In this document: positions 1 through 64,000 of the stretch, one piece after another
Layout of the letters: each line of letters begins with the position of its first letter
Numbering within the stretch: the first letter of the stretch is position 1
Origin: Stigmatella ashevillena
GTDB lineage: Bacteria; Myxococcota; Myxococcia; Myxococcales; Myxococcaceae
Direction: 5' to 3'
NCBI RefSeq assembly: GCF_028368975.1
Contig: NZ_JAQNDM010000002.1
Span: 4,458,425-4,522,424 of the forward strand
DNA: 64,000 nt
The notes under the pieces: generated by a model
The model's database searches: none
What the model was told of the DNA's origin: nothing
The model's input: the letters and a program-made list of their open reading frames with translations, nothing else
Made by a program: the position numbers and the translations under genes

Positions 1-387
1 CTCGGGGTAGATGGGGTTCTCGAAGAGCAGCTCGTTGAAGGACTTCCGCGCGTTGGCGAAGTCCTCGGCCTCGTAGAAGAGGACACCCGCGCGGTAGAGG
101 GCCTCCTGGCTCGCGGTGGTCTCCGGGTACGCCTTGCGCACCACGAGGAAGGACTCGGCCGCCCGCTTCCGGTCCGGCTCCCGCGCCGCAGCCTCGATGG
201 CCTGGGCGAGCGCGGCATCCGCGGACGGGTCCTTCCTTGCCTGGGCACGGGGCCGCCCCGAGGAAGTCCCATCGCCGGAAGGGTCGCCGTCGCCCCGCCT
301 CGCGGAGGAGGATGTCTTCGGGCAGGCGGTGAGAAACAACGCCAGCGTCAGCGCCAGGACGCGGCGCGCAAGGGAAAGGACGTCCAT
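1..387 (-). CDS. Lipoprotein with helical repeats, 5' part only (runs off the window)
   Basis: The frame is open from an ATG at 387 to the window edge, giving the first 129 residues. The N-terminus is a short basic stretch, a hydrophobic core and a lipobox ending LTAC near residue 22, so the product should be lipid-anchored. A low-complexity linker rich in Ser, Gly, Asp and Arg follows. From about residue 65 the sequence is Ala-rich and helical, with a YRAGVLFYEAEDF segment resembling the tetratricopeptide repeats of BamD/YbgF-like envelope proteins. The role cannot be fixed from this half. It lies downstream of the kinase gene on the same strand, 155 bases away, so it could share its transcript or use its own promoter in 388-542. 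Confidence 0.75.
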   Translation of the reverse strand, partial: MDVLSLARRVLALTLALFLTACPKTSSSARRGDGDPSGDGTSSGRPRAQARKDPSADAALAQAIEAAAREPDRKRAAESFLVVRKAYPETTASQEALYRAGVLFYEAEDFANARKSFNELLFENPIYPE

Positions 388-542
388 GGTGGGCGGGTGC
401 ATAGCAGCGAGGGTGCGTCTCCGTCGACAATCGAGCGGCCAGAAGATTCCGCAGAAGACGTCCCGGATATGCATCGCCCATGCCCCCCGCAAGTCCCCAG
501 GACTTCAAGGGAAGCCTCGAGGAGGGGCGTGGGCCCTGGGCC

Positions 543-3335
543 TCACCCCACCCCAGGAGCCACGGGGCGGCGTGGCTGGAGCGCCCGGCGCACCTTGGCC
601 GCGAGCACATCCGGGTTCACCGGGTAGGCCAGCACGTCATCGGCCCCCGCATCGAGCCCCTCCTCCACCAGGTCTGGATCCTCCGGAGGGGCCAGGACGA
701 AGATGGGCAGAGCCGCCGTGTCCGCCGCCTCCCGGAGCGAGCGGGTGAGGGCGGCCCCGTCTCCATCCGGCAGGTGCGAGGCCACCACGAGCGCCTGAGC
801 CCCTTCGCCCAGCAGTTGCCGGACGCGCGTCACCGTGTCCGCGAGCAACACCCGCACCCCATCGGCCAGGAAGCGGGCATGGAGGGTGGCGGAGCGCTGC
901 GAGTCCGGCTCGGCGAGCACCACCGTGCCCGCCCGGGAGTCCCCGAGCACCAGCTCCGAGATTTCCGCGGACAGGGCCTCCAGCACCGTGCCCGGCAACC
1001 GGCCCTCCTCCCGCAGCCGCATGAGCGCGCGGGCCGCCATGTCCGGGGCGGGCGCCGAGGAGCCCATCGCTTCCACGAGGGCCACCGCCGCCGCGAGGGC
1101 CTGCGCCGTCCGGGGTGCTTGGGAGGACTGCGCGGCGCCCTCGGCGCAGACCTGGATGAGGGCCGCCACCTCGCTCGCCTCCCGTCCGAGCACCGCGCGC
1201 ACCGACTCGCACGAGGGCCTCGCCAGGAACTCCTTGCCCTCCAGGCGTGCCGCGCAGGCGATGGCATAGGCCACGGCGGCGCCCTGCTCGGCCTCCGCCG
1301 CGCCCGCCCCCATGCGGAGCGCCACGTGCCGGGTCAGCCGGGCCAGCACCGCCCCCTGTCCCCCCGCGCCTCCCAGCGCGGCCAGGGCCGCCTCCAGGAT
1401 CCGGGCGTGCAGCCGCGTCCCCCCGCTCGAAGCCCCCGCCTCTGCGCCCACGGCCTCCGCCAGCGCGGGCCCACCCCCCTCGGGCTCCCGAGAGGGCCCT
1501 TCACCGGTCTGCTCGAGGGCCTCCCTGGGCATGGGAGGAGGAAGGCCGGAGGAGGGGCCCTCCACGCTCGCCTTCATCATGCTGGCCCAGTCCATTCCCG
1601 CCGGGGGGTCCTCTCCGAGATAGAAGCGGTTGATGGCCCGCCGGATGGCCCCATCGCTGGCGAGCACGCCGCGCACCGCGTAGCCCGTGAGGAACTGGAG
1701 TTCACTGAGGCGGTCCAGGTTCTCCGGCTCGCGCATGGCGCACACCAGCTCCTTGCCGTGGAGCGTCAAGGGGACGGCCTCGAAACGCGCGGCATGCTCC
1801 AGCGGCAACAAGGACAGCAGGGGCGTGGGAACCGGAAGATGGCGAAGCTGGTGCTCGGCGATGAAGGGAATGCCCAGTTGCTCACTGATGGCGGCCACCA
1901 CGTCCTCATCCGTGACGAGCCCCTCGGCCACCAGCCACTCGCCCAGCTTTCCGCCCTCCCGCCGCTGCCGCTCCAGCATGGCGTGGAGCTGCGGCTCCGA
2001 GAGCTTTCCGGAAGCGATCAACACCTCCCCGAGCTGCCGGCGCACCGTGGGGCGTGCGCGCGGGGGGGCCAGTTGCAACACCGGGGTGGCCAGGGGCGGG
2101 GCCACGCGGCGTCCGGCCTCGGCCACTGGGGGAGACAGGGGAACCGGCATGAGCCGACGACCGGGCTCCGCCCCCGAGGACGCAAGGCGCACCTGCTCCG
2201 GGCGGGGCGGGGCCCGGATGGCCACCGTCCTCGCGCCAGCCAGCAGGCTCACCCCGGGCGTGCCTGAAATGCTCCCCATCGGCGGCGTGGTGGGGCGGTG
2301 AGACTCCAGCCGCTGCACCGGGCGCCAGGGTACGGTCCGGACAGGCTCTGCGGCGCTCCCCGCCCCCTCGGCGCCGAGCCGGATCTCCTCGCCCCGGAAC
2401 TCCGCGGACGGCCCCGCCTCCAGCGGTGAGCGCCGTCCCGGCAGACAGCGCGCGAAGAGCCGGGCCACATCCTGGGGCCCCACGCGCAGGCGATGCTCGA
2501 AGAGGAAGTCCTGCAGCGCGTCCGCCATGTCCCGGGCGCGCTGGAAGCGGGCCGTGGGCTCCTGCGCCAGCGCCCGGGTGACGATGCTCCACAGCGGCGC
2601 GGGCACCCCCGGGAGCGGATCCATCGTCTTCACATCGAAGGACGAGATGCTGCGCAGCACCCGGAAGTAGTCCGGTCCCGAGAAGAGCTGCTGGCCCGAG
2701 AGCAGCTCGTAGAGCAACAGTCCCAGCAGGAAGAGGTCCGCGCGCTGATCCACCGCGACGCCGCGCACCTGCTCCGGGGCCAGGTAGCCCACCTTCCCCT
2801 TGACGACTCCCGCCTGGGTGCCGCTCTGGACATTGGCCGCCTTGGCGATGCCGAAGTCCGCGAGCTTCACCTCGCCCGCGACGGAGATCATCACGTTGGA
2901 CGGGTTGATGTCGCGGTGGATGATGTTGAGGGGACGGCCCGCCGCATCGAGCTTGTCATGGGCATAGGCGAGCCCCTCGGCCACCTGCTGGACGATGAAG
3001 ACCCCCTCCCGCAGGCCCATGGACATCGGCACGCCGGCCGCGGCGCGCTGGAGGGTGCGGAGGTTCTCTCCCTCCACGAACTCCATCACCATGTAGTACT
3101 GACCGCTCACCTCGCCGAGATCAAACACCTGAAGCACATTGGCGTGCTGCAACGAGACGGTGAGCTTCGCCTCGCGCAGGAACAGCTCCACGAACTCGCG
3201 ATCCTTCGCCAAGGACGGCAGCACGCGCTTGACGGCCACGGGCTTCTCGAACCCCTCGGCGCCGAAGACCTTCGCCAGGAAGACCTCCGCCATGCCCCCC
3301 GAAGCCAGCCGTCGGACCAGTCTATAAACGCCCAC
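543..3335 (-). CDS. Ser/Thr protein kinase fused to a MshEN-like domain and a degenerate receiver
   Basis: This is a cytoplasmic eukaryotic-type kinase of about 930 residues. I chose the GTG at 3335 because GGGGGAGG lies just upstream and the next residues (VYRLVRRLASGGMAEVF) are the glycine loop; the frame is open further upstream but without kinase sequence. Visible motifs are AVKR (ATP lysine), HRDINPSN (catalytic loop), DFGIAK, and the GYLAPEQ activation segment. After a Pro/Arg-rich linker, roughly residues 430-580 match the MshEN/GspE N-terminal fold (LGEVLIASGKL, LGEWLVAEGLV, LGIPF), which in relatives binds c-di-GMP or partner proteins. The last 120 residues are receiver-like, but the phospho-acceptor Asp is Ala and the conserved Lys is Tyr, so it probably cannot be phosphorylated. 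There is no transmembrane segment. Confidence 0.93.
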   Translation of the reverse strand: MGVYRLVRRLASGGMAEVFLAKVFGAEGFEKPVAVKRVLPSLAKDREFVELFLREAKLTVSLQHANVLQVFDLGEVSGQYYMVMEFVEGENLRTLQRAAAGVPMSMGLREGVFIVQQVAEGLAYAHDKLDAAGRPLNIIHRDINPSNVMISVAGEVKLADFGIAKAANVQSGTQAGVVKGKVGYLAPEQVRGVAVDQRADLFLLGLLLYELLSGQQLFSGPDYFRVLRSISSFDVKTMDPLPGVPAPLWSIVTRALAQEPTARFQRARDMADALQDFLFEHRLRVGPQDVARLFARCLPGRRSPLEAGPSAEFRGEEIRLGAEGAGSAAEPVRTVPWRPVQRLESHRPTTPPMGSISGTPGVSLLAGARTVAIRAPPRPEQVRLASSGAEPGRRLMPVPLSPPVAEAGRRVAPPLATPVLQLAPPRARPTVRRQLGEVLIASGKLSEPQLHAMLERQRREGGKLGEWLVAEGLVTDEDVVAAISEQLGIPFIAEHQLRHLPVPTPLLSLLPLEHAARFEAVPLTLHGKELVCAMREPENLDRLSELQFLTGYAVRGVLASDGAIRRAINRFYLGEDPPAGMDWASMMKASVEGPSSGLPPPMPREALEQTGEGPSREPEGGGPALAEAVGAEAGASSGGTRLHARILEAALAALGGAGGQGAVLARLTRHVALRMGAGAAEAEQGAAVAYAIACAARLEGKEFLARPSCESVRAVLGREASEVAALIQVCAEGAAQSSQAPRTAQALAAAVALVEAMGSSAPAPDMAARALMRLREEGRLPGTVLEALSAEISELVLGDSRAGTVVLAEPDSQRSATLHARFLADGVRVLLADTVTRVRQLLGEGAQALVVASHLPDGDGAALTRSLREAADTAALPIFVLAPPEDPDLVEEGLDAGADDVLAYPVNPDVLAAKVRRALQPRRPVAPGVG

Positions 3336-3549
3336 GGCGCCTCCCCCAAGACCGGATGTGGAGAGCGTTGATGTGCATGCCCGCGCCCCGGGGTCAGTGC
3401 CTCGGGGCCGCGCGTGAGGGGAACGTCGGCTCGAAGTCACTCGGCTCACCCCCGATCGTCTGGGGCTGAGCACGCAGGCCGAGCGCCAGGGTGGGAGCGC
3501 CTACGCGGAGGTAGCCCCGGCCGCAGCCAGGGCCACGCTCCGGGGCGGC

Positions 3550-4671
3550 TCAGCCGAACAGCTCTTTCACCTTGGCGAAGAAGCTCTTGGACTGAGGATG
3601 TGTCTCCTCGCCCGCCTCCTCCGCGAACTTCTCCAGCAGCTCGCGCTGCCGGGACGACAGCTCCGTGGGCGTCTCGAGAATCACGCGCACGTGCTGATCG
3701 CCGCGCTGCTGGCTGTGCAGGTGGGGAATCCCCTTGCCCCGCAGCCGGAACACCTTGCCGGACTGCGTGCCGGGCGGCACCGTCATCTTCACCTTCCCAT
3801 CCAACGTGGGCACATCGAGCTTCGCCCCCAGCGCCGCCTGCGTGAAGGAGATGGGCACCTCGCAGAACACCTCATAATCCTCGCGCTGGAAGAGCGGGTG
3901 CTCGCGCACGATGACCGTCACGTACAGGTCTCCGGCAGGCCCGCCCCGGTCTCCCGGCTCGCCCATGCCCGACAGCCGCACGCGGGTGCCGTTGTCCACG
4001 CCGGCCGGGATGGCCACCTCGAGCACCTCCTCGGAGGGCACCTTCCCGGCGCCCTTGCACTTCGGGCAGGGATCCGGAATGAACGCGCCCGTGCCGTTGC
4101 AGTCGGCGCACGTGCGGGACACCGCGAAGAAGCCCTGCGTGAAGCGCACCTCGCCCGAGCCCCCACAGGTGCCGCACGGCTTGGGCGCCGCGCCGCTCTT
4201 GCTGCCCGAGCCCGTGCACGTCTCGCACTTCTTAGGGCGCGGAATCGGGACCTTGGGCCGACAGCCGAACGCCGCCTCCTCGAAGGAGATCTCCAGGTTG
4301 TAGCGCAGGTCCGCGCCGCGGCCCGCGCCACCCCGGCCCCGGCCGCCCCGGGCGCCCCCGAAAATCTCCCCGAAGATGTCCCCGAAGATGTCGTTGATGT
4401 TGACGTTCTGGAAGCCGCCAAAGCCCTCGGCGCCTCCCCCCGAATGGCCAAAGCGGTCATAGCGGGCCCGGCGTTCCGGATCGCTCAGCACCTCGTAGGC
4501 CTCGGAGGCTTCCTTGAACTTCTCCTCGGCCTCGTTGTTTCCCGGGTTGCGATCCGGATGGTACTGAAGCGCGACCTTGCGAAAGGCGCTCTTCAGCTCC
4601 TGCGGATTCACGCCCTTCTGGACGCCGAGTACTTCGTAATAGTCGCGTTTCTGTCCCGACACCGCTGGCAT
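3550..4671 (-). CDS. dnaJ: Chaperone DnaJ (Hsp40)
   Basis: This is a full-length type I J-protein of 373 residues, the co-chaperone that stimulates DnaK ATPase activity and delivers unfolded clients. The J domain occupies residues 8-73 with the HPD motif in YHPDRNPG. A Gly/Phe-rich linker with [11 protein letters not shown] follows. Four zinc-binding CXXCXGXG units are all intact ([32 protein letters not shown]). The C-terminal substrate-binding domain is complete. No grpE or dnaK is adjacent, so this may be one of several dnaJ paralogues, as is usual in myxobacteria. The about 110 bases upstream end at the IS1182-like insertion, which may have changed its upstream context. Confidence 0.97.
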
Positions 4672-4783
4672 CGCTTCAAACCCCTGGATTCCCTGGCTTT
4701 TCGGCCCGCGTCACAAGCCGACACACTATAACGCAGGGTTCAGAGCCAGCAATCCAGGGGGTCGCCGAGCGGCCGGCCCACGG

Positions 4784-5639
4784 CTAGGAGTCTGTTGGGG
4801 TAAGAGGAAGAACCTACTCGACGGGTAGGCGAGGACGTGATGGGGTGTCCTACCCATGAGCAAGGTCTACCGCCCCTACCAGCCGGAGCAGTCGGAACTT
4901 CTGCCGCCCTCGCCCCGGGAGTGGCTGCCCGAAGAGCACTTGGCGTACTTCATCTTGGACACGGTGAAGGAGTTGGAGCTGAAGCCGCTGTTGGAGAAGT
5001 ACGAGCGGGAGCTGAGGGGCTACCCGCCGTACCACCCGAGGATGCTGGTGGGGCTGCTGTTGTACGGCTACTGCGTGGGAGTGGCCTCGTCGCGGCGGCT
5101 TGAGAAAAGGGCGTACGAGGACGTGGCGTTCCGAATCATCGCCGCGGGCCAGCACCCGGACCACACAGCGATTGCGGAGTTTCGCAGGCGGCACCTGAAG
5201 GAGTTGTCTGGGCTGTTCGTGCAGATGCTGGCGCTGTGCCAGAAGGCAGGGCTGGTGAAGCTGGGGCACGTGGCGCTGGACGGCACGAAGCTCAAGGCGA
5301 ACGCCAGCAAGCAAGGCGATGAGCTACGAGCGATGAGCCTCAAGGACTGGATGGCGCGGCGGCTGAGGACGAAGAAAGGCCGGGCAGTGTACGCACGCCG
5401 AAAGGCAGTGGCGGAGGCACCCTTTGGACAAATCAAGCAGGTGCGAGGCTTTCGGCAACTGTTGCTGCGAGGGCTGGCGAAGGCCCGTGGGGAGTGGGCG
5501 CTCATCTGCCTGACCCACAATCTGCTGAAGCTGCACCGAGCCATGGTCGCCGCGTAGCGGCGGGCTCGTTCCCTTGGAGCAAGCAGGCGCCGAGCCGTCT
5601 GCCCGACGCCCCTGGCTCGTTGGCTCAACACACTCCTAG
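4784..5639 (+). mobile_element. IS1182-type element, internally deleted, copy 1
   Basis: The element proper is 848 bp (4788-5635) with CTAG on both sides. The ends are inverted repeats, GAGTCTGTTGGGG on the left against GAGTGTGTTGAGC read inward from the right. The single coding frame is a transposase that keeps the N- and C-terminal parts of the family but not the middle. Copy 2 at 8591-9446 has the same length, so both descend from one deleted form. Such an element would need a transposase supplied in trans. Confidence 0.88.
4856..5557 (+). pseudogene. IS1182-family transposase, internal deletion (copy 1)
   Basis: The frame encodes 233 residues, about half the usual 450-500 of the family. 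The N-terminus is typical (YRPYQPEQSELLPPS, the DUF772-like region with RGYPPYHPRMLVGLLLYGY, then PDHTAIAEFRRRH and VALDGTKLKANAS). It then jumps to the family's C-terminal end (RTKKGRAVYARRKAV, PFGQIKQVRGFR, THNLLKL). The central part, including the second catalytic Asp region, is absent. The reading frame is kept through the junction, so a protein may be made but is not expected to be catalytically competent. It differs from copy 2 by Met instead of Val in the LFVQMLAL segment and one residue near the C-terminus. Confidence 0.85.
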
Positions 5640-5880
5640 CAGAAACGGTCCATGAGCTCTTCGTCCGTCGGGCTCCCCATCCTCTGGCTCACGGACGATT
5701 CCCCTCGAAAAACGTTTCCAGGTCCTCCTGGCTCCCTGCGTCAACGGGGATAACCCAGCGGAAGGACTGGGCAAAGTCCAGCCAATGCCCTCTGGGACGT
5801 TGGGGACTGAGCAGGAATCCCGGTGAGGCGGAAAAGACCCGTGACCGCGCGGCCCCCCGTCCCCCGAGGCCGTGCTACCT
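5640..5880. other. Non-coding or decayed DNA inside the insertion
   Basis: Open frames here have no recognisable domain, and no strong hairpin was seen. It begins immediately after the right CTAG of IS copy 1 and ends where a recognisable Kup fragment begins. It is best read as scrambled remnant DNA. Confidence 0.4.
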
Positions 5881-5964
5881 GGGGTGGTGTTCGGAGACCT
5901 GGGCACGAGCCCCCTGTACGCGCTCCAGGAGAGCTTCCACGGCCCGGAGGCCGTCCCCGCGACG
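5881..5964 (+). pseudogene. kup: Fragment of a Kup-type potassium transporter (N-terminal end only)
   Basis: Twenty-eight codons read GVVFGDLGTSPLYALQE and continue to HGPEAVPAT. This matches the very conserved first membrane segment and following loop of Kup/KUP/HAK potassium transporters, whose N-terminus usually reads LGVVFGDIGTSPLYA. The similarity stops at 5964, where an unrelated FAD-oxidase fragment on the opposite strand begins, and no start or further transporter sequence follows. It is a relic joined by illegitimate recombination, not a gene. Confidence 0.72.
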
Positions 5965-6160
5965 GAGCCTCCGAGGCTGATGGTCTTGTGCTCGGGGACG
6001 ATGATGGGCACGAGCCCATGGCGCAGCGCCGCCCGGACCACCTCGTCGAAGGTGACCGCGGGCTCGGCCGTGCAGGTCATCGCCACCGGATCGATCTCGA
6101 TGATCTGGTCGAGATCGCTCAGGTCGATCTTCTTTCCCTCGAAGGGTCGAGGGGCGCGCA
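5958..6160 (-). pseudogene. Fragment of an FAD-linked oxidase (N-terminal FAD-binding part)
   Basis: The complementary strand encodes FEGKKIDLSDLDQIIEID, then CTAEPAVTFDEVV, LVPIIVPE and ISLGGSVAG. This is the FAD-binding type-4 fold of flavin oxidoreductases of the DHCR24-like group, where GG(S/A)VAG lies at the flavin. It is cut after this motif by the Kup fragment and preceded upstream by DNA that belongs to the riboswitch side. No intact start or C-terminal domain exists. The frame continues beyond both edges of the similarity but without family resemblance. Confidence 0.7.
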
Positions 6161-6257
6161 GGAGGACGCCGCCGGTCCACGACAGGCGCGTGGGTCCGGC
6201 TCCGGCGTCGGCCGTCCCACGCGGCCTTCGACCGCCGCGCACACGGCGTGCACGGCG

Positions 6258-6440
6258 CGCTGGCAGGTCTTCGGACTCGCGGGCATGACCGGTCCCGGTC
6301 ACCTACTGGCCGTCGCTTCCCAGGTCTTCACCCAGTGCTCGTTGACGGCTGTCGGTCCCACTCACCGCTGCGGGGCAGTCCCGGATTCCCACCGGGTTCC
6401 CTGTTGCCACGACCCTCCTGGACGGAGGGTCGAACCAGCT
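6258..6440 (-). promoter_or_regulatory. Cobalamin (adenosylcobalamin) riboswitch, orphan
   Basis: Read on the minus strand, the segment contains the aptamer core GGGAACCCGGTGGGAATCC, then GGGACTGCCCCGCAGCGGTG, a peripheral helix region, and the B12 box AGTCCGAAGACCTGCC just before 6261. These match the conserved pieces of the cobalamin riboswitch in order and spacing. Such switches shut off cobalamin transport, synthesis or B12-independent isozyme genes when the coenzyme is abundant. Here the downstream sequence, starting near 6165, turns into an unrelated FAD-oxidase fragment, so the regulated gene has been lost. It lies downstream of the tetR gene on the same strand. Confidence 0.9.
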
Positions 6441-6556
6441 GCGGGCAACACCATGTATGGGTACGGGTGGCCAATGGCAACACCAGATGGTGGGTCGGCG
6501 TGTCGCGCCCCGGAATCGCTGGGCGTGCCGGGGTCGCCGACGTCCGACGGGAAGCC

Positions 6557-7213
6557 CTATCGGGCCAGGCGGGTCAGCAACTCGTCGAGCAGGGCGCGCT
6601 CGCCCGGGGTGAGGTCGCCCGGGTCGTCGCCGACCAGCGCCCGCAGGGTCAGCGCGGCGCTCGCCCGGGTCGCGGCGGCGCCGGCGGTCGGCGTGTGCAG
6701 CACCCCGGCCAGCGCGGCCTCGCGGACGCGCCCGGACAGGCCGAAGTCCGGTTCCGGCTGTCTGATTAGGGTCAGCGTGATGCCGACGTTGGCGGCGAGC
6801 ACCTGTTCGGCGGCGTCGTCGGCCGGCACCTTGAGAAGACCCCGGACAGCCGCCGCGGTAAACCGCTCGCGCAACGCGGCGTGCGCGGGAGCGGTGACGG
6901 CGCACGGCTTTCCCGGATCGGCGCGACCGTAGAGCAGGCCGTAGAACAAGGGGTGCTCCAACCCGAACCGCACGTGCTTGTCCCAACCCTCGCGCAGGTC
7001 GTGCAGCGGGTCGCCGGAGTTCTCGATCGCCGTGTACTGGGTGAAGCCGTGGTTCGCCACCGCGTCGATCAGGCCCTGCTTGCTGCCGAAGTGGTGGTAC
7101 AGCGTCGGGGCCTGCACCCCGGCGCGGTCGCACACCGCCCTCGTGGACACCGAGCCGCCGGCCTCCAGCAGTTCCGCCGTGGCGAGGAGAAGTCGATCCC
7201 GCGCGTTTTGCAT
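6557..7213 (-). CDS. TetR-family transcriptional regulator
   Basis: This is a 218-residue repressor-type protein. Its N-terminal helix-turn-helix is clear (LLATAELLEAGG, STRAVCDRAGVQAPTLYHHFGSKQGLI). The rest is an all-helical ligand-binding and dimerisation domain with no assigned ligand. I chose the ATG at 7213; an in-frame ATG at 7231 would place the start inside the palindromic operator. It is divergent from the SDR gene, with 57 bases between the starts, so it most likely represses both itself and the SDR gene through that operator. Codon use and sequence resemble actinobacterial TetR/SDR pairs rather than myxobacterial neighbours (inference). Confidence 0.9.
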   Translation of the reverse strand: MQNARDRLLLATAELLEAGGSVSTRAVCDRAGVQAPTLYHHFGSKQGLIDAVANHGFTQYTAIENSGDPLHDLREGWDKHVRFGLEHPLFYGLLYGRADPGKPCAVTAPAHAALRERFTAAAVRGLLKVPADDAAEQVLAANVGITLTLIRQPEPDFGLSGRVREAALAGVLHTPTAGAAATRASAALTLRALVGDDPGDLTPGERALLDELLTRLAR

Positions 7214-7216
7214 GTT

Positions 7217-7256
7217 GCTATAGTACCCCATATAGCGCTATAGTGTGCTCTATAGC
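7217..7256. promoter_or_regulatory. Large palindromic operator between tetR and the SDR gene
   Basis: A perfect 12-bp palindrome TATAGCGCTATA lies at 7231-7242. Around the same centre, GCTATAG at 7217-7223 mirrors CTATAGC at 7250-7256, giving a 40-bp dyad. CTATAG occurs three times, starting at 7218, 7238 and 7250. The site covers the region where both divergent promoters must lie. It is AT-rich against a very GC-rich background, as expected for a TetR operator. Confidence 0.75.
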
Positions 7257-7270
7257 GAAAGGAGAAGGTC

Positions 7271-8101
7271 ATGAGGAACTGGTTCATCACCGGTGGAACG
7301 CCCGGCGGGTTCGGCCCAACCTACGCCGAGGCGGCACTGGAGCTCGGCGATCAGGTGGTGCTGACCGCACGCCGGCCCGCCGAACTGCGGGAGTGGGCGC
7401 AGCCGTACGGCGACCGTGTGCTGGTTCTGCCGCTCGACGTCACCGACGCCAAGCAGGTGCGGGCGGCGGTCCGGACGGCGGAGGAACGGTTCGGCAGGAT
7501 CGACGTGCTCGTCAACAACGCCGGGCGCGGCTGGTACGGCTCGGTGGAGGGGGCTCGTGACGAGCTGATCCGCCGTACGTTCGATCTCAATCTGTTCGCG
7601 GTGATCGAAGTGACGCGGGCGGTTCTGCCGGGTATGCGGGCCCGCGGCGGCGGCTGGATCGTGAACATGTCGTCGGTGGCCGGCCTCGTCGGCTCGAAGG
7701 GGTTCGGCTACTACACGGCCGCGAAGTTCGCGATCGAAGGGCTCACCGAGACACTGCGCCAGGAGGTCGAGCCCTTCGGTGTACGGGTGCTCAGCGTGGA
7801 GCCGGGAGCCTTCCGTACCAGCGCGTTCTCCTACTTCCGCAACGAGCCGGTCGACGAGACCGTCGACGCCTACGTGCCGATGGTCGAGGCCGTCAAGGCG
7901 GCGTTCGTGGAGGCCAGCGGCAACCAGCCGGGTGACCCCGTGCGCGGTGTGCAGGCCGTCATCAGAGCCATGAACGCGCCCGTGCCCCCGCATCGGATCG
8001 TGCTCGGCAACGCTGGCTACGACGTCGTCGTCGAGATGCACGAGACCGCCCTCACCGAGCTGCGCGCGAACGAGAAGCTGTCGCGCGGAGCGGACTTCTG
8101 A
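7271..8101 (+). CDS. Short-chain dehydrogenase/reductase (SDR)
   Basis: This 276-residue Rossmann-fold NAD(P)-dependent oxidoreductase starts at an ATG preceded by AAAGGAG. Visible family features are the cofactor-binding glycine motif at residues 7-15 (TGGTPGGFG, one residue longer than the usual TGXXXGXG), DVTD near 56, NNAG near 85, the catalytic Ser in NMSSVAG, and YYTAAKFA with the catalytic Tyr and Lys. The C-terminus has the SVEPGAFRT motif. The substrate is unknown. TetR-regulated SDRs of this type are common in Streptomyces and relatives. It is the last intact gene before remnant DNA at 8102-8590. Confidence 0.92.
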   Translation: MRNWFITGGTPGGFGPTYAEAALELGDQVVLTARRPAELREWAQPYGDRVLVLPLDVTDAKQVRAAVRTAEERFGRIDVLVNNAGRGWYGSVEGARDELIRRTFDLNLFAVIEVTRAVLPGMRARGGGWIVNMSSVAGLVGSKGFGYYTAAKFAIEGLTETLRQEVEPFGVRVLSVEPGAFRTSAFSYFRNEPVDETVDAYVPMVEAVKAAFVEASGNQPGDPVRGVQAVIRAMNAPVPPHRIVLGNAGYDVVVEMHETALTELRANEKLSRGADF

Positions 8102-8590
8102 CCCGAGAACCCCGCCCGGACGCACCCACGTCCGGCACCAGACCGGAAATGAACGAGATCACTCTGCCCAATGCCGTCCGGAGCTTCATCAAGCATAAGC
8201 ATAAGCACAGGAAGGATTGAAGGCCTGTTGAGAGGTGGTGGACTGGACCGGAGGGGCAGAGAAGGGCTGTTGACGGGGGCCGCCCGAGCAGTGCGCCAGG
8301 TGGGTGGAGAAACCGCGCAGCCCCTTGGGGTACACGTCGGCCCTGGCCGCGCTCCCTTCAGGTGCGCGGCAGGGCTTGGCTCTCTTGGCTGGGGCGGCTT
8401 GAGTCTCAACACCCCGCGGCTTGAGGGGGCGCGCGCGCCGAGGCCAGCCTCGCACCTGCCGGGGGCAGGCCCAGGTGCTCCAGAATCGCCCCCACCCCTC
8501 CCGCCTCCTTCACCTACGCCAACACCCTTAAGCCTGCCTCCACACCTGCCGCAGGCGAGCCTCTGGCCTGGCCAGATGGAGGAGGCCTCC
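8102..8590. other. Gene-poor stretch inside the insertion
   Basis: No intact gene was found between the SDR stop and IS copy 2. A short tandem repeat CATAAG occurs near 8191-8206. The right part holds a decayed IS91-type transposase end (annotated separately). The remainder is GC-rich sequence with open frames of no recognisable family. Confidence 0.45.
8430..8565 (-). pseudogene. Remnant of an IS91-type (Y2) transposase C-terminus
   Basis: On the minus strand the peptide LACGRCGGRLKGVGV resembles the CPRCGGRLK zinc-binding segment near the C-terminus of IS91/ISPsy3-type transposases. After a frameshift, AILEHLGLPPAGARLASAR follows, matching the conserved IL-HLGLP-PAR tail of the same family in the right order. 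The two parts are in different frames and nothing upstream extends them, so this is a decayed fragment. The assignment is from remembered family motifs and needs a database search. Confidence 0.5.
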
Positions 8591-9446
8591 CTAGGAGTCT
8601 GTTGGGGTAAGAGGAAGAACCTACTCGACGGGTAGGCGAGGACGTGATGGGGTGTCCTACCCATGAGTAAGGTCTACCGCCCCTACCAGCCGGAGCAGTC
8701 GGAACTTCTGCCGCCTTCGCCCCGGGAGTGGCTGCCCGAAGAGCACTTGGCGTACTTCATCTTGGACACGGTGAAGGAGTTGGAGCTGAAGCCGCTGTTG
8801 GAGAAGTACGAGCGGGAGCTGAGGGGCTACCCGCCGTACCACCCGAGGATGCTGGTGGGGCTGCTGTTGTACGGCTACTGCGTGGGAGTGGCCTCGTCGC
8901 GGCGGCTTGAGAAAAGGGCGTACGAGGACGTGGCGTTCCGAATCATCGCCGCGGGCCAGCACCCGGACCACACAGCGATTGCGGAGTTTCGCAGGCGGCA
9001 CCTGAAGGAGTTGTCTGGGCTGTTCGTGCAGGTGCTGGCGCTGTGCCAGAAGGCAGGGCTGGTGAAGCTGGGGCACGTGGCGCTGGACGGCACGAAGCTC
9101 AAGGCGAACGCCAGCAAGCAAGGCGATGAGCTACGAGCGATGAGCCTCAAGGACTGGATGGCGCGGCGGCTCAGGACGAAGAAAGGCCGGGCAGTGTACG
9201 CACGCCGAAAGGCAGTGGCGGAGGCACCCTTTGGACAAATCAAGCAGGTGCGAGGCTTTCGGCAACTGTTGCTGCGAGGGCTGGCGAAGGCCCGTGGGGA
9301 GTGGGCGCTCATCTGCCTGACCCACAATCTGCTGAAGCTGCACCGAGCCACGGTCGCCGCGTAGCGGCGGGCTCGCTCCCTTGGAGCAAGCAGGCGCCGA
9401 GCCGTCTGCCCGACGCCCCTAAATCGTTAGCTCAACACACTCCTAG
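8591..9446 (+). mobile_element. IS1182-type element, internally deleted, copy 2
   Basis: This has the same 848-bp length (8595-9442) and orientation as copy 1, with the same inverted-repeat ends and CTAG on both sides. Differences are a handful of substitutions, including the last 25 bases of the right end (AAATCGTTAG here against GGCTCGTTGG). The right CTAG contains the TAG stop codon of the neighbouring minus-strand gene. Confidence 0.88.
8663..9364 (+). pseudogene. IS1182-family transposase, internal deletion (copy 2)
   Basis: The 233-residue product has the same N-terminal DUF772-like part, the same loss of the central catalytic region, and the same C-terminal part as copy 1. The shared deletion junction shows that the deleted form itself was copied, either by transposition in trans or by duplication. 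The frame is open, so transcription and translation are possible, but transposase activity is not expected. Confidence 0.85.
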
Positions 9447-9889
9447 ACGGTCCAGACGCGGTTGACCGTCAGCTCCATTCGAGCAAGTCGCCGCTTGAGC
9501 GCCGCATCCACGGGCCCCAAAGGGGACCACTTGGGCACCACGAAGTGCAGTTCCGCGTTGTAGAGCTTCGCGGCGCTCCCCAGCAGGCTCCACCGGTTCT
9601 CCGCGAGCGCGTCATCCACCATTGAAGGGGTGACGATCTCCAAGATGATGGGCGTGCGACCGGAGTCGGTCTGCCGGCAGGTGAAATCCGGCCGATGATC
9701 CTCGATGGTTCCTGACAAGACCGGCGGTGGCATGAAACCCGGCAACCGCGCCTTGATGTCCGAATACCCGATCGTCCGGAAGTATTCAGCCATGAGCCAC
9801 AGGAGCCTCCGCCGCTCCTCGTCCTCCACGACTGGCTCACAGCCCGGACTGAACAGCGCCTCTTTCTGGTTCGTGTCGTTGATCTCCAT
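9443..9889 (-). CDS. Small conserved protein, possible PD-(D/E)XK-like fold
   Basis: This protein has 148 residues from the ATG at 9889 (MEINDTNQ). It has no signal peptide or membrane segment. The middle reads HRPDFTC, then about 15 residues later PIILEIVTP, a spacing and strand pattern like the Asp and Glu strands of restriction-nuclease-fold proteins, although the catalytic Lys position is Val. Relatives I recall in other bacteria share the GYSDIKARLPG and RTPIILE segments and end close to WTV, so the gene is probably full length. The TAG stop lies in the CTAG that borders IS copy 2. Its function is unknown. Confidence 0.72.
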   Translation of the reverse strand: MEINDTNQKEALFSPGCEPVVEDEERRRLLWLMAEYFRTIGYSDIKARLPGFMPPPVLSGTIEDHRPDFTCRQTDSGRTPIILEIVTPSMVDDALAENRWSLLGSAAKLYNAELHFVVPKWSPLGPVDAALKRRLARMELTVNRVWTV

Positions 9890-10001
9890 GGCTCCCTGAA
9901 GTTGACTGCCCCTCCCTTCCCCAGCAACGAATGGGCCATACCGAGGAGCCTGGCAGGCGGTAGGGTAGGCAAGGAGGCTACATGCAAGCCTCCCGGGTGG
10001 C

Positions 10002-11804
10002 TTGGCCATTGCGGCCCACGGTGCGAGAGTCCGCGCCGCCGTGGCCCCCCGTCCTTCGCCGCACGTCTATCGCCGACTCTTGGGTTACTTGTCGCCTTAC
10101 CGGGGCCTGCTCCTGGCGGGCCTGGGGGCCTCGTTGATGGCCGCTGCGGCCACCTCCGCCTATGCCTGGCTGGTGGGGCCGCTGCTGCGCGCGGTGCTGA
10201 CCGGGGATCCGATCTCGTTGGCGGGGGTGAGCCTGCCCCCGGACCAGATGCTGCGCCGGTTGCCGGTGCTGGTGGTGGCGGTGGCGGCTGTAAAAGCGAC
10301 GGCCCAGTTTCTTCAGGGCGGGTGGATGCAGCGGCTCGGCCAGCGGGTGATGGCGGATCTGCGCCGCTTCCTCTACGCCCGGCTGCTTGCCCAGCCGCCT
10401 GCCTTCTTCGAGCGACGCCACTCGGGGGAGCTGCTCTCGCGCTTCACCGCGGATGTACCGCTGGTGGAGTTCTCGGTGGCGCAGGCGCTGTCCTCGTACG
10501 TCAAGGATGGGATGCAAATCGTGGCGCTGCTCGTCACGTGCGCCCTCATTGACGGGAAGCTGTTCCTGCTCACCTTCGTGGTGATGCCCGCCACGGTGGT
10601 GCCCGTGGCCCGCTTCGCGCGCTCGCTGAAGAAGGTGGCCCTGCGCTCCCAGTCGAGCCTGGGGGCCCTCACCTCGCTCACCGCCGAGCAGCTCCAGAAC
10701 CTGCCCGTGGTGCAGGCCTACGGCGGGGTGCCCCGGGCCCTGTCCCGCTTCGACGAGGAGGCGGGGCGCTACTTCGGGGAGATGCGCCGCTCGCTCTTCC
10801 TGCGCGGCGCCTTCAGCCCCACGGTGGAGATGCTGGGCATCGCCGGCGTGGCGCTGGTGGTGATGTGGGGGGCGCGCGCGGTGTCGGCCGAGCCCGCGCT
10901 GGCCGGACGGCTGCTTTCCTTCGTCGCCGCCTCGCTCCTGCTCTACCAACCGGTGAAGTCCCTGAGCGGCACGTTCTCCCAGGTGCTCACGGGGTTGGTA
11001 GCCGCCGAGCGACTCTTCGCCCTCGCGGATGAGCCCGCCCCTCCGGACGAGGGCCGCGAGGCGGAGCCCCTGAAGCAGGCCCTGGTCCTGGAAGGCGTCC
11101 GCGCCACCTACCTCGATGGCCGCGAGGGCCTGCGCGGCGTGGACCTCACCGTGCCGGTGGGCACCCGGGTGGCGCTGGTGGGCGCCTCGGGTGCGGGAAA
11201 GACGACCCTCTTCTCCATCCTGTTGGGCTTCCTCCCCACCAGCGGGGGCGAGGTGCGCTGGGACGGGGTGCCGCTGCGGGAGCTGAAGCCCTCCAGCGTG
11301 CGCGCGCAGATGGCCTGGGTGCCTCAGGAGCCCGTGCTCTTCTCCGGCACCGTGCGCCACAACCTCCTGCTGAGCCGCCCCGGGGCGAGCGACGCGGAGC
11401 TGTGGGAGGCCCTCACGCTGGCGCACGCGCGCGACTTCGTGAGCACCCTGCCCGCGGGGCTCGACGAGCCGGTGGGCGAGCGCGGCTCCCGGCTGTCCGG
11501 TGGCCAACGGCAGCGCCTGGTCCTCGCCCGGGCCTTCCTGCGCCGTCCCTCCCTGCTGCTGCTGGACGAGCCGACGAGCGCGCTGGACGCGGCCAGCGAG
11601 GCGGCGGTGGGCGAAGGGCTGGCGGCGCTGATGAAGGGCCGCACGGTGCTTGTCATCGCGCACCGGCTCGCCACGGTGAGGGACGCGGACCTCATCCTGG
11701 TGATGGACGCCGGCCGGGTGGTGGAGTCCGGCACCCATGAGCAGCTCGTCGCGCGCCAGGGGCGCTATGCGCGGCTGCTGGGCGAGGGCGCCGTCGCCGC
11801 CTGA
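10002..11804 (+). CDS. ABC-type exporter, fused permease and ATPase (MsbA-like)
   Basis: This is a half-transporter of up to 600 residues that would act as a homodimer in the inner membrane, exporting lipids, drugs or another hydrophobic substrate. The type-1 exporter membrane domain spans about residues 25-310 (YRRLLGYLSPYRGLLLAG onward). The ATPase domain spans about 340-595, with Walker A GASGAGKTT, Q-loop VPQEP, signature LSGGQRQR, Walker B LLLLDEPTSALD and the H-loop AHRL. The start is uncertain: TTG at 10002 or GTG at 10041 fit the frame, while a good ribosome site AAGGAGG precedes an ATG at 9982 in another frame. No partner subunit or accessory gene is adjacent. Confidence 0.93.
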   Translation: MAIAAHGARVRAAVAPRPSPHVYRRLLGYLSPYRGLLLAGLGASLMAAAATSAYAWLVGPLLRAVLTGDPISLAGVSLPPDQMLRRLPVLVVAVAAVKATAQFLQGGWMQRLGQRVMADLRRFLYARLLAQPPAFFERRHSGELLSRFTADVPLVEFSVAQALSSYVKDGMQIVALLVTCALIDGKLFLLTFVVMPATVVPVARFARSLKKVALRSQSSLGALTSLTAEQLQNLPVVQAYGGVPRALSRFDEEAGRYFGEMRRSLFLRGAFSPTVEMLGIAGVALVVMWGARAVSAEPALAGRLLSFVAASLLLYQPVKSLSGTFSQVLTGLVAAERLFALADEPAPPDEGREAEPLKQALVLEGVRATYLDGREGLRGVDLTVPVGTRVALVGASGAGKTTLFSILLGFLPTSGGEVRWDGVPLRELKPSSVRAQMAWVPQEPVLFSGTVRHNLLLSRPGASDAELWEALTLAHARDFVSTLPAGLDEPVGERGSRLSGGQRQRLVLARAFLRRPSLLLLDEPTSALDAASEAAVGEGLAALMKGRTVLVIAHRLATVRDADLILVMDAGRVVESGTHEQLVARQGRYARLLGEGAVAA

Positions 11805-11866
11805 ACCGCGCGGGGCGCCCTTCCGCCTTGCGTCCCCCCGCCAGGCTTTGCCAGCGTTGGGCGGGC

Positions 11867-12247
11867 ATGCCGCGCGAGCCTTCTCCGCTCAACCCCAACG
11901 CCCTGCTGCTGGTCCCGGCCCTGGCCCTGGCGGCCGTGGCGTGCGCGGCGGTGGTGGCCCGTCAGGCCTCGGTGGCCGTGGCGGCCTCGGCCACCCTCTT
12001 CCTCGTCCCCGTCGTCTTCCGCCTGCTCACCCGCACCTGGTACCGCGGGCTGGTGCTGCGGGGGGTGGGACTGTTCGTGCTCGGCTTCCAACTGCCGCTG
12101 CTCATTCTGGGCTTCTGTGCGGGAGCGCACATTGGCTGTGAGCCAGGCAAGTGCTTTGGACTCATCACTCTGGGCGCGTTTCTAGGACCCATTGTGGGGG
12201 TGATGTTCACCGTCATCTATTGGCTGGTCGGCCGGCCCCCGGCCTGA
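11867..12247 (+). CDS. Small integral membrane protein, unknown function
   Basis: A 126-residue protein starting at ATG 11867 (MPREPSPLNPNALLL). It has about four hydrophobic segments: LLLVPALALAAVACAAVVA, VAVAASATLFLVPVV, GVGLFVLGFQLPLLILGF, and a final GAFLGPIVGVMFTVIYWL. A short loop with Cys residues (IGCEPGKCFG) could form a disulphide. No family was recognised. It begins 63 bases after the ABC exporter on the same strand and may be co-transcribed, but a role in export is only a guess. Confidence 0.7.
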   Translation: MPREPSPLNPNALLLVPALALAAVACAAVVARQASVAVAASATLFLVPVVFRLLTRTWYRGLVLRGVGLFVLGFQLPLLILGFCAGAHIGCEPGKCFGLITLGAFLGPIVGVMFTVIYWLVGRPPA

Positions 12248-12286
12248 GTTCCCAAGAAATAGGGGGGATCCCTAATTTCCGGGGTA

Positions 12287-13945
12287 ATGATCGTTACCGC
12301 CAAAGCCAGCCTTGCGCCGGGGACGCTCGCGGCCGCCGCCGCCCCCACGACGGTCCTGCTCGTCTCGGGGGTAACCCTGGTCTGCCTGGGAGGCTCCGAG
12401 GCCGTCTCACGGGTGGTGGGAGCGGCGGGGCCTTTCACCCTCCTGGTGGTCATCTCAGGGCTGGTGGAGATGGTCTTCCTGACCCTGATGCTCTGCCAGG
12501 CCAGCACGGGGCGCGTGGTGCCCCTGGCGGTGATGTTGGGGGTGGCCACGCTGCCCTGGACGGTGGGCCTGTTGGGCACGGAGGTGCTGGTGGGCCGGAC
12601 GGTGGAGGCGCTGGGCACCCTGGAGCCCTCGGACGCACGGACCCTGTTGGCCCAAGGCACGGGCATGGCGATGGCGCCCCGGATGCTGGGCGCCTGGACG
12701 AGCGCGGCGCTGCTGGCGGGGCTGGGGCTGGGGCTGGGGCTGACCCGGAACGAGTCCGAGCTGGGCATCGAGAAGCAGCACACCCCCGCGGGCCGAACCT
12801 TCGGCGTCATCGTGGCCTTCGTCCTGGCCACCGTCGCGGTGGTCAGCGCGCTGGAAGCCTACCGGCTCTTCCTGCCGCTCATGGGCCTGGCGCAGGTGCC
12901 CATCACCGGGCGCGCGGGCTTCCTTGAACAGGCCGCCGAGGAGATCCTCCACTTGCAGCCGGTGCGCTGGGGAAGCGTGGGCTCGCTCGCCGTGCTCGGG
13001 GGAACGCTCCTCTTGTGGATGGCCCGCGGCGGCCCCCGGGGCAAGGAGTGGATGGGGAGCCTCATCCTCGTGGCCTCCGTGACCGCCCTGTTCTTGCTGG
13101 ATGGCCACCCGCTGCGCACGGCCGTGACGGGGGCGAGGGCCGCCGGGCTCTGGCCTGCCCTGCCCCCCGCGGGCTTCGAGGCCCTGCGGACCGCGCAGAC
13201 CTCCGCGCTTCCCCCCCGGGCCGCCTTCGCCACCCTCGAGGGGCTGGTACCCCACGGAGGCCCGCGGCTGCCCTGGACCGCCTCTTCCGAGACGCTCGCC
13301 AGCGCGCTCTCCCCCTCGCTCTCTACGGCCGCTCCGGGAGCCCTGCAACCCGCGGGACTCGCCCCGGAGCCCGTGCTGCCACTCCAGAGCGACGTGCGGC
13401 TGGCGGGCCCTGACCTGCGCCACCTGATACAGGCCAGCGCCCAGACGGGGGCCCGCTCCATGGCGCTCGTGGGGCAACACCCGGACGCGGTCAGCCCCGC
13501 CACGCTGAAGCACCTCGAGGCCCGCCTGCCCCTCTTCGCCCTGCTGGCGGCACAACCCGGAACGCTGCGGCTCCTGTTTCCCTCGGCCCTGCCGGGCCCC
13601 CTGGCCCTGTCCTGGCGCGCCCGCATCGAGGCAAACACCCTGCTGCACCTCTCCCCGGCCGCGGGCGGCCCGGCCCTGCGCGTGTCCCTCCACTCGCGGC
13701 CCGCCGAAGTGCCCAACGTGCTGGCGGGAGCCTTCGTGGGGCTGGAACTCTCGGAGGAGGTCTCTTTGAAGGAGCTGGGCGCCGCCGCCGACGTCATCGC
13801 GCTGTCGGGCGCCTCGGCCGTGGTCCTGTTCGATTCGAGCCCCCACAAGGCCGCCGCGCCCTCGCTCGGTGACATCGAGGCCCAGTGGCCGGAGCCCTTC
13901 CACCGGGTGGCGGAGGAGCCTCACCGCGCCCTGGAAACGCTCTGA
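12287..13945 (+). CDS. Polytopic membrane protein with a large C-terminal domain, unknown
   Basis: A 552-residue protein. The first 285 residues carry about seven hydrophobic segments (for example TLLVVISGLVEMVFLTLMLC and VIVAFVLATVAVVSALEA). The remaining about 265 residues are soluble and probably periplasmic, ending with VSLKELGAAADVIALSG followed by VVLFD, weakly reminiscent of ExbD/TolR-type biopolymer-transport modules. No conserved catalytic motif was seen. An AT-rich inverted repeat lies 9-40 bases upstream of the ATG. The 3' end is 18 bases from the convergent gene at 13964. Confidence 0.75.
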   Translation: MIVTAKASLAPGTLAAAAAPTTVLLVSGVTLVCLGGSEAVSRVVGAAGPFTLLVVISGLVEMVFLTLMLCQASTGRVVPLAVMLGVATLPWTVGLLGTEVLVGRTVEALGTLEPSDARTLLAQGTGMAMAPRMLGAWTSAALLAGLGLGLGLTRNESELGIEKQHTPAGRTFGVIVAFVLATVAVVSALEAYRLFLPLMGLAQVPITGRAGFLEQAAEEILHLQPVRWGSVGSLAVLGGTLLLWMARGGPRGKEWMGSLILVASVTALFLLDGHPLRTAVTGARAAGLWPALPPAGFEALRTAQTSALPPRAAFATLEGLVPHGGPRLPWTASSETLASALSPSLSTAAPGALQPAGLAPEPVLPLQSDVRLAGPDLRHLIQASAQTGARSMALVGQHPDAVSPATLKHLEARLPLFALLAAQPGTLRLLFPSALPGPLALSWRARIEANTLLHLSPAAGGPALRVSLHSRPAEVPNVLAGAFVGLELSEEVSLKELGAAADVIALSGASAVVLFDSSPHKAAAPSLGDIEAQWPEPFHRVAEEPHRALETL

Positions 13946-13963
13946 CGGGCGCCGCGCGGGCCC

Positions 13964-14572
13964 TCAGAGCAGCCAGACGAGGATGGCAATGCCCACGATG
14001 AGCCCCACGCCCAGCACCCCCAGCATCATCAGCCCCTCGAACCGGGACGAGGGGGGGGGCACCCAGGCAGGCCGTGGGGCGGGCGAGGCAGAGGGGATCG
14101 CCGTGACCGTGGCCTCCTCGGGCTCCTGAGGGCGAAGGGGGACCAGGGGTTCCCCCCGCAGCTCGAGCCCCTCGCGCGCCAGGGCCAGCACCCGCTTCAT
14201 GTGCAGGATGTAGCGATCCTCGCCTTCGTACCCCGCGAGCGCCCGGGCGCCGCGCACGAGCCGGAAGGGCAGCAATTGGGGATCCGTGCGGATGGTGGCC
14301 GCGGCTGGGTTCACCCTCGCGCCCGCCCCCCGCTCCACCCAGCCTGTGAGCAGGCCCTCGCCGCTCGACCACACATAATGATCATCCAGCAGCGTCATCT
14401 CCTGACGCTGCACGCGGCCCTCGGGATCCACCAGCGACAGCAGCTCCACCCCCTGGGCACTCATGTGCCAGACCGGGCGGTGTCCGTTGTCTCCAGGGGG
14501 CCCCTCGACGGCTCGCACGTGGGCGAGCGCCTGGACCGCGGCCTTCAACTTTTCGGGCGAGGGGTTGTCCAT
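13964..14572 (-). CDS. Tail-anchored protein of unknown function
   Basis: A 202-residue protein from ATG 14572 (MDNPSPEKLKAAVQ). The N-terminal 140 residues are soluble with no recognised domain (segments RPVWHMSAQGVELLSLVDPEG and YILHMKRVLALAREGLEL). A Pro/Ala-rich linker leads to one C-terminal hydrophobic helix (LMMLGVLGVGLIVGIAILVWLL region), so the bulk should face the cytoplasm. The enclosing frame runs much further upstream as antisense to the genes at 14.7-17.5 kb, but only this end has its own start and coding character. It is convergent with 12287-13945. Confidence 0.72.
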   Translation of the reverse strand: MDNPSPEKLKAAVQALAHVRAVEGPPGDNGHRPVWHMSAQGVELLSLVDPEGRVQRQEMTLLDDHYVWSSGEGLLTGWVERGAGARVNPAAATIRTDPQLLPFRLVRGARALAGYEGEDRYILHMKRVLALAREGLELRGEPLVPLRPQEPEEATVTAIPSASPAPRPAWVPPPSSRFEGLMMLGVLGVGLIVGIAILVWLL

Positions 14573-14686
14573 CCCGCGCGGGAGCCTACCATGGCACGCC
14601 CGGGCCCTTCCCTCCCGTTGAGGGGTGAATGAAGCCCGCGGACACCGCGTGCGTCCTTTGACGCATGCGGCTAGCTTCCCCCACCC

Positions 14687-15451
14687 ATGAGCCGCTCCCG
14701 CGGAAGAGACACCGAATTCACCCACCACTTCGAGGGCGCACAGACGCTCGATGGGCTGCTGGAGCTGGCCGGCAGCCCCTTCGGCTCCGAGGAAGTGCTC
14801 GCGCGCATGCGTGCAGCCCATGCCGAGGGCCAGACGCACGGCGCGGTGATTCCCACCTTGTTCGAAGGCGAGCCCCACTTCCCCTCCCCCGAGGTGGCCC
14901 GCCGACTGTTCCAGAACCTGCTGGGGCTTTGGGACCTGGTGGAAGAGGGACTCTCGGTGCGCCTGGAGGACGGTCCCCGCCCCCCCCGGCCCAAGAAGGC
15001 GAAGCTGGAGGCGCCCCGGCCCTTCGCTCCTGGCGAGCCGGACGCTGAATTCGTGGAGGCCGCCTGGCGTTACTTGGAAGAGGACGACAAGGGACGGCAG
15101 CGGCGGACCCATTCCTTCGAGAACCGGCAGGATGCGTTGCTGGGCGCCCTTGACGCAGCGGGCCTGACAGACGAAGGATATGGGGCTGCCCGGCACCTCC
15201 TCTTCGAGTTGCACGCCATGCTGGAGCTGGGCTGGCCGCAAGGGCTTGCCAGCGTGGACCCGGCGCAACTGGAGAGGCCGGGCACGGAGACTCCGCCGGT
15301 GCCCGAGGCCCTCGCCGCATACGCGGAAGAAGCACTGTTCGAGGCGGAGCAGGACGAGGAGCACCCGCTGTCGCCCGAGGAACTCACGCAGGTGCGCACC
15401 CTGGTGCGGCGTGGGCTGACGGCACTGTGGGGGGCTCGGAAGGGACGTTGA
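14687..15451 (+). CDS. Hypothetical soluble protein, conserved in myxobacteria
   Basis: A 254-residue acidic, helical protein with no signal or membrane segment. It starts MSRSRGRDTEFTHHFEGAQTLDGLLELAG; a middle Pro/Lys linker (RPPRPKKAKLEAPRPF) separates two helical halves. No family was recognised. It is followed after three bases by the gene at 15455, so the two form an operon, perhaps with the histidine kinase at 16031. Confidence 0.78.
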   Translation: MSRSRGRDTEFTHHFEGAQTLDGLLELAGSPFGSEEVLARMRAAHAEGQTHGAVIPTLFEGEPHFPSPEVARRLFQNLLGLWDLVEEGLSVRLEDGPRPPRPKKAKLEAPRPFAPGEPDAEFVEAAWRYLEEDDKGRQRRTHSFENRQDALLGALDAAGLTDEGYGAARHLLFELHAMLELGWPQGLASVDPAQLERPGTETPPVPEALAAYAEEALFEAEQDEEHPLSPEELTQVRTLVRRGLTALWGARKGR

Positions 15452-15454
15452 AGG

Positions 15455-16015
15455 ATGGCTCGCGACAAGGACGACAACGAAGGCGGCGGATTTTCCGGCA
15501 AGCGCACCAAGACGTGGCGCGAAATCGACGCCCAGCGGGGCAAGAGCCGAAGCCACTCGCGCCAGGATGACCCGGCCCAGCAGCGCATCGAGCGCAGCGC
15601 CTCGTATCAAAAGTACAAGACGGCCGCGGACGCGCTCTTCACCGGGGGCGAGCTGCCCCAGGGACTGGCCGAGAAGTTCGATCCCGACGGCAAGCGCAAG
15701 GCCCAGAAGGCGGCCATGCAGAAGCTGGCCGAAGCCGAGACGCGCCAGGACTGGGTCCAGGGCGTCATCGCCTACCTGGAGAAGTATCCGGACCTGCCCG
15801 AGGACGCGTACTTCCTCGACAGCCTGCTGGACCACCCACGCGAGCGGATCTCCGACAAGGCGCTCGCGAAGCTGGAGGCCCTGGAGGCGGAGGGCAAGCT
15901 GAAGACGAAGGTTCCCAAGAGCCTGGACGAGCGCCTGAAGTCCATTCAGCTCACCAGCATGGATCCCGACATGCAGGGCCGGGCCAAGGCCTTGCGCGAG
16001 AAGCTCAAGGCCTGA
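15455..16015 (+). CDS. Highly charged hypothetical protein
   Basis: A 186-residue, Lys/Arg/Glu/Asp-rich soluble protein. The N-terminus is disordered-looking (MARDKDDNEGGGFSGKR), and the rest is predicted helical with a VIAYLEKYPDLPEDAYFLDSL segment and a RISDKALAKLEALEAEGKLK segment that recur as a pair in related delta-proteobacterial proteins of unknown role. It starts three bases after the previous stop, and the kinase gene follows 16 bases downstream, which suggests one transcript. Confidence 0.8.
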   Translation: MARDKDDNEGGGFSGKRTKTWREIDAQRGKSRSHSRQDDPAQQRIERSASYQKYKTAADALFTGGELPQGLAEKFDPDGKRKAQKAAMQKLAEAETRQDWVQGVIAYLEKYPDLPEDAYFLDSLLDHPRERISDKALAKLEALEAEGKLKTKVPKSLDERLKSIQLTSMDPDMQGRAKALREKLKA

Positions 16016-16030
16016 AGGGCTCTTGACCGC

Positions 16031-17506
16031 GTGTCCCCTGCCATGAGCCTCCGAGGCCTGCTCACCACCATTGCCGGGGTCCTCCTGGTGCTGGCGAGCC
16101 TCATCGCCGCCGCGCTGATGATCATCACCAGCCGGATGGAGCAGAACAACGGCCAGCTCTGGCAGGCGGTGGAGAGCGTGCGGGCGGTGGAGCAACTCGA
16201 GATCGCCCTGCTGCTCCACAACCGGGAGCAGCGGCTGCTGGCGCTCACCGGGAACCCGGTCCATGCCCAGGCAATGCAGAGGGCGGAAGAGGAACTCCAC
16301 TACTGGCTGAAGCAGGCGGGCATCTTCGTGGGAAGCCCCGCCGAGATGGTCATCGTCGAGGAGGTGACCGCCGGGGTGGAGAACTACCTGCGGCGCGCCG
16401 CGGAGCACCAGAGCCGGCCTGGGGATCTGCTCTCGGATGGGCCCGAGCTCATCACCCAGGCCTTGAACAGCTCCGAGGCGCTCATCGAGGTCAACTTCGC
16501 CGACGCCCGCGCCGTGGCGAGCGAGACGGACCGCTGGGACGCGCTGGCCAACCTGCTCGGGCTGGGCCTGATCGCGGCGATGGCCATCGGCCTGGGGGTG
16601 GGGCTCTGGACCGTCCGCCGCTCCCTGTACCAACCCCTGCTCTCCATCCGGGATGCCCTGGTGCGCTTCCGCCCGGGCACGTCCCCGGAGGTGGCCCCCG
16701 AGGTGGGCCCCCAGGAGCTGCGGGAGATTGCCCATGAGTTCAACCAGATGGCCGAGCGGCTCAAGCGCCAGCGCGAGGTGCAGCTCAGCTTCATCGCGGG
16801 CGTGGCGCATGACCTGCGCAACCCGCTGGGCGCCCTCAAGCTGGGCGCCTCGACGATGCGGCCCGGCCAGCCCCTGCCCGCCGAGGAAAAAGTGCGCGAG
16901 CGCTTCAGCCTCATCATCCGCCAGGTGGAGCGCCTGGAGCGGATGGTGGAAGACCTGCTCGACACGGCGCGCATTGAAGCGGGGCGGCTGGAGCTGCGCC
17001 TGGAGCCCTACGACTTGCGGGGGCTCGTGCACGAGGCCGTCGCGCTGCACCAGGGGCTGTCCCCCGCGCACGAGCTGGTGGCCCAGCTGCCCGAGACGCC
17101 GGTGTCCGTGCAATGTGATCCGACGCGCATCTCCCAGGTGCTCAACAACCTGCTCAGCAACGCCATCAAATACTCTCCCGAGGGCGGTCTGGTGAGCGTG
17201 GAGGTGCACGCCACCCGGGAGGAAGCCCGGGTGGCGGTGCGGGACTCGGGCGTGGGAATCCCCTCTTCGGAGCGCGAGAGCATCTTCGAGCCCTTCCGGC
17301 GCAGCACCCGCAACCGGGACACCATCCCGGGGGTGGGGCTGGGGCTGTCGGTCGCCCGGCGCATCATCGAAGCCCACGGGGGCCGCATCGAAGTGGAGAG
17401 CACCCCGGGGGTGGGCTCCACCTTCCACTTCCTCCTCCCGCTCCCAGGGGGGACGCCCTCCGCAAGGGGTGGCGCCCCGTCCGAGAAGCCTTACGGCGCG
17501 CAGTAG
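16031..17506 (+). CDS. HAMP-containing sensor histidine kinase
   Basis: A membrane sensor kinase of about 490 residues. TM1 is near residues 10-33 and TM2 near 178-200, enclosing a helical periplasmic sensor of about 140 residues. A HAMP linker leads to the dimerisation box FIAGVAHDLRNPLGALKL with the phosphorylated His, then the ATPase domain with N box NNLLSNAIKYS, G1 DSGVGIP and G2 GVGLGLSVA. No receiver is attached and no response regulator is adjacent, so the partner lies elsewhere. The start may be GTG 16031 or ATG 16043. The last 16 bases overlap the convergent gene at 17491. Confidence 0.93.
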   Translation: MSPAMSLRGLLTTIAGVLLVLASLIAAALMIITSRMEQNNGQLWQAVESVRAVEQLEIALLLHNREQRLLALTGNPVHAQAMQRAEEELHYWLKQAGIFVGSPAEMVIVEEVTAGVENYLRRAAEHQSRPGDLLSDGPELITQALNSSEALIEVNFADARAVASETDRWDALANLLGLGLIAAMAIGLGVGLWTVRRSLYQPLLSIRDALVRFRPGTSPEVAPEVGPQELREIAHEFNQMAERLKRQREVQLSFIAGVAHDLRNPLGALKLGASTMRPGQPLPAEEKVRERFSLIIRQVERLERMVEDLLDTARIEAGRLELRLEPYDLRGLVHEAVALHQGLSPAHELVAQLPETPVSVQCDPTRISQVLNNLLSNAIKYSPEGGLVSVEVHATREEARVAVRDSGVGIPSSERESIFEPFRRSTRNRDTIPGVGLGLSVARRIIEAHGGRIEVESTPGVGSTFHFLLPLPGGTPSARGGAPSEKPYGAQ

Positions 17507-18240
17507 GTGGCGCGCTCGATCTGGGCCGTCACGCTGACGACAGAGCCGACGCGAATGACGAACTCGCTGGCCCCCACGTGGGTGTCGGCGTTGCACCAAT
17601 CATAGGTGTAGCCGAGCCCCGACCAGGGGTAGTGCGTCTTCTGCCAGAAGCCATAGCTGTAGGCGTAGTTGGCGTTGATCCAGTTCTTGTGCTCGGCCGT
17701 CGCCGAGGCAGGGAACTCCAGGCCGCACGTGCTGTCGTCGATTTCCGCGTCCGGGCAGGGCCGGAACAGATCGCCCGGCTTCACCCACATCTCGGCGAAG
17801 TAACGGGCATTGTCGCTCTCGGTGGCCGGCAGCAGCCCCAGGTACTGGTTGAGGCGCGGGACGATGTCCTCCGAGGCCAGCGTCTTGCACAGGTCCTGGA
17901 CCTGAGGCACCGAAGTCACCCAGACCTCGCGGGACAGGGTGTTGTCGCCCGGGGTGTAGCCCCGGTAGGTGGTCCACGCCACCATCTTCACGGCCGTCTT
18001 CTCGGCGTTCCACACCAGCTTCGGGTTGGTGGGGGTGATGGCCACCAGGCCCGTGACGACATCCTCCTGGGAGGGCTCGGCGGCCTCCCGGACGGCCTCA
18101 TCGTAGGCCGCCGCGTCACAGGCGAGCTCGGCCGGAGGAGGAATCACAGGCTCCTCGTCGTCCTCGCCACAAGCGGTCAACGACAGCAGGGCCACGGCGC
18201 CAATCCATCCACGCGAGCGAAACAAGGCAGAGACCAACAT
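17491..18240 (-). CDS. Putative secreted lipoprotein, unknown function
   Basis: A 249-residue protein from ATG 18240, preceded by TTGGAG at good spacing. The signal peptide ends in a lipobox LTAC near residue 24, followed by an acidic Gly-Glu-Asp linker. The mature part has several Cys residues (LACDAAAYD, LCKTLAS, FRPCPDAE, STCGLEF, YDWCNAD, TYCAP) that probably form disulphides. No family was recognised. The 3' end overlaps the histidine kinase gene by 16 bases in the convergent direction. The roughly 300 bases upstream (18241-18540) hold no gene and probably its promoter. Confidence 0.8.
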   Translation of the reverse strand: MLVSALFRSRGWIGAVALLSLTACGEDDEEPVIPPPAELACDAAAYDEAVREAAEPSQEDVVTGLVAITPTNPKLVWNAEKTAVKMVAWTTYRGYTPGDNTLSREVWVTSVPQVQDLCKTLASEDIVPRLNQYLGLLPATESDNARYFAEMWVKPGDLFRPCPDAEIDDSTCGLEFPASATAEHKNWINANYAYSYGFWQKTHYPWSGLGYTYDWCNADTHVGASEFVIRVGSVVSVTAQIERATYCAP

Positions 18241-18540
18241 GAAGGACCACTCCAATTCAGAAGCAAGGAAGCGCCGGAAGAGCGCCCGCGGAGGGCTCTA
18301 GGGCCAGAGCCGCAGGAAGAACAAGTTTCTCAGCCCTCGAGACACGTAGGTTTGCTGCTCCCACCGGACAGGACAGGTGAAGTCACTGCCACCGGAAACT
18401 GCATCGGCGGAGGGTCCGAACGAGACAGAGGCAGCCAGTGAGACAGGCTTTGTTTGAACTGCCATTGCCCCGGAGGGCTGGGCCTCCGTTGCCTGGCTCG
18501 CACAAAGCTTCAATGATATGGGAATGACAAAGCCACGCGC

Positions 18541-19194
18541 TCAGCCCTGGCAAGCCTCCACGGCCGACACCACGTCTGAGAGGTGGTTCACCACCTTCAC
18601 CGCGCCCGCCTCCGTCAGGGCCTCGGCATGCCCGGGCCAACTGTGCCCGCCCCCCGTGAAACCAATCACCCGCATCCCCGCGGCCACGGCGCCCGAGACT
18701 CCGTGAACGGAGTCCTCGATGACCACCGTCTCCCGAGGGGTTCCCCCCAACACCCGGGCCCCATGCAAGAAGACATCGGGCGCGGGCTTGGAGCGGCCCA
18801 CCTCAGGGGCTGAGAAAATGTGAGGATGAAAACGGTCCCAGAGCCCCGCCGCCGTCAGGCTGAGCTTCAACCGGCGGGTGCTCGAATTCGAACAGACGCC
18901 CCGAGGCCCCGTGAGCCGGTCGAGCAGCGCATGCACCCCCTCGATGGGCTTCACCGCCTCCAGCCGCCGGTCGATCTCCACGCGGGAGCGCTCGTCGAAG
19001 TCCGGGGGCAAAGGGCGCCCGAGCTGCTGCGCCACCTTCGCGAGAACCTGCTCATGGGTCAGGCCCGTGAACCGCGCGATGACTTCCTCCCGGGTGATGC
19101 GCAGGCCCAGTTCCGTCAACAACTCGGCGTTCACCCCTGCCGCCAGAATCTCTGAATCAATCAGCACGCCGTCACAATCGAAGAGGATGAGCAT
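18541..19194 (-). CDS. HAD-superfamily phosphatase (phosphoglycolate phosphatase/beta-PGM-like)
   Basis: A 217-residue cytoplasmic hydrolase from ATG 19194. Motif I is LFDCDGVLIDSE, with the nucleophile Asp and the general acid Asp. The cap domain with EEVIARFTGLTHEQV lies between motifs I and II, as in the subfamily I phosphatases and mutases. Motif II is GVCSNSS, motif III the Lys in RSKPAPDVFL, and motif IV VIEDSVHGV. Likely substrates are small phosphorylated sugars or glycolate phosphate; the exact one cannot be read from sequence. It is divergent from the metalloprotease gene. Confidence 0.92.
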   Translation of the reverse strand: MLILFDCDGVLIDSEILAAGVNAELLTELGLRITREEVIARFTGLTHEQVLAKVAQQLGRPLPPDFDERSRVEIDRRLEAVKPIEGVHALLDRLTGPRGVCSNSSTRRLKLSLTAAGLWDRFHPHIFSAPEVGRSKPAPDVFLHGARVLGGTPRETVVIEDSVHGVSGAVAAGMRVIGFTGGGHSWPGHAEALTEAGAVKVVNHLSDVVSAVEACQG

Positions 19195-19501
19195 GGGTAA
19201 TCTTTCAAGACCAACATAAACCCGGCGGAGGACAGGCACGATCCCCGAGACGCGGGGGCCCAACCTTCTCGTGACCCTGTCATTCTTCAACTTTGCTACA
19301 CGCCCGAGGAGATGTTTACGGAAAACCCACGATGGCAAATTAAACACAACCATTGTGCCTTTCTGGATTCTCCTCTAAAACTGTGGGTGTAGTTCGAGTT
19401 CGCTGGCAGCACACCCCACACCGCGTTTCGTCCTCACCGTGCTGCCCATCCCCCTGGGACTGGCTCAGGTCCCATTTGTCGTAGCCTCGTAGGAGAACTG
19501 A
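19195..19501. other. Divergent promoter region
   Basis: No gene is seen. The 307 bases between the HAD gene and the metalloprotease become AT-rich around 19310-19385 (stretches such as GGCAAATTAAACACAAC), where promoters for one or both genes are likely. A ribosome site GTAGGAGA precedes the protease ATG. Confidence 0.5.
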
Positions 19502-22500
19502 ATGCGTCATTCCGCGAAGTTGACCGCCTGTTGTGCCTTGCTCAGTGCAACGGCCAGCTGGGCGATCGTCCCCCCCGAGTCTGGTCCCACCACCCTGTCG
19601 AGCAAGGCTTTCTTCAAGCCCGAGCTCACCCTGACCATCAGCAACGTGCCGCTGGGCGAGCTCCAGCCGCAGATGTCCACCGCGGGCATGCGCTCGTGGG
19701 ACGCGTTCTTCGCGCGCAACGGCCGCGAGTTCAATGTCTACCTGGATGCCCGGACGGGAACCCCCACCTCCATCCAGGGCTCCATCCCCCTCATCCCCGG
19801 TGACGGCGTGGGCAACCGCGTCACGCTCGCCGGACTTCGCCAGCGCCTGGGGCGCACCGTTCAGCAGGTAGACGCGGCCACCGTCGCAGACCTCGTTGTC
19901 CAGTTCATCGCGGACAACCAGGACGCCATGGCCGTGGACCCCGTGATGCTCGGCGAGCCGCGCGTCACCCAGGTCACCGAGCAGCTCTGGCAGGTGCACA
20001 TTCCCCAGGTGATCGACGGCGTGACCGTGCGGCACAGCCGCGTGGCGGCCACCATCAGCCACGGTAACCTCATCCTCATCGGCACCGAGGCGTGGTCCAC
20101 GCCCCAGCAGCTCTCCGTGCGCCCCACGGTGGCCCCCGAGCAGGCGATGGCGTTCGCCGGTGACCGGTTCGGCCTGCTCGAGACGCCGAGCACCCTGTGG
20201 ATGCAGCCCACGCTGGAGGTCGTCCCCCAGGTGCGCGCGGACGCGCAGCGCGGCCAGACCTTCATCGGCAAGGTGGGCCAGGGCTACACCTACAACCTGG
20301 CGTGGACCTACGGCTTCCAGCGCCCCGGCGAGTTGGAGCGCTGGAAGGTGACGGTGGATGCGCAGTCCGGCGAGGTGCTCTCGCTGGAAGACGACAACCA
20401 CTACCTCGATGCCACCATCAAGGGTGGCATCTACCCCACCACCAACATCGAGACGTGCGCCGACAACACCGTGTGCGGCACGATCCAGCCCAACTCCCCC
20501 ATGCCGTGGGCGAACACGGGCCTCGCCTCGCCCAACAACTACACGGATGGCGCGGGCGTCTACAACTACTCCTCGGGCACCGTCACCACCACGCTCGATG
20601 GCAAGTACGTGAAGATCACCGACACCTGTGGCACCCCCAGCTTCAGCTCCACGACGGGCAACATCAACATGGGCGGTGAGACGGGTGACCACGACTGCGT
20701 CACCGACGGCGGCGGCACGGGCAACACGGCCGCGGCGCGCTCCTGCTTCTACGAGCTCAACAAGCTGAAGGAGCAGGCCCGCGGCTGGCTGCCCGCCAAC
20801 ACCTGGCTCCAGGGCAAGCTGACCGCCAACGTCAACATCAGCAGCACCTGCAACGCGTTCTGGAACGGCTCGACCGTCAACTTCTACAAGAGCGGCGGCG
20901 GCTGCCGGAACACGGGCGAGATTGGCGCCGTGTTCGACCACGAGTGGGGCCACGGCATCGACAACTTCGACGCCAACGGCGCGCTCAGCAACTCCAGCGA
21001 GGGCTACGCGGACATCGCCGCCATCTACCGCCTGCAGACCTCCTGCATCGGCTTTGGCTTCTTCCAGACCACGAACACCGGCTGTGGCCAGACGCCGGAT
21101 GGCTCGGGCTACAACCAGAACGAGGCCCAGACGGGCGCGGCTTGGTGCAACACGAACTGCTCCGGCGTGCGCGACGCGGACTGGGACAAGCACGTCAACA
21201 AGACGCCCTCCACCCCGGCCAACTTCGTGTGCACCCGCTGCAGCTCTGGCTCGGGCCCCTGCGGCAAGCAGGTGCACTGCGCGGCCTCGCCCACCCGCCA
21301 GGCGGCGTGGGACTTCGTCGCGCGCGACCTGCGCGCCGCGCCGTTCAACTACGACTCCAACACCGCGTTCCTCGTGGCCAACAAGGTCTTCTACCAGGGC
21401 AGCGGCAACGTGGGCACGTGGCACGGCTGCAACTGCACCGCGGGCACCTCGGACGGCTGCGGCGCCACCAACGGCTACATGCAGTGGCTGGCGGCGGACG
21501 ATGACAACGGCACCCTGGCGGACGGCACCCCGCACATGTCGGCCCTCTACGCGGCCTTCAACCGCCACAACATCGCCTGCTCCACCCCGGCTCCTGTCAA
21601 CTCGGGCTGCGCCAGCGGCCCGTCCACGGCCCCCGCCGCCACCGCCACCCCGGCGGACGGCCAGGTCTCCCTGGAGTGGACGCCGGTGAGCGGCGCCAGC
21701 CAGTACTGGGTGATGAAGACGGAGGGCTTCGCGGGCTGTGACTTCGGCAAGGCGAAGATCGCCACCGTCACGGGCTCCAGCTACGTCGACAGCGAGGTGG
21801 CCAATGGCCGTGCGTACTGCTACTCGGTCGTCGCGGCCGGCTCGAGCGCCGCCTGCTACAGCCCGGGCAGTGCCTGCACCTGCGTGACGCCGGTGTGCAG
21901 CGCCCCTGGCAACCCTGCCCTCAGCTCGCCCGCCGCGGGCGGCACGGGCGTGGAGCTGGCCGCGGTCCTGGATTGGTCGGATGCGACCAGCGCCAGCAGC
22001 TATGACGTGCAGGTGGCCACGGACGCCGCCTTCACCACCGTGGTGGCCTCGGCCTCGGCCCTGACCGCCAGCACCTGGACCGTCTCGCCGGCGCTGTCCG
22101 CCAACACCGTCTATTACTGGCGGGTGCGGGCCTCCAACTCCTGCGGTGGCTCCACCGCGTGGACCGCCGCGCGCACCTTCACCACGCGCGGTTGCGTGAA
22201 CCTGGCGGCGCCCACCCTGGTGAGCCCGGCGACCGGTGCCACGGGCGTCAGCAGCACCGCCACGCTGGACTGGAGCGATGTGGCGAGCGCCACGGGTTAC
22301 GAGGTGCAGGTGGCCAAGGACTCCGCGTTCGCCACCGTGGTGGCCTCCGGCACGTCGGCGGCCAGCACCTGGACGGTCTCTCCGGCCCTGAGCAGCAACA
22401 CCCTGTACTACTGGCGGGTGCGGGCGACCGACTCGTGCGGCAAGAGCGCGTACAGCAGCGTGTCCTCGTTCACCACCAGCACGGTCTGCACGCCGCTGGC

Positions 22501-23059
22501 CGCCGCCTACAATGCCACCACCAAGAGCCCGGCCTGCGTGTCGGGTTGCGGCTGTGACACCGGCACCACGCTCATCAATGGCCGCGGAACCCTGAGCAGC
22601 GGAAGCGAGCCGAACCAGCCCAACACCCTCGGTGGCACGTGCGCCGACGGCACCAGCGGCACCTACCACTCGGACGAGAGCATCGACCGCATCGTCATCA
22701 AGACGGTGGACCAGGGGGCCTTCGCCCCGGGCAAGCAGGTCACGGTCGACGTGACGGTGTGGTGCTACGGCACCACGGACGGCCTGGACCTCTACTACAC
22801 GACGGCGGTGGGGGCGCCTTCCTGGACCGCGCTGGCCACGAACCTGCTGTGCACCGCGGGAGGCAGGGCCCAGACGTTCTCCCAGACCTTCACGCTCAAC
22901 GGGAGCGCGACCGGCCAGCAGGCCGTGCGCGCCCAGTTCCGCTACGGCGGCACCGCCTCCTCCGCCTGCGTCAGCGGCAGCTACAACGACCGGGACGACC
23001 TCGTCTTCGCGGTCTCTGCCTCGGCCCAGCCGAAGCAGGCCATGCTCGTCCTGCCGTAA
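19502..23059 (+). CDS. Secreted zinc metalloprotease with fibronectin-type repeats
   Basis: A 1185-residue exported protease. A signal peptide (about 22 residues) is followed by a long propeptide of FTP/PepSY type, then a catalytic domain with the zinc motif HEWGH at residues 480-484. A downstream Glu in SEGYADIA (residue 500) is the likely third ligand, as in the gluzincin/M36-like group. Disulphide Cys residues are frequent in the mature region. Three beta-sandwich repeats follow (about 705-795, 800-900 and 900-1000), the last two nearly identical around STWTVSPALS and YYWRVRA. A C-terminal domain of about 145 residues with paired Cys ends the protein. The role is probably digestion of prey or matrix protein. 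A strong terminator follows the gene. Confidence 0.93.
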   Translation: MRHSAKLTACCALLSATASWAIVPPESGPTTLSSKAFFKPELTLTISNVPLGELQPQMSTAGMRSWDAFFARNGREFNVYLDARTGTPTSIQGSIPLIPGDGVGNRVTLAGLRQRLGRTVQQVDAATVADLVVQFIADNQDAMAVDPVMLGEPRVTQVTEQLWQVHIPQVIDGVTVRHSRVAATISHGNLILIGTEAWSTPQQLSVRPTVAPEQAMAFAGDRFGLLETPSTLWMQPTLEVVPQVRADAQRGQTFIGKVGQGYTYNLAWTYGFQRPGELERWKVTVDAQSGEVLSLEDDNHYLDATIKGGIYPTTNIETCADNTVCGTIQPNSPMPWANTGLASPNNYTDGAGVYNYSSGTVTTTLDGKYVKITDTCGTPSFSSTTGNINMGGETGDHDCVTDGGGTGNTAAARSCFYELNKLKEQARGWLPANTWLQGKLTANVNISSTCNAFWNGSTVNFYKSGGGCRNTGEIGAVFDHEWGHGIDNFDANGALSNSSEGYADIAAIYRLQTSCIGFGFFQTTNTGCGQTPDGSGYNQNEAQTGAAWCNTNCSGVRDADWDKHVNKTPSTPANFVCTRCSSGSGPCGKQVHCAASPTRQAAWDFVARDLRAAPFNYDSNTAFLVANKVFYQGSGNVGTWHGCNCTAGTSDGCGATNGYMQWLAADDDNGTLADGTPHMSALYAAFNRHNIACSTPAPVNSGCASGPSTAPAATATPADGQVSLEWTPVSGASQYWVMKTEGFAGCDFGKAKIATVTGSSYVDSEVANGRAYCYSVVAAGSSAACYSPGSACTCVTPVCSAPGNPALSSPAAGGTGVELAAVLDWSDATSASSYDVQVATDAAFTTVVASASALTASTWTVSPALSANTVYYWRVRASNSCGGSTAWTAARTFTTRGCVNLAAPTLVSPATGATGVSSTATLDWSDVASATGYEVQVAKDSAFATVVASGTSAASTWTVSPALSSNTLYYWRVRATDSCGKSAYSSVSSFTTSTVCTPLAAAYNATTKSPACVSGCGCDTGTTLINGRGTLSSGSEPNQPNTLGGTCADGTSGTYHSDESIDRIVIKTVDQGAFAPGKQVTVDVTVWCYGTTDGLDLYYTTAVGAPSWTALATNLLCTAGGRAQTFSQTFTLNGSATGQQAVRAQFRYGGTASSACVSGSYNDRDDLVFAVSASAQPKQAMLVLP

Positions 23060-23074
23060 GCACCTGAAGTGATG

Positions 23075-23106
23075 CCTCCTCCCAGCCCCCACGCGCTGGG
23101 AGGAGG
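23075..23106. terminator. Strong hairpin terminator after the metalloprotease
   Basis: A perfect 12-bp stem CCTCCTCCCAGC / GCTGGGAGGAGG surrounds an 8-base loop. It sits 16 bases after the protease stop in a convergent interval, so it can serve either strand. Confidence 0.85.
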
Positions 23107-23120
23107 CCCCGCCTGTCTGT

Positions 23121-23153
23121 CCAGGGGAGCGTGGCTGAGCGCTGCTCCCCTGG
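23121..23153. terminator. Second hairpin terminator in the convergent interval
   Basis: A perfect 10-bp stem CCAGGGGAGC / GCTCCCCTGG has a 13-base loop. It begins three bases beyond the stop of the minus-strand gene ending at 23157, and probably terminates that gene. Confidence 0.8.
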
Positions 23154-23156
23154 GTT

Positions 23157-23705
23157 TCACCCTTCCGTGTTCTGCGTGACGATGCTGGCCGCTTCGACCG
23201 CGTCGACCGCATAGGGCACCGCCAGCAGCCCCCGGATCCGCACGTACCGGTAGGGCGTGGGCGCTGCCGAGTAGGCCACGTCCGTCACCTGCTTGCTGCC
23301 CCGGATCTTCACCAGGTGGAGCAGCCCGCTGCTGATCAGCGAGCCATCGGTCCGCAGAAAGTCCACGTAGGTGACCACCCCGATGGACACGCCGCTGTAG
23401 TAAACGGAGAGATCGCCCGTGCCTTCCTCTCCTTCCCCCATGTCGAGCACCAGCGCGGTGTTGAGCAGGCCCAGGACGATGGCGGACTGCTCATCGGGCC
23501 CCCCGAGGGCCCTGTCCGCCTCGAGCACGGGTGAGTTCGTGCCAGGGCCGATCGCATTGGCATAGGGGTCTCCCAAGAGGAGCCCCGCCTGGAGTGAGAA
23601 GGCGTGCCCCTGTGTCAGGCCCTCATCACCACACCCTGCCAGCAGGGCCAGGCTCCAGACTGCCTGAAACCCCTGCATCGCCCTCGACGCTCGCTTGCTC
23701 TTCAT
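23157..23705 (-). CDS. Putative lipoprotein or exported protein, unknown
   Basis: A 182-residue protein from ATG 23705, preceded by GGGGGAGA. The N-terminus is basic (MKSKRASRAMQG), then hydrophobic, with a lipobox LLAGC near residue 24. The mature part resembles a beta-sandwich exported domain: LEADRALGGPDEQSAIVLGL, LVLDMGEGEEGTGDLSVYY, and YRYVRIRGL. The same pattern (a dated/asset-like preamble, ALG-PD and LVLDMG) occurs in cell-surface discoidin-like domains, but a family cannot be named securely. It is convergent with the metalloprotease. Confidence 0.78.
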   Translation of the reverse strand: MKSKRASRAMQGFQAVWSLALLAGCGDEGLTQGHAFSLQAGLLLGDPYANAIGPGTNSPVLEADRALGGPDEQSAIVLGLLNTALVLDMGEGEEGTGDLSVYYSGVSIGVVTYVDFLRTDGSLISSGLLHLVKIRGSKQVTDVAYSAAPTPYRYVRIRGLLAVPYAVDAVEAASIVTQNTEG

Positions 23706-23804
23706 GAACTGTCTCCCCCTCGGGCATCCGTTATCCACCTTCTGGACACGGCTCCCAACGGGCAGTCCATGCAGCGTTTCATTCCAGACGCCGCCCACGC
23801 CCCC

Positions 23805-24974
23805 TCAGGGCGTGAACACGGCGCGAACGCAGCCTTCCTCCTTGTTCTTGAACATCTCGTAGCCCCGGGGGGCATCCTCGAGTGAGAACCGGTGCGTTAC
23901 CAGATAGGAGGGATCCAGCTCTCCCCGCGCCACGTGCTCCAGAAGGCGTGGCACGTATTTCTGGCCATGCTGCTGCGCGGTGCGGACCGTGAGCCCCTTG
24001 TTCATGATGGCGCCGATCGGAAACTTGTCCATGAGTCCGTAGACTCCCAGGATCGACAGGGTTCCGCCCTTGCGGCAGGCGAGGATCGCCTCTCGCAGCG
24101 CCTGGCCCCGGTCCGAGTGCAGGTGCAACGCCTGCTTCGCGCGATCATACGCGTAGCCAACGCCCGTTCCGTGCGCCTCCATGCCCACCGCGTCGATGCA
24201 CGCATCCGGTCCGCGCCCGCCCGTCATTTCCCGGAGCGCCTCCACGACGCTGTCCACCTGGGTGTAATCGAGGGTCTCCGCGCCTGCCTTCTCCCGGGCC
24301 AACCGCAAGCGCTCCGGAAAGCGATCGATCGCGATGACCCGCTCGGCCCCCAGGAGGAAGGCGCTCTCCATGGCCATGAGCCCGACGCCTCCAGCGCCCC
24401 AGACCGCGACGGTGCCCCCCGGCTGAATGCCACAGAAGTCAGCCCCCATGTACCCGGTGGGCGCGGCATCCGAGAGGAAGATGACCTGCTCGTCGCGCAG
24501 CCCCTCGGGCACGAGGAAACAGTCGTTGTCCGCATGCGGCACCCGCACGTAGTGGGCGTGCGCTCCCGCATAGCCTCCGAAGGCATGGGTGTAGCCGTAG
24601 ATTCCAGCGGTCGGCTGACCGAACGCCGCCATCTGGAGTTCTGGGTTGGGATTGGTGTTGTCGCAGAGCGACCAGAGGTCATGCTGGCAATACCAGCAAT
24701 TGCCGCAGACGATGAACGAAGGGACCACCACCCGGTCTCCCTTCTTGACCTTCTTCACCTCGCGGCCCACCTCTACGACTTCCCCCATGAACTCGTGGCC
24801 GATGACATCCCCTTCACGCATCGTGGGGATGTACCCATCGATGAAATGCAGGTCGGACCCACAGGTCGTGGACATCGTCACCCGGAGGATGACGTCGTGC
24901 GGGCTGACGATCTGTGGATCCGGGACGGTCTCCACCCTCAAATCGTTGACTCCGTTCCAGCAAAGGGCACGCAT
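23805..24974 (-). CDS. Zinc-dependent alcohol dehydrogenase (formaldehyde dehydrogenase-like)
   Basis: A 389-residue medium-chain dehydrogenase from ATG 24974 (MRALCWNGVNDLRVE). Catalytic zinc ligands are in TTCGSDLH (about residue 38) and IGHEF (about 60). The structural-zinc loop CGNCWYCQHDLWSLC is intact. The NAD-binding motif is AVWGAGGVGLMA. The long insert containing HSDRGQALREAILACRKGG is typical of glutathione-independent formaldehyde dehydrogenase/FdhA-type enzymes and their relatives. The physiological substrate is uncertain. It starts 16 bases after the SRPBCC gene upstream on the same strand, so the two are an operon. Confidence 0.93.
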   Translation of the reverse strand: MRALCWNGVNDLRVETVPDPQIVSPHDVILRVTMSTTCGSDLHFIDGYIPTMREGDVIGHEFMGEVVEVGREVKKVKKGDRVVVPSFIVCGNCWYCQHDLWSLCDNTNPNPELQMAAFGQPTAGIYGYTHAFGGYAGAHAHYVRVPHADNDCFLVPEGLRDEQVIFLSDAAPTGYMGADFCGIQPGGTVAVWGAGGVGLMAMESAFLLGAERVIAIDRFPERLRLAREKAGAETLDYTQVDSVVEALREMTGGRGPDACIDAVGMEAHGTGVGYAYDRAKQALHLHSDRGQALREAILACRKGGTLSILGVYGLMDKFPIGAIMNKGLTVRTAQQHGQKYVPRLLEHVARGELDPSYLVTHRFSLEDAPRGYEMFKNKEEGCVRAVFTP

Positions 24975-24990
24975 GGGGTTTCTCCCTTGA

Positions 24991-25644
24991 TCAACAGACG
25001 CGCTTTCCATGAGCGGAGGCACTCTTCCGAGCAGATGGATTGTTTTTGAGTGTCGGAATCTCCCCCGTCTCGGCCAGGCTCTTGAACCGCCGGAGCACCT
25101 TGAGCACGAGCCCACCGGGCACGGCCCGCAGACGTCTCATCGCGGCCTCACCGGGCATACCTCCCGGGGGATGGAGGTGGAGGCGGAGCGTCACCTCCGT
25201 GCCCCATTGGGCTGGCGCGGCACGGAACTGCACCGCGCCCTGGAGGGACCACGCTGCCCCTGGGAGGGACTCCCAGCGCACCCGTTCACCGGGAAGGTCC
25301 TCCACGATGCGCGTCTCCCACGCCACGCTCTGCCCGAACGGCCCCTGCACCTTCCAGCGCATGCGGTCTCCCTCCACGGGGGTGACCTCGGCGAAGCCGC
25401 CCAGGAGACGTGACAGCGTCTCCGGCGCTCGCCAGAGCCGGTAGAGTTCCTCCGCAGTCTTCCCAATGGTCACGGAGCGCTCCACCTCCACCGCCTCGGC
25501 ATGCCCACCCGCCTTGGGCGCACCACGGCGCTTCGCGGTGTGGGGGCGCAGCATGCGACGGTGCCCAAGGCTCATCTTCAAGAGCGACCCGCCGAGCACC
25601 ACGGCGGCGATGCGCCCCACGTGTCCCAGGTTGATGGATCTCAT
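24991..25644 (-). CDS. SRPBCC-fold (polyketide cyclase/START-like) protein with an N-terminal membrane segment
   Basis: A 217-residue protein from ATG 25644 (MRSINLGHVGR); an in-frame ATG at 25662 also has a possible ribosome site. A short hydrophobic segment (IAAVVLGGSLLKM) precedes the fold. The domain starts VERSVTIGKTAEELYRLWR and continues with LSRLLGGFAEVTPV and RWKVQGPFG, matching the cyclase/dehydrase-type SRPBCC proteins. It sits directly upstream of the zinc alcohol dehydrogenase, a gene pairing seen in many soil bacteria. Ligand unknown. Confidence 0.86.
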   Translation of the reverse strand: MRSINLGHVGRIAAVVLGGSLLKMSLGHRRMLRPHTAKRRGAPKAGGHAEAVEVERSVTIGKTAEELYRLWRAPETLSRLLGGFAEVTPVEGDRMRWKVQGPFGQSVAWETRIVEDLPGERVRWESLPGAAWSLQGAVQFRAAPAQWGTEVTLRLHLHPPGGMPGEAAMRRLRAVPGGLVLKVLRRFKSLAETGEIPTLKNNPSARKSASAHGKRVC

Positions 25645-25795
25645 CGTCTCTTCCCCCGGCATGAACGGCTCCACTTGACCCACCCAACATGGGGAGCAAC
25701 GCACGGGGGGACAACATGAGAGCGCCATCCCCTGGGGGAACGCCTGAAGGCCGGGCATCAGGGCGAGAGAGGGACCGGGGCCTCCCGCCTCAGGA

Positions 25796-26722
25796 ATGGG
25801 CAGCGCGATGGACTCTGGCCGCGCCCTGGGCCCGGGCCGCCGCTTCCGCCTTGAATGTCCTCGGGTGATCCGTCAGAGAGAAGTCCGCCCTGCGGCTTCC
25901 CCTCCGCCCCTTCTTGGCACCCTGGAGTTCTCATTGGAGACGTTCCTGTCGAAAGATGGCACCCCCCTGGCCTACCTGCGCTCCGGGACAGGGCCCTCGC
26001 TCGTGCTCGTGCATGGGTCGAACCTCGACCACACTTCCTGGGACGCGGTCCTCCCCGCGCTCCAGGCGCGCTTCACGGTCTATGCCTTGGACCGGCGCGG
26101 GCGCGGACGGAGCGGGGACGCGCCCGCGTACGCCATCGAGCGAGAGTTTGAAGACGTCGCCGCCCTGGTGGAGGCAGTGCCCGGCCCCGTGGTCCTTCTG
26201 GGTCACTCCTATGGGGCGATCTGCTCGCTGGGAGCAGCCCTGCGCACGCGCAGCCTCGGCAAGCTCATCCTCTATGAGCCTCCGCTCGCGCCGCTGGAGT
26301 TCTTTGGTCCTGTCGACACCATTCCCCGGCTGGAAGCGCTCGTGAAGGAAGGGCGGCTGGCCGAGACGCTCGGGACGTTCCTGAAGGAGATCGGCGGCGC
26401 AACCGAGGCCGACGTGCAGCGCATGAGGGACTTGCCCACCTGGAGCACGCTCGTGGCCTCGGCCCACACCCTGGCCCGCGAAGGCCGCGTCGTGGGAGAC
26501 GCCTGGAGAGACATTCCTCGCTACGCGGACATCTCCGTGCCCACCCTGCTGATGCACGGAGAGACCAGTCCCCCCTTCTGTGCCCAGATCGCCGCGAACC
26601 TCCAGGGCGTGCTCCGGCGCAACCGCCTCACCGTCCTGCAAGGCCAGGGGCACTTCGCCATGAACGAGGCGCCCGAGCTCTTCGTCCGCGAGGTGCTCGC
26701 CTTCATCGACGCGGAGCCATAA
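25796..26722 (+). CDS. Alpha/beta hydrolase
   Basis: A hydrolase of about 308 residues. The fold starts near residue 50 with SKDGTPLAYLRSGTGPSLVLVHG (oxyanion HG). The nucleophile elbow is GHSYG, and the catalytic His is in GQGHFAMNEAPELF. A DRRGRGRSGD motif after strand beta-4 is typical. The N-terminal about 45 residues have no similarity and the start is uncertain, since no clear ribosome site precedes ATG 25796 or 25808. Substrate unknown. It is divergent from the SRPBCC/dehydrogenase operon. Confidence 0.88.
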   Translation: MGSAMDSGRALGPGRRFRLECPRVIRQREVRPAASPPPLLGTLEFSLETFLSKDGTPLAYLRSGTGPSLVLVHGSNLDHTSWDAVLPALQARFTVYALDRRGRGRSGDAPAYAIEREFEDVAALVEAVPGPVVLLGHSYGAICSLGAALRTRSLGKLILYEPPLAPLEFFGPVDTIPRLEALVKEGRLAETLGTFLKEIGGATEADVQRMRDLPTWSTLVASAHTLAREGRVVGDAWRDIPRYADISVPTLLMHGETSPPFCAQIAANLQGVLRRNRLTVLQGQGHFAMNEAPELFVREVLAFIDAEP

Positions 26723-26752
26723 GGACGACGCAGCCTGGGAGGGCCACGGGAC

Positions 26753-27010
26753 ATGTACCGGGTCGTGACGGAGATCTCCAAGCTGGGAATCGTCGAGGCG
26801 CCGCCCGCGGACTGGAATGACGTGAAGCGCCTGGCCTGGACGGTCATCGGCCCCGCGGCGTGGGCCCACAAGGAGCTCATCCAAAAGATCCTCATCGTGC
26901 AGAACCCGCCCGAGCCACGGCGCGGTGAGATTCCGTTCGTCCAAGCCCTGGCCCGATCTCTGCCCCCCTTCCATGGCCCGTTTGCCTCTTATATCGACCA
27001 GGAGCGGTAA
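26753..27010 (+). CDS. Small conserved hypothetical protein
   Basis: An 85-residue soluble protein from ATG 26753, preceded by GGGAGGG about nine bases upstream. It reads MYRVVTEISKLGIVEAPPAD and ends FASYIDQER. No membrane segment or domain was recognised. It begins 30 bases after the hydrolase and may be co-transcribed. The next gene, a toxin, has markedly lower GC and different codon use, so this small gene marks the left border of that locus. Confidence 0.6.
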   Translation: MYRVVTEISKLGIVEAPPADWNDVKRLAWTVIGPAAWAHKELIQKILIVQNPPEPRRGEIPFVQALARSLPPFHGPFASYIDQER

Positions 27011-27085
27011 AACCTGTGAGTTCCCTTCAGAGAGTTCAAATAAAAGTGCGTAACTCGAACTCACAGCATCAGGCATGATTGTGCC

Positions 27086-28444
27086 ATGCGGACAGCCACA
27101 GCATGGTCTAGCCTGTTGCTTGCTTGGTGCCTCACACTCTCCTCTTCTTGCGCCTCTTCCCAAGCGAGCGTAGGGAATAAGACCTCCTTTCGTCACGTGG
27201 GAGTGACACCAGTATCAGGAGGGAAATTGCGGCTGTCGTTCACGCAAGCTCCCATCCTGAAAGAGCAGAGGCATCTCAGCAGGCAAGAGGCTCAAGCAAC
27301 GCTCTTGGCTTTCCATACTGCTTTTTTAAAGGAGCGGCCACGGATCCGGATCATCTCTCCACCAGGGCGCTCGGCAGGGCAAGGAACTTCGGAGTGGGAG
27401 CAACGGCTGCGCGCGGAGTTCCTGTCGCGTTTCGGGACTGGACTGCTCCCTCTGCCCAACACGTTAGGTGACAGCCGCTTGTCCCAAGCTTTGCGATTGT
27501 CTCCTGGATACATGGGCCACGGGGTTCGAGAGGCGGCTCAAGATCTGTTCGGCTCGCCAGTGTTCTTGGCCAGCGTCACCTTGTCGGTGTTGGTCTACTT
27601 CGCAGCATGGCTGGTCCCTGAGCCTCTGTTCTCCAAAGCTTTCGCGGCTACGGCGACTGTAGCTCTGGCGCTTGCGGTCGGCGTGATGGAGCTGACCCAC
27701 TTGGCCTGGGCCTGTCTGCGGCTCTACCGGGAGTCGGAAGCAGCGACCTCCCAGCAGGCCTTGGAGGCAGCAGCCGAGCGCTTTGGTAAAGCGGTGGGAG
27801 GAGCAGGGCTGCGCGTCTTGGTGATGGTGGCGAGTTTCGGGGTAGGAAGAGTGTTGCCCACATCACCTCCCAGCCTGGGAGGATGGATGGGCGCCCCAAG
27901 GTACGCAGTGGAGGGAGGGTTGGCGTTGGAAGCGAGTACCACCGTGCAAGTGGTGTCGGACGGCGCATTGGTCGTCAGCGGAGGGGTAGCGGGCGAGGTG
28001 GCTTCACATCTGTGCGGTGGGTTGGCCTTGTGCGCGACGATACAGGGGGCAAGCGGAACAAAGCTGTCGACTCACTATGGCCCTCCCCACACCCGGCAGA
28101 ACCCGCGGCACAATGAGGCCATCGAACAAGAACTGGCCTCACGGGAGGCGGCGGGACATACCGACTTGCGGAAGAACAGAGCACAGGTCGATGCGCAGGG
28201 AGATGCGGTCACTGCTCCAACTTCGACTGAAGGAGCCCGCTTTCGTCGGCCTGATGCATCTTCACTTCGGCCTGATGGAGTCAGACACAACACCAACTAC
28301 GTTTCGAATCCTCAAGATCTGAAGCGAGAGCTGGAAGCATTCGAGGCCATGGTCAGCGCCGACAAGAATGCACTTCATGAACTGTACACGCTCGATGGGA
28401 AACTGGTCAGGCGACATGTTCCTTCGAGATTAAATATTCCATAG
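27086..28444 (+). CDS. SitA-like polymorphic toxin lipoprotein
   Basis: A 452-residue protein with a signal peptide ending in SSSCASS (lipidated Cys near residue 22, though the lipobox is not ideal). Two hydrophobic helices (about 155-205) include SVLVYFAAWLVPEPLFSKAF and a following LALAVGVMELTHL. The stretch LRLYRESEAATSQQALEAAAERFGKAVG and the LRVLVMVASFGVGR that follows are the shared chassis of a myxobacterial SitA toxin family, delivered between cells by outer-membrane exchange. The last about 110 residues (after PPHTRQNPRH) are the variable tip; they contain LRKNRAQVD and FRRPD and may be a nuclease, but the activity is not assigned. The immunity gene follows after four bases. Base composition is lower in GC than the flanks. 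Confidence 0.82.
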   Translation: MRTATAWSSLLLAWCLTLSSSCASSQASVGNKTSFRHVGVTPVSGGKLRLSFTQAPILKEQRHLSRQEAQATLLAFHTAFLKERPRIRIISPPGRSAGQGTSEWEQRLRAEFLSRFGTGLLPLPNTLGDSRLSQALRLSPGYMGHGVREAAQDLFGSPVFLASVTLSVLVYFAAWLVPEPLFSKAFAATATVALALAVGVMELTHLAWACLRLYRESEAATSQQALEAAAERFGKAVGGAGLRVLVMVASFGVGRVLPTSPPSLGGWMGAPRYAVEGGLALEASTTVQVVSDGALVVSGGVAGEVASHLCGGLALCATIQGASGTKLSTHYGPPHTRQNPRHNEAIEQELASREAAGHTDLRKNRAQVDAQGDAVTAPTSTEGARFRRPDASSLRPDGVRHNTNYVSNPQDLKRELEAFEAMVSADKNALHELYTLDGKLVRRHVPSRLNIP

Positions 28445-28448
28445 AGGA

Positions 28449-29423
28449 ATGGGAGTGATGGCACGACAAGCCGATGTTGCTCAATTTCGGGACGAACTGA
28501 TTCAGGCATTCGAACGAGGGGATGAGCAGCAAGCGCGCACGCGGGTTTTGCAACTCGGCATAGATGCTCCCCTGATACGAACAGTATTGGATGCCATGCT
28601 GGCGGACTCCTTTGGACTTTCCCGACAGGCAGCCGTATTTGGGCTCGGCGTCCTAGGGGGAACCGCCAGTGTCAACCGCTTGGAGGAGCAGCTTTCCATC
28701 GAGGAGGCTCGCGAAGATTACGACGGAGAAGCCGTCATTGAGGACATCATCCGGGCATTGAGCAACATCGCGGAGCCAAGTGCGCGAGCGGTACTGGTAC
28801 GCAGACTGGAAATCATGGCGGCTGGAACACCAGAGCGTTCGGAGGTGTCCTTGATGGCACGCTCGCTCTGGCGGCATCGGCACCCTGAATTGATTCCGCC
28901 AGTACGGCGGAGCCTGGAGCAACTTTCCTTGCCAGCGCCTCATGGAATGCATGGGCTGCTCATTCTCTTGGAGGACTCCCCGGAAGCGCTTGGGGTTTGG
29001 GCCAAGGACCCTGAAGTGCCAGTCGCCTACAAAACGCGCGTGCTCGTGATTCTCGAAGAAGACGTGCCTGCCGCATGGGACTCCTTGATTTCTGCCTTCA
29101 TCTCCACAGCAAGAACCTTGTCGGCACAGATGATGGCACCCGAGGTTGAGGACTACTGTGAGCGCCTACTCAGTTTGCTCCTTAGCGATAAGAGTCGTTT
29201 CGTGAAGGCACAGCGGGAAGAAGTACGCAAGGAACTCCGTCTTCTCGCAAGGAACATGATTGCAGTGGATCCCGTGCAACCTTCTCTCCGGGCTGCCACT
29301 CTCCTGGGACTTGTCGGAAGTCCTGAAGACGCGGCGTTCCTCCTGGAAAACTGCCCTTCGGATCCAATCTTTGCCAAGGTGTTCAAAGACGCTGCGGCCT
29401 CGGTGGCCTCCGAGCAGCCTTGA
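28449..29423 (+). CDS. Putative immunity protein, helical (HEAT-like) repeats
   Basis: A soluble, acidic protein of about 324 residues. The start is ATG 28449 or the in-frame ATG 28458 (MARQADVAQF). It consists of repeated helix pairs (FGLSRQAAVFGLGVLGG, IIRALSNIAEPSARAVLVRRLE, LRAATLLGLVGSPEDAAFLL) like HEAT/armadillo-type scaffolds. It has no signal peptide, as expected for a cytoplasmic antidote. Placement four bases after a SitA-like toxin is the standard order for toxin then cognate immunity. The immunity role is inferred from context, not from a named family. Confidence 0.75.
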   Translation: MGVMARQADVAQFRDELIQAFERGDEQQARTRVLQLGIDAPLIRTVLDAMLADSFGLSRQAAVFGLGVLGGTASVNRLEEQLSIEEAREDYDGEAVIEDIIRALSNIAEPSARAVLVRRLEIMAAGTPERSEVSLMARSLWRHRHPELIPPVRRSLEQLSLPAPHGMHGLLILLEDSPEALGVWAKDPEVPVAYKTRVLVILEEDVPAAWDSLISAFISTARTLSAQMMAPEVEDYCERLLSLLLSDKSRFVKAQREEVRKELRLLARNMIAVDPVQPSLRAATLLGLVGSPEDAAFLLENCPSDPIFAKVFKDAAASVASEQP

Positions 29424-29444
29424 GACGACAATTTTGGCGGCCTC

Positions 29445-30353
29445 ATGAACGAGCCCTACCCTAGAATCCGTGTCCGGGCCGAAAACGGAGTGCTCCTTCT
29501 GCGAGAGGCTGTCTGTATTTGTTTCTATCTCCACCATCACCACGCACAGGTCTGCCACCCGGTCCTGCGTTCGCTGGAGGCTTACAGAAAGGCCGTGGGC
29601 CCCAACGCGCTCGCGCTCTACGCCACCGAGGACGCCTGGGCGCCTTTGGATTCTCAAGGCTGGGAGCATGTCCGAAGCGAGGTGCTCGCCCCTTGGGGGG
29701 CTCGCGTCATGCTGCGCGGCCCGCCTGGGCCTGGGGAAGGGTACTCCTTCGATTACTGCGGCAAACCCGTGGGAGAGCCGTCCGTCCGGAGGTTTCCTGG
29801 CACCGTGTGTGCCCTTCAGTTCTGGCTTCCAACCGAGTTCCTTGAAGAGCACGGCCCAGAGCGTGTCCACGCGCTCGCGCTGGAACTGGCGGAGCCGCTG
29901 CCCTACTGCTCCGGCCACGCGGGTCTCGCTTTTCAAGGCGACTGGAACCTGCTCGGGGTGACCCAGGAGGTGCAGCGGTATTGCTTCCTCTATCCGGGCC
30001 TCGACATCGTTCCCCTGGAGCGCCTCTCACGGCAGCTCGGTACGCGCGTGCGAGGCCCCGCCTGGATGACGTTCCTGGGCTCACCTGTGCTCGGTGCTCT
30101 TGGCAATACCGCAGGCCTTCGCGCCCGTCTCAGCTCCCCAGGCACCAGCGTCCAAAGCCTGGACGCAGGGCGAGCGGTGGTCACCCTGGGCGAGCGGCCG
30201 GAAGCAGGCGATACCCGCCATCCCCCCACCCTGCCCTCTTACCGTGAACTGGCTCGCGTGCTGGAGCCCTGGACCTATTTCGAGGAGCAGATTTCCGACC
30301 CTGATTTCCCCCATGACTCAAGGCTTCGCTGGGAACGTCGCTTTCTGGATTGA
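29445..30353 (+). CDS. DUF3396 / type VI immunity family protein
   Basis: A 302-residue protein beginning MNEPYPRIRVRAENGVLL. Family-typical segments are CICFYLHHHH, GTVCALQFWLPTEFLEEHG, LPYCSGHAGLAF, the FLGSPVLGALGNTAGLRARL block, and a C-terminus of LRWERRFLD. I recognise this as the DUF3396 (TsiV3-like) immunity family, abundant in myxobacteria. It follows the helical immunity gene by 21 bases, so locus A encodes two unrelated antidotes; this one may be a captured orphan immunity. The ribosome site is weak. Confidence 0.85.
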   Translation: MNEPYPRIRVRAENGVLLLREAVCICFYLHHHHAQVCHPVLRSLEAYRKAVGPNALALYATEDAWAPLDSQGWEHVRSEVLAPWGARVMLRGPPGPGEGYSFDYCGKPVGEPSVRRFPGTVCALQFWLPTEFLEEHGPERVHALALELAEPLPYCSGHAGLAFQGDWNLLGVTQEVQRYCFLYPGLDIVPLERLSRQLGTRVRGPAWMTFLGSPVLGALGNTAGLRARLSSPGTSVQSLDAGRAVVTLGERPEAGDTRHPPTLPSYRELARVLEPWTYFEEQISDPDFPHDSRLRWERRFLD

Positions 30354-30459
30354 GCGTCAAACCAGTCGATATGCTGGGTAGGCTGATGATTCGTGCCCTC
30401 TGAGGTAGGATGTTCTGGAAAGGGCGGAGTCCTCCGCCTTCTTCAATCCGAGGGCGCCC

Positions 30460-31953
30460 ATGGCGTGGAACGATGCAATGACCTTCAACCCCACCGCCCT
30501 CCCTTCGGGCACGCGTGTGGGCTCTTGGCAACTTCTCGGCTGGCAAGGGCGTGGCACGTACGGCACCGTGTACCGTGCCACGCCCTGGGGCAAACCCGGC
30601 TCGGAGGTGGTTGCCCTCAAGCTGGCCTCTCACCCTCGGGATGAACGCTTCGTCCGCGAGGCAGAGCTTCTGTCCCGTCTTCATTCGCCCAACGTTCCCT
30701 GCCTGTTGGACTACGGGTTCTGGCGCCACCCTTCGGGCCGCGCCTACCCGTATCTCGTCATGGAGTGGATCGATGGGACTTCCCTCTACGAATGGGCCCG
30801 CCAGCAGTCCCTCTCCTCCCGGCAGGCGTTCACCCTCCTGGCCCAGGTGGCGCGCGCCCTCGCGGAAACCGTGGCGGTGGGCGGAACTCACCGCGACGTG
30901 AAGGGCGATAACATTCTCGTCCGTTCCGCTGACGGCTGCGCCTTTCTCATGGATTACGGCGCGGGGCATTACGTGGGGGCGGCTCCGCTCACCCCTCCTC
31001 CCTTTCCGCCGGGCAGCCCTCGCTACCGCAGTCCCGAGGCCTGGGCTTTCTCACGGAGTTTGGGCCCCTCGTCCTGCATTCCTTATCCCTCTCAACCCGC
31101 GGATGATGTATTCGCGCTGGGTGTGACGGCCTACAAGCTCGTGACGGATGAATACCCTCCCTCCACCTTCCCCGAGGATGAAGAGTCCCGTGTCTGGAGC
31201 TTGGAGGCCGGGGGGCCTCGGCCTCCTCAAGCGATGAATCCCTCGGTAGTTCCACACCTCGGGGCCCTCATTCTGCGCATGCTGGCCGTGCGGCCCGAGG
31301 CACGTGGCGCCCCGTCCGAGTTGGCAGAGGCATTGGAGCAGGCTGCCGCACACGTCAGCCCAGAGGCGGATCAGCCGCTCTTCTCCGGAGTGCCGCGCCC
31401 CCGTGCACGATGGCCCTCGGAGGATCTCGTCGTCGCTCCGCAATGGCCTTCTCCAGAGCCCGAACTCCTACCGGAGCGCAGCAGTCCTCCCGTGGAGGCT
31501 CGCTCCCATCGGGCCTGGATCCTCACGATGGGCGTGGGAGTGCCCTTGGCTGTTTGCACGGGATGGGGGGTCTGCGTCAATCTCCAGGCACAGCTTCCAG
31601 TGACATCGTCTGCCTTCGACGGAGGCGAACGTGATGGCGGCAGTGTGGCCTTGGGAGACACTTCCCTGACGGTCGCCGCATCCTCTTCCGCAGCGCCCTT
31701 CGACGGTGAGGGAATTGGATTGGAAGCGCCCCCCAGTCTCCTCCCGAGGCAGAGCAGGCCCGATGCCAAGGGCCGATGTCCCACCAAAGGGCACGTCGTT
31801 CTTAACGGCGGGTGCTGGGTCAAGCTGGATGTGACTCACCCAGCCTGTCAGGGCAACGTTTATGTGTATCAAGGGAGTTGCTACGTCCCCGCGCTCCAGC
31901 CCGCCACCGTTCCGACCTCCAGCCCGGCAGAGGCTCGACCTCCCAAACACTAA
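30460..31953 (+). CDS. Membrane-anchored Ser/Thr protein kinase with DYG motif
   Basis: A 497-residue kinase from ATG 30460 (or 30478). The kinase domain spans about 20-285: glycine loop GWQGRGTYGTVYRA, VALKLA (ATP Lys), THRDVKGDNILVR (catalytic loop), MDYGAG in place of the usual DFG, and SPRYRSPEAWAF. One transmembrane helix lies at about 352-370 (WILTMGVGVPLAVCTGWGVCV). The outer part is Ser/Pro-rich and ends with a small Cys-containing domain (GRCPTKGHVVLNGGCWVKL, then HPACQGNVYVYQGSCY). This architecture is common among myxobacterial kinases, with the tail facing the periplasm. It follows the DUF3396 gene by 106 bases. Confidence 0.92.
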   Translation: MAWNDAMTFNPTALPSGTRVGSWQLLGWQGRGTYGTVYRATPWGKPGSEVVALKLASHPRDERFVREAELLSRLHSPNVPCLLDYGFWRHPSGRAYPYLVMEWIDGTSLYEWARQQSLSSRQAFTLLAQVARALAETVAVGGTHRDVKGDNILVRSADGCAFLMDYGAGHYVGAAPLTPPPFPPGSPRYRSPEAWAFSRSLGPSSCIPYPSQPADDVFALGVTAYKLVTDEYPPSTFPEDEESRVWSLEAGGPRPPQAMNPSVVPHLGALILRMLAVRPEARGAPSELAEALEQAAAHVSPEADQPLFSGVPRPRARWPSEDLVVAPQWPSPEPELLPERSSPPVEARSHRAWILTMGVGVPLAVCTGWGVCVNLQAQLPVTSSAFDGGERDGGSVALGDTSLTVAASSSAAPFDGEGIGLEAPPSLLPRQSRPDAKGRCPTKGHVVLNGGCWVKLDVTHPACQGNVYVYQGSCYVPALQPATVPTSSPAEARPPKH

Positions 31954-31961
31954 TCACTGCC

Positions 31962-32001
31962 CTCCGTCTCAGTCAGCCATCGAAGCCACCTGAGACGGGA
32001 G
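31962..32001. terminator. Hairpin terminator between convergent genes
   Basis: CTCCGTCTCAG at 31962-31972 pairs with CTGAGACGGGAG at 31990-32001, with one bulged base and a 17-base loop. It fills the gap between the kinase stop and the rapA-like stop and could serve both. Confidence 0.72.
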
Positions 32002-32006
32002 GAGGG

Positions 32007-35000
32007 TCAGCGATTGATGACGAAGCCGCAGGCGGAGTCGAGCGATACCTTCGCTCCCGCCAGGGCCCTCAGCAACCGGTCGTAGTGCATGCCCTCCGCA
32101 TCGAGCTGCTCCTGCACCGCCTCGGCCGAGAGGCCCTGGTGCCCCAGGGACAGCTTCATCCGGGCCAGCGCCGCGTCCCGCTCGGCCTCGATGGCTTTCT
32201 TGGCCTTCACCGCCAGCTTGCCGAGCTCCGCCTCGGCCGCCTTCTTCGCCACCGGCACCGCCGCCTCCACGAAGAGGCTGAAGCCGGGGAAGGCGCGGGC
32301 CACCTCATCTCCCTTGAGCGCCTTTCCATTCGCCTCCAGCGAGGACAGCAGGCTCGCGTCCGCCTTGGGCCCGCCCTGCCCCTCCGCCACCGCCACGTGC
32401 AACAGCGTCCGTTCCAAGAAGCGCGCCAGTTGGCGGCTCGGCACCCGCGCTCCCGGCGAGGTGTCCTCCGGCTCTGGCAATTGCACGTGGTAGAGGCACT
32501 CCAGCCCCTTCGCCTTCAGCGTTCCCCGCTTCTCGATGAAGCGGAAGCCGCTGCGGCCATACGGCCCATCCCTCAGGAAGCCGAACAGTGACTCCACCAG
32601 CGAGTGGCCCGTCGCGAAGTACTCCAGCTCCTCGGCCTCCACCGCCGTGTCCCGCCAGAAGGTGCCCAGCACCGTCCGGTCCTCCATCACGTCCAGTCCT
32701 GGCAGGCCCTCGACGTTGAGCGCGTGGCCGAAGTGGAACGCGCACTGGAAGGCGTCCACCTCATCGTCCGTGTCCACCCGGATCCCCACCCGCTTCGCCA
32801 ACTCCGTGACGCTCTCTTCCAGCCGCTCGTCGAGGTCTCTCGCCACGCCCCACAGGCCGTCCTCCAGCGGCTCGGGATCCTCGTCATCGTCCTCGTCCAC
32901 CTCGATGCCCATGCGCGTCTGCGCCCGCGTCACCAGCCGCTCCACCGCCGGCTGGTCGAAGGAGCGCAGATCCAACAGCGGATCATACGCGCGCTTCACC
33001 TGCGCCCGCGCGGACTCCACCTTCGCCTTCAGCTCCGCCGCATACGCCACCCGCGCCTCGCGCGGCAGCAGCGCCAGCTCCGCCAGCCGGTCCTCCACCT
33101 CCTCCAGCACCGCGTCCAGGCCGCCCACCGTCTCGCCGAACACCCCCACCGCGTCCGCCAGCAACATCAGCACGTCCGAGGCCAGCGTCCCTGCCGGATC
33201 AAAGACGTGGATCTCCACCGGCTTCGACTGGCCGATGCGGTCCAGGCGGCCGATGCGCTGCTCCACCGTCGCCGGGCTCCACGGCAAGTCGTAGTGCACC
33301 AGGTGGTGCGCGAACTGGAAGTTGCGCCCTTCGCCGCCCACCTCCGTGCACAGCAGCACCTGCGGCCCCTCTGGATCCCGGAAGCGCGCCACCTGCCGGT
33401 CCCGCTCCACCAGCGGCAGGTCGCCGTGGTAGCCGAGCGCCTCGATGCCCTCGCGCCCCAGCTCCGCCTGGAGCGACTCCAGCGTGTCCCGGCTCTCCGT
33501 GAAGACCAGCACCTTGGCCTCGCGCTCCTGGGCCCAGATGCCGCGCAGCACGCCCAGGAACGCGTTCAGCTTCGCATCCCTTGCGGGCAGCTTGAGGTTC
33601 GCCGCCTTGAGGGCCGGGTTCGCGCTCACCGCCCCCGCGAACGCCGAGGGGCTCGACTCCAGCCGCCGCATCACGTTGGCCAGCGGCGCGCCCCGCAGGG
33701 AGGAGCCCGCCAGCACCGCCAGCGCCGCGTCTCGCGTCTTCAGCTCTTCCGGGGACAGTTGGACGGGGTGGCGGTGCAGCCGCCGCGAGGAGAAGCCTCC
33801 CACCACCGCGCGCCGGTTGCGCACCAACCGGTCGGACAGGCTGTAGGTCTCCGCCAGGTGCTCCAGCAGCGCGTCCCGCTCCTTCAGCCCCTGGAGCTTC
33901 GCGTCGCCGGGGAAGCGCTTCGCCAGCGCCTTCACCGCCGCGGCGGGCTCGCCTCCTTCCAGCAGGGCGCGCACCGCGCTCGACAGCTCCTCCTGCCGCG
34001 CCAGCCGCTCCTCGAAGCCCTTCACCGTGGGCGCCGTGGCCGCGTCAATCAAGGTGAGCAGCCCATGGTACTCGGCGGGATCCAACTGCATGGGCGTCGC
34101 CGTGAGCAGCAGGAGCCCCCAACTGTTCTCCGCCAGGCCCTGGGCGGCCTCGAAGGCCTTCTCGCCCTTGAGGTGGTGCGCCTCGTCGATGATGACCAGG
34201 TCCCAGAACGCCTCATCGGCCGCCACCGCGCGCCGGTGCTCCTCGGTGCGCGAGAGCAACTCCAGGCTCGTCACCACCAGGGGGAAGCGCTCCCACGGGG
34301 ACACGTCCGGCTGCTCCTTCAAGGATTGCGCGTACCGGTCCGAGTCCATCAGCGTGAAGAGCTGGTTGAACTTGTGGACCAGCTCCACCAGCCACTGCAC
34401 CGTCAGGTGGCTGGGCGCCACCACGAGCACCCGGCGCGCCAGCCCCGCGAGCCGCAGGGCGCTGAACACCATGCCCGCCTCGATGGTCTTGCCCAGACCC
34501 ACTTCGTCGGCGAGCACGAAACGCGGTCGGCGGGCCGACAGCACGCGCTGCACCACGCCCACCTGGTGCGGCTTCACCATCACCCGGCTGGCCAGGAGCG
34601 CCCCGAGCGCGTCGCACCGCCGCTCGTCGTCCAGCACCAGCGCCTGTTTGCGCAGGGTGAAGCCTTTGGCATCCCCCACCCGGCCCTCGCGCAGCGTGCT
34701 GAGCAGGTCCGAGCGCGGCGGGAGGGCGCGCAGCTCGGACTCAGGCATCTCGTCCTCCTCGCCCGTGTCCGTGTAGCGGATGACGTAGCGGCGGAGCCCC
34801 CGGGCCCCTGGCTCCTCGCTCACCACGGTGGCCCCGCGCCCCTTCACCGTGACGATGGGCTCACCGGCCGGCAGAGCATAAGAGATCAGCGCCCCCCCCT
34901 TGGTGGACACGAGCACCGGTGCGTCCTCGCGCGAGGGGAAGAAGATGACCGCCTTGGCGCCCTCTTCCATCAGCGCGGCGAGATGTCCCACGCCCCACTC

Positions 35001-35045
35001 GGGCTGGGGGAGGTAGCGAACCTTGAGACCTTCAACGAGAGACAT
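32007..35045 (-). CDS. rapA: RapA-like SNF2/SWI2 ATPase
   Basis: A 1012-residue helicase-like protein. The ATPase core begins about residue 150, with motif I ADEVGLGKTIEAGMV, motif II DEAHHLKG, motif III LLTATPMQ, and motifs V/VI in CTEVGGEGRNFQ and QRIGRLDRIGQ. A large C-terminal part (VARDLDERLEES, SLFVEAAVPVAKKAAEAEL) is as in bacterial RapA/HepA, which releases stalled RNA polymerase. Length and layout fit RapA (968 residues in E. coli), although the N-terminal Tudor-like part is divergent. It is transcribed leftward, with an attenuator-like leader 24 bases upstream of its ATG. Confidence 0.9.
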   Translation of the reverse strand: MSLVEGLKVRYLPQPEWGVGHLAALMEEGAKAVIFFPSREDAPVLVSTKGGALISYALPAGEPIVTVKGRGATVVSEEPGARGLRRYVIRYTDTGEEDEMPESELRALPPRSDLLSTLREGRVGDAKGFTLRKQALVLDDERRCDALGALLASRVMVKPHQVGVVQRVLSARRPRFVLADEVGLGKTIEAGMVFSALRLAGLARRVLVVAPSHLTVQWLVELVHKFNQLFTLMDSDRYAQSLKEQPDVSPWERFPLVVTSLELLSRTEEHRRAVAADEAFWDLVIIDEAHHLKGEKAFEAAQGLAENSWGLLLLTATPMQLDPAEYHGLLTLIDAATAPTVKGFEERLARQEELSSAVRALLEGGEPAAAVKALAKRFPGDAKLQGLKERDALLEHLAETYSLSDRLVRNRRAVVGGFSSRRLHRHPVQLSPEELKTRDAALAVLAGSSLRGAPLANVMRRLESSPSAFAGAVSANPALKAANLKLPARDAKLNAFLGVLRGIWAQEREAKVLVFTESRDTLESLQAELGREGIEALGYHGDLPLVERDRQVARFRDPEGPQVLLCTEVGGEGRNFQFAHHLVHYDLPWSPATVEQRIGRLDRIGQSKPVEIHVFDPAGTLASDVLMLLADAVGVFGETVGGLDAVLEEVEDRLAELALLPREARVAYAAELKAKVESARAQVKRAYDPLLDLRSFDQPAVERLVTRAQTRMGIEVDEDDDEDPEPLEDGLWGVARDLDERLEESVTELAKRVGIRVDTDDEVDAFQCAFHFGHALNVEGLPGLDVMEDRTVLGTFWRDTAVEAEELEYFATGHSLVESLFGFLRDGPYGRSGFRFIEKRGTLKAKGLECLYHVQLPEPEDTSPGARVPSRQLARFLERTLLHVAVAEGQGGPKADASLLSSLEANGKALKGDEVARAFPGFSLFVEAAVPVAKKAAEAELGKLAVKAKKAIEAERDAALARMKLSLGHQGLSAEAVQEQLDAEGMHYDRLLRALAGAKVSLDSACGFVINR

Positions 35046-35058
35046 GGGACGTCCAGAT

Positions 35059-35147
35059 GCTCAAAATGAAAAAGGGGGGTTCGCCTCTTAACCCCCTCGA
35101 TGGCCGAAGGCCACTCTCCTGCCATCGGGGAGGGCTTCATTTTGAGC
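35059..35147 (-). promoter_or_regulatory. Attenuator-like leader upstream of the rapA-like gene
   Basis: On the minus strand, GGGGGTT and AACCCCC pair around an eight-base loop and are followed by five T residues (terminator, 35069-35096). The same G run also pairs, as part of GGCCATCGAGGGGG, with CCCTCCCCGATGGC (35121-35134), a mutually exclusive stem. The whole is enclosed by a perfect 12-bp repeat GCTCAAAATGAA / TTCATTTTGAGC (35059-35070, 35136-35147). The terminator ends 24 bases before the rapA ATG. It could be a transcription attenuator; the enclosing inverted repeats also permit a small palindromic mobile element. A possible minus-strand CATAAT lies near 35205. Confidence 0.6.
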
Positions 35148-35309
35148 CGCCGCCCCCACGAGCAGGTGGCCAGCGGCTCAGTAGAACACTCCACGCCCTA
35201 CCTATTATGTCGGCTCCCGCATTGCCTGCTTACACTCCCTATCTCGCTCTCCCCGTGAACTGTTACGGTGCACGAACCGCATGAGCCTGTTCAACCGGGA
35301 GAAGTCACG

Positions 35310-38276
35310 ATGCCATCACAGATGAGAATGAGTGCACGAGCATGGTGTCCCCAGCCGGTCTTCGTCGCGTGCGCGGTCTTCTCTCTTGTCGTGGGCTGCT
35401 CAACGCCCTCGACGCAGGAGCCCCCGGAGCTCGCGGTCTCTCGTGCGCGCGCGGTCATTCAAGACGCCAACTTCGCCGACTCCGTCTTCGTCAGTGGCCT
35501 CCAGGGGCCGACCACCATGACCTTCGCGCCCGACGGGCGCCTGTTCGTCTCGGAGAAGAACGGCTCGCTGCGCATCGTCGCGAATGGCCAGCTCCTGGCG
35601 ACGCCCTTCCTGACGCTCGCCGTGGACGACGACAACGAGCGTGGATTGATGGGCGTCGCGTTCGACCCCAACTTCGCCAGCAACCATTATCTGTATGTCT
35701 ATTACACGTCGATCGCCGGCAGCATTCACAATCGCATCAGCCGCTTCACCGCCAACGGCAACGGGGTGGTTCCCGGAAGCGAGCTGGTGCTCGCCGACCT
35801 TCCGACGCTCGACGCCGCCAACCACAACGGCGGCGCGGTTCGCTTCGGCCTCGATGGGAAGCTCTATGTCTCGGTCGGTGAGAACGCGGTCTCCTCCAAC
35901 GCGCAGAGCCTGAACACGCCCCTCGGAAAGCTGCTGCGCTTCAACTCGGATGGCAGCATTCCCACGGACAATCCGTTCTACGCGGCCGCCACCGGGCTCG
36001 CCAAGGCGACCTGGGCGATGGGGCTGCGCAACCCCTTCACCTTCGACGTTCAGCCCGGCACGGGGACCCTGTTCATCAACGACGTGGGCGAAGGCGGCTG
36101 GGAAGAGATCAACCGCGGCCAGGCCGGCGCCAACTACGGCTGGCCGATGACGGAAGGCTACTTCACGAATCGCCCGGGCCTCACGCAGCCGTTCTTCGCC
36201 TACCCGCATGGCTCCGGCACGGCCGCGGGCAACTGCATCGCCGGCGGTGCCTTCTACAACCCTCCGATTCCCGCGTTTCCCAGCGCGTACGTCGGTCAGT
36301 ACTTCTTCGCGGACTACACCAACAATTGGATCTCCCGCATCGACGCGAACTCCGGCGTGAATTCGCTCTTCGCAACGGCCGTCGCGGGGCCCGTGGACCT
36401 CGACGTGGGACCCGACGGAGCGCTCTACTACCTGGCGCGCGGCTCGGGCCAGGTGGGTCGCATCGCCTACACGGCGTCGCTGCCGCCGAGCATCGCGCAA
36501 CCACCGGCGAGCACGTTGGTCTCGGTCGGCACTCCGGCGACCTTCACGGTGTCGGCGAGCGGTGAGCCCCCGCTCACCTACCGGTGGCAGCGCAACGGCG
36601 TGGACATCGCCGGCGCGACCTCGACGAGCTACGTGCTGAACGCCGCGCAACTCACCGACAGCGGCGCACGCTTCCGGGTGGTCGTGACCAACGGGCTCGG
36701 GTCGACCACCAGCACCGAGGCGGTGCTGACGGTGACCTCCAACAAACCGCCGGTGGCCACCCTCGCGACGCCAGCCGCGGGCGCGACCTACACCGCGGCC
36801 ACCAATATGCTGTTCTCGGGCTCCGCCAGCGACATGGAGGACGGCGCGCTGCCTCCGAGCGCGATGACCTGGAACATCACCTTCCACCACGATACCCACA
36901 CGCACCCCGCCATGCCCGATACCACCGGCATCGCGAGCGGGACCTGGCCCATCCCGAACGTCGGCGAGAGCTCGGCCAACGTCTGGTATCGCGTGCGGCT
37001 CACGGTGCGCGACTCGATTGGCCTCACCCACACGACGTATCGCGACGTCCTCCCGGTCACCGTGCCGCTCCGGGTGGCCAGCGTGCCGAGCGGGCTCCAG
37101 GTGCTGATGGACGGGCGGCCCTTCGCCGCTCCGCATGACACGACCGGCGTGGTCGGCGTCGTCCGCTCGGTGGGCGTCGAGTCGCCCCAGTACGCGAACG
37201 GAAAGTTCTGGGCGTTCACCTCGTGGTCCGACGGCGGCGCGCCATCACATCCCTTCACCACGCCTGGCGGCGCGGCCACCTACACGGCCACGTTCGTCGA
37301 GACCTCGGGCGGGAGCTGCTACCAGATTCAGAGCGAGCGCAGCGACAAGTGGCTCACCGTCGACGGCGCGGGCAAGGTCGTCGCCGGCAGCGCGACGCAG
37401 GCAGGCGGGCAGATCTTCCAGCTCGTTCCCAACGGTACCCAGTTCAAGCTCAAGGGCTCGGGCGACGCGTTCATGACGGTGGCGGCGAATCAGCTCGCGA
37501 TGAGCGCCAACTTCTCCAGCGGGGAGTCGTTCACCCGATTCCCGTGCGGCTACGGCGGGCGCAATCGTGTCGGCTTCCAGTCTTCGTCGGGGAGCGCGCC
37601 CCATTGGAAGGAGACCACGCCGGACGGCCCCATCCAGAGCGGTGACGGCGGCAATGGCGGCGCCTGCAACCCGGCCGATGGCGGCACCTGGGAGGGCTTC
37701 TACCTCGAACCGGTGACCTGCCCGGGAGGCAACACCGGCCCCGTGTGCGGCAACGGCACCGTCGAGAGCGGCGAGCAGTGCGACGATGGCAACACCCAGT
37801 CGGGCGATGGCTGCGATGCGACGTGCCACCTCGAGACCAGCGGCGCGGGCTGCTTCCGCATCCAGAGCGAGCGCAGCGACAAGTGGCTCACCGTCGACGG
37901 GGCGAGCAAGGTGGCCGCCATCAGCACGACGCAGACCGGTGGCGAAATCTTCGAGCTCGTCACAAGCGGCGCGAAGTACAAGCTCAAGGGAGCGAGCGGC
38001 GCGTACGTGGCGGTGGTCGCGGACCAACTCACTGTGAACGCCACGCTCAGCACGGCGGAGCCGTTCACCCGCCACGACTGCGGCCTCCACGGCGGTCGCA
38101 GTCGGTATGGCTTCGAGTCGTCGACGGGCACCGCGCGCCACTGGAAGGAGAACACCCTCGACGCTCCCATCCAGAGCGGCAGCGGCGGAAACGGGGGCAT
38201 CTGCAATCCGACCGACGCTGGCTCGTGGGAAGCCTTCTACCTGGAGCCCGCGACCTGCCCGACCCCGGTACCATGA
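35310..38276 (+). CDS. PQQ-type sugar dehydrogenase lipoprotein with repeated C-terminal domains
   Basis: A 988-residue exported lipoprotein from ATG 35310 (ribosome site GGGAGAAG; lipobox VVGC near residue 30). A glucose/sorbosone dehydrogenase beta-propeller covers about residues 50-385 (GLQGPTTMTFAPDGRLFVSEKN, RGLMGVAFDPNF, MGLRNPFTFD, GGWEEINRG). An Ig-like domain (PSIAQPPASTLVSVGTP) and another beta domain follow. Two near-identical about 130-residue modules (starting QSERSDKWLTVDG) lie near 670-800 and 850-980. Between them is a Cys-rich DUF4215 repeat (CGNGTVESGEQCDDGN) of the type common in myxobacterial surface proteins. It oxidises a sugar, or is a binding relative. Confidence 0.88.
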   Translation: MPSQMRMSARAWCPQPVFVACAVFSLVVGCSTPSTQEPPELAVSRARAVIQDANFADSVFVSGLQGPTTMTFAPDGRLFVSEKNGSLRIVANGQLLATPFLTLAVDDDNERGLMGVAFDPNFASNHYLYVYYTSIAGSIHNRISRFTANGNGVVPGSELVLADLPTLDAANHNGGAVRFGLDGKLYVSVGENAVSSNAQSLNTPLGKLLRFNSDGSIPTDNPFYAAATGLAKATWAMGLRNPFTFDVQPGTGTLFINDVGEGGWEEINRGQAGANYGWPMTEGYFTNRPGLTQPFFAYPHGSGTAAGNCIAGGAFYNPPIPAFPSAYVGQYFFADYTNNWISRIDANSGVNSLFATAVAGPVDLDVGPDGALYYLARGSGQVGRIAYTASLPPSIAQPPASTLVSVGTPATFTVSASGEPPLTYRWQRNGVDIAGATSTSYVLNAAQLTDSGARFRVVVTNGLGSTTSTEAVLTVTSNKPPVATLATPAAGATYTAATNMLFSGSASDMEDGALPPSAMTWNITFHHDTHTHPAMPDTTGIASGTWPIPNVGESSANVWYRVRLTVRDSIGLTHTTYRDVLPVTVPLRVASVPSGLQVLMDGRPFAAPHDTTGVVGVVRSVGVESPQYANGKFWAFTSWSDGGAPSHPFTTPGGAATYTATFVETSGGSCYQIQSERSDKWLTVDGAGKVVAGSATQAGGQIFQLVPNGTQFKLKGSGDAFMTVAANQLAMSANFSSGESFTRFPCGYGGRNRVGFQSSSGSAPHWKETTPDGPIQSGDGGNGGACNPADGGTWEGFYLEPVTCPGGNTGPVCGNGTVESGEQCDDGNTQSGDGCDATCHLETSGAGCFRIQSERSDKWLTVDGASKVAAISTTQTGGEIFELVTSGAKYKLKGASGAYVAVVADQLTVNATLSTAEPFTRHDCGLHGGRSRYGFESSTGTARHWKENTLDAPIQSGSGGNGGICNPTDAGSWEAFYLEPATCPTPVP

Positions 38277-38389
38277 CGACCTGAGCAGTCCTTCGCGTCA
38301 CCCCTTCGCGCGCGGTGCAGGCGAGCCAAGGCGCCGCGCGCTTCAGCCGTGCGGCCATGGGCGGCTTCGGGCGCTGAGCGGGCAAGGGG

Positions 38390-38902
38390 CTATGACGACC
38401 ACCGCACCAGGGCCCAGCAGAACACCGCCAGGCCGATGATGCTCAGAGCGCCGTAGAGGAGCAGTTCGCGTCGCTCCTCGCGGGGGTCGTACCGCCCGGC
38501 CGTGCGGCGCTGGACGGGCTCGCGGGCCATCTCCTCGGTGTAGACCCTCATGGGGGCGTCCGTCAGCGCCTCGAGCAGGTGGTTGTCGTAGGAGGCGTTG
38601 CGGAAGCCCCCCTCGTGCGAATCGAGGAAGACCTCCATCACCGGGGCTTGCTTCAGCATCTCGGGAAGCGTCCAGATGGTTCCGCAGGGAGCCATGACAT
38701 CGTCTTCACGGCAGACGGGGACCGAGAAGGAGACGGGCGTGGAGCACAGCGAGGGCGAGCCTCGGAACACCCGGGCGATGTGTCCCGTCACCACCGCCTC
38801 GCCCGGGGTGGCGGGGGGAAGCTCGACGCGGTCCACCGTGACCTGCACGTGCAGTTCCGCATCCAGCGCCGCACGGGCGTACTCATGGGGAGGAAGGGCC
38901 AT
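38390..38902 (-). CDS. Hypothetical protein with a C-terminal membrane helix
   Basis: A 170-residue protein from ATG 38902 (MALPPHEYARAALDAEL). The first 145 residues are soluble, with a beta-rich look and three or four Cys residues (SLCSTPVSF, VPVCRED, APCGTIW). A single C-terminal helix (LLLYGALSIIGLAVFCWALV) would anchor it in the membrane. No family was recognised. It is the first gene to the left of toxin locus B, on the same strand as the toxin, but codon use is ordinary; a link to the toxins is not supported. Confidence 0.65.
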   Translation of the reverse strand: MALPPHEYARAALDAELHVQVTVDRVELPPATPGEAVVTGHIARVFRGSPSLCSTPVSFSVPVCREDDVMAPCGTIWTLPEMLKQAPVMEVFLDSHEGGFRNASYDNHLLEALTDAPMRVYTEEMAREPVQRRTAGRYDPREERRELLLYGALSIIGLAVFCWALVRWSS

Positions 38903-39022
38903 CCTTCCAGCCTAATCCGAGGGCCCCGTGGAAGCGCCAACCCCACCCCCGAGGAAAGTCGCGAGGCCCGGGAGCGCGCGGGTGCGCGTAGCGCTCAGAG
39001 ACGATGCTCGTCACAGGCTGCG

Positions 39023-39586
39023 CTAGACCTCCTCGAATCGTGTGCCCGTGGTGCCCATGCCCTCCAAGGCGTCCTTGATCTCCCCGGCGACGAGCAGCGT
39101 GCCTGACCACCCCTCGGGTCGGAACACCTTGGCACCTCCCACCTTGGCCTTGTCGATACGCATGCGATCCACGCTCATGTAGCTCCCGATCTTGGAGGGA
39201 ACGCCATGCTCTGGCGTCCAGAAGCTCACCTCGGACGCCTTTTCGTCGATGCAGCGAATGAGGCGCGTTGCTACGAGAACGAGGTACTGATCCGGTTGGC
39301 CCTCGATATCCGCGGGGATGAGCTGCACATCGCCAGGGGCCCGCTCCGACAGCATAGAAGCCACCCTGACGTGGACGACGGGGATCCTCAGTCCTGCCCC
39401 GGAGTAATCCAGGGGCTTGCCCGCAATCTCGATGGGGATTTTCAACCGGCCCTCCACGGGCACGAGCGTCCCCTTCTTGAAGTCCCAGTCGTGCACTTTA
39501 CGGCCCTGGCTGTCGACGGGCGTATCCAGATGCCAGCGATGGGGGAACTCAACGTCGTCAGCGAGCTTGAAGAAGCGCTGGGCCAT
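39023..39586 (-). CDS. Imm11-family immunity protein (locus B)
   Basis: A 187-residue cytoplasmic protein from ATG 39586. It has the Imm11/DUF1629 pattern: MAQRFFKLADDVEFPHRWHL, then VVHVRVASML, DVQLIPADIEGQPDQYLVLV, RLIRCIDEKAS, MRIDKAKVGGAKVFR, and a C-terminus of MGTTGTRFEEV. It begins 15 bases after the stop of the AHH toxin on the same strand, so it is the likely cognate antidote. Two further copies at 42638 and 43179 are clearly paralogous. No good ribosome site precedes it, which suggests translational coupling. Confidence 0.9.
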   Translation of the reverse strand: MAQRFFKLADDVEFPHRWHLDTPVDSQGRKVHDWDFKKGTLVPVEGRLKIPIEIAGKPLDYSGAGLRIPVVHVRVASMLSERAPGDVQLIPADIEGQPDQYLVLVATRLIRCIDEKASEVSFWTPEHGVPSKIGSYMSVDRMRIDKAKVGGAKVFRPEGWSGTLLVAGEIKDALEGMGTTGTRFEEV

Positions 39587-39601
39587 AGAGAAGTTCTAGC
39601 G

Positions 39602-40957
39602 TCATTTTCCCAAGGTGACGAGCCGGTTCAAATCCGTTCCGGGTGTGGCGATCTTCTTGGCGAGGTCATCCAGCGCAGGCAGCAACTGAGCCCGGCATTC
39701 CGCGATGCTGCGGCAATCTCCCAGCGCTTCCTCCAAACGCGCGTAGACGAGTTCATGGTATCGCTGGGGATGAGGCCCCTTGTGCCCCTTGATCGACACG
39801 ATGTTCTCACGGTCCTTCAGGCGCATTCCGGCTCTGGCGAAGAGCTTCGTGAGCAAGGGAGTCCAAGGACCACCGCGCACGGTGGACTTCTTGTTCTCAA
39901 TGGTCCCAATGTGATGCTTCTCCGTGCGGCCGCCGCGCCCTCCCCGCACCGCCATCGCCACCGCGCCCGGCGGCAATGTGATGAGGAAGCCCTCGGCCGT
40001 CACTGCCACGGACTCCACCGCGCTCACCTCTGACAACAAGATGCCTTCTTGGCCCGCGGCCTGCATCGACACCTGCGCTGAACCGGGCAGCGTCCCCACC
40101 TGCTCCGCGAATCCCCTCGCCGTATGCGTCAGGAGCGCCATGCCCATCAGGGCGAACGCTTGCGCCGCTTCACGCGAGAACAACTTGCCGAACCTCTCTC
40201 CCGCCTCCCGGACCTCCTCGAAGGAGGTGGCCACCTTCACCTCCTCCATCAACTGAAACCAACCCGTGATGAGGTGGTAGAGCGTCTGGGCCCCCACCCA
40301 GAGAATGAGCCCCGCCGTCGCCCACGCGGCGATGAACTTCGTGACCGGCTCGGGCATTGCGAGCAGGACGAGCAGCGTGACAACCGTGCACATCGCGGCC
40401 TGTATGACGGCCTGCGTGCCCACCCTCTCACCCAGCGCCCTCTCGAACTCCTCCAACACGGGACTCTTGCTCAAGGCCATCGCCCACATGTAGCGGCCTT
40501 GCAGATCCAGGTACTTCCCGGCCACCAGCGCGCCTCCCAGGCAATCGCCTTCGACACCCTGGTGGCTCCGGCACCAAGTCTTGTATCGGCTGGCCAGCGT
40601 CTGCTCCGCCTCCTTCAATGTCCCTTCCAGGAGCGTGCCCGAATCCAGCGGGACGAGCTTTCGCTCCTGGAGCAGGTACAGGTAATCGCCGTACAACGCG
40701 TCGAGTTGGAACAACCTTTCCACCGTCTCACGTGGAGAGCCCGTGAGCCGCACCTCTCGCGCCAATCTTTGGATGGCCTTCGTCACCTCTGTCTGTTTCA
40801 GTTCCACCGGGGCCACAGCCATGGTGCGAGGGATATGGACGAAGGTTTCTCCTCCAGCTCCCGCTTCCGTCCGGACCACGCGCGGGGTTCCGCTGCACCC
40901 GACCAGCACCGCAAGCATCACCGCATGGGCACGCCATAGAACCTTCCACGGCATCAT
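39602..40957 (-). CDS. SitA-like lipoprotein toxin with AHH nuclease tip (locus B)
   Basis: A 451-residue protein from ATG 40957 (ribosome site GAGGGGG). The lipobox is VLVGC at residue 21. A helical chassis contains YLYLLQERKLVPL, DCLGGALVAGKYLDL, two hydrophobic segments (190-240) and FEEVREAGERFGKLF. The C-terminal tip begins near residue 345 with HHIGTIENKK, then RGGPWTPLLTKLFARAGM, ENIVSIKGHKGPHPQRYHE: the AHH subgroup of HNH endonucleases (paired His, then Asn and HP..YH). By family knowledge such proteins act as DNases transferred by outer-membrane exchange between kin. The Imm11 gene is immediately downstream. An IS4-type element lies 162 bases upstream. Confidence 0.88.
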   Translation of the reverse strand: MMPWKVLWRAHAVMLAVLVGCSGTPRVVRTEAGAGGETFVHIPRTMAVAPVELKQTEVTKAIQRLAREVRLTGSPRETVERLFQLDALYGDYLYLLQERKLVPLDSGTLLEGTLKEAEQTLASRYKTWCRSHQGVEGDCLGGALVAGKYLDLQGRYMWAMALSKSPVLEEFERALGERVGTQAVIQAAMCTVVTLLVLLAMPEPVTKFIAAWATAGLILWVGAQTLYHLITGWFQLMEEVKVATSFEEVREAGERFGKLFSREAAQAFALMGMALLTHTARGFAEQVGTLPGSAQVSMQAAGQEGILLSEVSAVESVAVTAEGFLITLPPGAVAMAVRGGRGGRTEKHHIGTIENKKSTVRGGPWTPLLTKLFARAGMRLKDRENIVSIKGHKGPHPQRYHELVYARLEEALGDCRSIAECRAQLLPALDDLAKKIATPGTDLNRLVTLGK

Positions 40958-41118
40958 GAATCACCCCCTCTGCCAAAAAGCGCCAAAGCCCGTGTACCTC
41001 CGCCACAACTTCCGCCCGACTGTGGCAAGCCTCGGGAGGACGAACCTTTCAAAGAGGAAGAGTACGAACTCTCATGGCTTCGCCCCCTGGACAACATCTA
41101 TGTCCCGAGGGCTTAGAG

Positions 41119-42634
41119 CCACCCCTTTCAAGGTGTCTATAAACCAAGAGAAAGCAGGAAATGAGCGTCCTGCGCGCGCCCGAGGGAATAGAGGACTGCT
41201 GCCGCGAATCAAGGAGGCCTCTGCGACTGGAGAGGTGTGATGGCCTTCGATGCAATCCTTGAGCGGTTCGTGAAAAACAGCCCGGTCAGTGTCATGGCAC
41301 GGCTGGTGCTGCAGCGTGCCGTCAGCGCGGAGTGGATGGACTCACTGTTCGAGGCGCATCGGAAGAGGCAGTACACCCGGGAGTTGCTGTTCTCCACCGT
41401 GGTGGAGTTGATGTCCGTGGTGGCCATGGGGCTGCGTCCCTCGCTGCATGCGGCCGCCAAGGCCACAGAGGTAGGCACCTCGAGCGCTGCGCTCTACGAG
41501 AAGGTGAATCGAATGGAGCCGGACTTGGTGCGAGCTCTGGTCCGTGGCAGCGCCCAACGACTGGAGCCTGTAGTCCAGCCGCTGAGGACAGGGGAGAAGC
41601 CCTGGGCAGAGGGCTATCGCGTCCGAGTCATGGACGGCAATCATCTGCCTGCCAGCGAGAAAAGGCTCAAGCCGCTGCGTGAGTTTCGAGGCGCCGCCCT
41701 GCCCGGACACTCGCTGGTAGTGTACGCCCCGGAGCAGGGCTTGGTGGTGGACGTGGTGCCGTGTGAGGACGCACACGCTCAGGAGCGGACGCTGGTGGCT
41801 GCTGTGCTGGAGCACGCCCAGCAGGGCGACTTGTGGATAGCCGATAGGAACTTCTCCACGACTCGGATTGTCTTTGGCCTGGAGGACAGGCACGCCGCCT
41901 TCATCATCTGAGAGCATGGACGCACGCCCAGCCCTACAGAGGTGGGGAAGCGAAAGAGGGTGGGCCGTGTGGAAACGGGCGTTGTCTTCGAGCAGCCCGT
42001 CCAGGTGGAGGACGACGGTGGGCGCCTGCTCACGCTGCGTCGCATCGAACTTCAGCTGGATGAGCCCACCGAGGAGGGGGAGCCCCTCATTCGTCTGCTC
42101 ACCAACGCTCCCGAAGAAAAGCTCTCCGCCGAGAAGGTAGCGTGTTTGTACCGCAAACGGTGGAGCATCGAAGGCATGTTTCAGAGCTTGGAGTCTGCGC
42201 TCCATAGTGAGGTGCGGACGCTGGGTCACCCACGAGCGGCGCTGCTCGCATTCGGGACTGCCGTGGTGGCCTACAACATCCTGGCGGTAATCCAGGCGGC
42301 AGTCGAGGCAGCGCACCCCGAGGCCAAGGCCGAGGGCCTTGAACTTTCCCCCTTTTTCGTTGCTACCGAAGTGCAGGCCACCTATGGCGGGATGATGATT
42401 GCTGTGGGGGATGACGTTTGGACCGCCTTCGACGAGCAGTCTCCTCTCCAACTCAGCCGAACCCTCATCCGCATTGCGCAGCACGCTCAGCCCAAGCGTC
42501 TGCGCAAGCACCCGCGGGGGCCCAAAAAGAAAACGAAGAAGGGCTACGTCTCAGGACGCACTGCACGTCAGCACGTCGCCACGGCTCGAGTCCTCGCCTC
42601 CGGGCGCATTGATTCAACATCTTGAAAGGGGTGG
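41119..42634 (+). mobile_element. IS4-type insertion sequence, inactivated
   Basis: The element is about 1516 bp. Inverted repeats of 18 bp with one mismatch are at the ends (CCACCCCTTTCAAGGTGT at 41119-41136; its partner at 42617-42634 reads ACATCTTGAAAGGGGTGG). GGCTTAGA occurs at both borders (41110-41117 and 42635-42642), consistent with an 8-bp target duplication. The right duplication contains the stop codon of an Imm11 gene. The transposase inside has one nonsense codon. Confidence 0.85.
41240..42625 (+). pseudogene. IS4-family transposase with a premature stop
   Basis: One continuous frame starts at ATG 41240 (MAFDAILERF) and is interrupted only by TGA at 41909-41911, after HAAFII. 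The sequence resumes in the same frame as EHGRTPSP, so the original codon was probably CGA. DDE-type features are present: VRVMDGNHLPASEKRL, DLWIADRNFSTTRIVFGLE and YRKRWSIEGMFQSLESALHSE, the Y-(2)-R-(3)-E-like region of IS4. The C-terminus is basic (GPKKKTKKGYVSGRTARQHV). Apart from the nonsense codon the gene looks intact, implying recent inactivation. Confidence 0.88.
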
Positions 42635-42637
42635 GGC

Positions 42638-43168
42638 TTAGACCTCCTCGAATCTCGTGCCCGTGGCCTCCAGCTCCGCCAAGGCGTTTCTGAGCTCCTC
42701 GGACACGATCAGCGGGCTGCGCCACCCCTCGCACCGGAACACCTTGGCACCTCCCACCCTGGCCTTGTCGATGCGCATGTCACGCACGGAGAAATACTGA
42801 CCGACCTTGGAAGGCACTCCGTCCTCATGCGTCCAGAGTTCGATCCGGGACGCCTGTTCGTCGATACAGCGGATCAGGCGTGTAGCCACGAGAATGAGGT
42901 ACTGATCCGGTTGGCCCTCCTCATCCACGGGGATCAGTTGCACGTCGTCCGTGGCCAACTCCGCGAACATGGATGCGACCCGGACATGAACCACCGGGGT
43001 GTTGAGGCCCGCCTCTGTATAATCCAGCGGCTTGCCCTCGCTCTCGATGGGGATTCTCAAGCGGCTCTTGATGTGGACGGGCGTTCCCCTCCAGAACTCG
43101 TAATCGTCCACTTTGACGCCCTGGGTGTTCCGGGGCATCGACAAGTGCGTGACCGCGATCTCCTCCAC
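42638..43168 (-). CDS. Imm11-family immunity protein, N-terminally shortened (locus C)
   Basis: About 176 residues if started at GTG 43168 (10 bases after the preceding Imm11 stop); an ATG at 43138 is the other option. The core is Imm11: WRGTPVHIKSRLRIPIE, VVHVRVASMFAEL, VQLIPVDEEGQPDQYLILVATR, MRIDKARVGGAKVFR, TGTRFEEV. The usual first about 20 residues (RFFKL...F..RW) are missing and replaced by unrelated sequence, so this may be a degraded copy. Its stop codon lies in the target duplication of the IS4-type element. Confidence 0.8.
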   Translation of the reverse strand: MEEIAVTHLSMPRNTQGVKVDDYEFWRGTPVHIKSRLRIPIESEGKPLDYTEAGLNTPVVHVRVASMFAELATDDVQLIPVDEEGQPDQYLILVATRLIRCIDEQASRIELWTHEDGVPSKVGQYFSVRDMRIDKARVGGAKVFRCEGWRSPLIVSEELRNALAELEATGTRFEEV

Positions 43169-43178
43169 CGCCCCTCGA

Positions 43179-43742
43179 CTAGACCTCCTCGAACTTCGTG
43201 CCTGTAGCGCCCATGCGCTCCAAGGCGTCATGGATCTCCTCGGAGACGATCAGCGGGCCTGTCCACTCCTCGAGACGGAAAACCTTGGCGCTTCCGACCT
43301 TCGCCTTGTCAATGCGCAGTTCGTACATGATGGAAAAACGCCGGATTTCGTGAAGCTCTCCCTCCTCGGGCGTCCAACGATCAAACCTGGAAGCCTTTTC
43401 GTCGATGCAGTCGATGAGGCGTGTGGCCACGAGGATGAGGTACTGATCCGGTTGGCCCTCCACATCCACGGGGATCAGTTGCACGTCATTCGGGGCCAGC
43501 TCCGTGAACATGGACGCGACCCGGACATGGACGATAGGGATGCGGATGCCCGCTTCCGTGAAGTCAAGCGGCTTGCCTGCGATTTCGACGGGGATCCTCA
43601 GGCGTTCCTTGATGTGGACGGGTGCCCCGAGCCTGAACTGCGCGTCGTCCACCTTTTGGCCCTGACGGTCTGTCGGCGTGTCGAGGTCCCAGCGCTGAGG
43701 GAAATTCACAGCATCGACTAGCTTGAAAAAGCGCTTTGTCAT
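43179..43742 (-). CDS. Imm11-family immunity protein (locus C)
   Basis: A 187-residue protein, the same length as the locus B copy when started at ATG 43742, which overlaps the TGA of the upstream toxin fragment (ATGA) and has GGAG just before it. Its N-terminus is complete (MTKRFFKLVDAVNFPQRWDL). Other family segments are PVHIKERLRIPVE, IVHVRVASMF, NDVQLIPVDVEGQPDQY and MGATGTKFEEV. It is expected to neutralise the AHH-type nuclease of its own locus. The overlap indicates translational coupling to the toxin. Confidence 0.9.
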   Translation of the reverse strand: MTKRFFKLVDAVNFPQRWDLDTPTDRQGQKVDDAQFRLGAPVHIKERLRIPVEIAGKPLDFTEAGIRIPIVHVRVASMFTELAPNDVQLIPVDVEGQPDQYLILVATRLIDCIDEKASRFDRWTPEEGELHEIRRFSIMYELRIDKAKVGSAKVFRLEEWTGPLIVSEEIHDALERMGATGTKFEEV

Positions 43743-44620
43743 GGGCTCCATTTAGCGCGGGTGCTTCTGGTCTCGTGATACCGCTCGGGGTGCGGCCCGT
43801 AATGCCCCGATAGAGGCATCTTGTTCGCGGAGTCTTCCATCGACATTCCCGCCTTGGCGAAGATGCGGCGGAATCGCGGCGTCCACGGGCCACCGCGCGC
43901 GGTGGCCTTGTCGTTGCAGACGGTGGCGATGTGGTGCGTCTCGATGCAGGGGCCCGTGCCACCACTGCCACTGCCCCCCATCGTCATCGCGGTGGCTGCG
44001 ACCGTCACGCTCACGCCCTCCGCCGTCAGCGCGATCTCCTCCACCGAGCCCAACGCGGACGGCAAGATTCTCGCCGCGCCCTCGGCCTGCATGGCCACCT
44101 GCGCCGAGCCGGGCAGCGTCGGCACCTTCGCCGCGAACCGTTGCGCCGTCGAGCCAATGGCCGCCACCAGCAGCAGGGCCAACGCGCGCGCGGACTCTTG
44201 CCCGATGATCTTCCCGAACCTCTCGCCCGCCTCGCGGAGATCCTCGAAGGTGGTTGCGACCTTCACAACCTCCGTCAACTCAGCCCAGCCCGTCACGAGG
44301 TTGTGGAGCGTGTCGTAACCCACATACAGGAGCATCCCGACGCCCAACACCGCCACCAGCGCCGGAGCCACGGGGTTGAGGAGCAGGATCAGCAGCATGG
44401 AACCCAACGTCCACAGGGCCGCGCTGATGTCCAGGTAGCGCCCTGCTACCAGCGCGCCCCCGAGACAGTCGCCGTAGGAGTGATAGGCGCTCTGGCACCA
44501 GAGCCGATAGCGCTCCGCCAGCGCCAAGTCCTCTTGGGTCAACGTGCCGTCCCAGGGCTCACCCCCTGCGGGCACCAGCTTCTTATCCCGCTGAAGGTAG
44601 AGGTAATAGGAAGGGCCCAC
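43739..44620 (-). pseudogene. Truncated SitA-like toxin with AHH tip (locus C)
   Basis: The frame from GTG 44620 gives 293 residues. It aligns with the locus B toxin from YYLYLQRDKKLVPA onward (DCLGGALVAGRYLDI, FEDLREAGERFGKII, LPGSAQVAMQAEGAARILPS), but has no signal peptide, lacks about 35 residues of the chassis after RYLDI, and stops soon after HYGPHPERYHE, losing the about 45 residues that follow this motif in the locus B protein. The AHH core (ETHHIATVCNDK, RGGPWTPRFRRIFAKAGM) remains. No start codon upstream restores a lipoprotein signal. It looks like a displaced toxin tip retained beside its immunity gene; it could still be functional only after recombination with a chassis. Confidence 0.75.
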
Positions 44621-44665
44621 GGTAGCCGCTCGGGTATTCAGGACTGGAATGGCGCCATCTGCGCG

Positions 44666-45783
44666 TCAGGGGTCTCCGAACGTCTCTTCCCAGAGCTGTT
44701 TTCCTTCGGAAGAGAGACCGAAGGTCCACAGGTCCGTCTTGCCCGCGCCCTTGGAGGTCGTCACGCCCACGACCACGAGGCTCTCGTCCGCCAAGCGCAC
44801 GATGCCGTTGCCCATGTCGTTTCCGTCTCCCCCGTAGGTCTGCTGCCAGAGCAGTTGCCCGTTCGAGGAGAAGCGCCAGACCTTGGCCTCCCGGTCGACC
44901 AGCAGTTCCTTCCAAGCAAAGCCCGCCACGGCGACCCCTCCATCGGGAAGAACCGTCAGGGCTCGGCCTGCCTCCGCCTGGGAATCGCCGGGAACATGCT
45001 CCCAGAGGCGCTTGGTTGCTGCTCTGCCGAGACCCGGCCATCGGATTGCAAAAACAACAGCCTCGAAATGCCCAGACCGGTGGTCGAGGTCTCCGCAGTC
45101 CCCAGGACCGCCACACGCTGAGCGGGGAGCACCGCCAGGGCGGTGAGGTGCTCAAGCCGTGGGAGCTTCACGTCCCAGAGAGGCTCCCCCTGGGCATTCA
45201 CTCGCACCACCCAGCCCGCTCCGCCCTGTTCTCCCCCCGCGACGATGGAGCCATCCTCCAGCACTGAGACGGCCGTGAACCCGGTGAGTCCCTCGGGGCC
45301 CGGGGTCCGCTCCCAAAGCGTCTCTCCGTCCGGGGACAGCGCGAGAAGCCATCCTCGAAACCGGCCGACCGCGACCTGCTCTTCTCCTGCGACGATGAGC
45401 CCCCCGCCTGGCAGCAAGGCGATGGCCCGGCCCAGGGTGGCAGCCCCCAGCGCGCTCGTTCCGTAGACACGCTCCCAGCGAGGAGGCGGCGCCTTGTTGA
45501 ACTGGAGCACCCAGGCCTGGCGGACTCCCGCGCGCCGGGAGTGGGTCTGGCCGACCACCGAAAAGCCATTTCCGGCCGCAACGACCCCCTCGGCAGACTC
45601 GTGCCCCGTGCTGTTGCGCCGCTCGACGTCTCGCGCCCAATCCATGTCATCGTGTCCCATCGTGGGAGCCGGTCCCGCGCCCGTCCGGGACCAAAGCACC
45701 AGGGGCGCTGCGCTCAGCAAAGCCAAGGCGGCGAGCCCTGCCCTCCATCCGAGCCGCCTGGGAACACTGTTCACTGAGGGCAT
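44666..45783 (-). pseudogene. Beta-propeller repeat protein, frameshifted
   Basis: The N-terminal part runs from ATG 45783 (MPSVNSVPRRLGW, then one hydrophobic signal/anchor segment) through repeats such as GRAIALLPGGGLIVAGE and SPDGETLWERTPGPEG. It ends at a TGA at 44956, but in another frame the same repeat pattern continues without a gap (KRLWEHVPGDSQ, GRALTVLPDGGVAVAG, SSNGQLLWQQTYGGDGNDM, GKQLWEETFGDP) to 44666. A one-frame shift near 45010-45030 explains both parts; a sequencing error is possible. PQQ/DUF5648-like propellers of this kind are common exported myxobacterial proteins of unknown role. Confidence 0.75.
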
Positions 45784-46090
45784 TGTACTCACTAAAACCA
45801 GCTCTGCTCTTCGGTGACCCAGCGCTGACGCGGCAGGAGGCGCGGGAGGCAACAGGCTGAAGCGCTTGCAACCTGGCGGGTAGTGTGGCAGTTGCACTAC
45901 CCAGCATGGCGTGGCTGGAAACCGAAGAAGGACGTCGAAAGGCAGCGCCAAGCGGCGCTGCCCAGGGGAGCCAGCCAGGCAGTGCGGCACCGAGCCCAAG
46001 GCCTACCCGCGCGCGGCGGCCCTGGCGGCGCTCACCAATGAGCTTCCTCTCTTGCCGCACCTGGACGCGGCGCAGCCTTGAAAGGGCCCC
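45784..46090. other. Divergent interval, no secure gene
   Basis: This 307-bp gap lies between the propeller pseudogene and the gene at 46091. A possible short plus-strand frame from GTG 45911 to TGA 46081 ends AALTNELPLLPHLDAAQP, ten bases before the ATG of the next gene, but it lacks a ribosome site and a recognisable domain. No strong hairpin was seen. Confidence 0.4.
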
Positions 46091-46447
46091 ATGGCAGCGA
46101 AGATTTCCCAGACTCTCCTGGAGTATGCCGCTCCTCTGCTCCATCAGCTGCCACCGGAGGCCTCGCTTCAACAGCGGCAAGCCCTGCTTCAAATTGTCAT
46201 GACCGTCTGGAACGCGCTGGTCGTGGCGCAGTGGGTACACCAGGACATGCTGTCTGATCTCTACCGTCGAATGGAGACGCTGCCTACGCCCGACCGGACG
46301 CTGATGCGCACCTGGGTAGACACCCTCGTCGAGCGCAAGAAGCAGCACTTCGCGGATGACCTGCGTGCCGTGGGCCGCTGGGAACTGCGCCTGAGACCCA
46401 ACGGCCAAGTCTCTCTCTGGGCCGAGGCTCGCGACCCGCCTCGCTGA
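46091..46447 (+). CDS. Small hypothetical protein, helical
   Basis: A 118-residue soluble protein from ATG 46091, with GAAAGGG a few bases upstream. It is mostly helical (ISQTLLEYAAPLLHQL, QALLQIVMTVWNALVVAQWV, LMRTWVDTLVERKKQHFADD). Proteins with this ISxTLLEYAxPLL start and the TVWNA segment occur next to SEC-C or plasmid-like genes in other bacteria, but no function is known. The locus falls between the toxin region and the signalling genes. Confidence 0.7.
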   Translation: MAAKISQTLLEYAAPLLHQLPPEASLQQRQALLQIVMTVWNALVVAQWVHQDMLSDLYRRMETLPTPDRTLMRTWVDTLVERKKQHFADDLRAVGRWELRLRPNGQVSLWAEARDPPR

Positions 46448-46633
46448 ACCGGGTCCTCACGCCATCCTTCTCAACTCAGCATGCTCTGTTTCTTCCGACG
46501 CGTCAGGTCGACATCTGTCCACCTATTGACAGCCTCCCCTACCAAAAGGGCAATATCTCCAGGACGCGGGCGCGTGAATGCTCGCGGTTCGACCGCACGT
46601 GAGCTGAAGCACGGTCTGCGGGGGGGAGTTCAC

Positions 46634-48073
46634 ATGATGCGCCGTCGGACCTTCATGCCGCGAGCGGGGGCTGGACTGCCTGCCTATGCCCTGTCTGGGG
46701 TGTTGCCCTTTCTCGCGCTGGTCCTGTCCCTGCTGTCTTTGCCCGGCCAGTACGCCGACGCCCTCCCACTCACGTTCGTTCCGGGGTTGCTGATCCTCGG
46801 AAGCCTCGCGGTGCTGCACAGCGTCTCCACGCGCCTGAACGCTCCGGCGCCCAACCCCTCCCGCCACCGGGTGGAGCGCGTCGAGGCCCTCTTCACCGCC
46901 GTCGGCCGCGCCCTGTCCTCGGTCCAGTCGCCCGAGATGCTCACCGCCGCCCTGTCGCGCATTTGTGTCCCCGAGGCGGCCGATGCCTGCCTCCTGTTCG
47001 TCCCTGGCGAAGAGGGGAGCCCGAAGGCCGTGGCCTCCGCCCACGCCTGTGTGGAGTTGGAGCCGCGCCTGGGGGATCTCGCGCGCCTGCTGGCCGCCAG
47101 CCGGGAGGGCCGCGTCGCCCGCGCGCTGAGCACCGGCCAGGGCCAGCGCTTCGACCGGGGAGCCCTGGAGCGCCTGTCCCGAGAGACGCCCGAGGGCCAG
47201 TTCCTCCAGGCATTCGGGGTGCGCTCCTGCCTCATCGTTCCTTTGGCCGTGGGGCCGCAGGTGCTCGGCGTCCTCGTCCTGATGTCCACCCACCCTCGGC
47301 ACAGCTACAGCGCGGTGGACCAGGCCTTCATGGAGGAGCTGGCCGGCCGCGCCGCCCTCACGCTGGACAACGCCCGGCTCCGGGCCGAGGCCCAGCGCAT
47401 GCTCGAGTTCATTGGCGTCGCGGCGCATGATCTCGGCAACCCGCTGTGCGCCCTCCAGCTCCGCCTGCGCCGGCTGCGCTCCGCCGCGGCCCAGGCCGAG
47501 GGCCGGCTGGGCGAGGGGCTCGTCCACGCGGAGCAGGAGACGCGGAGGCTCGGGCAGCTCGTGCACAACATGCTGGACCTGTCCCAGCTGGGCTCAGGCT
47601 CCCTCACCCTGGAGCCAGAGCCCCTGGACCTGTCCCAACTGGTCCACCAGCTCGCCGAGCGCCACATGGACCAGGCCCATGCCAGCGGGTGCACGCTCAC
47701 CGTGGACGCCGGTCCTAGCACCCCGGGGCATTGGGATCGGCTGCGCCTGGAGCGCGTGTTGACCAACCTGCTGAGCAATGCCTTCAAGTTCGGCCGCGGC
47801 GCCCCCGTGCGGATCAGCGTCCACGACGAAGCGCACCACACCGTGCTGCGCGTCAAGGACCACGGCATCGGCATTGCCCCCGAGGCCCAGCAGCGCATCT
47901 TCGGCCGCTTCGAGCGGGCCCCCAGCACCGAGCGCCAGGCGGGCGTCGGCCTCGGCCTCTACATCGTCCGCCAGCTCGTCCAGGCCCATGGCGGCGCCAT
48001 CCGCGTCTCCAGCCAGCCCGGGCACGGCACGGAGTTCACCGTTTCCCTCCCGCACCCCACTCCGCGGATGTAG
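46634..48073 (+). CDS. GAF-domain sensor histidine kinase
   Basis: A 479-residue kinase from ATG 46634, with GGGGGAG at correct spacing (the frame is open further upstream without signal). Two N-terminal hydrophobic segments near residues 15-35 and 48-65 anchor it. A GAF domain covers about 85-245 (LFTAVGRALSSVQSPEML, SCLIVPLAVGPQVLGVLVLMS). The dimerisation box is FIGVAAHDLGNPLCALQL; then come N box NLLSNAFKFG, G1 DHGIGIAP and G2 GVGLGLYIV. No response regulator is adjacent on the same strand until 54284. The 281 bases after it are AT-rich with no gene. Confidence 0.93.
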   Translation: MMRRRTFMPRAGAGLPAYALSGVLPFLALVLSLLSLPGQYADALPLTFVPGLLILGSLAVLHSVSTRLNAPAPNPSRHRVERVEALFTAVGRALSSVQSPEMLTAALSRICVPEAADACLLFVPGEEGSPKAVASAHACVELEPRLGDLARLLAASREGRVARALSTGQGQRFDRGALERLSRETPEGQFLQAFGVRSCLIVPLAVGPQVLGVLVLMSTHPRHSYSAVDQAFMEELAGRAALTLDNARLRAEAQRMLEFIGVAAHDLGNPLCALQLRLRRLRSAAAQAEGRLGEGLVHAEQETRRLGQLVHNMLDLSQLGSGSLTLEPEPLDLSQLVHQLAERHMDQAHASGCTLTVDAGPSTPGHWDRLRLERVLTNLLSNAFKFGRGAPVRISVHDEAHHTVLRVKDHGIGIAPEAQQRIFGRFERAPSTERQAGVGLGLYIVRQLVQAHGGAIRVSSQPGHGTEFTVSLPHPTPRM

Positions 48074-48354
48074 GGCCGCGTACGGAAGTTGCCTCCTGAA
48101 CGGTGTCTCATTCCTATGTAAAGACAAAAATACATTTTGAATAAACCCGCTGTTCAACGGGCTAGAACTATTTCTCATTTTCTTGTGTCATTCCGTTAGA
48201 AGCGGATATTATTGGTGTGGCTCGAACCGGCCTCTCCCAGCGACACCGGCGAGACGACTTCCACCTACCTTCAGCGACATCTCGGGGGTGCGAAATCGGC
48301 TCAGGGAGGCCTGGGCGCATTCCGCGCCCAAGTGAGAGTGGAGGAGGGGCCACC
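48074..48354. other. AT-rich intergenic region before the cytochrome operon
   Basis: About 280 bases without a gene. The part at 48105-48205 is strikingly AT-rich for this genome, with AAAGACAAAAATACATTTTG and a small CCCG/CGGG hairpin near 48147-48164. It is the likely promoter region of the cytochrome-to-methyltransferase unit and may terminate the upstream kinase. Confidence 0.45.
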
Positions 48355-50190
48355 ATGCGTGGAACGACGGCACCGACGGCGGCGAAGGGCAATGCTCCTG
48401 CATCAGGGGCCTCCACGCTGGGTGTGCTCCTGTTGGCACTGCTGACAAGCGTCGGCTGCGGCGGACCCGAGGCGCTCTCCGAAGGCGTCTCCGAAGGCGC
48501 TGGGGAAGCGTGGGCCCACGGGGCGCAGGCGCTCTCGGAGGGCACCGCGCCGCGCTCTTCTCCTCAGACGGCCCTCGGGGTGGCGCTGGAGGTGGAGGAT
48601 GGGGAGCCCATGCCGCTGCGCGTGCGCGCGGGGCAGAGCATCTACATCAACCAGATCGACATCCGCTCCAGCGTGGCCGCGTCGAAGGACGAGGGGCTCG
48701 CGGGCCTGGTGCGCACGGGCGACTTCGCCGGGCTGGGCTGGCTGGGCGTGAAGCAGGTGGAGCAGGAGTTCGAGCTGCTGGGCAGCGAAGAGGGCTACAA
48801 GCGCCGCCGCTTCTACCGCAACGCGGCGTGGATGAACCTGCCCAGTTCCTTCTTCGTGGAGCCGGTGGACGAGTACGGCCGACTCACCGGCCTGCCCATC
48901 CTTCTGAACGCGGGCCAGAACGACAAGCGCCAGGACACCGATGACTTCTTCGTGCGCCGCTTCCGCGCCATCCAGTGGACGTATGACTGCCCGGCGCTCC
49001 AGAACTGCGCCGGGGCGTCGAACTACCTGGAGGAGGCACTGCTGGAGCTGCGCAACGCCCGCACGCAGGCCAAGCAGAAGACCCTGACGCTCAACTCCCG
49101 CACCAAGGCCCTGCGCCTGCGCTGGACGCTGCGCCCCTTTTCCGCGTACACCATCCCCGTGGAGCAAGTGGCCCAGCCGGCGTATGACTACGGCTTCTCC
49201 ATGGACGTGTCGCCCGTGACGCCGCCCCTCAAGGATGGCACCTACGCGCCTGGCACGGCCATCCAGTTCCGGCTCACCCTGAAGGATGGTTCTGGCAAGC
49301 GGCTCCACCCAGTGGGTTGGCTTCCGGCATATAATGATGTCATCTTTGGCGAGAACGAGGCGGGCATTCAGTACTACCGCGCCTTCTTCGACCCGACCGC
49401 GACGTACTACCGGAGGAAGCACCGCGAACGCATGATGATCGCGCAGATCATGGGGCCGGCGCAGCGCATCCAGCCCATCCGCTCCATCATCGATATGGAG
49501 GCGTTCCTCGCCCCCGAGACCGACGTGCAGACCATCAGCACGGCCGCGCGGGACGGCGTCTTCTCCCAGTTCCGGACCTTCCCTCCCGCCAACCAGCTCT
49601 TTGGCGGTGCGTTCGATCCCATGCACGTGGGCTGGGCCGCTCCGGTGAGCGACACCTGGAGCTTCCAGATTCCCGCCAACGCCGAGCCCGGCACCTACCT
49701 GGTCACCGTCAAGGGCCGCCGTGTGTACCTGGGGGAGGACATTCCCTACAGCAAGACGGTCGAAATCCAGGTGGGCACGAAGCAGAAGACCCAGCCGGTG
49801 CTGACCACGGGCCCGTGCAACACCTGCCACAGCGAGGGCGGAGAGCTGGGCACGGTGCTGCATGGCAACGACAACCGCGGCGCGTGCGCCGCGTGCCACG
49901 CGCCCCTGGGCTTCGAGTTGGAGGGCCCCGTCTTCGTCCGGGTGCACTTCATCCACAGCCGCTCGGACCGCATTGGCGCCGCCGTAGCGCAGTGCAGCAA
50001 GTGCCACCTGGCCAAGGAGAGCGTGCAGCGCGCCAGCAAGGCGGCGTGCCTCTCGTGCCACACGAGCTATCCCAAGAGCCACGAGCAACAGTTTGGGCCC
50101 ATCACGAGCATGTATGTGGGCGGTGGCCGCGAGTCCTTCCAGCAGTGCACCAGTACCTGCCACACTACACACCCGCAGAGCGGCCTCTAG
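48355..50190 (+). CDS. Multihaem c-type cytochrome lipoprotein
   Basis: A 612-residue exported protein from ATG 48355 (ribosome site GGAGGAGGGG). The signal peptide ends VGCGG, so it is lipidated. Four CXXCH haem sites sit in the last 130 residues (CNTCH, CAACH, CSKCH, CLSCH); a fifth site, CTSTCH, has three residues between the cysteines. The N-terminal about 460 residues are beta-rich with no known family (IYINQIDIRSSVAAS, YRNAAWMNLPSSFFVEP). It would transfer electrons in the periplasm or at the cell surface. The FIST gene begins 30 bases later on the same strand. Confidence 0.9.
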   Translation: MRGTTAPTAAKGNAPASGASTLGVLLLALLTSVGCGGPEALSEGVSEGAGEAWAHGAQALSEGTAPRSSPQTALGVALEVEDGEPMPLRVRAGQSIYINQIDIRSSVAASKDEGLAGLVRTGDFAGLGWLGVKQVEQEFELLGSEEGYKRRRFYRNAAWMNLPSSFFVEPVDEYGRLTGLPILLNAGQNDKRQDTDDFFVRRFRAIQWTYDCPALQNCAGASNYLEEALLELRNARTQAKQKTLTLNSRTKALRLRWTLRPFSAYTIPVEQVAQPAYDYGFSMDVSPVTPPLKDGTYAPGTAIQFRLTLKDGSGKRLHPVGWLPAYNDVIFGENEAGIQYYRAFFDPTATYYRRKHRERMMIAQIMGPAQRIQPIRSIIDMEAFLAPETDVQTISTAARDGVFSQFRTFPPANQLFGGAFDPMHVGWAAPVSDTWSFQIPANAEPGTYLVTVKGRRVYLGEDIPYSKTVEIQVGTKQKTQPVLTTGPCNTCHSEGGELGTVLHGNDNRGACAACHAPLGFELEGPVFVRVHFIHSRSDRIGAAVAQCSKCHLAKESVQRASKAACLSCHTSYPKSHEQQFGPITSMYVGGGRESFQQCTSTCHTTHPQSGL

Positions 50191-50220
50191 CCGCCTGCTC
50201 CACTCTTTTGGAGGTTCTCC

Positions 50221-51384
50221 ATGGCGCAAGTGAAGATGCAGACGGCTCGAACCACGTTGAAGGAGCCGGTCGCAGCCGCGGAGGACCTGTTCAAACAGTT
50301 GGGGGGCGTCGTCCCCAAGTTGGTGATGATGTACGCCTCGCGTGAGCGGGACCAGGTGGCCCTCAACCGCGCCGTGCGAGAGCGGCTGCCCAAGGGCTGC
50401 CGCCTGGTGGGCTCCACCACCGGCGGCGAGCTGGACAACACCGGCATCTACTACGGCAGCGTGGTGCTCGGCGCGCTCTGGGGCGACTTCGACGTGGGCA
50501 TCGGCCTGGGCACCGGCCTCACCAATGATGCGGTCTCCTCCGGCGGCGCCGCCATCAAGCGCGCGTGCGAGGAGCTGGGGGTGCGCCAGAGCGACCTGGA
50601 TCCGCGCAAGTACGTGGGCCTCGTGATTGACGACGGCTTCCGCTACAAGAAGGAGGAGCTGCTGCTGGGCATCCTCGAGAAGAACCAGACGCTGGTGCTC
50701 GTGGGCGGCGGCGCCAGCGACGACAACCGCGATCCGGCCAAGCAGTCCGCGCTCCTGCACGTGGATGGCGAGGTGGCCACCGACTCGGTGCTGGTGGCCC
50801 TGTTCCGCACCAACGCCCCGTGGGGCGCGCTGCGCTCGCACTGGTACATCCCCACCAACGAGCGGATGACCATCACCAAGGTGGACGAGACGCACACGCG
50901 CGCCCTGGAGATCGACAACAAGCCCGCGGTCCTGCGCTACGCCGAGATGCTCGGGGTGGAGCCGACCGACCTGGAGTTCGGCACCCCGAAAGGTTTCGCC
51001 GTGCGCCCCACGGCCCTTAAAGTGGGCCGCGAGTACTTCATTCGCACCCCCTGGAAGCCCATTCTGGAGGACAACTCCATCCTCTTCGCCAACCTATTGG
51101 AGGAGGGCAGCGAGCTGGAACTGATGAAGTTGGGTGACATGGCCGGCATGACCAAGCAGTTCTTCGCCGAGGAGTTGCCGCGCCGCGTCCAGAACCCCCA
51201 GGCCGCCCTCTTGTTCCACTGCGGTGGGCGCATGTGGTACGCGCACGCCACAGGTAAGGTCCCCGAGCTGGCCGAGACCTTGCGTTCGGCCCCCACGGCG
51301 GCTGGAATGAATGTGCACTTCGAGATCTACTCGGGGTTCCACATCAACACCACGCTGACCGTCTTGGCGTTCGGATCCAATTAG
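50221..51384 (+). CDS. FIST-domain ligand sensor protein
   Basis: A 387-residue soluble protein from ATG 50221 (ribosome site TTGGAGG). FIST N and C domains fill the sequence: VVPKLVMMYASRERDQVA, LPKGCRLVGSTTGGEL, LVLVGGGASDDN, then WYIPTNERMTITKV, LEFGTPKGFAVRP and AALLFHCGGRMWYA. FIST domains are proposed to bind small ligands such as amino acids and often partner with two-component kinases. The next gene, a hybrid kinase, starts at the base after its stop, so FIST probably feeds that kinase. Confidence 0.9.
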   Translation: MAQVKMQTARTTLKEPVAAAEDLFKQLGGVVPKLVMMYASRERDQVALNRAVRERLPKGCRLVGSTTGGELDNTGIYYGSVVLGALWGDFDVGIGLGTGLTNDAVSSGGAAIKRACEELGVRQSDLDPRKYVGLVIDDGFRYKKEELLLGILEKNQTLVLVGGGASDDNRDPAKQSALLHVDGEVATDSVLVALFRTNAPWGALRSHWYIPTNERMTITKVDETHTRALEIDNKPAVLRYAEMLGVEPTDLEFGTPKGFAVRPTALKVGREYFIRTPWKPILEDNSILFANLLEEGSELELMKLGDMAGMTKQFFAEELPRRVQNPQAALLFHCGGRMWYAHATGKVPELAETLRSAPTAAGMNVHFEIYSGFHINTTLTVLAFGSN

Positions 51385-54283
<2,899 letters not shown>

Positions 54284-54291
<8 letters not shown>

Positions 54292-54688
54292 GGGGAAGTT
54301 GCGCGTCCTGGTCGTGGATGATGATCCCGACCTGCTGGACCTGGTGGCGCGCTCGCTGAGCGCCCATGGCATCGAGGTGGAGACCCACCCCTCGGCCCTG
54401 GGCGTCTCCAACCGCGTCCGGGACACTGTCCCGGACGTGGTCCTCATCGATGTGAACTTTCCCGCCGCCGCCCTCAAGGGCGACAAGGTGGTGTCCCTGG
54501 CGCGGGTCAGTGCGCCGCGGGACACCCGCTTCATCTTGTATTCGGCCTCCGATGAGGCCCAGCTGCGCTCGCTCGCTCTGTCCTCGGGCGCGGATGGCTA
54601 CCTGTCCAAGAGTGTCCAGGGCGCCGAATTGGCGCGGAAGATTCACTCGTTCCGCCTCCTGCCGCGCCCCGCCGTCGTTCCTGTTTGA
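54284..54688 (+). CDS. Single-domain response regulator
   Basis: A 134-residue receiver with no output domain from ATG 54284, overlapping the last eight bases of the hybrid kinase. Acidic residues VVDDDPDLLDL, acceptor Asp in VVLIDVNFP, and Lys in YLSKSVQG are intact. A CheY-like shuttle for phosphate from the upstream hybrid kinase is likely. The TDO-family gene begins 71 bases after its stop. Confidence 0.93.
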
Positions 54689-54759
54689 CGTTCCGTTCCC
54701 CCTTTCCGGCTGTCCGACTTCCCTCGAATTGCCAGTGCTCTCCCGGAGGGCCCCCCGTC

Positions 54760-55917
54760 GTGCGCACCCCCGACTACAGTGAGGCTGAAAAACTACGGCG
54801 CCAATTGGAGTCGCCGATGTTCAACGCGCTTCTGAAGAAGTGGGTCGGCAAAGGAGAACTCGATTACGAGGTCTACCTGAAGACGCCGACGCTGCTGAAT
54901 CTGCAGACGCCGTCCGAGCAGCTCGTCCACCATGACGAGTTGCTCTTCCAGTTGACGCACCAGGCGCAAGAGCTGTGGCTCAAGCTGGTCTCCATGGAGG
55001 CCGTCGAAGTCGTGGCGGAGATGGATGGCGACCTGCTCTGGCCCGCCACGGGCAGACTGGAGCGGATGCTGCGCGCCATGCGCTGCCTGGTGGCGGAGAT
55101 GAACATCCTGGAGACGATGACTCCGGACACCTACCAGATCATCCGCCGCAGCCTCGGCAACGGCAGCGGACAGGAGTCTCCGGGCTACAACGCGCTGCGC
55201 CTGGCGGCCGATGGGCTGGAGGCGGCGCTGGAGCGGGTGCTGACACGGCGCCAGCTGCGGCTGCTCGACGTCTACAAAGTCGGGGCCTACGGCGCCGAGG
55301 ACCTGAAGCGCGTGTGCGAGCAGCTGGTGGACCTGGACGAGCTGTTCCAGAACTGGCTGTACACGCACTACCAGATGGTCCGCCGCATCATCGGCGTGGA
55401 CCGGTCCATCAAGGCGCTGGACGGCCTGCCCACGCAGGTGCTGGCGGGCCGCATGACGCTGCCGCTCTTCCGCAAGCTGTGGGAGGTGCGCGTGGAGATG
55501 ACCAACGCGTGGAAGCGGGACGGCGGGTACCAGCCCGGCGTGCACCGCCCCAACGATGGCACCGCGCCGGTGGCCGGCCAAGGCGTGCCCCCGAGCGCGC
55601 CGCCCATCTCCCCGCCCCCGCCCCCCGCGGTGCTCCCGCCGCCCGTGACGGTGGCCGCGGTGGCGCCGAGCCAGGCCCCCTCGGATGATCCCTGGTCCAA
55701 GCCCGAGCCGCCCACCTCCCGCCGGGGCTTCGGGGACCCGACCACGGCGACGCCGCCGCCCATTCCGGCCGCGACCCCCGCCTCGGAAGATCCGTGGTCG
55801 AGGCCCGAGCCGCCCACCTCCCGCCGTACCCCCGCCTCGTCCGAGGAAGAGTCCTCCAGTTCGCCGGAGGCCGACGCCCGGCTCACCCGCCCCCCGAAGG
55901 CCCAGGGACAGTTCTGA
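54760..55917 (+). CDS. Tryptophan 2,3-dioxygenase-family haem protein with a Pro-rich tail
   Basis: A 385-residue protein from GTG 54760, with CGGAGGG nine bases upstream. Residues 1-270 match the TDO/IDO family: FQLTHQAQELWLKLV (distal-side His), RRSLGNGSGQESPGYNALRL, and WLYTHYQMVRRIIG with the proximal haem His. The usual GTGGSSG loop after the proximal His is replaced by DRSIKALDGLPTQVLAGR, so the substrate may not be tryptophan. The last about 110 residues are Pro/Ser-rich with a DPWSKPEPPTSRR motif twice; TDO normally ends near residue 280. It overlaps the next gene (TGATG). TDO cleaves the indole ring of tryptophan to N-formylkynurenine. Confidence 0.85.
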   Translation: MRTPDYSEAEKLRRQLESPMFNALLKKWVGKGELDYEVYLKTPTLLNLQTPSEQLVHHDELLFQLTHQAQELWLKLVSMEAVEVVAEMDGDLLWPATGRLERMLRAMRCLVAEMNILETMTPDTYQIIRRSLGNGSGQESPGYNALRLAADGLEAALERVLTRRQLRLLDVYKVGAYGAEDLKRVCEQLVDLDELFQNWLYTHYQMVRRIIGVDRSIKALDGLPTQVLAGRMTLPLFRKLWEVRVEMTNAWKRDGGYQPGVHRPNDGTAPVAGQGVPPSAPPISPPPPPAVLPPPVTVAAVAPSQAPSDDPWSKPEPPTSRRGFGDPTTATPPPIPAATPASEDPWSRPEPPTSRRTPASSEEESSSSPEADARLTRPPKAQGQF

Positions 55918-57062
55918 TGACCGGTAAGAGCCTCTCGGCCCTGCGCGCCGAGTTTCCGCTGCTCCAGACGTGCACCTACCTCAACAGCAACTCCACCGGG
56001 GCGTTCCCCCGGGGCATGGAGGCGGTGCTCCAGCGCTACTCGCGGACACTCCAGGAGTGGCGCGACGAGGTGTGGGAGGGCTGGTGGGCCGACTGGCACG
56101 CCTACGCGGACGCGGTGGCGCGCTTCATCGGCGGGCCCCCGGGCTCCGTGGTGACGGACGGCAACCTCACCACCCTGATGGGACGGCTGGCCACGTGCTT
56201 CGACTTCCAGGGGGAGCGGCGCCGCGTGGTGATGACGTCGCTGGAGTTTCCCACCGTGCCCTTCCTCTGGAGCGGCTTTGGCCGCTACGGCGCGGAGACG
56301 GTGGTGGTGCCCTCCGAAGGGGGGCGCGTGAACGAGGAGCAGCTGTGCGCCGCCATCGACGAGCGCACGCGCGTGGTCAGCATCTGCCACGCCAGCTTCG
56401 CCACGGGCGCGCTGCTGGACCTGGCGCCGGTGGTGCGGCGGGCGCACGCGGTGGGCGCCCAGGTGGTGGTGGATGCCTACCAGTCCGTGGGCGCCGTCCC
56501 CATCGACGTGGAGGCGCTGGGCGTGGACTTCCTGCTGGGGGGCGCGCACAAGTGGATGTGCGGCTCCGTGGAGAGCGCCTTCCTGTACGTGCGCCCCGCG
56601 CTGCTGCCCACGCTGAGGCCCGCGGCCACCGGGTGGATGGCGGCGGAGAACCCGCTCACCTTCGAGCCGGCGCGGGACTGGGCCCCCACGGCGCGGCGGC
56701 TGGCCAGTGGCACGCCGGCGGTGCTGCCCTCGCAGCTGTCTCAAGTGGGGTTGGATCTGCTGAACGCCGCCGGCATCCAGACCATCCGCGAGCACTCACT
56801 GCGGAGCACCGCGCGGGTGATGGCGCGCGCGGACGAGGCGGGCCTGCCGGTGGTGACGCCCCGCGCGGACGCTCAGCGCGCCGGGGTGGTGACGATGCGG
56901 TTTGCCGGGGACGCCCAGGTGGCGCGCCGGCTGGTGGAGGGGGGTTTCGTGTGCAGCTACCGCGGCGGACTGCGGGTGGCTCCGCATTTCTACAACACGC
57001 TGGATGAGGTGGACCGATTCATGGATCAGCTCGTGGCCGAGGCCCGGAAGGAGGCGGCATGA
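55917..57062 (+). CDS. Class-V PLP-dependent enzyme (kynureninase/aminotransferase-like)
   Basis: A 381-residue fold-type I enzyme from ATG 55917, overlapping the preceding stop by one base. Family features are YLNSNSTGAFPRG near the N-terminus, the PLP Asp in VVDAYQSVGAVPIDV, and the Schiff-base Lys in LLGGAHKWMCGS. Kynureninase cleaves kynurenine to anthranilate and alanine, and its pairing with a TDO-family gene favours such a role, but the active-site context is as close to class-V aminotransferases and desulfurases. The stop overlaps the methyltransferase start. Confidence 0.83.
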   Translation: MTGKSLSALRAEFPLLQTCTYLNSNSTGAFPRGMEAVLQRYSRTLQEWRDEVWEGWWADWHAYADAVARFIGGPPGSVVTDGNLTTLMGRLATCFDFQGERRRVVMTSLEFPTVPFLWSGFGRYGAETVVVPSEGGRVNEEQLCAAIDERTRVVSICHASFATGALLDLAPVVRRAHAVGAQVVVDAYQSVGAVPIDVEALGVDFLLGGAHKWMCGSVESAFLYVRPALLPTLRPAATGWMAAENPLTFEPARDWAPTARRLASGTPAVLPSQLSQVGLDLLNAAGIQTIREHSLRSTARVMARADEAGLPVVTPRADAQRAGVVTMRFAGDAQVARRLVEGGFVCSYRGGLRVAPHFYNTLDEVDRFMDQLVAEARKEAA

Positions 57063-58081
57063 GTGGGCAAGCCGCTTCGCCGCGCGCGCTCCTGCACCTG
57101 CTGTACAACAGCGCGCGCGCCCTCGACGTGGTGCAGACCGCCCGCGAAATGGGGCTGCTGACGGCGCTGGAGAAGGGCCCGGTGACGCTGGGCGAGCTGT
57201 CCACGCAGCACCGCCTGGTGCCCGGGCGGCTCTACAAGTTCCTCGACTGCCTGGAGAGCCTGGGGCTGGTGCAGCGCGAGCAGACCACGGACGCGCTCGT
57301 GGAGGCGCGCTACACGGCGGCGCAGGGCCTGAGCGCGGCGGCGGAGGCCGTGGTGGGCCCCCACTCGCTGGAGCGGGACCGGGAGAAGTACAACTGGGGC
57401 GCGCTGTACGGCCACCTGCCCGAGGTGTTGCGCGGCGAGCGCAGCATGCCGCGCGATTCCTTCGACTGGCCCCCGAGCACGCCGGAGCAGGTGGCGGGCT
57501 TCGAGGCCAGCATGGCCGCGGGGCTGGGCCCCATCCTCGAGGTGTTCCGCACCCACGGCAGCAAACTGTGGAAGCCCGGCCAGAAGCTGCTGGAGGTGGG
57601 CGGAGGAGACGGAACCCTGGCGGCGCGCCTGCTGGAGGAGCACGCCGGGCTGACCGTGGACGTCTACAACCTGCCCTCCACGGAGGGGCTCGTCACCCAT
57701 ACGCGCGAGAAGCACGCGCTGGGCGGGCGCCTGGGCTTCGTGGGCGGAGACTTCCTGCACGAGCCGCTGCCGGGCGGCTACAACGCCATCTCCTTCGTGC
57801 GCGTGCTGCATGACTGGCCCGCGGAGACGGCGCGCATGCTGATGAAGGCCGCGCACGCCGCGCTGCCCTCGGGCGGCCGCATCCTCATCTGCGAGGAGTT
57901 CCGCACCCCCGAGCGCCTGGCGGCCCAGTTCTTCTGGTCCTACTTCCTCATGGGCGTGGACAGCTGCGTGAGCCGGCTGCGCGAGGTGCAGTTCTACCTG
58001 AAGGCGCTCACGGAGCTGGGCTTCCAGCAGCCCGAGGTGCTGCCCGGGCCGTTCGAGCTCGTCGTCGCGACCAAGGCATAA
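57059..58081 (+). CDS. SAM-dependent O-methyltransferase
   Basis: A 340-residue methyltransferase from ATG 57059, overlapping the PLP enzyme by four bases. The N-terminal winged-helix dimerisation domain (LLHLLYNSARALDVVQTAREM, LVPGRLYKFLDCLESLGLV) and the C-terminal Rossmann domain (LLEVGGGDGTLAARLLEE, FVGGDFLHEPLP, RVLHDWP with the catalytic-region His) are of the acetylserotonin/caffeate O-methyltransferase type used in secondary metabolism. The three overlapping genes (TDO-family, PLP enzyme, methyltransferase) look like a small biosynthetic set. A strong hairpin follows. Confidence 0.9.
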   Translation: MSGQAASPRALLHLLYNSARALDVVQTAREMGLLTALEKGPVTLGELSTQHRLVPGRLYKFLDCLESLGLVQREQTTDALVEARYTAAQGLSAAAEAVVGPHSLERDREKYNWGALYGHLPEVLRGERSMPRDSFDWPPSTPEQVAGFEASMAAGLGPILEVFRTHGSKLWKPGQKLLEVGGGDGTLAARLLEEHAGLTVDVYNLPSTEGLVTHTREKHALGGRLGFVGGDFLHEPLPGGYNAISFVRVLHDWPAETARMLMKAAHAALPSGGRILICEEFRTPERLAAQFFWSYFLMGVDSCVSRLREVQFYLKALTELGFQQPEVLPGPFELVVATKA

Positions 58082-58095
58082 CGGCCGAGAAGAAA

Positions 58096-58131
58096 GCCGG
58101 ACCGGGACAGGGAGGATCCGTCCCGGCCGGC
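58096..58131. terminator. Hairpin after the methyltransferase gene
   Basis: GCCGGACCGGGAC pairs with GTCCCGGCCGGC around an 11-base loop, 15 bases after the stop. No T run follows. It lies in a convergent interval with the NarL-type gene. Confidence 0.7.
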
Positions 58132-58186
58132 GAATGAATACCCGACTGCTGAACCAAGATGAGTCCGGTACAGCCCTGTCCCCATA

Positions 58187-58204
58187 GGACTTCGGTCCAA
58201 CAAC
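58187..58204. promoter_or_regulatory. Conserved motif GGAC-N4-GTCCAAYAAC, copy 1
   Basis: The site reads GGACTTCGGTCCAACAAC, eight bases from the 3' end of the NarL-type gene. The second copy at 59016-59033 differs only in the four spacer bases and one pyrimidine. The GGAC/GTCC arms form a dyad. Confidence 0.5.
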
Positions 58205-58211
58205 GGCTCCT

Positions 58212-58883
58212 TCATTCGAAGGCCGGACGTTCCAGACCGAGCTGGCATGCCAGCATCGCCATCTGCGTGCGGTTCTCCACCTTGAGCTTCTGGTAGATGC
58301 TGGTGATGTGCGCCTTCACCGTGCGCTCGGTGATGTTGAGACAGGCGGCGATCTTCAGGTTGTCCGCACCGGTGGAGATGTAGCGCAAGACCTCGAACTG
58401 GCGGGGCGTGAGCAACCGGATCCCCGTGGCCTCCATCGCCGGGCTCGCCGCGGCCTGGGTGGAGAAGAGCTCCAGCGGACGCAGGAGCTCGCCCTGCGCC
58501 ACCCGCTCCACGGCGCCCACCAGCTCCGCGCAGGTCACCTTCAGCTTGCATAAGTAACCCGCCGCCCCCGCGCGAAAGCACCGCTCCATCACCGCCGCGT
58601 CATGGTCGCCGGACAACACGAGGGGCCGCACGGAGGGAAAGAAGTCATGCAACAATTCCACGGCGCGAACACCATCTGTCACCACCGTGTCCTGGGTCCG
58701 CTCGAGCCTCAAATCCACAATGGCGACGTCCGGCGGGTGCTGGCGCATGGAGGCCATGAAGTCTTCGAGCGTCGAACAGCTCGCGACCACCTCGAAACCC
58801 GAGCTCTCACAGATTGAAACAAGGCTCTCTAGAAAAACTTGCTGATCCTCGAGGATCCCCACCCTGATCACATGAACAGCCAT
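58212..58883 (-). CDS. NarL/FixJ-type response regulator
   Basis: A 223-residue DNA-binding regulator from ATG 58883, preceded by GGAGAG. The receiver has an acidic pair in GILEDQQVF, acceptor Asp in AIVDLRLER (followed by a four-residue longer loop) and Lys in YLCKLK. The LuxR-type helix-turn-helix is complete (LTPRQFEVLRYISTGADNLKIA, TERTVKAHITSIYQKL). No kinase is directly adjacent on its strand. It is divergent from the CheR-PAS gene, and the two GGAC-N4-GTCC motifs bracket it, so it may control itself and its neighbours through them. Confidence 0.93.
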   Translation of the reverse strand: MAVHVIRVGILEDQQVFLESLVSICESSGFEVVASCSTLEDFMASMRQHPPDVAIVDLRLERTQDTVVTDGVRAVELLHDFFPSVRPLVLSGDHDAAVMERCFRAGAAGYLCKLKVTCAELVGAVERVAQGELLRPLELFSTQAAASPAMEATGIRLLTPRQFEVLRYISTGADNLKIAACLNITERTVKAHITSIYQKLKVENRTQMAMLACQLGLERPAFE

Positions 58884-59015
58884 GGTTGCTCTCCTGAAGC
58901 CTGACTCTGGCAAACCGCTTCAATTGTAATGAGCTACCCCGGCTAGAAAGAAAGACGCGCTCCCCTCATCTCTCTGTCCACTCAACACATGGAAACCTGG
59001 GCGAACTCCCGCCTC

Positions 59016-59033
59016 GGACCTAAGTCCAATAAC
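59016..59033. promoter_or_regulatory. Conserved motif GGAC-N4-GTCCAAYAAC, copy 2
   Basis: The site reads GGACCTAAGTCCAATAAC and lies in the divergent promoter region between the NarL-type regulator (start 58883) and the CheR-PAS gene (start 59129). Its placement is that of an operator or activator site. Confidence 0.5.
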
Positions 59034-59128
59034 AATTGAGTCCTGCGAGAGCCATACTGTCTGGTCTCTCTCGCCAGGGTACCCCGCTCCTTGCCCCTGC
59101 TCCAGTCCCTGGGCTACAGCCACACCCC

Positions 59129-61081
59129 ATGGCCAGCAAACCCCCGCGCGACAGCGAATTGGAAGCCATCCTCGAAAAGGTCCGGCAGGTCCGGAGCTTC
59201 GACTTCCGCAGCTACAAGCGGGCCACGCTTCAGCGCCGCATCGATCGGCGCATGGCCGCCACGCACTGCCGGACCCGCACCGCGTACCTGGCCCTGCTCG
59301 AGCGAGACGCGAACGAGGTGAACACGCTCGTCTCCTCCATGCTCATCAAGCTCACCACCTTCTTCCGAGACCCGGAGGTGTGGACGTCGCTCGAGAAGGT
59401 GGTGCGGGACATGGTGCGCAAGCGCCGGCCCGAGCAGGAGCTGCGCATCTGGAGCGCGGGGTGCGCCACCGGCGAGGAGGCCTATTCGATTGCCATCATC
59501 GCCGCCGAGGCCCTGGGCCCCGGCCTGCCCGGGACGGAGCTGAAGGTGTTTGGCACGGACGTGGACGAGGCGGCCATCGCCTTCGCGCGCCGCGGCGTCT
59601 ACACCGCCCAACAGCTCGAGAGCTGCTCCAAGGAAAGGCTTGCGCGCTGGTTCGTCCCCGCCAGCGGGGGGTATGCGGTGCGCAAGGAGATCCGCCGCAC
59701 GGTCGTCTTCGGGGTGAACAACCTCGTCTCCGACGCGCCCGTCTCGCGGATCGATCTCATCCTCTGCCGCAACGTCTTCATCTACCTGGACGCGGAACTC
59801 CAGAAGCGCTCGCTGGCGCGCTTCCACTTCGCCCTTCGCCAGGAGGGAGTCCTGGCCCTGGGACGTTCGGAGCTCATCCCCTTCGCCGCCAAGCTCTTCG
59901 AGCCGGTGGACCTGACCCGGCGCATCTACCGCAAGGATGGGCGGCAGGAGCTGACCTGGGCCCCCCAGGACCGGGTGATTCACGCGAGCGAGCCCACCGA
60001 GCCTGGGCGGTTTCCCCCCGACGCGCAGCATCCCCGGGACGCGCAGCGCGTCCTGCTACGCGAGGTGCTCGACTCCCATCCCTGCCCCGTCATCGCCACG
60101 GACAACGAGGGGGGCATCATCCTCTTCAATCAGGCCGCCGCACGGCTCTGGGGCCGCACCGAAGCGGACGTCAGCGGCAAGCGGCTGGTGTCCCTGGCGC
60201 TGCCGGGGCTGAGCCAGGACTTGCTCGTGGAGCAGAGCGCCCGCGTAAAGGCCGGCCGCTCCGAGCGGGAGGTGGGCGACGGCACCCTGAAGCTCCTGGG
60301 CGCGGAGCCAGTGGCCATCCGGGTCCTGGTCGTCCCCTTGCGCTCCGTCTCGGCCGACGCCGCGGGCCTGCTGTACGTGGCACACGATGTGACGACGCTG
60401 AGGAGCCTGGAGCAGAACCTCCAGCTGGCCAACGATGAGCTGAACAACGCCAACCTCCGGCTCCAGTCCTCCAACGAGGAGATGCGCGCCGCCAACGAGG
60501 AGTTGGAGACGACCAACGAGGAGCTCCAGAGCGCCAACGAGGAACTCCAGACGACCAACGAGGAGCTCCAGTCCACCAATGAGGAGCTGGAGACGACCAA
60601 CGAGGAGCTCCAGTCCACCAACGCCGAGCTGGACGCCACCAACCGGGAGCTGGCCCACCGCACCCAGGAGATGGACGCGTTGAGCTTCTGCCAGAACACC
60701 ATCATCCGCGCCCTCTCCGAGGGGACGGTGGTGCTGGACCCCACCGGCCACATCAGCACCTGGAACCTTGCCGCCGAGCGGCTGCTGGGCCTCACCGAGC
60801 GAGAGGCCCTGGGACAGGTGTTGTGGACCTTGAGCATCCCCGCCCTCAGTCGGTCCCTGCTGACCCGCATCCGCAAGCACCTGACGGCCAACCGGACCTT
60901 GCGCCAGGAGGACGTCAGCTATCAGCTTCCCCATGGCGGACGGGGCCGAGCCACCCTGGTGGCCATCCCCCTCATTATGGATTCACAAGTCCTCGGCGCT
61001 ATCATCCTCTTCGAGGACACCACCCGATTGAACTCGTTGACGCAAAAGAACCGGGAAATGAAGGAGCGCTTGAAAACATGA
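59129..61081 (+). CDS. CheR-type methyltransferase fused to PAS domains
   Basis: A 650-residue protein from ATG 59129 (MASKPPRDSELEAILEK). CheR N- and C-terminal domains cover about 10-275: FDFRSYKRATLQRRIDRRM, MLIKLTTFFRDPEVW, IWSAGCATGEEAYSIAII (SAM site), and LILCRNVFIYLD. A PAS domain (about 310-430) is followed by a perfect-looking coiled coil of repeated EELQ/ETTNEE heptads (about 445-505), then a second PAS domain. This is the CheR half of CheB-CheR-PAS-type signalling proteins. It overlaps the next kinase gene by four bases (ATGA). Confidence 0.93.
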   Translation: MASKPPRDSELEAILEKVRQVRSFDFRSYKRATLQRRIDRRMAATHCRTRTAYLALLERDANEVNTLVSSMLIKLTTFFRDPEVWTSLEKVVRDMVRKRRPEQELRIWSAGCATGEEAYSIAIIAAEALGPGLPGTELKVFGTDVDEAAIAFARRGVYTAQQLESCSKERLARWFVPASGGYAVRKEIRRTVVFGVNNLVSDAPVSRIDLILCRNVFIYLDAELQKRSLARFHFALRQEGVLALGRSELIPFAAKLFEPVDLTRRIYRKDGRQELTWAPQDRVIHASEPTEPGRFPPDAQHPRDAQRVLLREVLDSHPCPVIATDNEGGIILFNQAAARLWGRTEADVSGKRLVSLALPGLSQDLLVEQSARVKAGRSEREVGDGTLKLLGAEPVAIRVLVVPLRSVSADAAGLLYVAHDVTTLRSLEQNLQLANDELNNANLRLQSSNEEMRAANEELETTNEELQSANEELQTTNEELQSTNEELETTNEELQSTNAELDATNRELAHRTQEMDALSFCQNTIIRALSEGTVVLDPTGHISTWNLAAERLLGLTEREALGQVLWTLSIPALSRSLLTRIRKHLTANRTLRQEDVSYQLPHGGRGRATLVAIPLIMDSQVLGAIILFEDTTRLNSLTQKNREMKERLKT

Positions 61082-62745
61082 GCCACCGCCGCCCTCACCC
61101 TCGTCTGCCTTCCGGCCCCGTCACGGGGCCCGAGGTCAGGCCCAGGGGGGCGCTGCTGCGCAAGTACCAGGAGCTGACCGCCAAGCACGAAGCCCTGGTC
61201 CACCGCCTGGAGCACCGCAACGACGAGCGCATCTCCACCTACCAGCTCTCGACGTGGGCCTTGGAAACGACGGCAAGTGCGCTCGTTCTCCTGCGCGCTC
61301 AGTCCGTCCTGCTGGCCAACCGGCGCTGGCATGCGCTGGCGCGCAGCGGCCCCTGGCAGCCACTGCGCCAGGGGGAAACCACCGGCCCCCTCATGGCGAC
61401 GCTCCGGGAGGTGGTCAACCATGAAATCGAGGCCTTGCTCTCCTCGAAGGAAAAGGGCATCCGCGACCAGCTCTACCGGAAGCAGGGCTCGAACGAGACG
61501 CTGGAAATTCGCGTGGAGCGGGCAGGCCCTCTCACACGTGTCGCCCACACCCAGATGGTCCTGGCCCTCATCCACGACGTCACCCAGGAGACGCTCGCCG
61601 CGGCCGAGTTGGAAGAGGCGCGCGAGGCGCTGGCCCGGCAAGAGAACCTGAGGGCCCTGGGCGAGATGGCCTCGGGCATCGCGCACGACCTCAACAACAC
61701 CCTCAACGCCATGCGGCTCCGGCTGGAGCTGCTCCAGCGCGACGCGGAGTTCGCGCCGCACCAGGCGAAGAACTTGAAGTCCCTCACGCAAATCGTCTCC
61801 GACGCGGGCACCCGCGTGCGCCACTTACAGGAGTTCTCGCGGCAGCGGTTCGAGCCCAGCCACGAGCAGGTCCACCTCCACGGCATCCTCCGCGAGGCGG
61901 TGGAGCTTGCCCGCGACAGCATCGAGCAGCGCGCGCAGAGCGAGGGGATCCAGGTTCGCATCGTGAACGAAGTGCCCGTCTTGCCCGCCGTGAACGGCGA
62001 GGCGGCGGATTTGCGCTACGTCTTCCTCAACCTGATCCTCAATGCCCGGGATGCCATGCCCCAGGGGGGAACGGTGTACCTGCGCGGCACCGCCAGTGCC
62101 ACGCGGGTGGTCATCACGGTGGAGGACGAGGGCACGGGCATCCCCAAGGACCACCTGGACAGCATCTTCATGCCCTTCTTCACCACCAAGGGGGCCAAAG
62201 GCACCGGCCTGGGCTTGTCCATGGCCTATGGCGTCGTCTCGCGTTCCGGGGGAGCCATCACCGCGGCCAACCGGCCCAAGGGCGGTGCGGTCTTCACCCT
62301 CACCTTCCCCGTCCAGAACACCGCGCTGGCGGCCCCGGAGCCCCACGTCCGGACGGCCTCCTCCTTGCGCACCCTGAGGGGACGCGTGCTCGTCATCGAC
62401 GATGAGGCCTCCAGCCGCGAGACGCTCATGATCGCCCTTGAGTCCCTCGGGCTCACCGTGGAAGGGGTGGCCAGCGGGACCGCGGCCCTCAAGCTGCTGC
62501 GCAAGGGCCTCCTGTGGGACGCCGTGCTCTGCAACCATGGCATGCCCGCCCTGAAGGGGGAGACGGTGGCCCAGCGGCTGAACAAGCTCGCCCCCCAGCT
62601 TCCCCTCTTTCTCCTCACCAGCAGCCCCATCGAAGACGCCGCGCAGGCCGCGATGCCCAGCAACGTGCGGGGCCTGCTCGCCAAGCCGCTGGCACTGGCC
62701 CACCTCTGGGAAGTCCTGGATCGTGTTCTTCCCCGGAAGAAGTAA
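61078..62745 (+). CDS. Histidine kinase with a C-terminal receiver lacking the acceptor Asp
   Basis: A 555-residue kinase from ATG 61078 coupled to the CheR-PAS gene. The N-terminus has a basic coil and a PAS-like region (STWALETTASALVLL). The dimerisation box is EMASGIAHDLNNTLNAMRL, as in NtrB-like HisKA proteins, with N box NLILNARDAMP, G1 DEGTGIP and FFTTKGAKGTGLGLSMAYG. The receiver (about 430-550) begins VLVIDDEASSRE and keeps the LAKPLA lysine, but the phospho-acceptor position reads VLCNHGMP, Asn instead of Asp. It probably signals by a non-phosphorylated receiver or is decaying. Confidence 0.92.
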   Translation: MSHRRPHPRLPSGPVTGPEVRPRGALLRKYQELTAKHEALVHRLEHRNDERISTYQLSTWALETTASALVLLRAQSVLLANRRWHALARSGPWQPLRQGETTGPLMATLREVVNHEIEALLSSKEKGIRDQLYRKQGSNETLEIRVERAGPLTRVAHTQMVLALIHDVTQETLAAAELEEAREALARQENLRALGEMASGIAHDLNNTLNAMRLRLELLQRDAEFAPHQAKNLKSLTQIVSDAGTRVRHLQEFSRQRFEPSHEQVHLHGILREAVELARDSIEQRAQSEGIQVRIVNEVPVLPAVNGEAADLRYVFLNLILNARDAMPQGGTVYLRGTASATRVVITVEDEGTGIPKDHLDSIFMPFFTTKGAKGTGLGLSMAYGVVSRSGGAITAANRPKGGAVFTLTFPVQNTALAAPEPHVRTASSLRTLRGRVLVIDDEASSRETLMIALESLGLTVEGVASGTAALKLLRKGLLWDAVLCNHGMPALKGETVAQRLNKLAPQLPLFLLTSSPIEDAAQAAMPSNVRGLLAKPLALAHLWEVLDRVLPRKK

Positions 62746-62768
62746 GGCCTCTTCAGGCAGCCCCCCGC

Positions 62769-63833
62769 TCAGTTCGACTGCTGCTCCTGAGAATCCGCAG
62801 CCGCGGGCAGGGAGGCCTCCTGGGGAAGGAGGCTCCCGCTCATGACCACCTGCCGGATGAGCAGGGCCTGGTGTTCGACCTCCCGGGCTCGCGCTTCGTA
62901 GCGCAGGGCCGAGTGGGCGTGGTTCCGGTCCCGGGCGTGTCTGGCCATGCGCCGGGCCAGCGCCGCGTTCTCCTCCAAGCTCCGGACCGCGGCCCACAGC
63001 GCCCCATCCAGGGCCCGGTGCTGCCCGGAAACGAGCGCTTTGTCCGTGAAGGCGTGGCCCACCCGGCAGCCGAAGCGCAGCTGGCCCTGCTCGTCCTGCT
63101 CGAAGAGCACGCCCCCACAGTCCGGGCAGGAGAAGTGCGAAGGATGGCCCTCGGCCGGGGGCGTGTTGACGGCTTTTGGATCCCCCTTCAGCTTGCCCAC
63201 CTCCCGCTTGAGGTCCAGGGAAGAACGCGCCTTGGGCACCTTGGCCACCTTGGGCACCAGACTCCGGGCCAGCCGGCGCAACAGCGCTCCCATCCCCGCG
63301 AGCGGCACGCAGTGATCCACCTTCAGATGCTCCAGCGCGCTGCGAGGCATGTCCGGGCAGTAGGCGTCCTTGGGATCCTGCACTACCGTCAACCCGCCTT
63401 GCATTTGAATGGCCAGCAACCCGGCGGTGCCACAGTCCATGGCCCCGGTGAGCACCACCCCCACCACGCGCGGGCCATAGGCGAGCGCCGCCGAACGGAA
63501 GAGCGGATCCACCGCGGGCCGGTGGTTGTTCTCCCGGGGTCCCTTCACCACGCGCACCAGGCCCTCCTCCACCAGCAGATGCCGGTCATTGGGTGCGACG
63601 TAGATACGGCCACTCGTCAACCGCTCCCCGTCCCTCGGATGGACAGCAGGCAAGGAGCCAGCCCGGGAGAGCAAGTCCGGCAGGACGCTGCGATGGCCGG
63701 CGGAGATGTGCAGGACGATGCAGACCGCCGCAGGGAAGTCCCTGGGAAGCTGTTCCACCAAGGCCATGAGCGCTTCGACGCCCCCCATCGAGGCACCGAT
63801 GACGATGAGATCGTGCTTGTCACGTCGAGCCAT
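62769..63833 (-). CDS. cheB: CheB-type protein-glutamate methylesterase with a zinc-ribbon tail
   Basis: A 354-residue protein from ATG 63833 (MARRDKHDLIVIGAS). The CheB catalytic domain is complete without an N-terminal receiver: nucleophile Ser in VIGASMGGVEAL, His in IVLHISAGHRS, Asp in LTGAMDCGTAGLLA. The C-terminal about 110 residues have a small zinc-binding pattern (CPDCGGVLFEQ, FGCRVGHAFT) and helices with many His/Arg. This domain layout occurs in stand-alone CheB proteins of two-component CheB/CheR modules. It is convergent with the kinase gene at 61078 and probably cooperates with the CheR-PAS protein at 59129. Confidence 0.92.
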   Translation of the reverse strand: MARRDKHDLIVIGASMGGVEALMALVEQLPRDFPAAVCIVLHISAGHRSVLPDLLSRAGSLPAVHPRDGERLTSGRIYVAPNDRHLLVEEGLVRVVKGPRENNHRPAVDPLFRSAALAYGPRVVGVVLTGAMDCGTAGLLAIQMQGGLTVVQDPKDAYCPDMPRSALEHLKVDHCVPLAGMGALLRRLARSLVPKVAKVPKARSSLDLKREVGKLKGDPKAVNTPPAEGHPSHFSCPDCGGVLFEQDEQGQLRFGCRVGHAFTDKALVSGQHRALDGALWAAVRSLEENAALARRMARHARDRNHAHSALRYEARAREVEHQALLIRQVVMSGSLLPQEASLPAAADSQEQQSN

Positions 63834-64000
63834 GCAATGGGCCCCTCCAGAGGGCGCCCTCGAAACTTGGGGATTCCCCCGACGTTATGGGCGTCCTTTT
63901 CCAGCAGGGTGCTGCTTGCTCGCTTGCAAGCTCTCCTGGATTTCAGGAGCTTCTTTTCCGCCATCGTCTTCGGGTTCAACGCGATTAACGAAAAGTTACC

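Follow-up and report, generated by a model that had tools for sequence, protein, structure and literature searches.

A complete nrdAB-type riboswitch leader without its gene lies in a composite-transposon-like patchwork insertion in Stigmatella ashevillena

The occurrence, in the chromosome of a myxobacterium, of a cobalamin riboswitch with no gene to control, beside a TetR/SDR gene pair and between two IS copies, raises the question of what the switch once regulated, where its neighbours came from and how the ensemble reached its present site. The window, i.e. the whole 64,000-nt stretch analysed, belongs to a 10.0-Mb contig (positions 4458425-4522424), one of the two contigs of a 10.95-Mb genome (features in Table 1). 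An earlier note, made from the sequence of this stretch, had read the arrangement as an acquisition from an actinobacterium, a reading supported by our analysis with corrections on the donor, the parentage of the switch and the vehicle.

Table 1 Positions of the features of the insertion and its boundaries in the window
Feature	Position	Strand	Basis or remark
CTAG target duplication, left copy	4784-4787		Empty-site alignment in G005, G004 and G001
Left IS1182-type copy, internally deleted	4788-5638	+	ORF 4856-5557; 98.3% identical to right copy
kup potassium-transporter scrap	5639-5964	+	Upstream region and first codons, 86-bp deletion; weak K_trans match
FAD-binding oxidase gene fragment	5955-6133	-	FAD_binding_4
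Actinobacterial nrdAB control region, complete	6142-6508	-	76-84% identity to Micromonosporaceae nrdAB leaders
Cobalamin riboswitch aptamer RF00174	6245-6454	-	cmscan, 99.5 bits
Second NrdR-box-like repeat, ACCCATACATGGTGTT	6447-6462	-	Conserved in leader alignment
First NrdR-box-like repeat, CCACCATCTGGTGTTG	6478-6493	-	Conserved in leader alignment
Junction of nrd leader and TetR gene	6509-6553		45 bp; same sequence in congener G004, no other match found
TetR-family regulator	6557-7231	-	TetR_N; likely true start 7213
Shared operator region (predicted)	7218-7257		Palindrome TATAGCGCTATA and outer CTATAG motifs; conserved in actinobacterial orthologues
Classical SDR oxidoreductase	7271-8101	+	adh_short, 3.6e-50; collinear with TetR in about 20-22 actinobacteria
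Truncated third donor gene, first codons	8148-8190	+	DNA match to 8190 in L028, L029 and L040
ISCR/IS91-like element, terminal remnant	8192-8558	-	Many copies across genus and family
Right IS1182-type copy, internally deleted alike	8595-9442	+	ORF 8663-9364
CTAG target duplication, right copy	9443-9446		Empty-site alignments

Comparison with Rfam using Infernal bore out the claim of a complete cobalamin riboswitch on the minus strand, with a full-length match to RF00174 (model positions 1-189) at 99.5 bits (E 1.2e-23), above the gathering score of 31.5. This was the sole Rfam match in the window; the host carries three other cobalamin riboswitches (L001, L003 and L004). The similarity to leaders of many Micromonosporaceae extended far past the aptamer at 76-84% identity and took in two NrdR-box-like repeats and conserved downstream hairpins, together amounting to a control region beyond the aptamer itself. 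The two repeats are spaced by 31 bp in the window, versus 32 bp in tuberculosis relatives (PMC4428469). Among full-length DNA matches of the riboswitch, too, Micromonosporaceae came first (Actinoplanes, 85% over 218 bp), and in these relatives the aligned leader runs into nrdA and nrdB, encoding a class Ia ribonucleotide reductase, with the nrdA start located about 20-25 nt past the point where the longest leader matches stop. Sequence comparison thus identifies the element as the control region of an actinobacterial nrdAB operon, with nrdA as the missing gene. The function of its parent is known: in Streptomyces a B12 riboswitch is established as a regulator of nrdAB, as stated in PMC4991794 (citing Borovok 2006), and such control has been proposed in Propionibacterium acnes (PMC3848588).

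The leader belongs to the same aptamer family as these actinobacterial nrdAB(S) riboswitches (Streptomyces coelicolor nrdABS, as described in PMC4991794, and P. acnes nrdAB, PMC3848588) but differs from them in lacking nrdA, in being cut about 20-25 nt ahead of the start codon and in residing in a myxobacterium. It is followed by eight unassigned bases and then by the FAD-oxidase gene fragment, which begins 112 nt after the aptamer, in agreement with the earlier description of a lost gene replaced by such a fragment within about 100 bases. No gene was found directly downstream of the riboswitch, where the fragment starts at 6133 and neither a Shine-Dalgarno sequence nor an nrdA start could be detected, and the nrdA and nrdB genes that stand behind the leader in relatives are absent from that place in the window. 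The riboswitch is orphaned, having lost start codon and gene and with them any coding output; its aptamer is predicted to be intact and should still be able to fold.

A native myxobacterial origin of this B12 element, lying by chance next to an imported gene pair, is barely credible. Cobalamin riboswitches are numerous in myxobacteria and their aptamer core matches the one in the window at 73-80%, but these matches span just about 145 bp of conserved core, whereas the Micromonosporaceae match spans 365 bp at 76-84% and includes the promoter-side repeats and the expression platform. With the same query, Micromonosporaceae scored 242 bits and myxobacteria 129, and no myxobacterial leader matching the full 6142-6508 region better than the actinobacterial ones was found. 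The ribonucleotide reductase genes of the host, moreover, do not adjoin its riboswitches.

The TetR and SDR open reading frames next to the leader are intact and divergent, with a TetR_N domain of 44.1 bits (cut-off 24) and an adh_short domain of 170.6 bits (cut-off 26.6), respectively. The TetR start is more probably Met7 (7213) than 7231 because the matches of most relatives begin near the former. The spacer between the two genes is AT-rich (46% GC versus about 70%) and contains the palindrome that the earlier note had proposed as an operator. All TetR relatives with 81-89% amino-acid identity were actinobacterial, whereas myxobacterial homologues, other than that of the congener G004, reached 46% identity at best, and no myxobacterial best-match neighbourhood with an intact gene downstream of the switch came to light. 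A 1.55-kb block comprising both genes (6554-8104) is collinear in about 20-22 actinobacteria, mostly at 80-87% DNA identity, and in a maximum-likelihood tree the window and G004 fell inside a 15-row clade (support 95/89) whose named members are all Micromonosporaceae. Judged by these relatives, the pair is actinobacterial and of Micromonosporaceae type; the likeness to Streptomyces-type pairs suggested earlier held for the phylum and not for Streptomyces, the tree and the DNA matches pointing to a Micromonosporaceae-like source.

The divergent TetR/SDR pairs of Micromonosporaceae, Streptosporangiaceae and Pseudonocardiaceae have gene order and operator in common with the pair in the window and are mostly 80-87% identical to it in DNA; the pair in the window differs from them in its host phylum, in the truncation of the third gene and in the ISCR/IS91-like remnant that comes next. 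In L028, L029 and L040 a longer open reading frame continues past the point matching window position 8190. A search for plasmid relatives of TetR returned only matches below 60% identity, and one for a named regulon only weak matches under the cut-offs. No second copy of the operator was detected elsewhere in the window with the one 14-mer variant searched.

Since both the leader and the pair are Micromonosporaceae-like, a single donor outside the sampled genomes could have carried them side by side and passed them on together. This version of our preferred explanation, differing in where the junction arose, we regard as quite possible, if short of probable. A gap of 45 bp separates the two parts, which are oriented so that TetR would stand just upstream of nrdA, and their join is identical in G004. 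However, no match spanning leader and pair was present among those listed for 873 actinobacterial genomes of three families (355, 221 and 297 genomes from the families of G208, G196 and G198, respectively), in which a weak case could have been missed, and the pair had no riboswitch closer than about 6 kb in the 22 actinobacterial loci examined. Where both appeared among the matches listed for one genome, e.g. G510 and G464, they were far apart. A single donor event for leader and pair is weakened by this adjacency having been seen in no sampled actinobacterium among the matches listed. The junction was found only in the window and in G004, in which TetR and SDR persist with only 61 bp of the leader left.

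The remainder of the cargo consists of gene scraps and of a transposon end. Identity of the kup scrap to G001 is 89% in a 244-bp stretch and 99% in one of 84 bp, versus 84% to the intact locus of the host, and the FAD-oxidase fragment is 96% and 95% identical to G001 and G004, respectively, versus 89% to the intact copy that the host possesses. Both are closer to G001/G004 than to the host's own loci, and they meet through a 10-bp shared sequence. The actinobacterial block ends beside the ISCR/IS91-like remnant. In G004, Zn_Tnp_IS91/Y2_Tnp domains are present in the neighbouring copy, which matches ISCR clade Ia below the curated cut-off. Many genomes of the family contain this terminus, with the conserved end GCGTATAGGCGGGATAGAGG, at which the copy in the window carries a hexamer repeat (ATAAGC). 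The idea of a strict IS91 target tetramer next to the terminus was dropped, the tetramer being inconsistent among copies.

The pair and the ISCR/IS91-like remnant are found in G004 at a different location and without IS1182 copies. There (L013, 6715-9295), the TetR/SDR pair adjoins a tyrosine integrase and broken pieces of an ISCR/IS91-like transposase. Contamination or misassembly is unlikely because the pair is present in G004's own, separate assembly at another place. Between the window and G004, dS was 0.022 for TetR and 0.048 for SDR, as against 0.23-0.35 for the flanking ABC-transporter and dnaJ orthologues, and the pair must therefore have moved between the species after their split or have entered both from one recent source. 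The two copies of the pair differ by 14 synonymous and 14 nonsynonymous changes over 398 and 1102 sites, respectively. The excess of synonymous differences (14 of 28 versus about 7 expected, p = 0.007, mutation bias being ignored) suggests that the TetR and SDR proteins are under constraint.

The genes around the insertion are common to the nearest relatives of the host. When joined, the flanks 4728-4787 and 9447-9506 align without gaps to exact empty sites in the congeners G005, G004 and G001, in which the flanking DNA is continuous with a single CTAG, and 4788-9446 is therefore one insertion of 4.66 kb with the arrangement IS-cargo-IS. It lies about 113 bp upstream of the start of dnaJ (3550-4671, on the strand of the riboswitch), and dnaJ may have been parted from its native promoter. 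On the other side, a 188-aa open reading frame without Pfam match (9443-10009, minus strand; 88-94% identical in three congeners) ends exactly at the target site, its stop codon sitting within the duplicated CTAG.

As the earlier note had stated, the riboswitch and the pair lie between two IS copies; in alignment, these copies (4784-5652 and 8591-9454) are 98.3% identical. They appear to be myxobacterial members of the IS1182 family, the match falling under the curated cut-off for the half that was tested. Full-length copies in G005 measure about 1.5 kb, and about 665 bp are missing identically from both copies in the window, neither of which holds a complete transposase. The host genome contains just two copies of this deleted form, and no full-length copy was seen in it. 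Two near-identical copies, a single outer 4-bp duplication and exact empty sites in relatives are features shared with IS1182-family composite transposons, from which the locus differs in the identical transposase-disrupting deletion of both copies. With the transposase incomplete in each copy and no full-length one seen in the genome, transposition would need help in trans. The IS copies had been taken as pointing to actinobacterial import; the import stands, but the copies are no evidence for it, being of myxobacterial IS1182 type and bounding an already assembled patchwork. They represent a later vehicle rather than the means of import, since the pair and remnant of G004 lie elsewhere without IS1182.

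The cargo is a patchwork of a Micromonosporaceae-type nrdAB leader, a TetR/SDR pair of the same type with its operator, myxobacterial kup and FAD-oxidase scraps and an ISCR/IS91-like remnant. Two IS1182 copies with the same deletion enclose it, and the whole is inserted upstream of dnaJ with a CTAG duplication. Taken with the following history and working of the regulators, a composite-transposon-like patchwork insertion is very probably the correct explanation of the locus. Actinobacterial DNA would have entered a relative of G001/G004 and been fused there to other fragments by illegitimate recombination; the fused fragments would then have been bracketed by IS1182 copies and the unit moved as a whole into the host chromosome, or, by an alternative route, a circle may have recombined into a resident IS. 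TetR, from its family and the gene layout, would repress its own gene and SDR from the shared operator until bound by its ligand, and the adenosylcobalamin-bound riboswitch would end transcription or block expression, with no coding target.

Alternatively, the riboswitch might work in place, through a B12-controlled transcript reading through to dnaJ or as a regulatory RNA, given that its aptamer, NrdR-box-like repeats and hairpins are intact and that dnaJ lies downstream on the same strand. This is very unlikely, as the stretch between the two, about 1.5 kb, consists of untranslated scraps and an IS in antisense orientation, and as G004 has retained TetR and SDR with so little of the leader. 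Read-through into dnaJ is possible but unlikely, and there is only a slim chance that a foreign B12- and NrdR-responsive promoter/riboswitch on a mobile element gives rise to a cobalamin-controlled transcript in a myxobacterium. Under the preferred reading of a patchwork insertion, the locus is a well-resolved product of horizontal transfer by known processes and not a new kind of system.

The main addition of this work is to recognise the orphan switch as an nrdAB leader. The locus illustrates clearly how a complete leader of actinobacterial origin can stand without its gene in a myxobacterium, within a patchwork of pieces some of which have spread between species. A covariance-model match to a riboswitch need not imply a regulated gene, and the locus offers a natural test case of whether a transplanted riboswitch remains functional.
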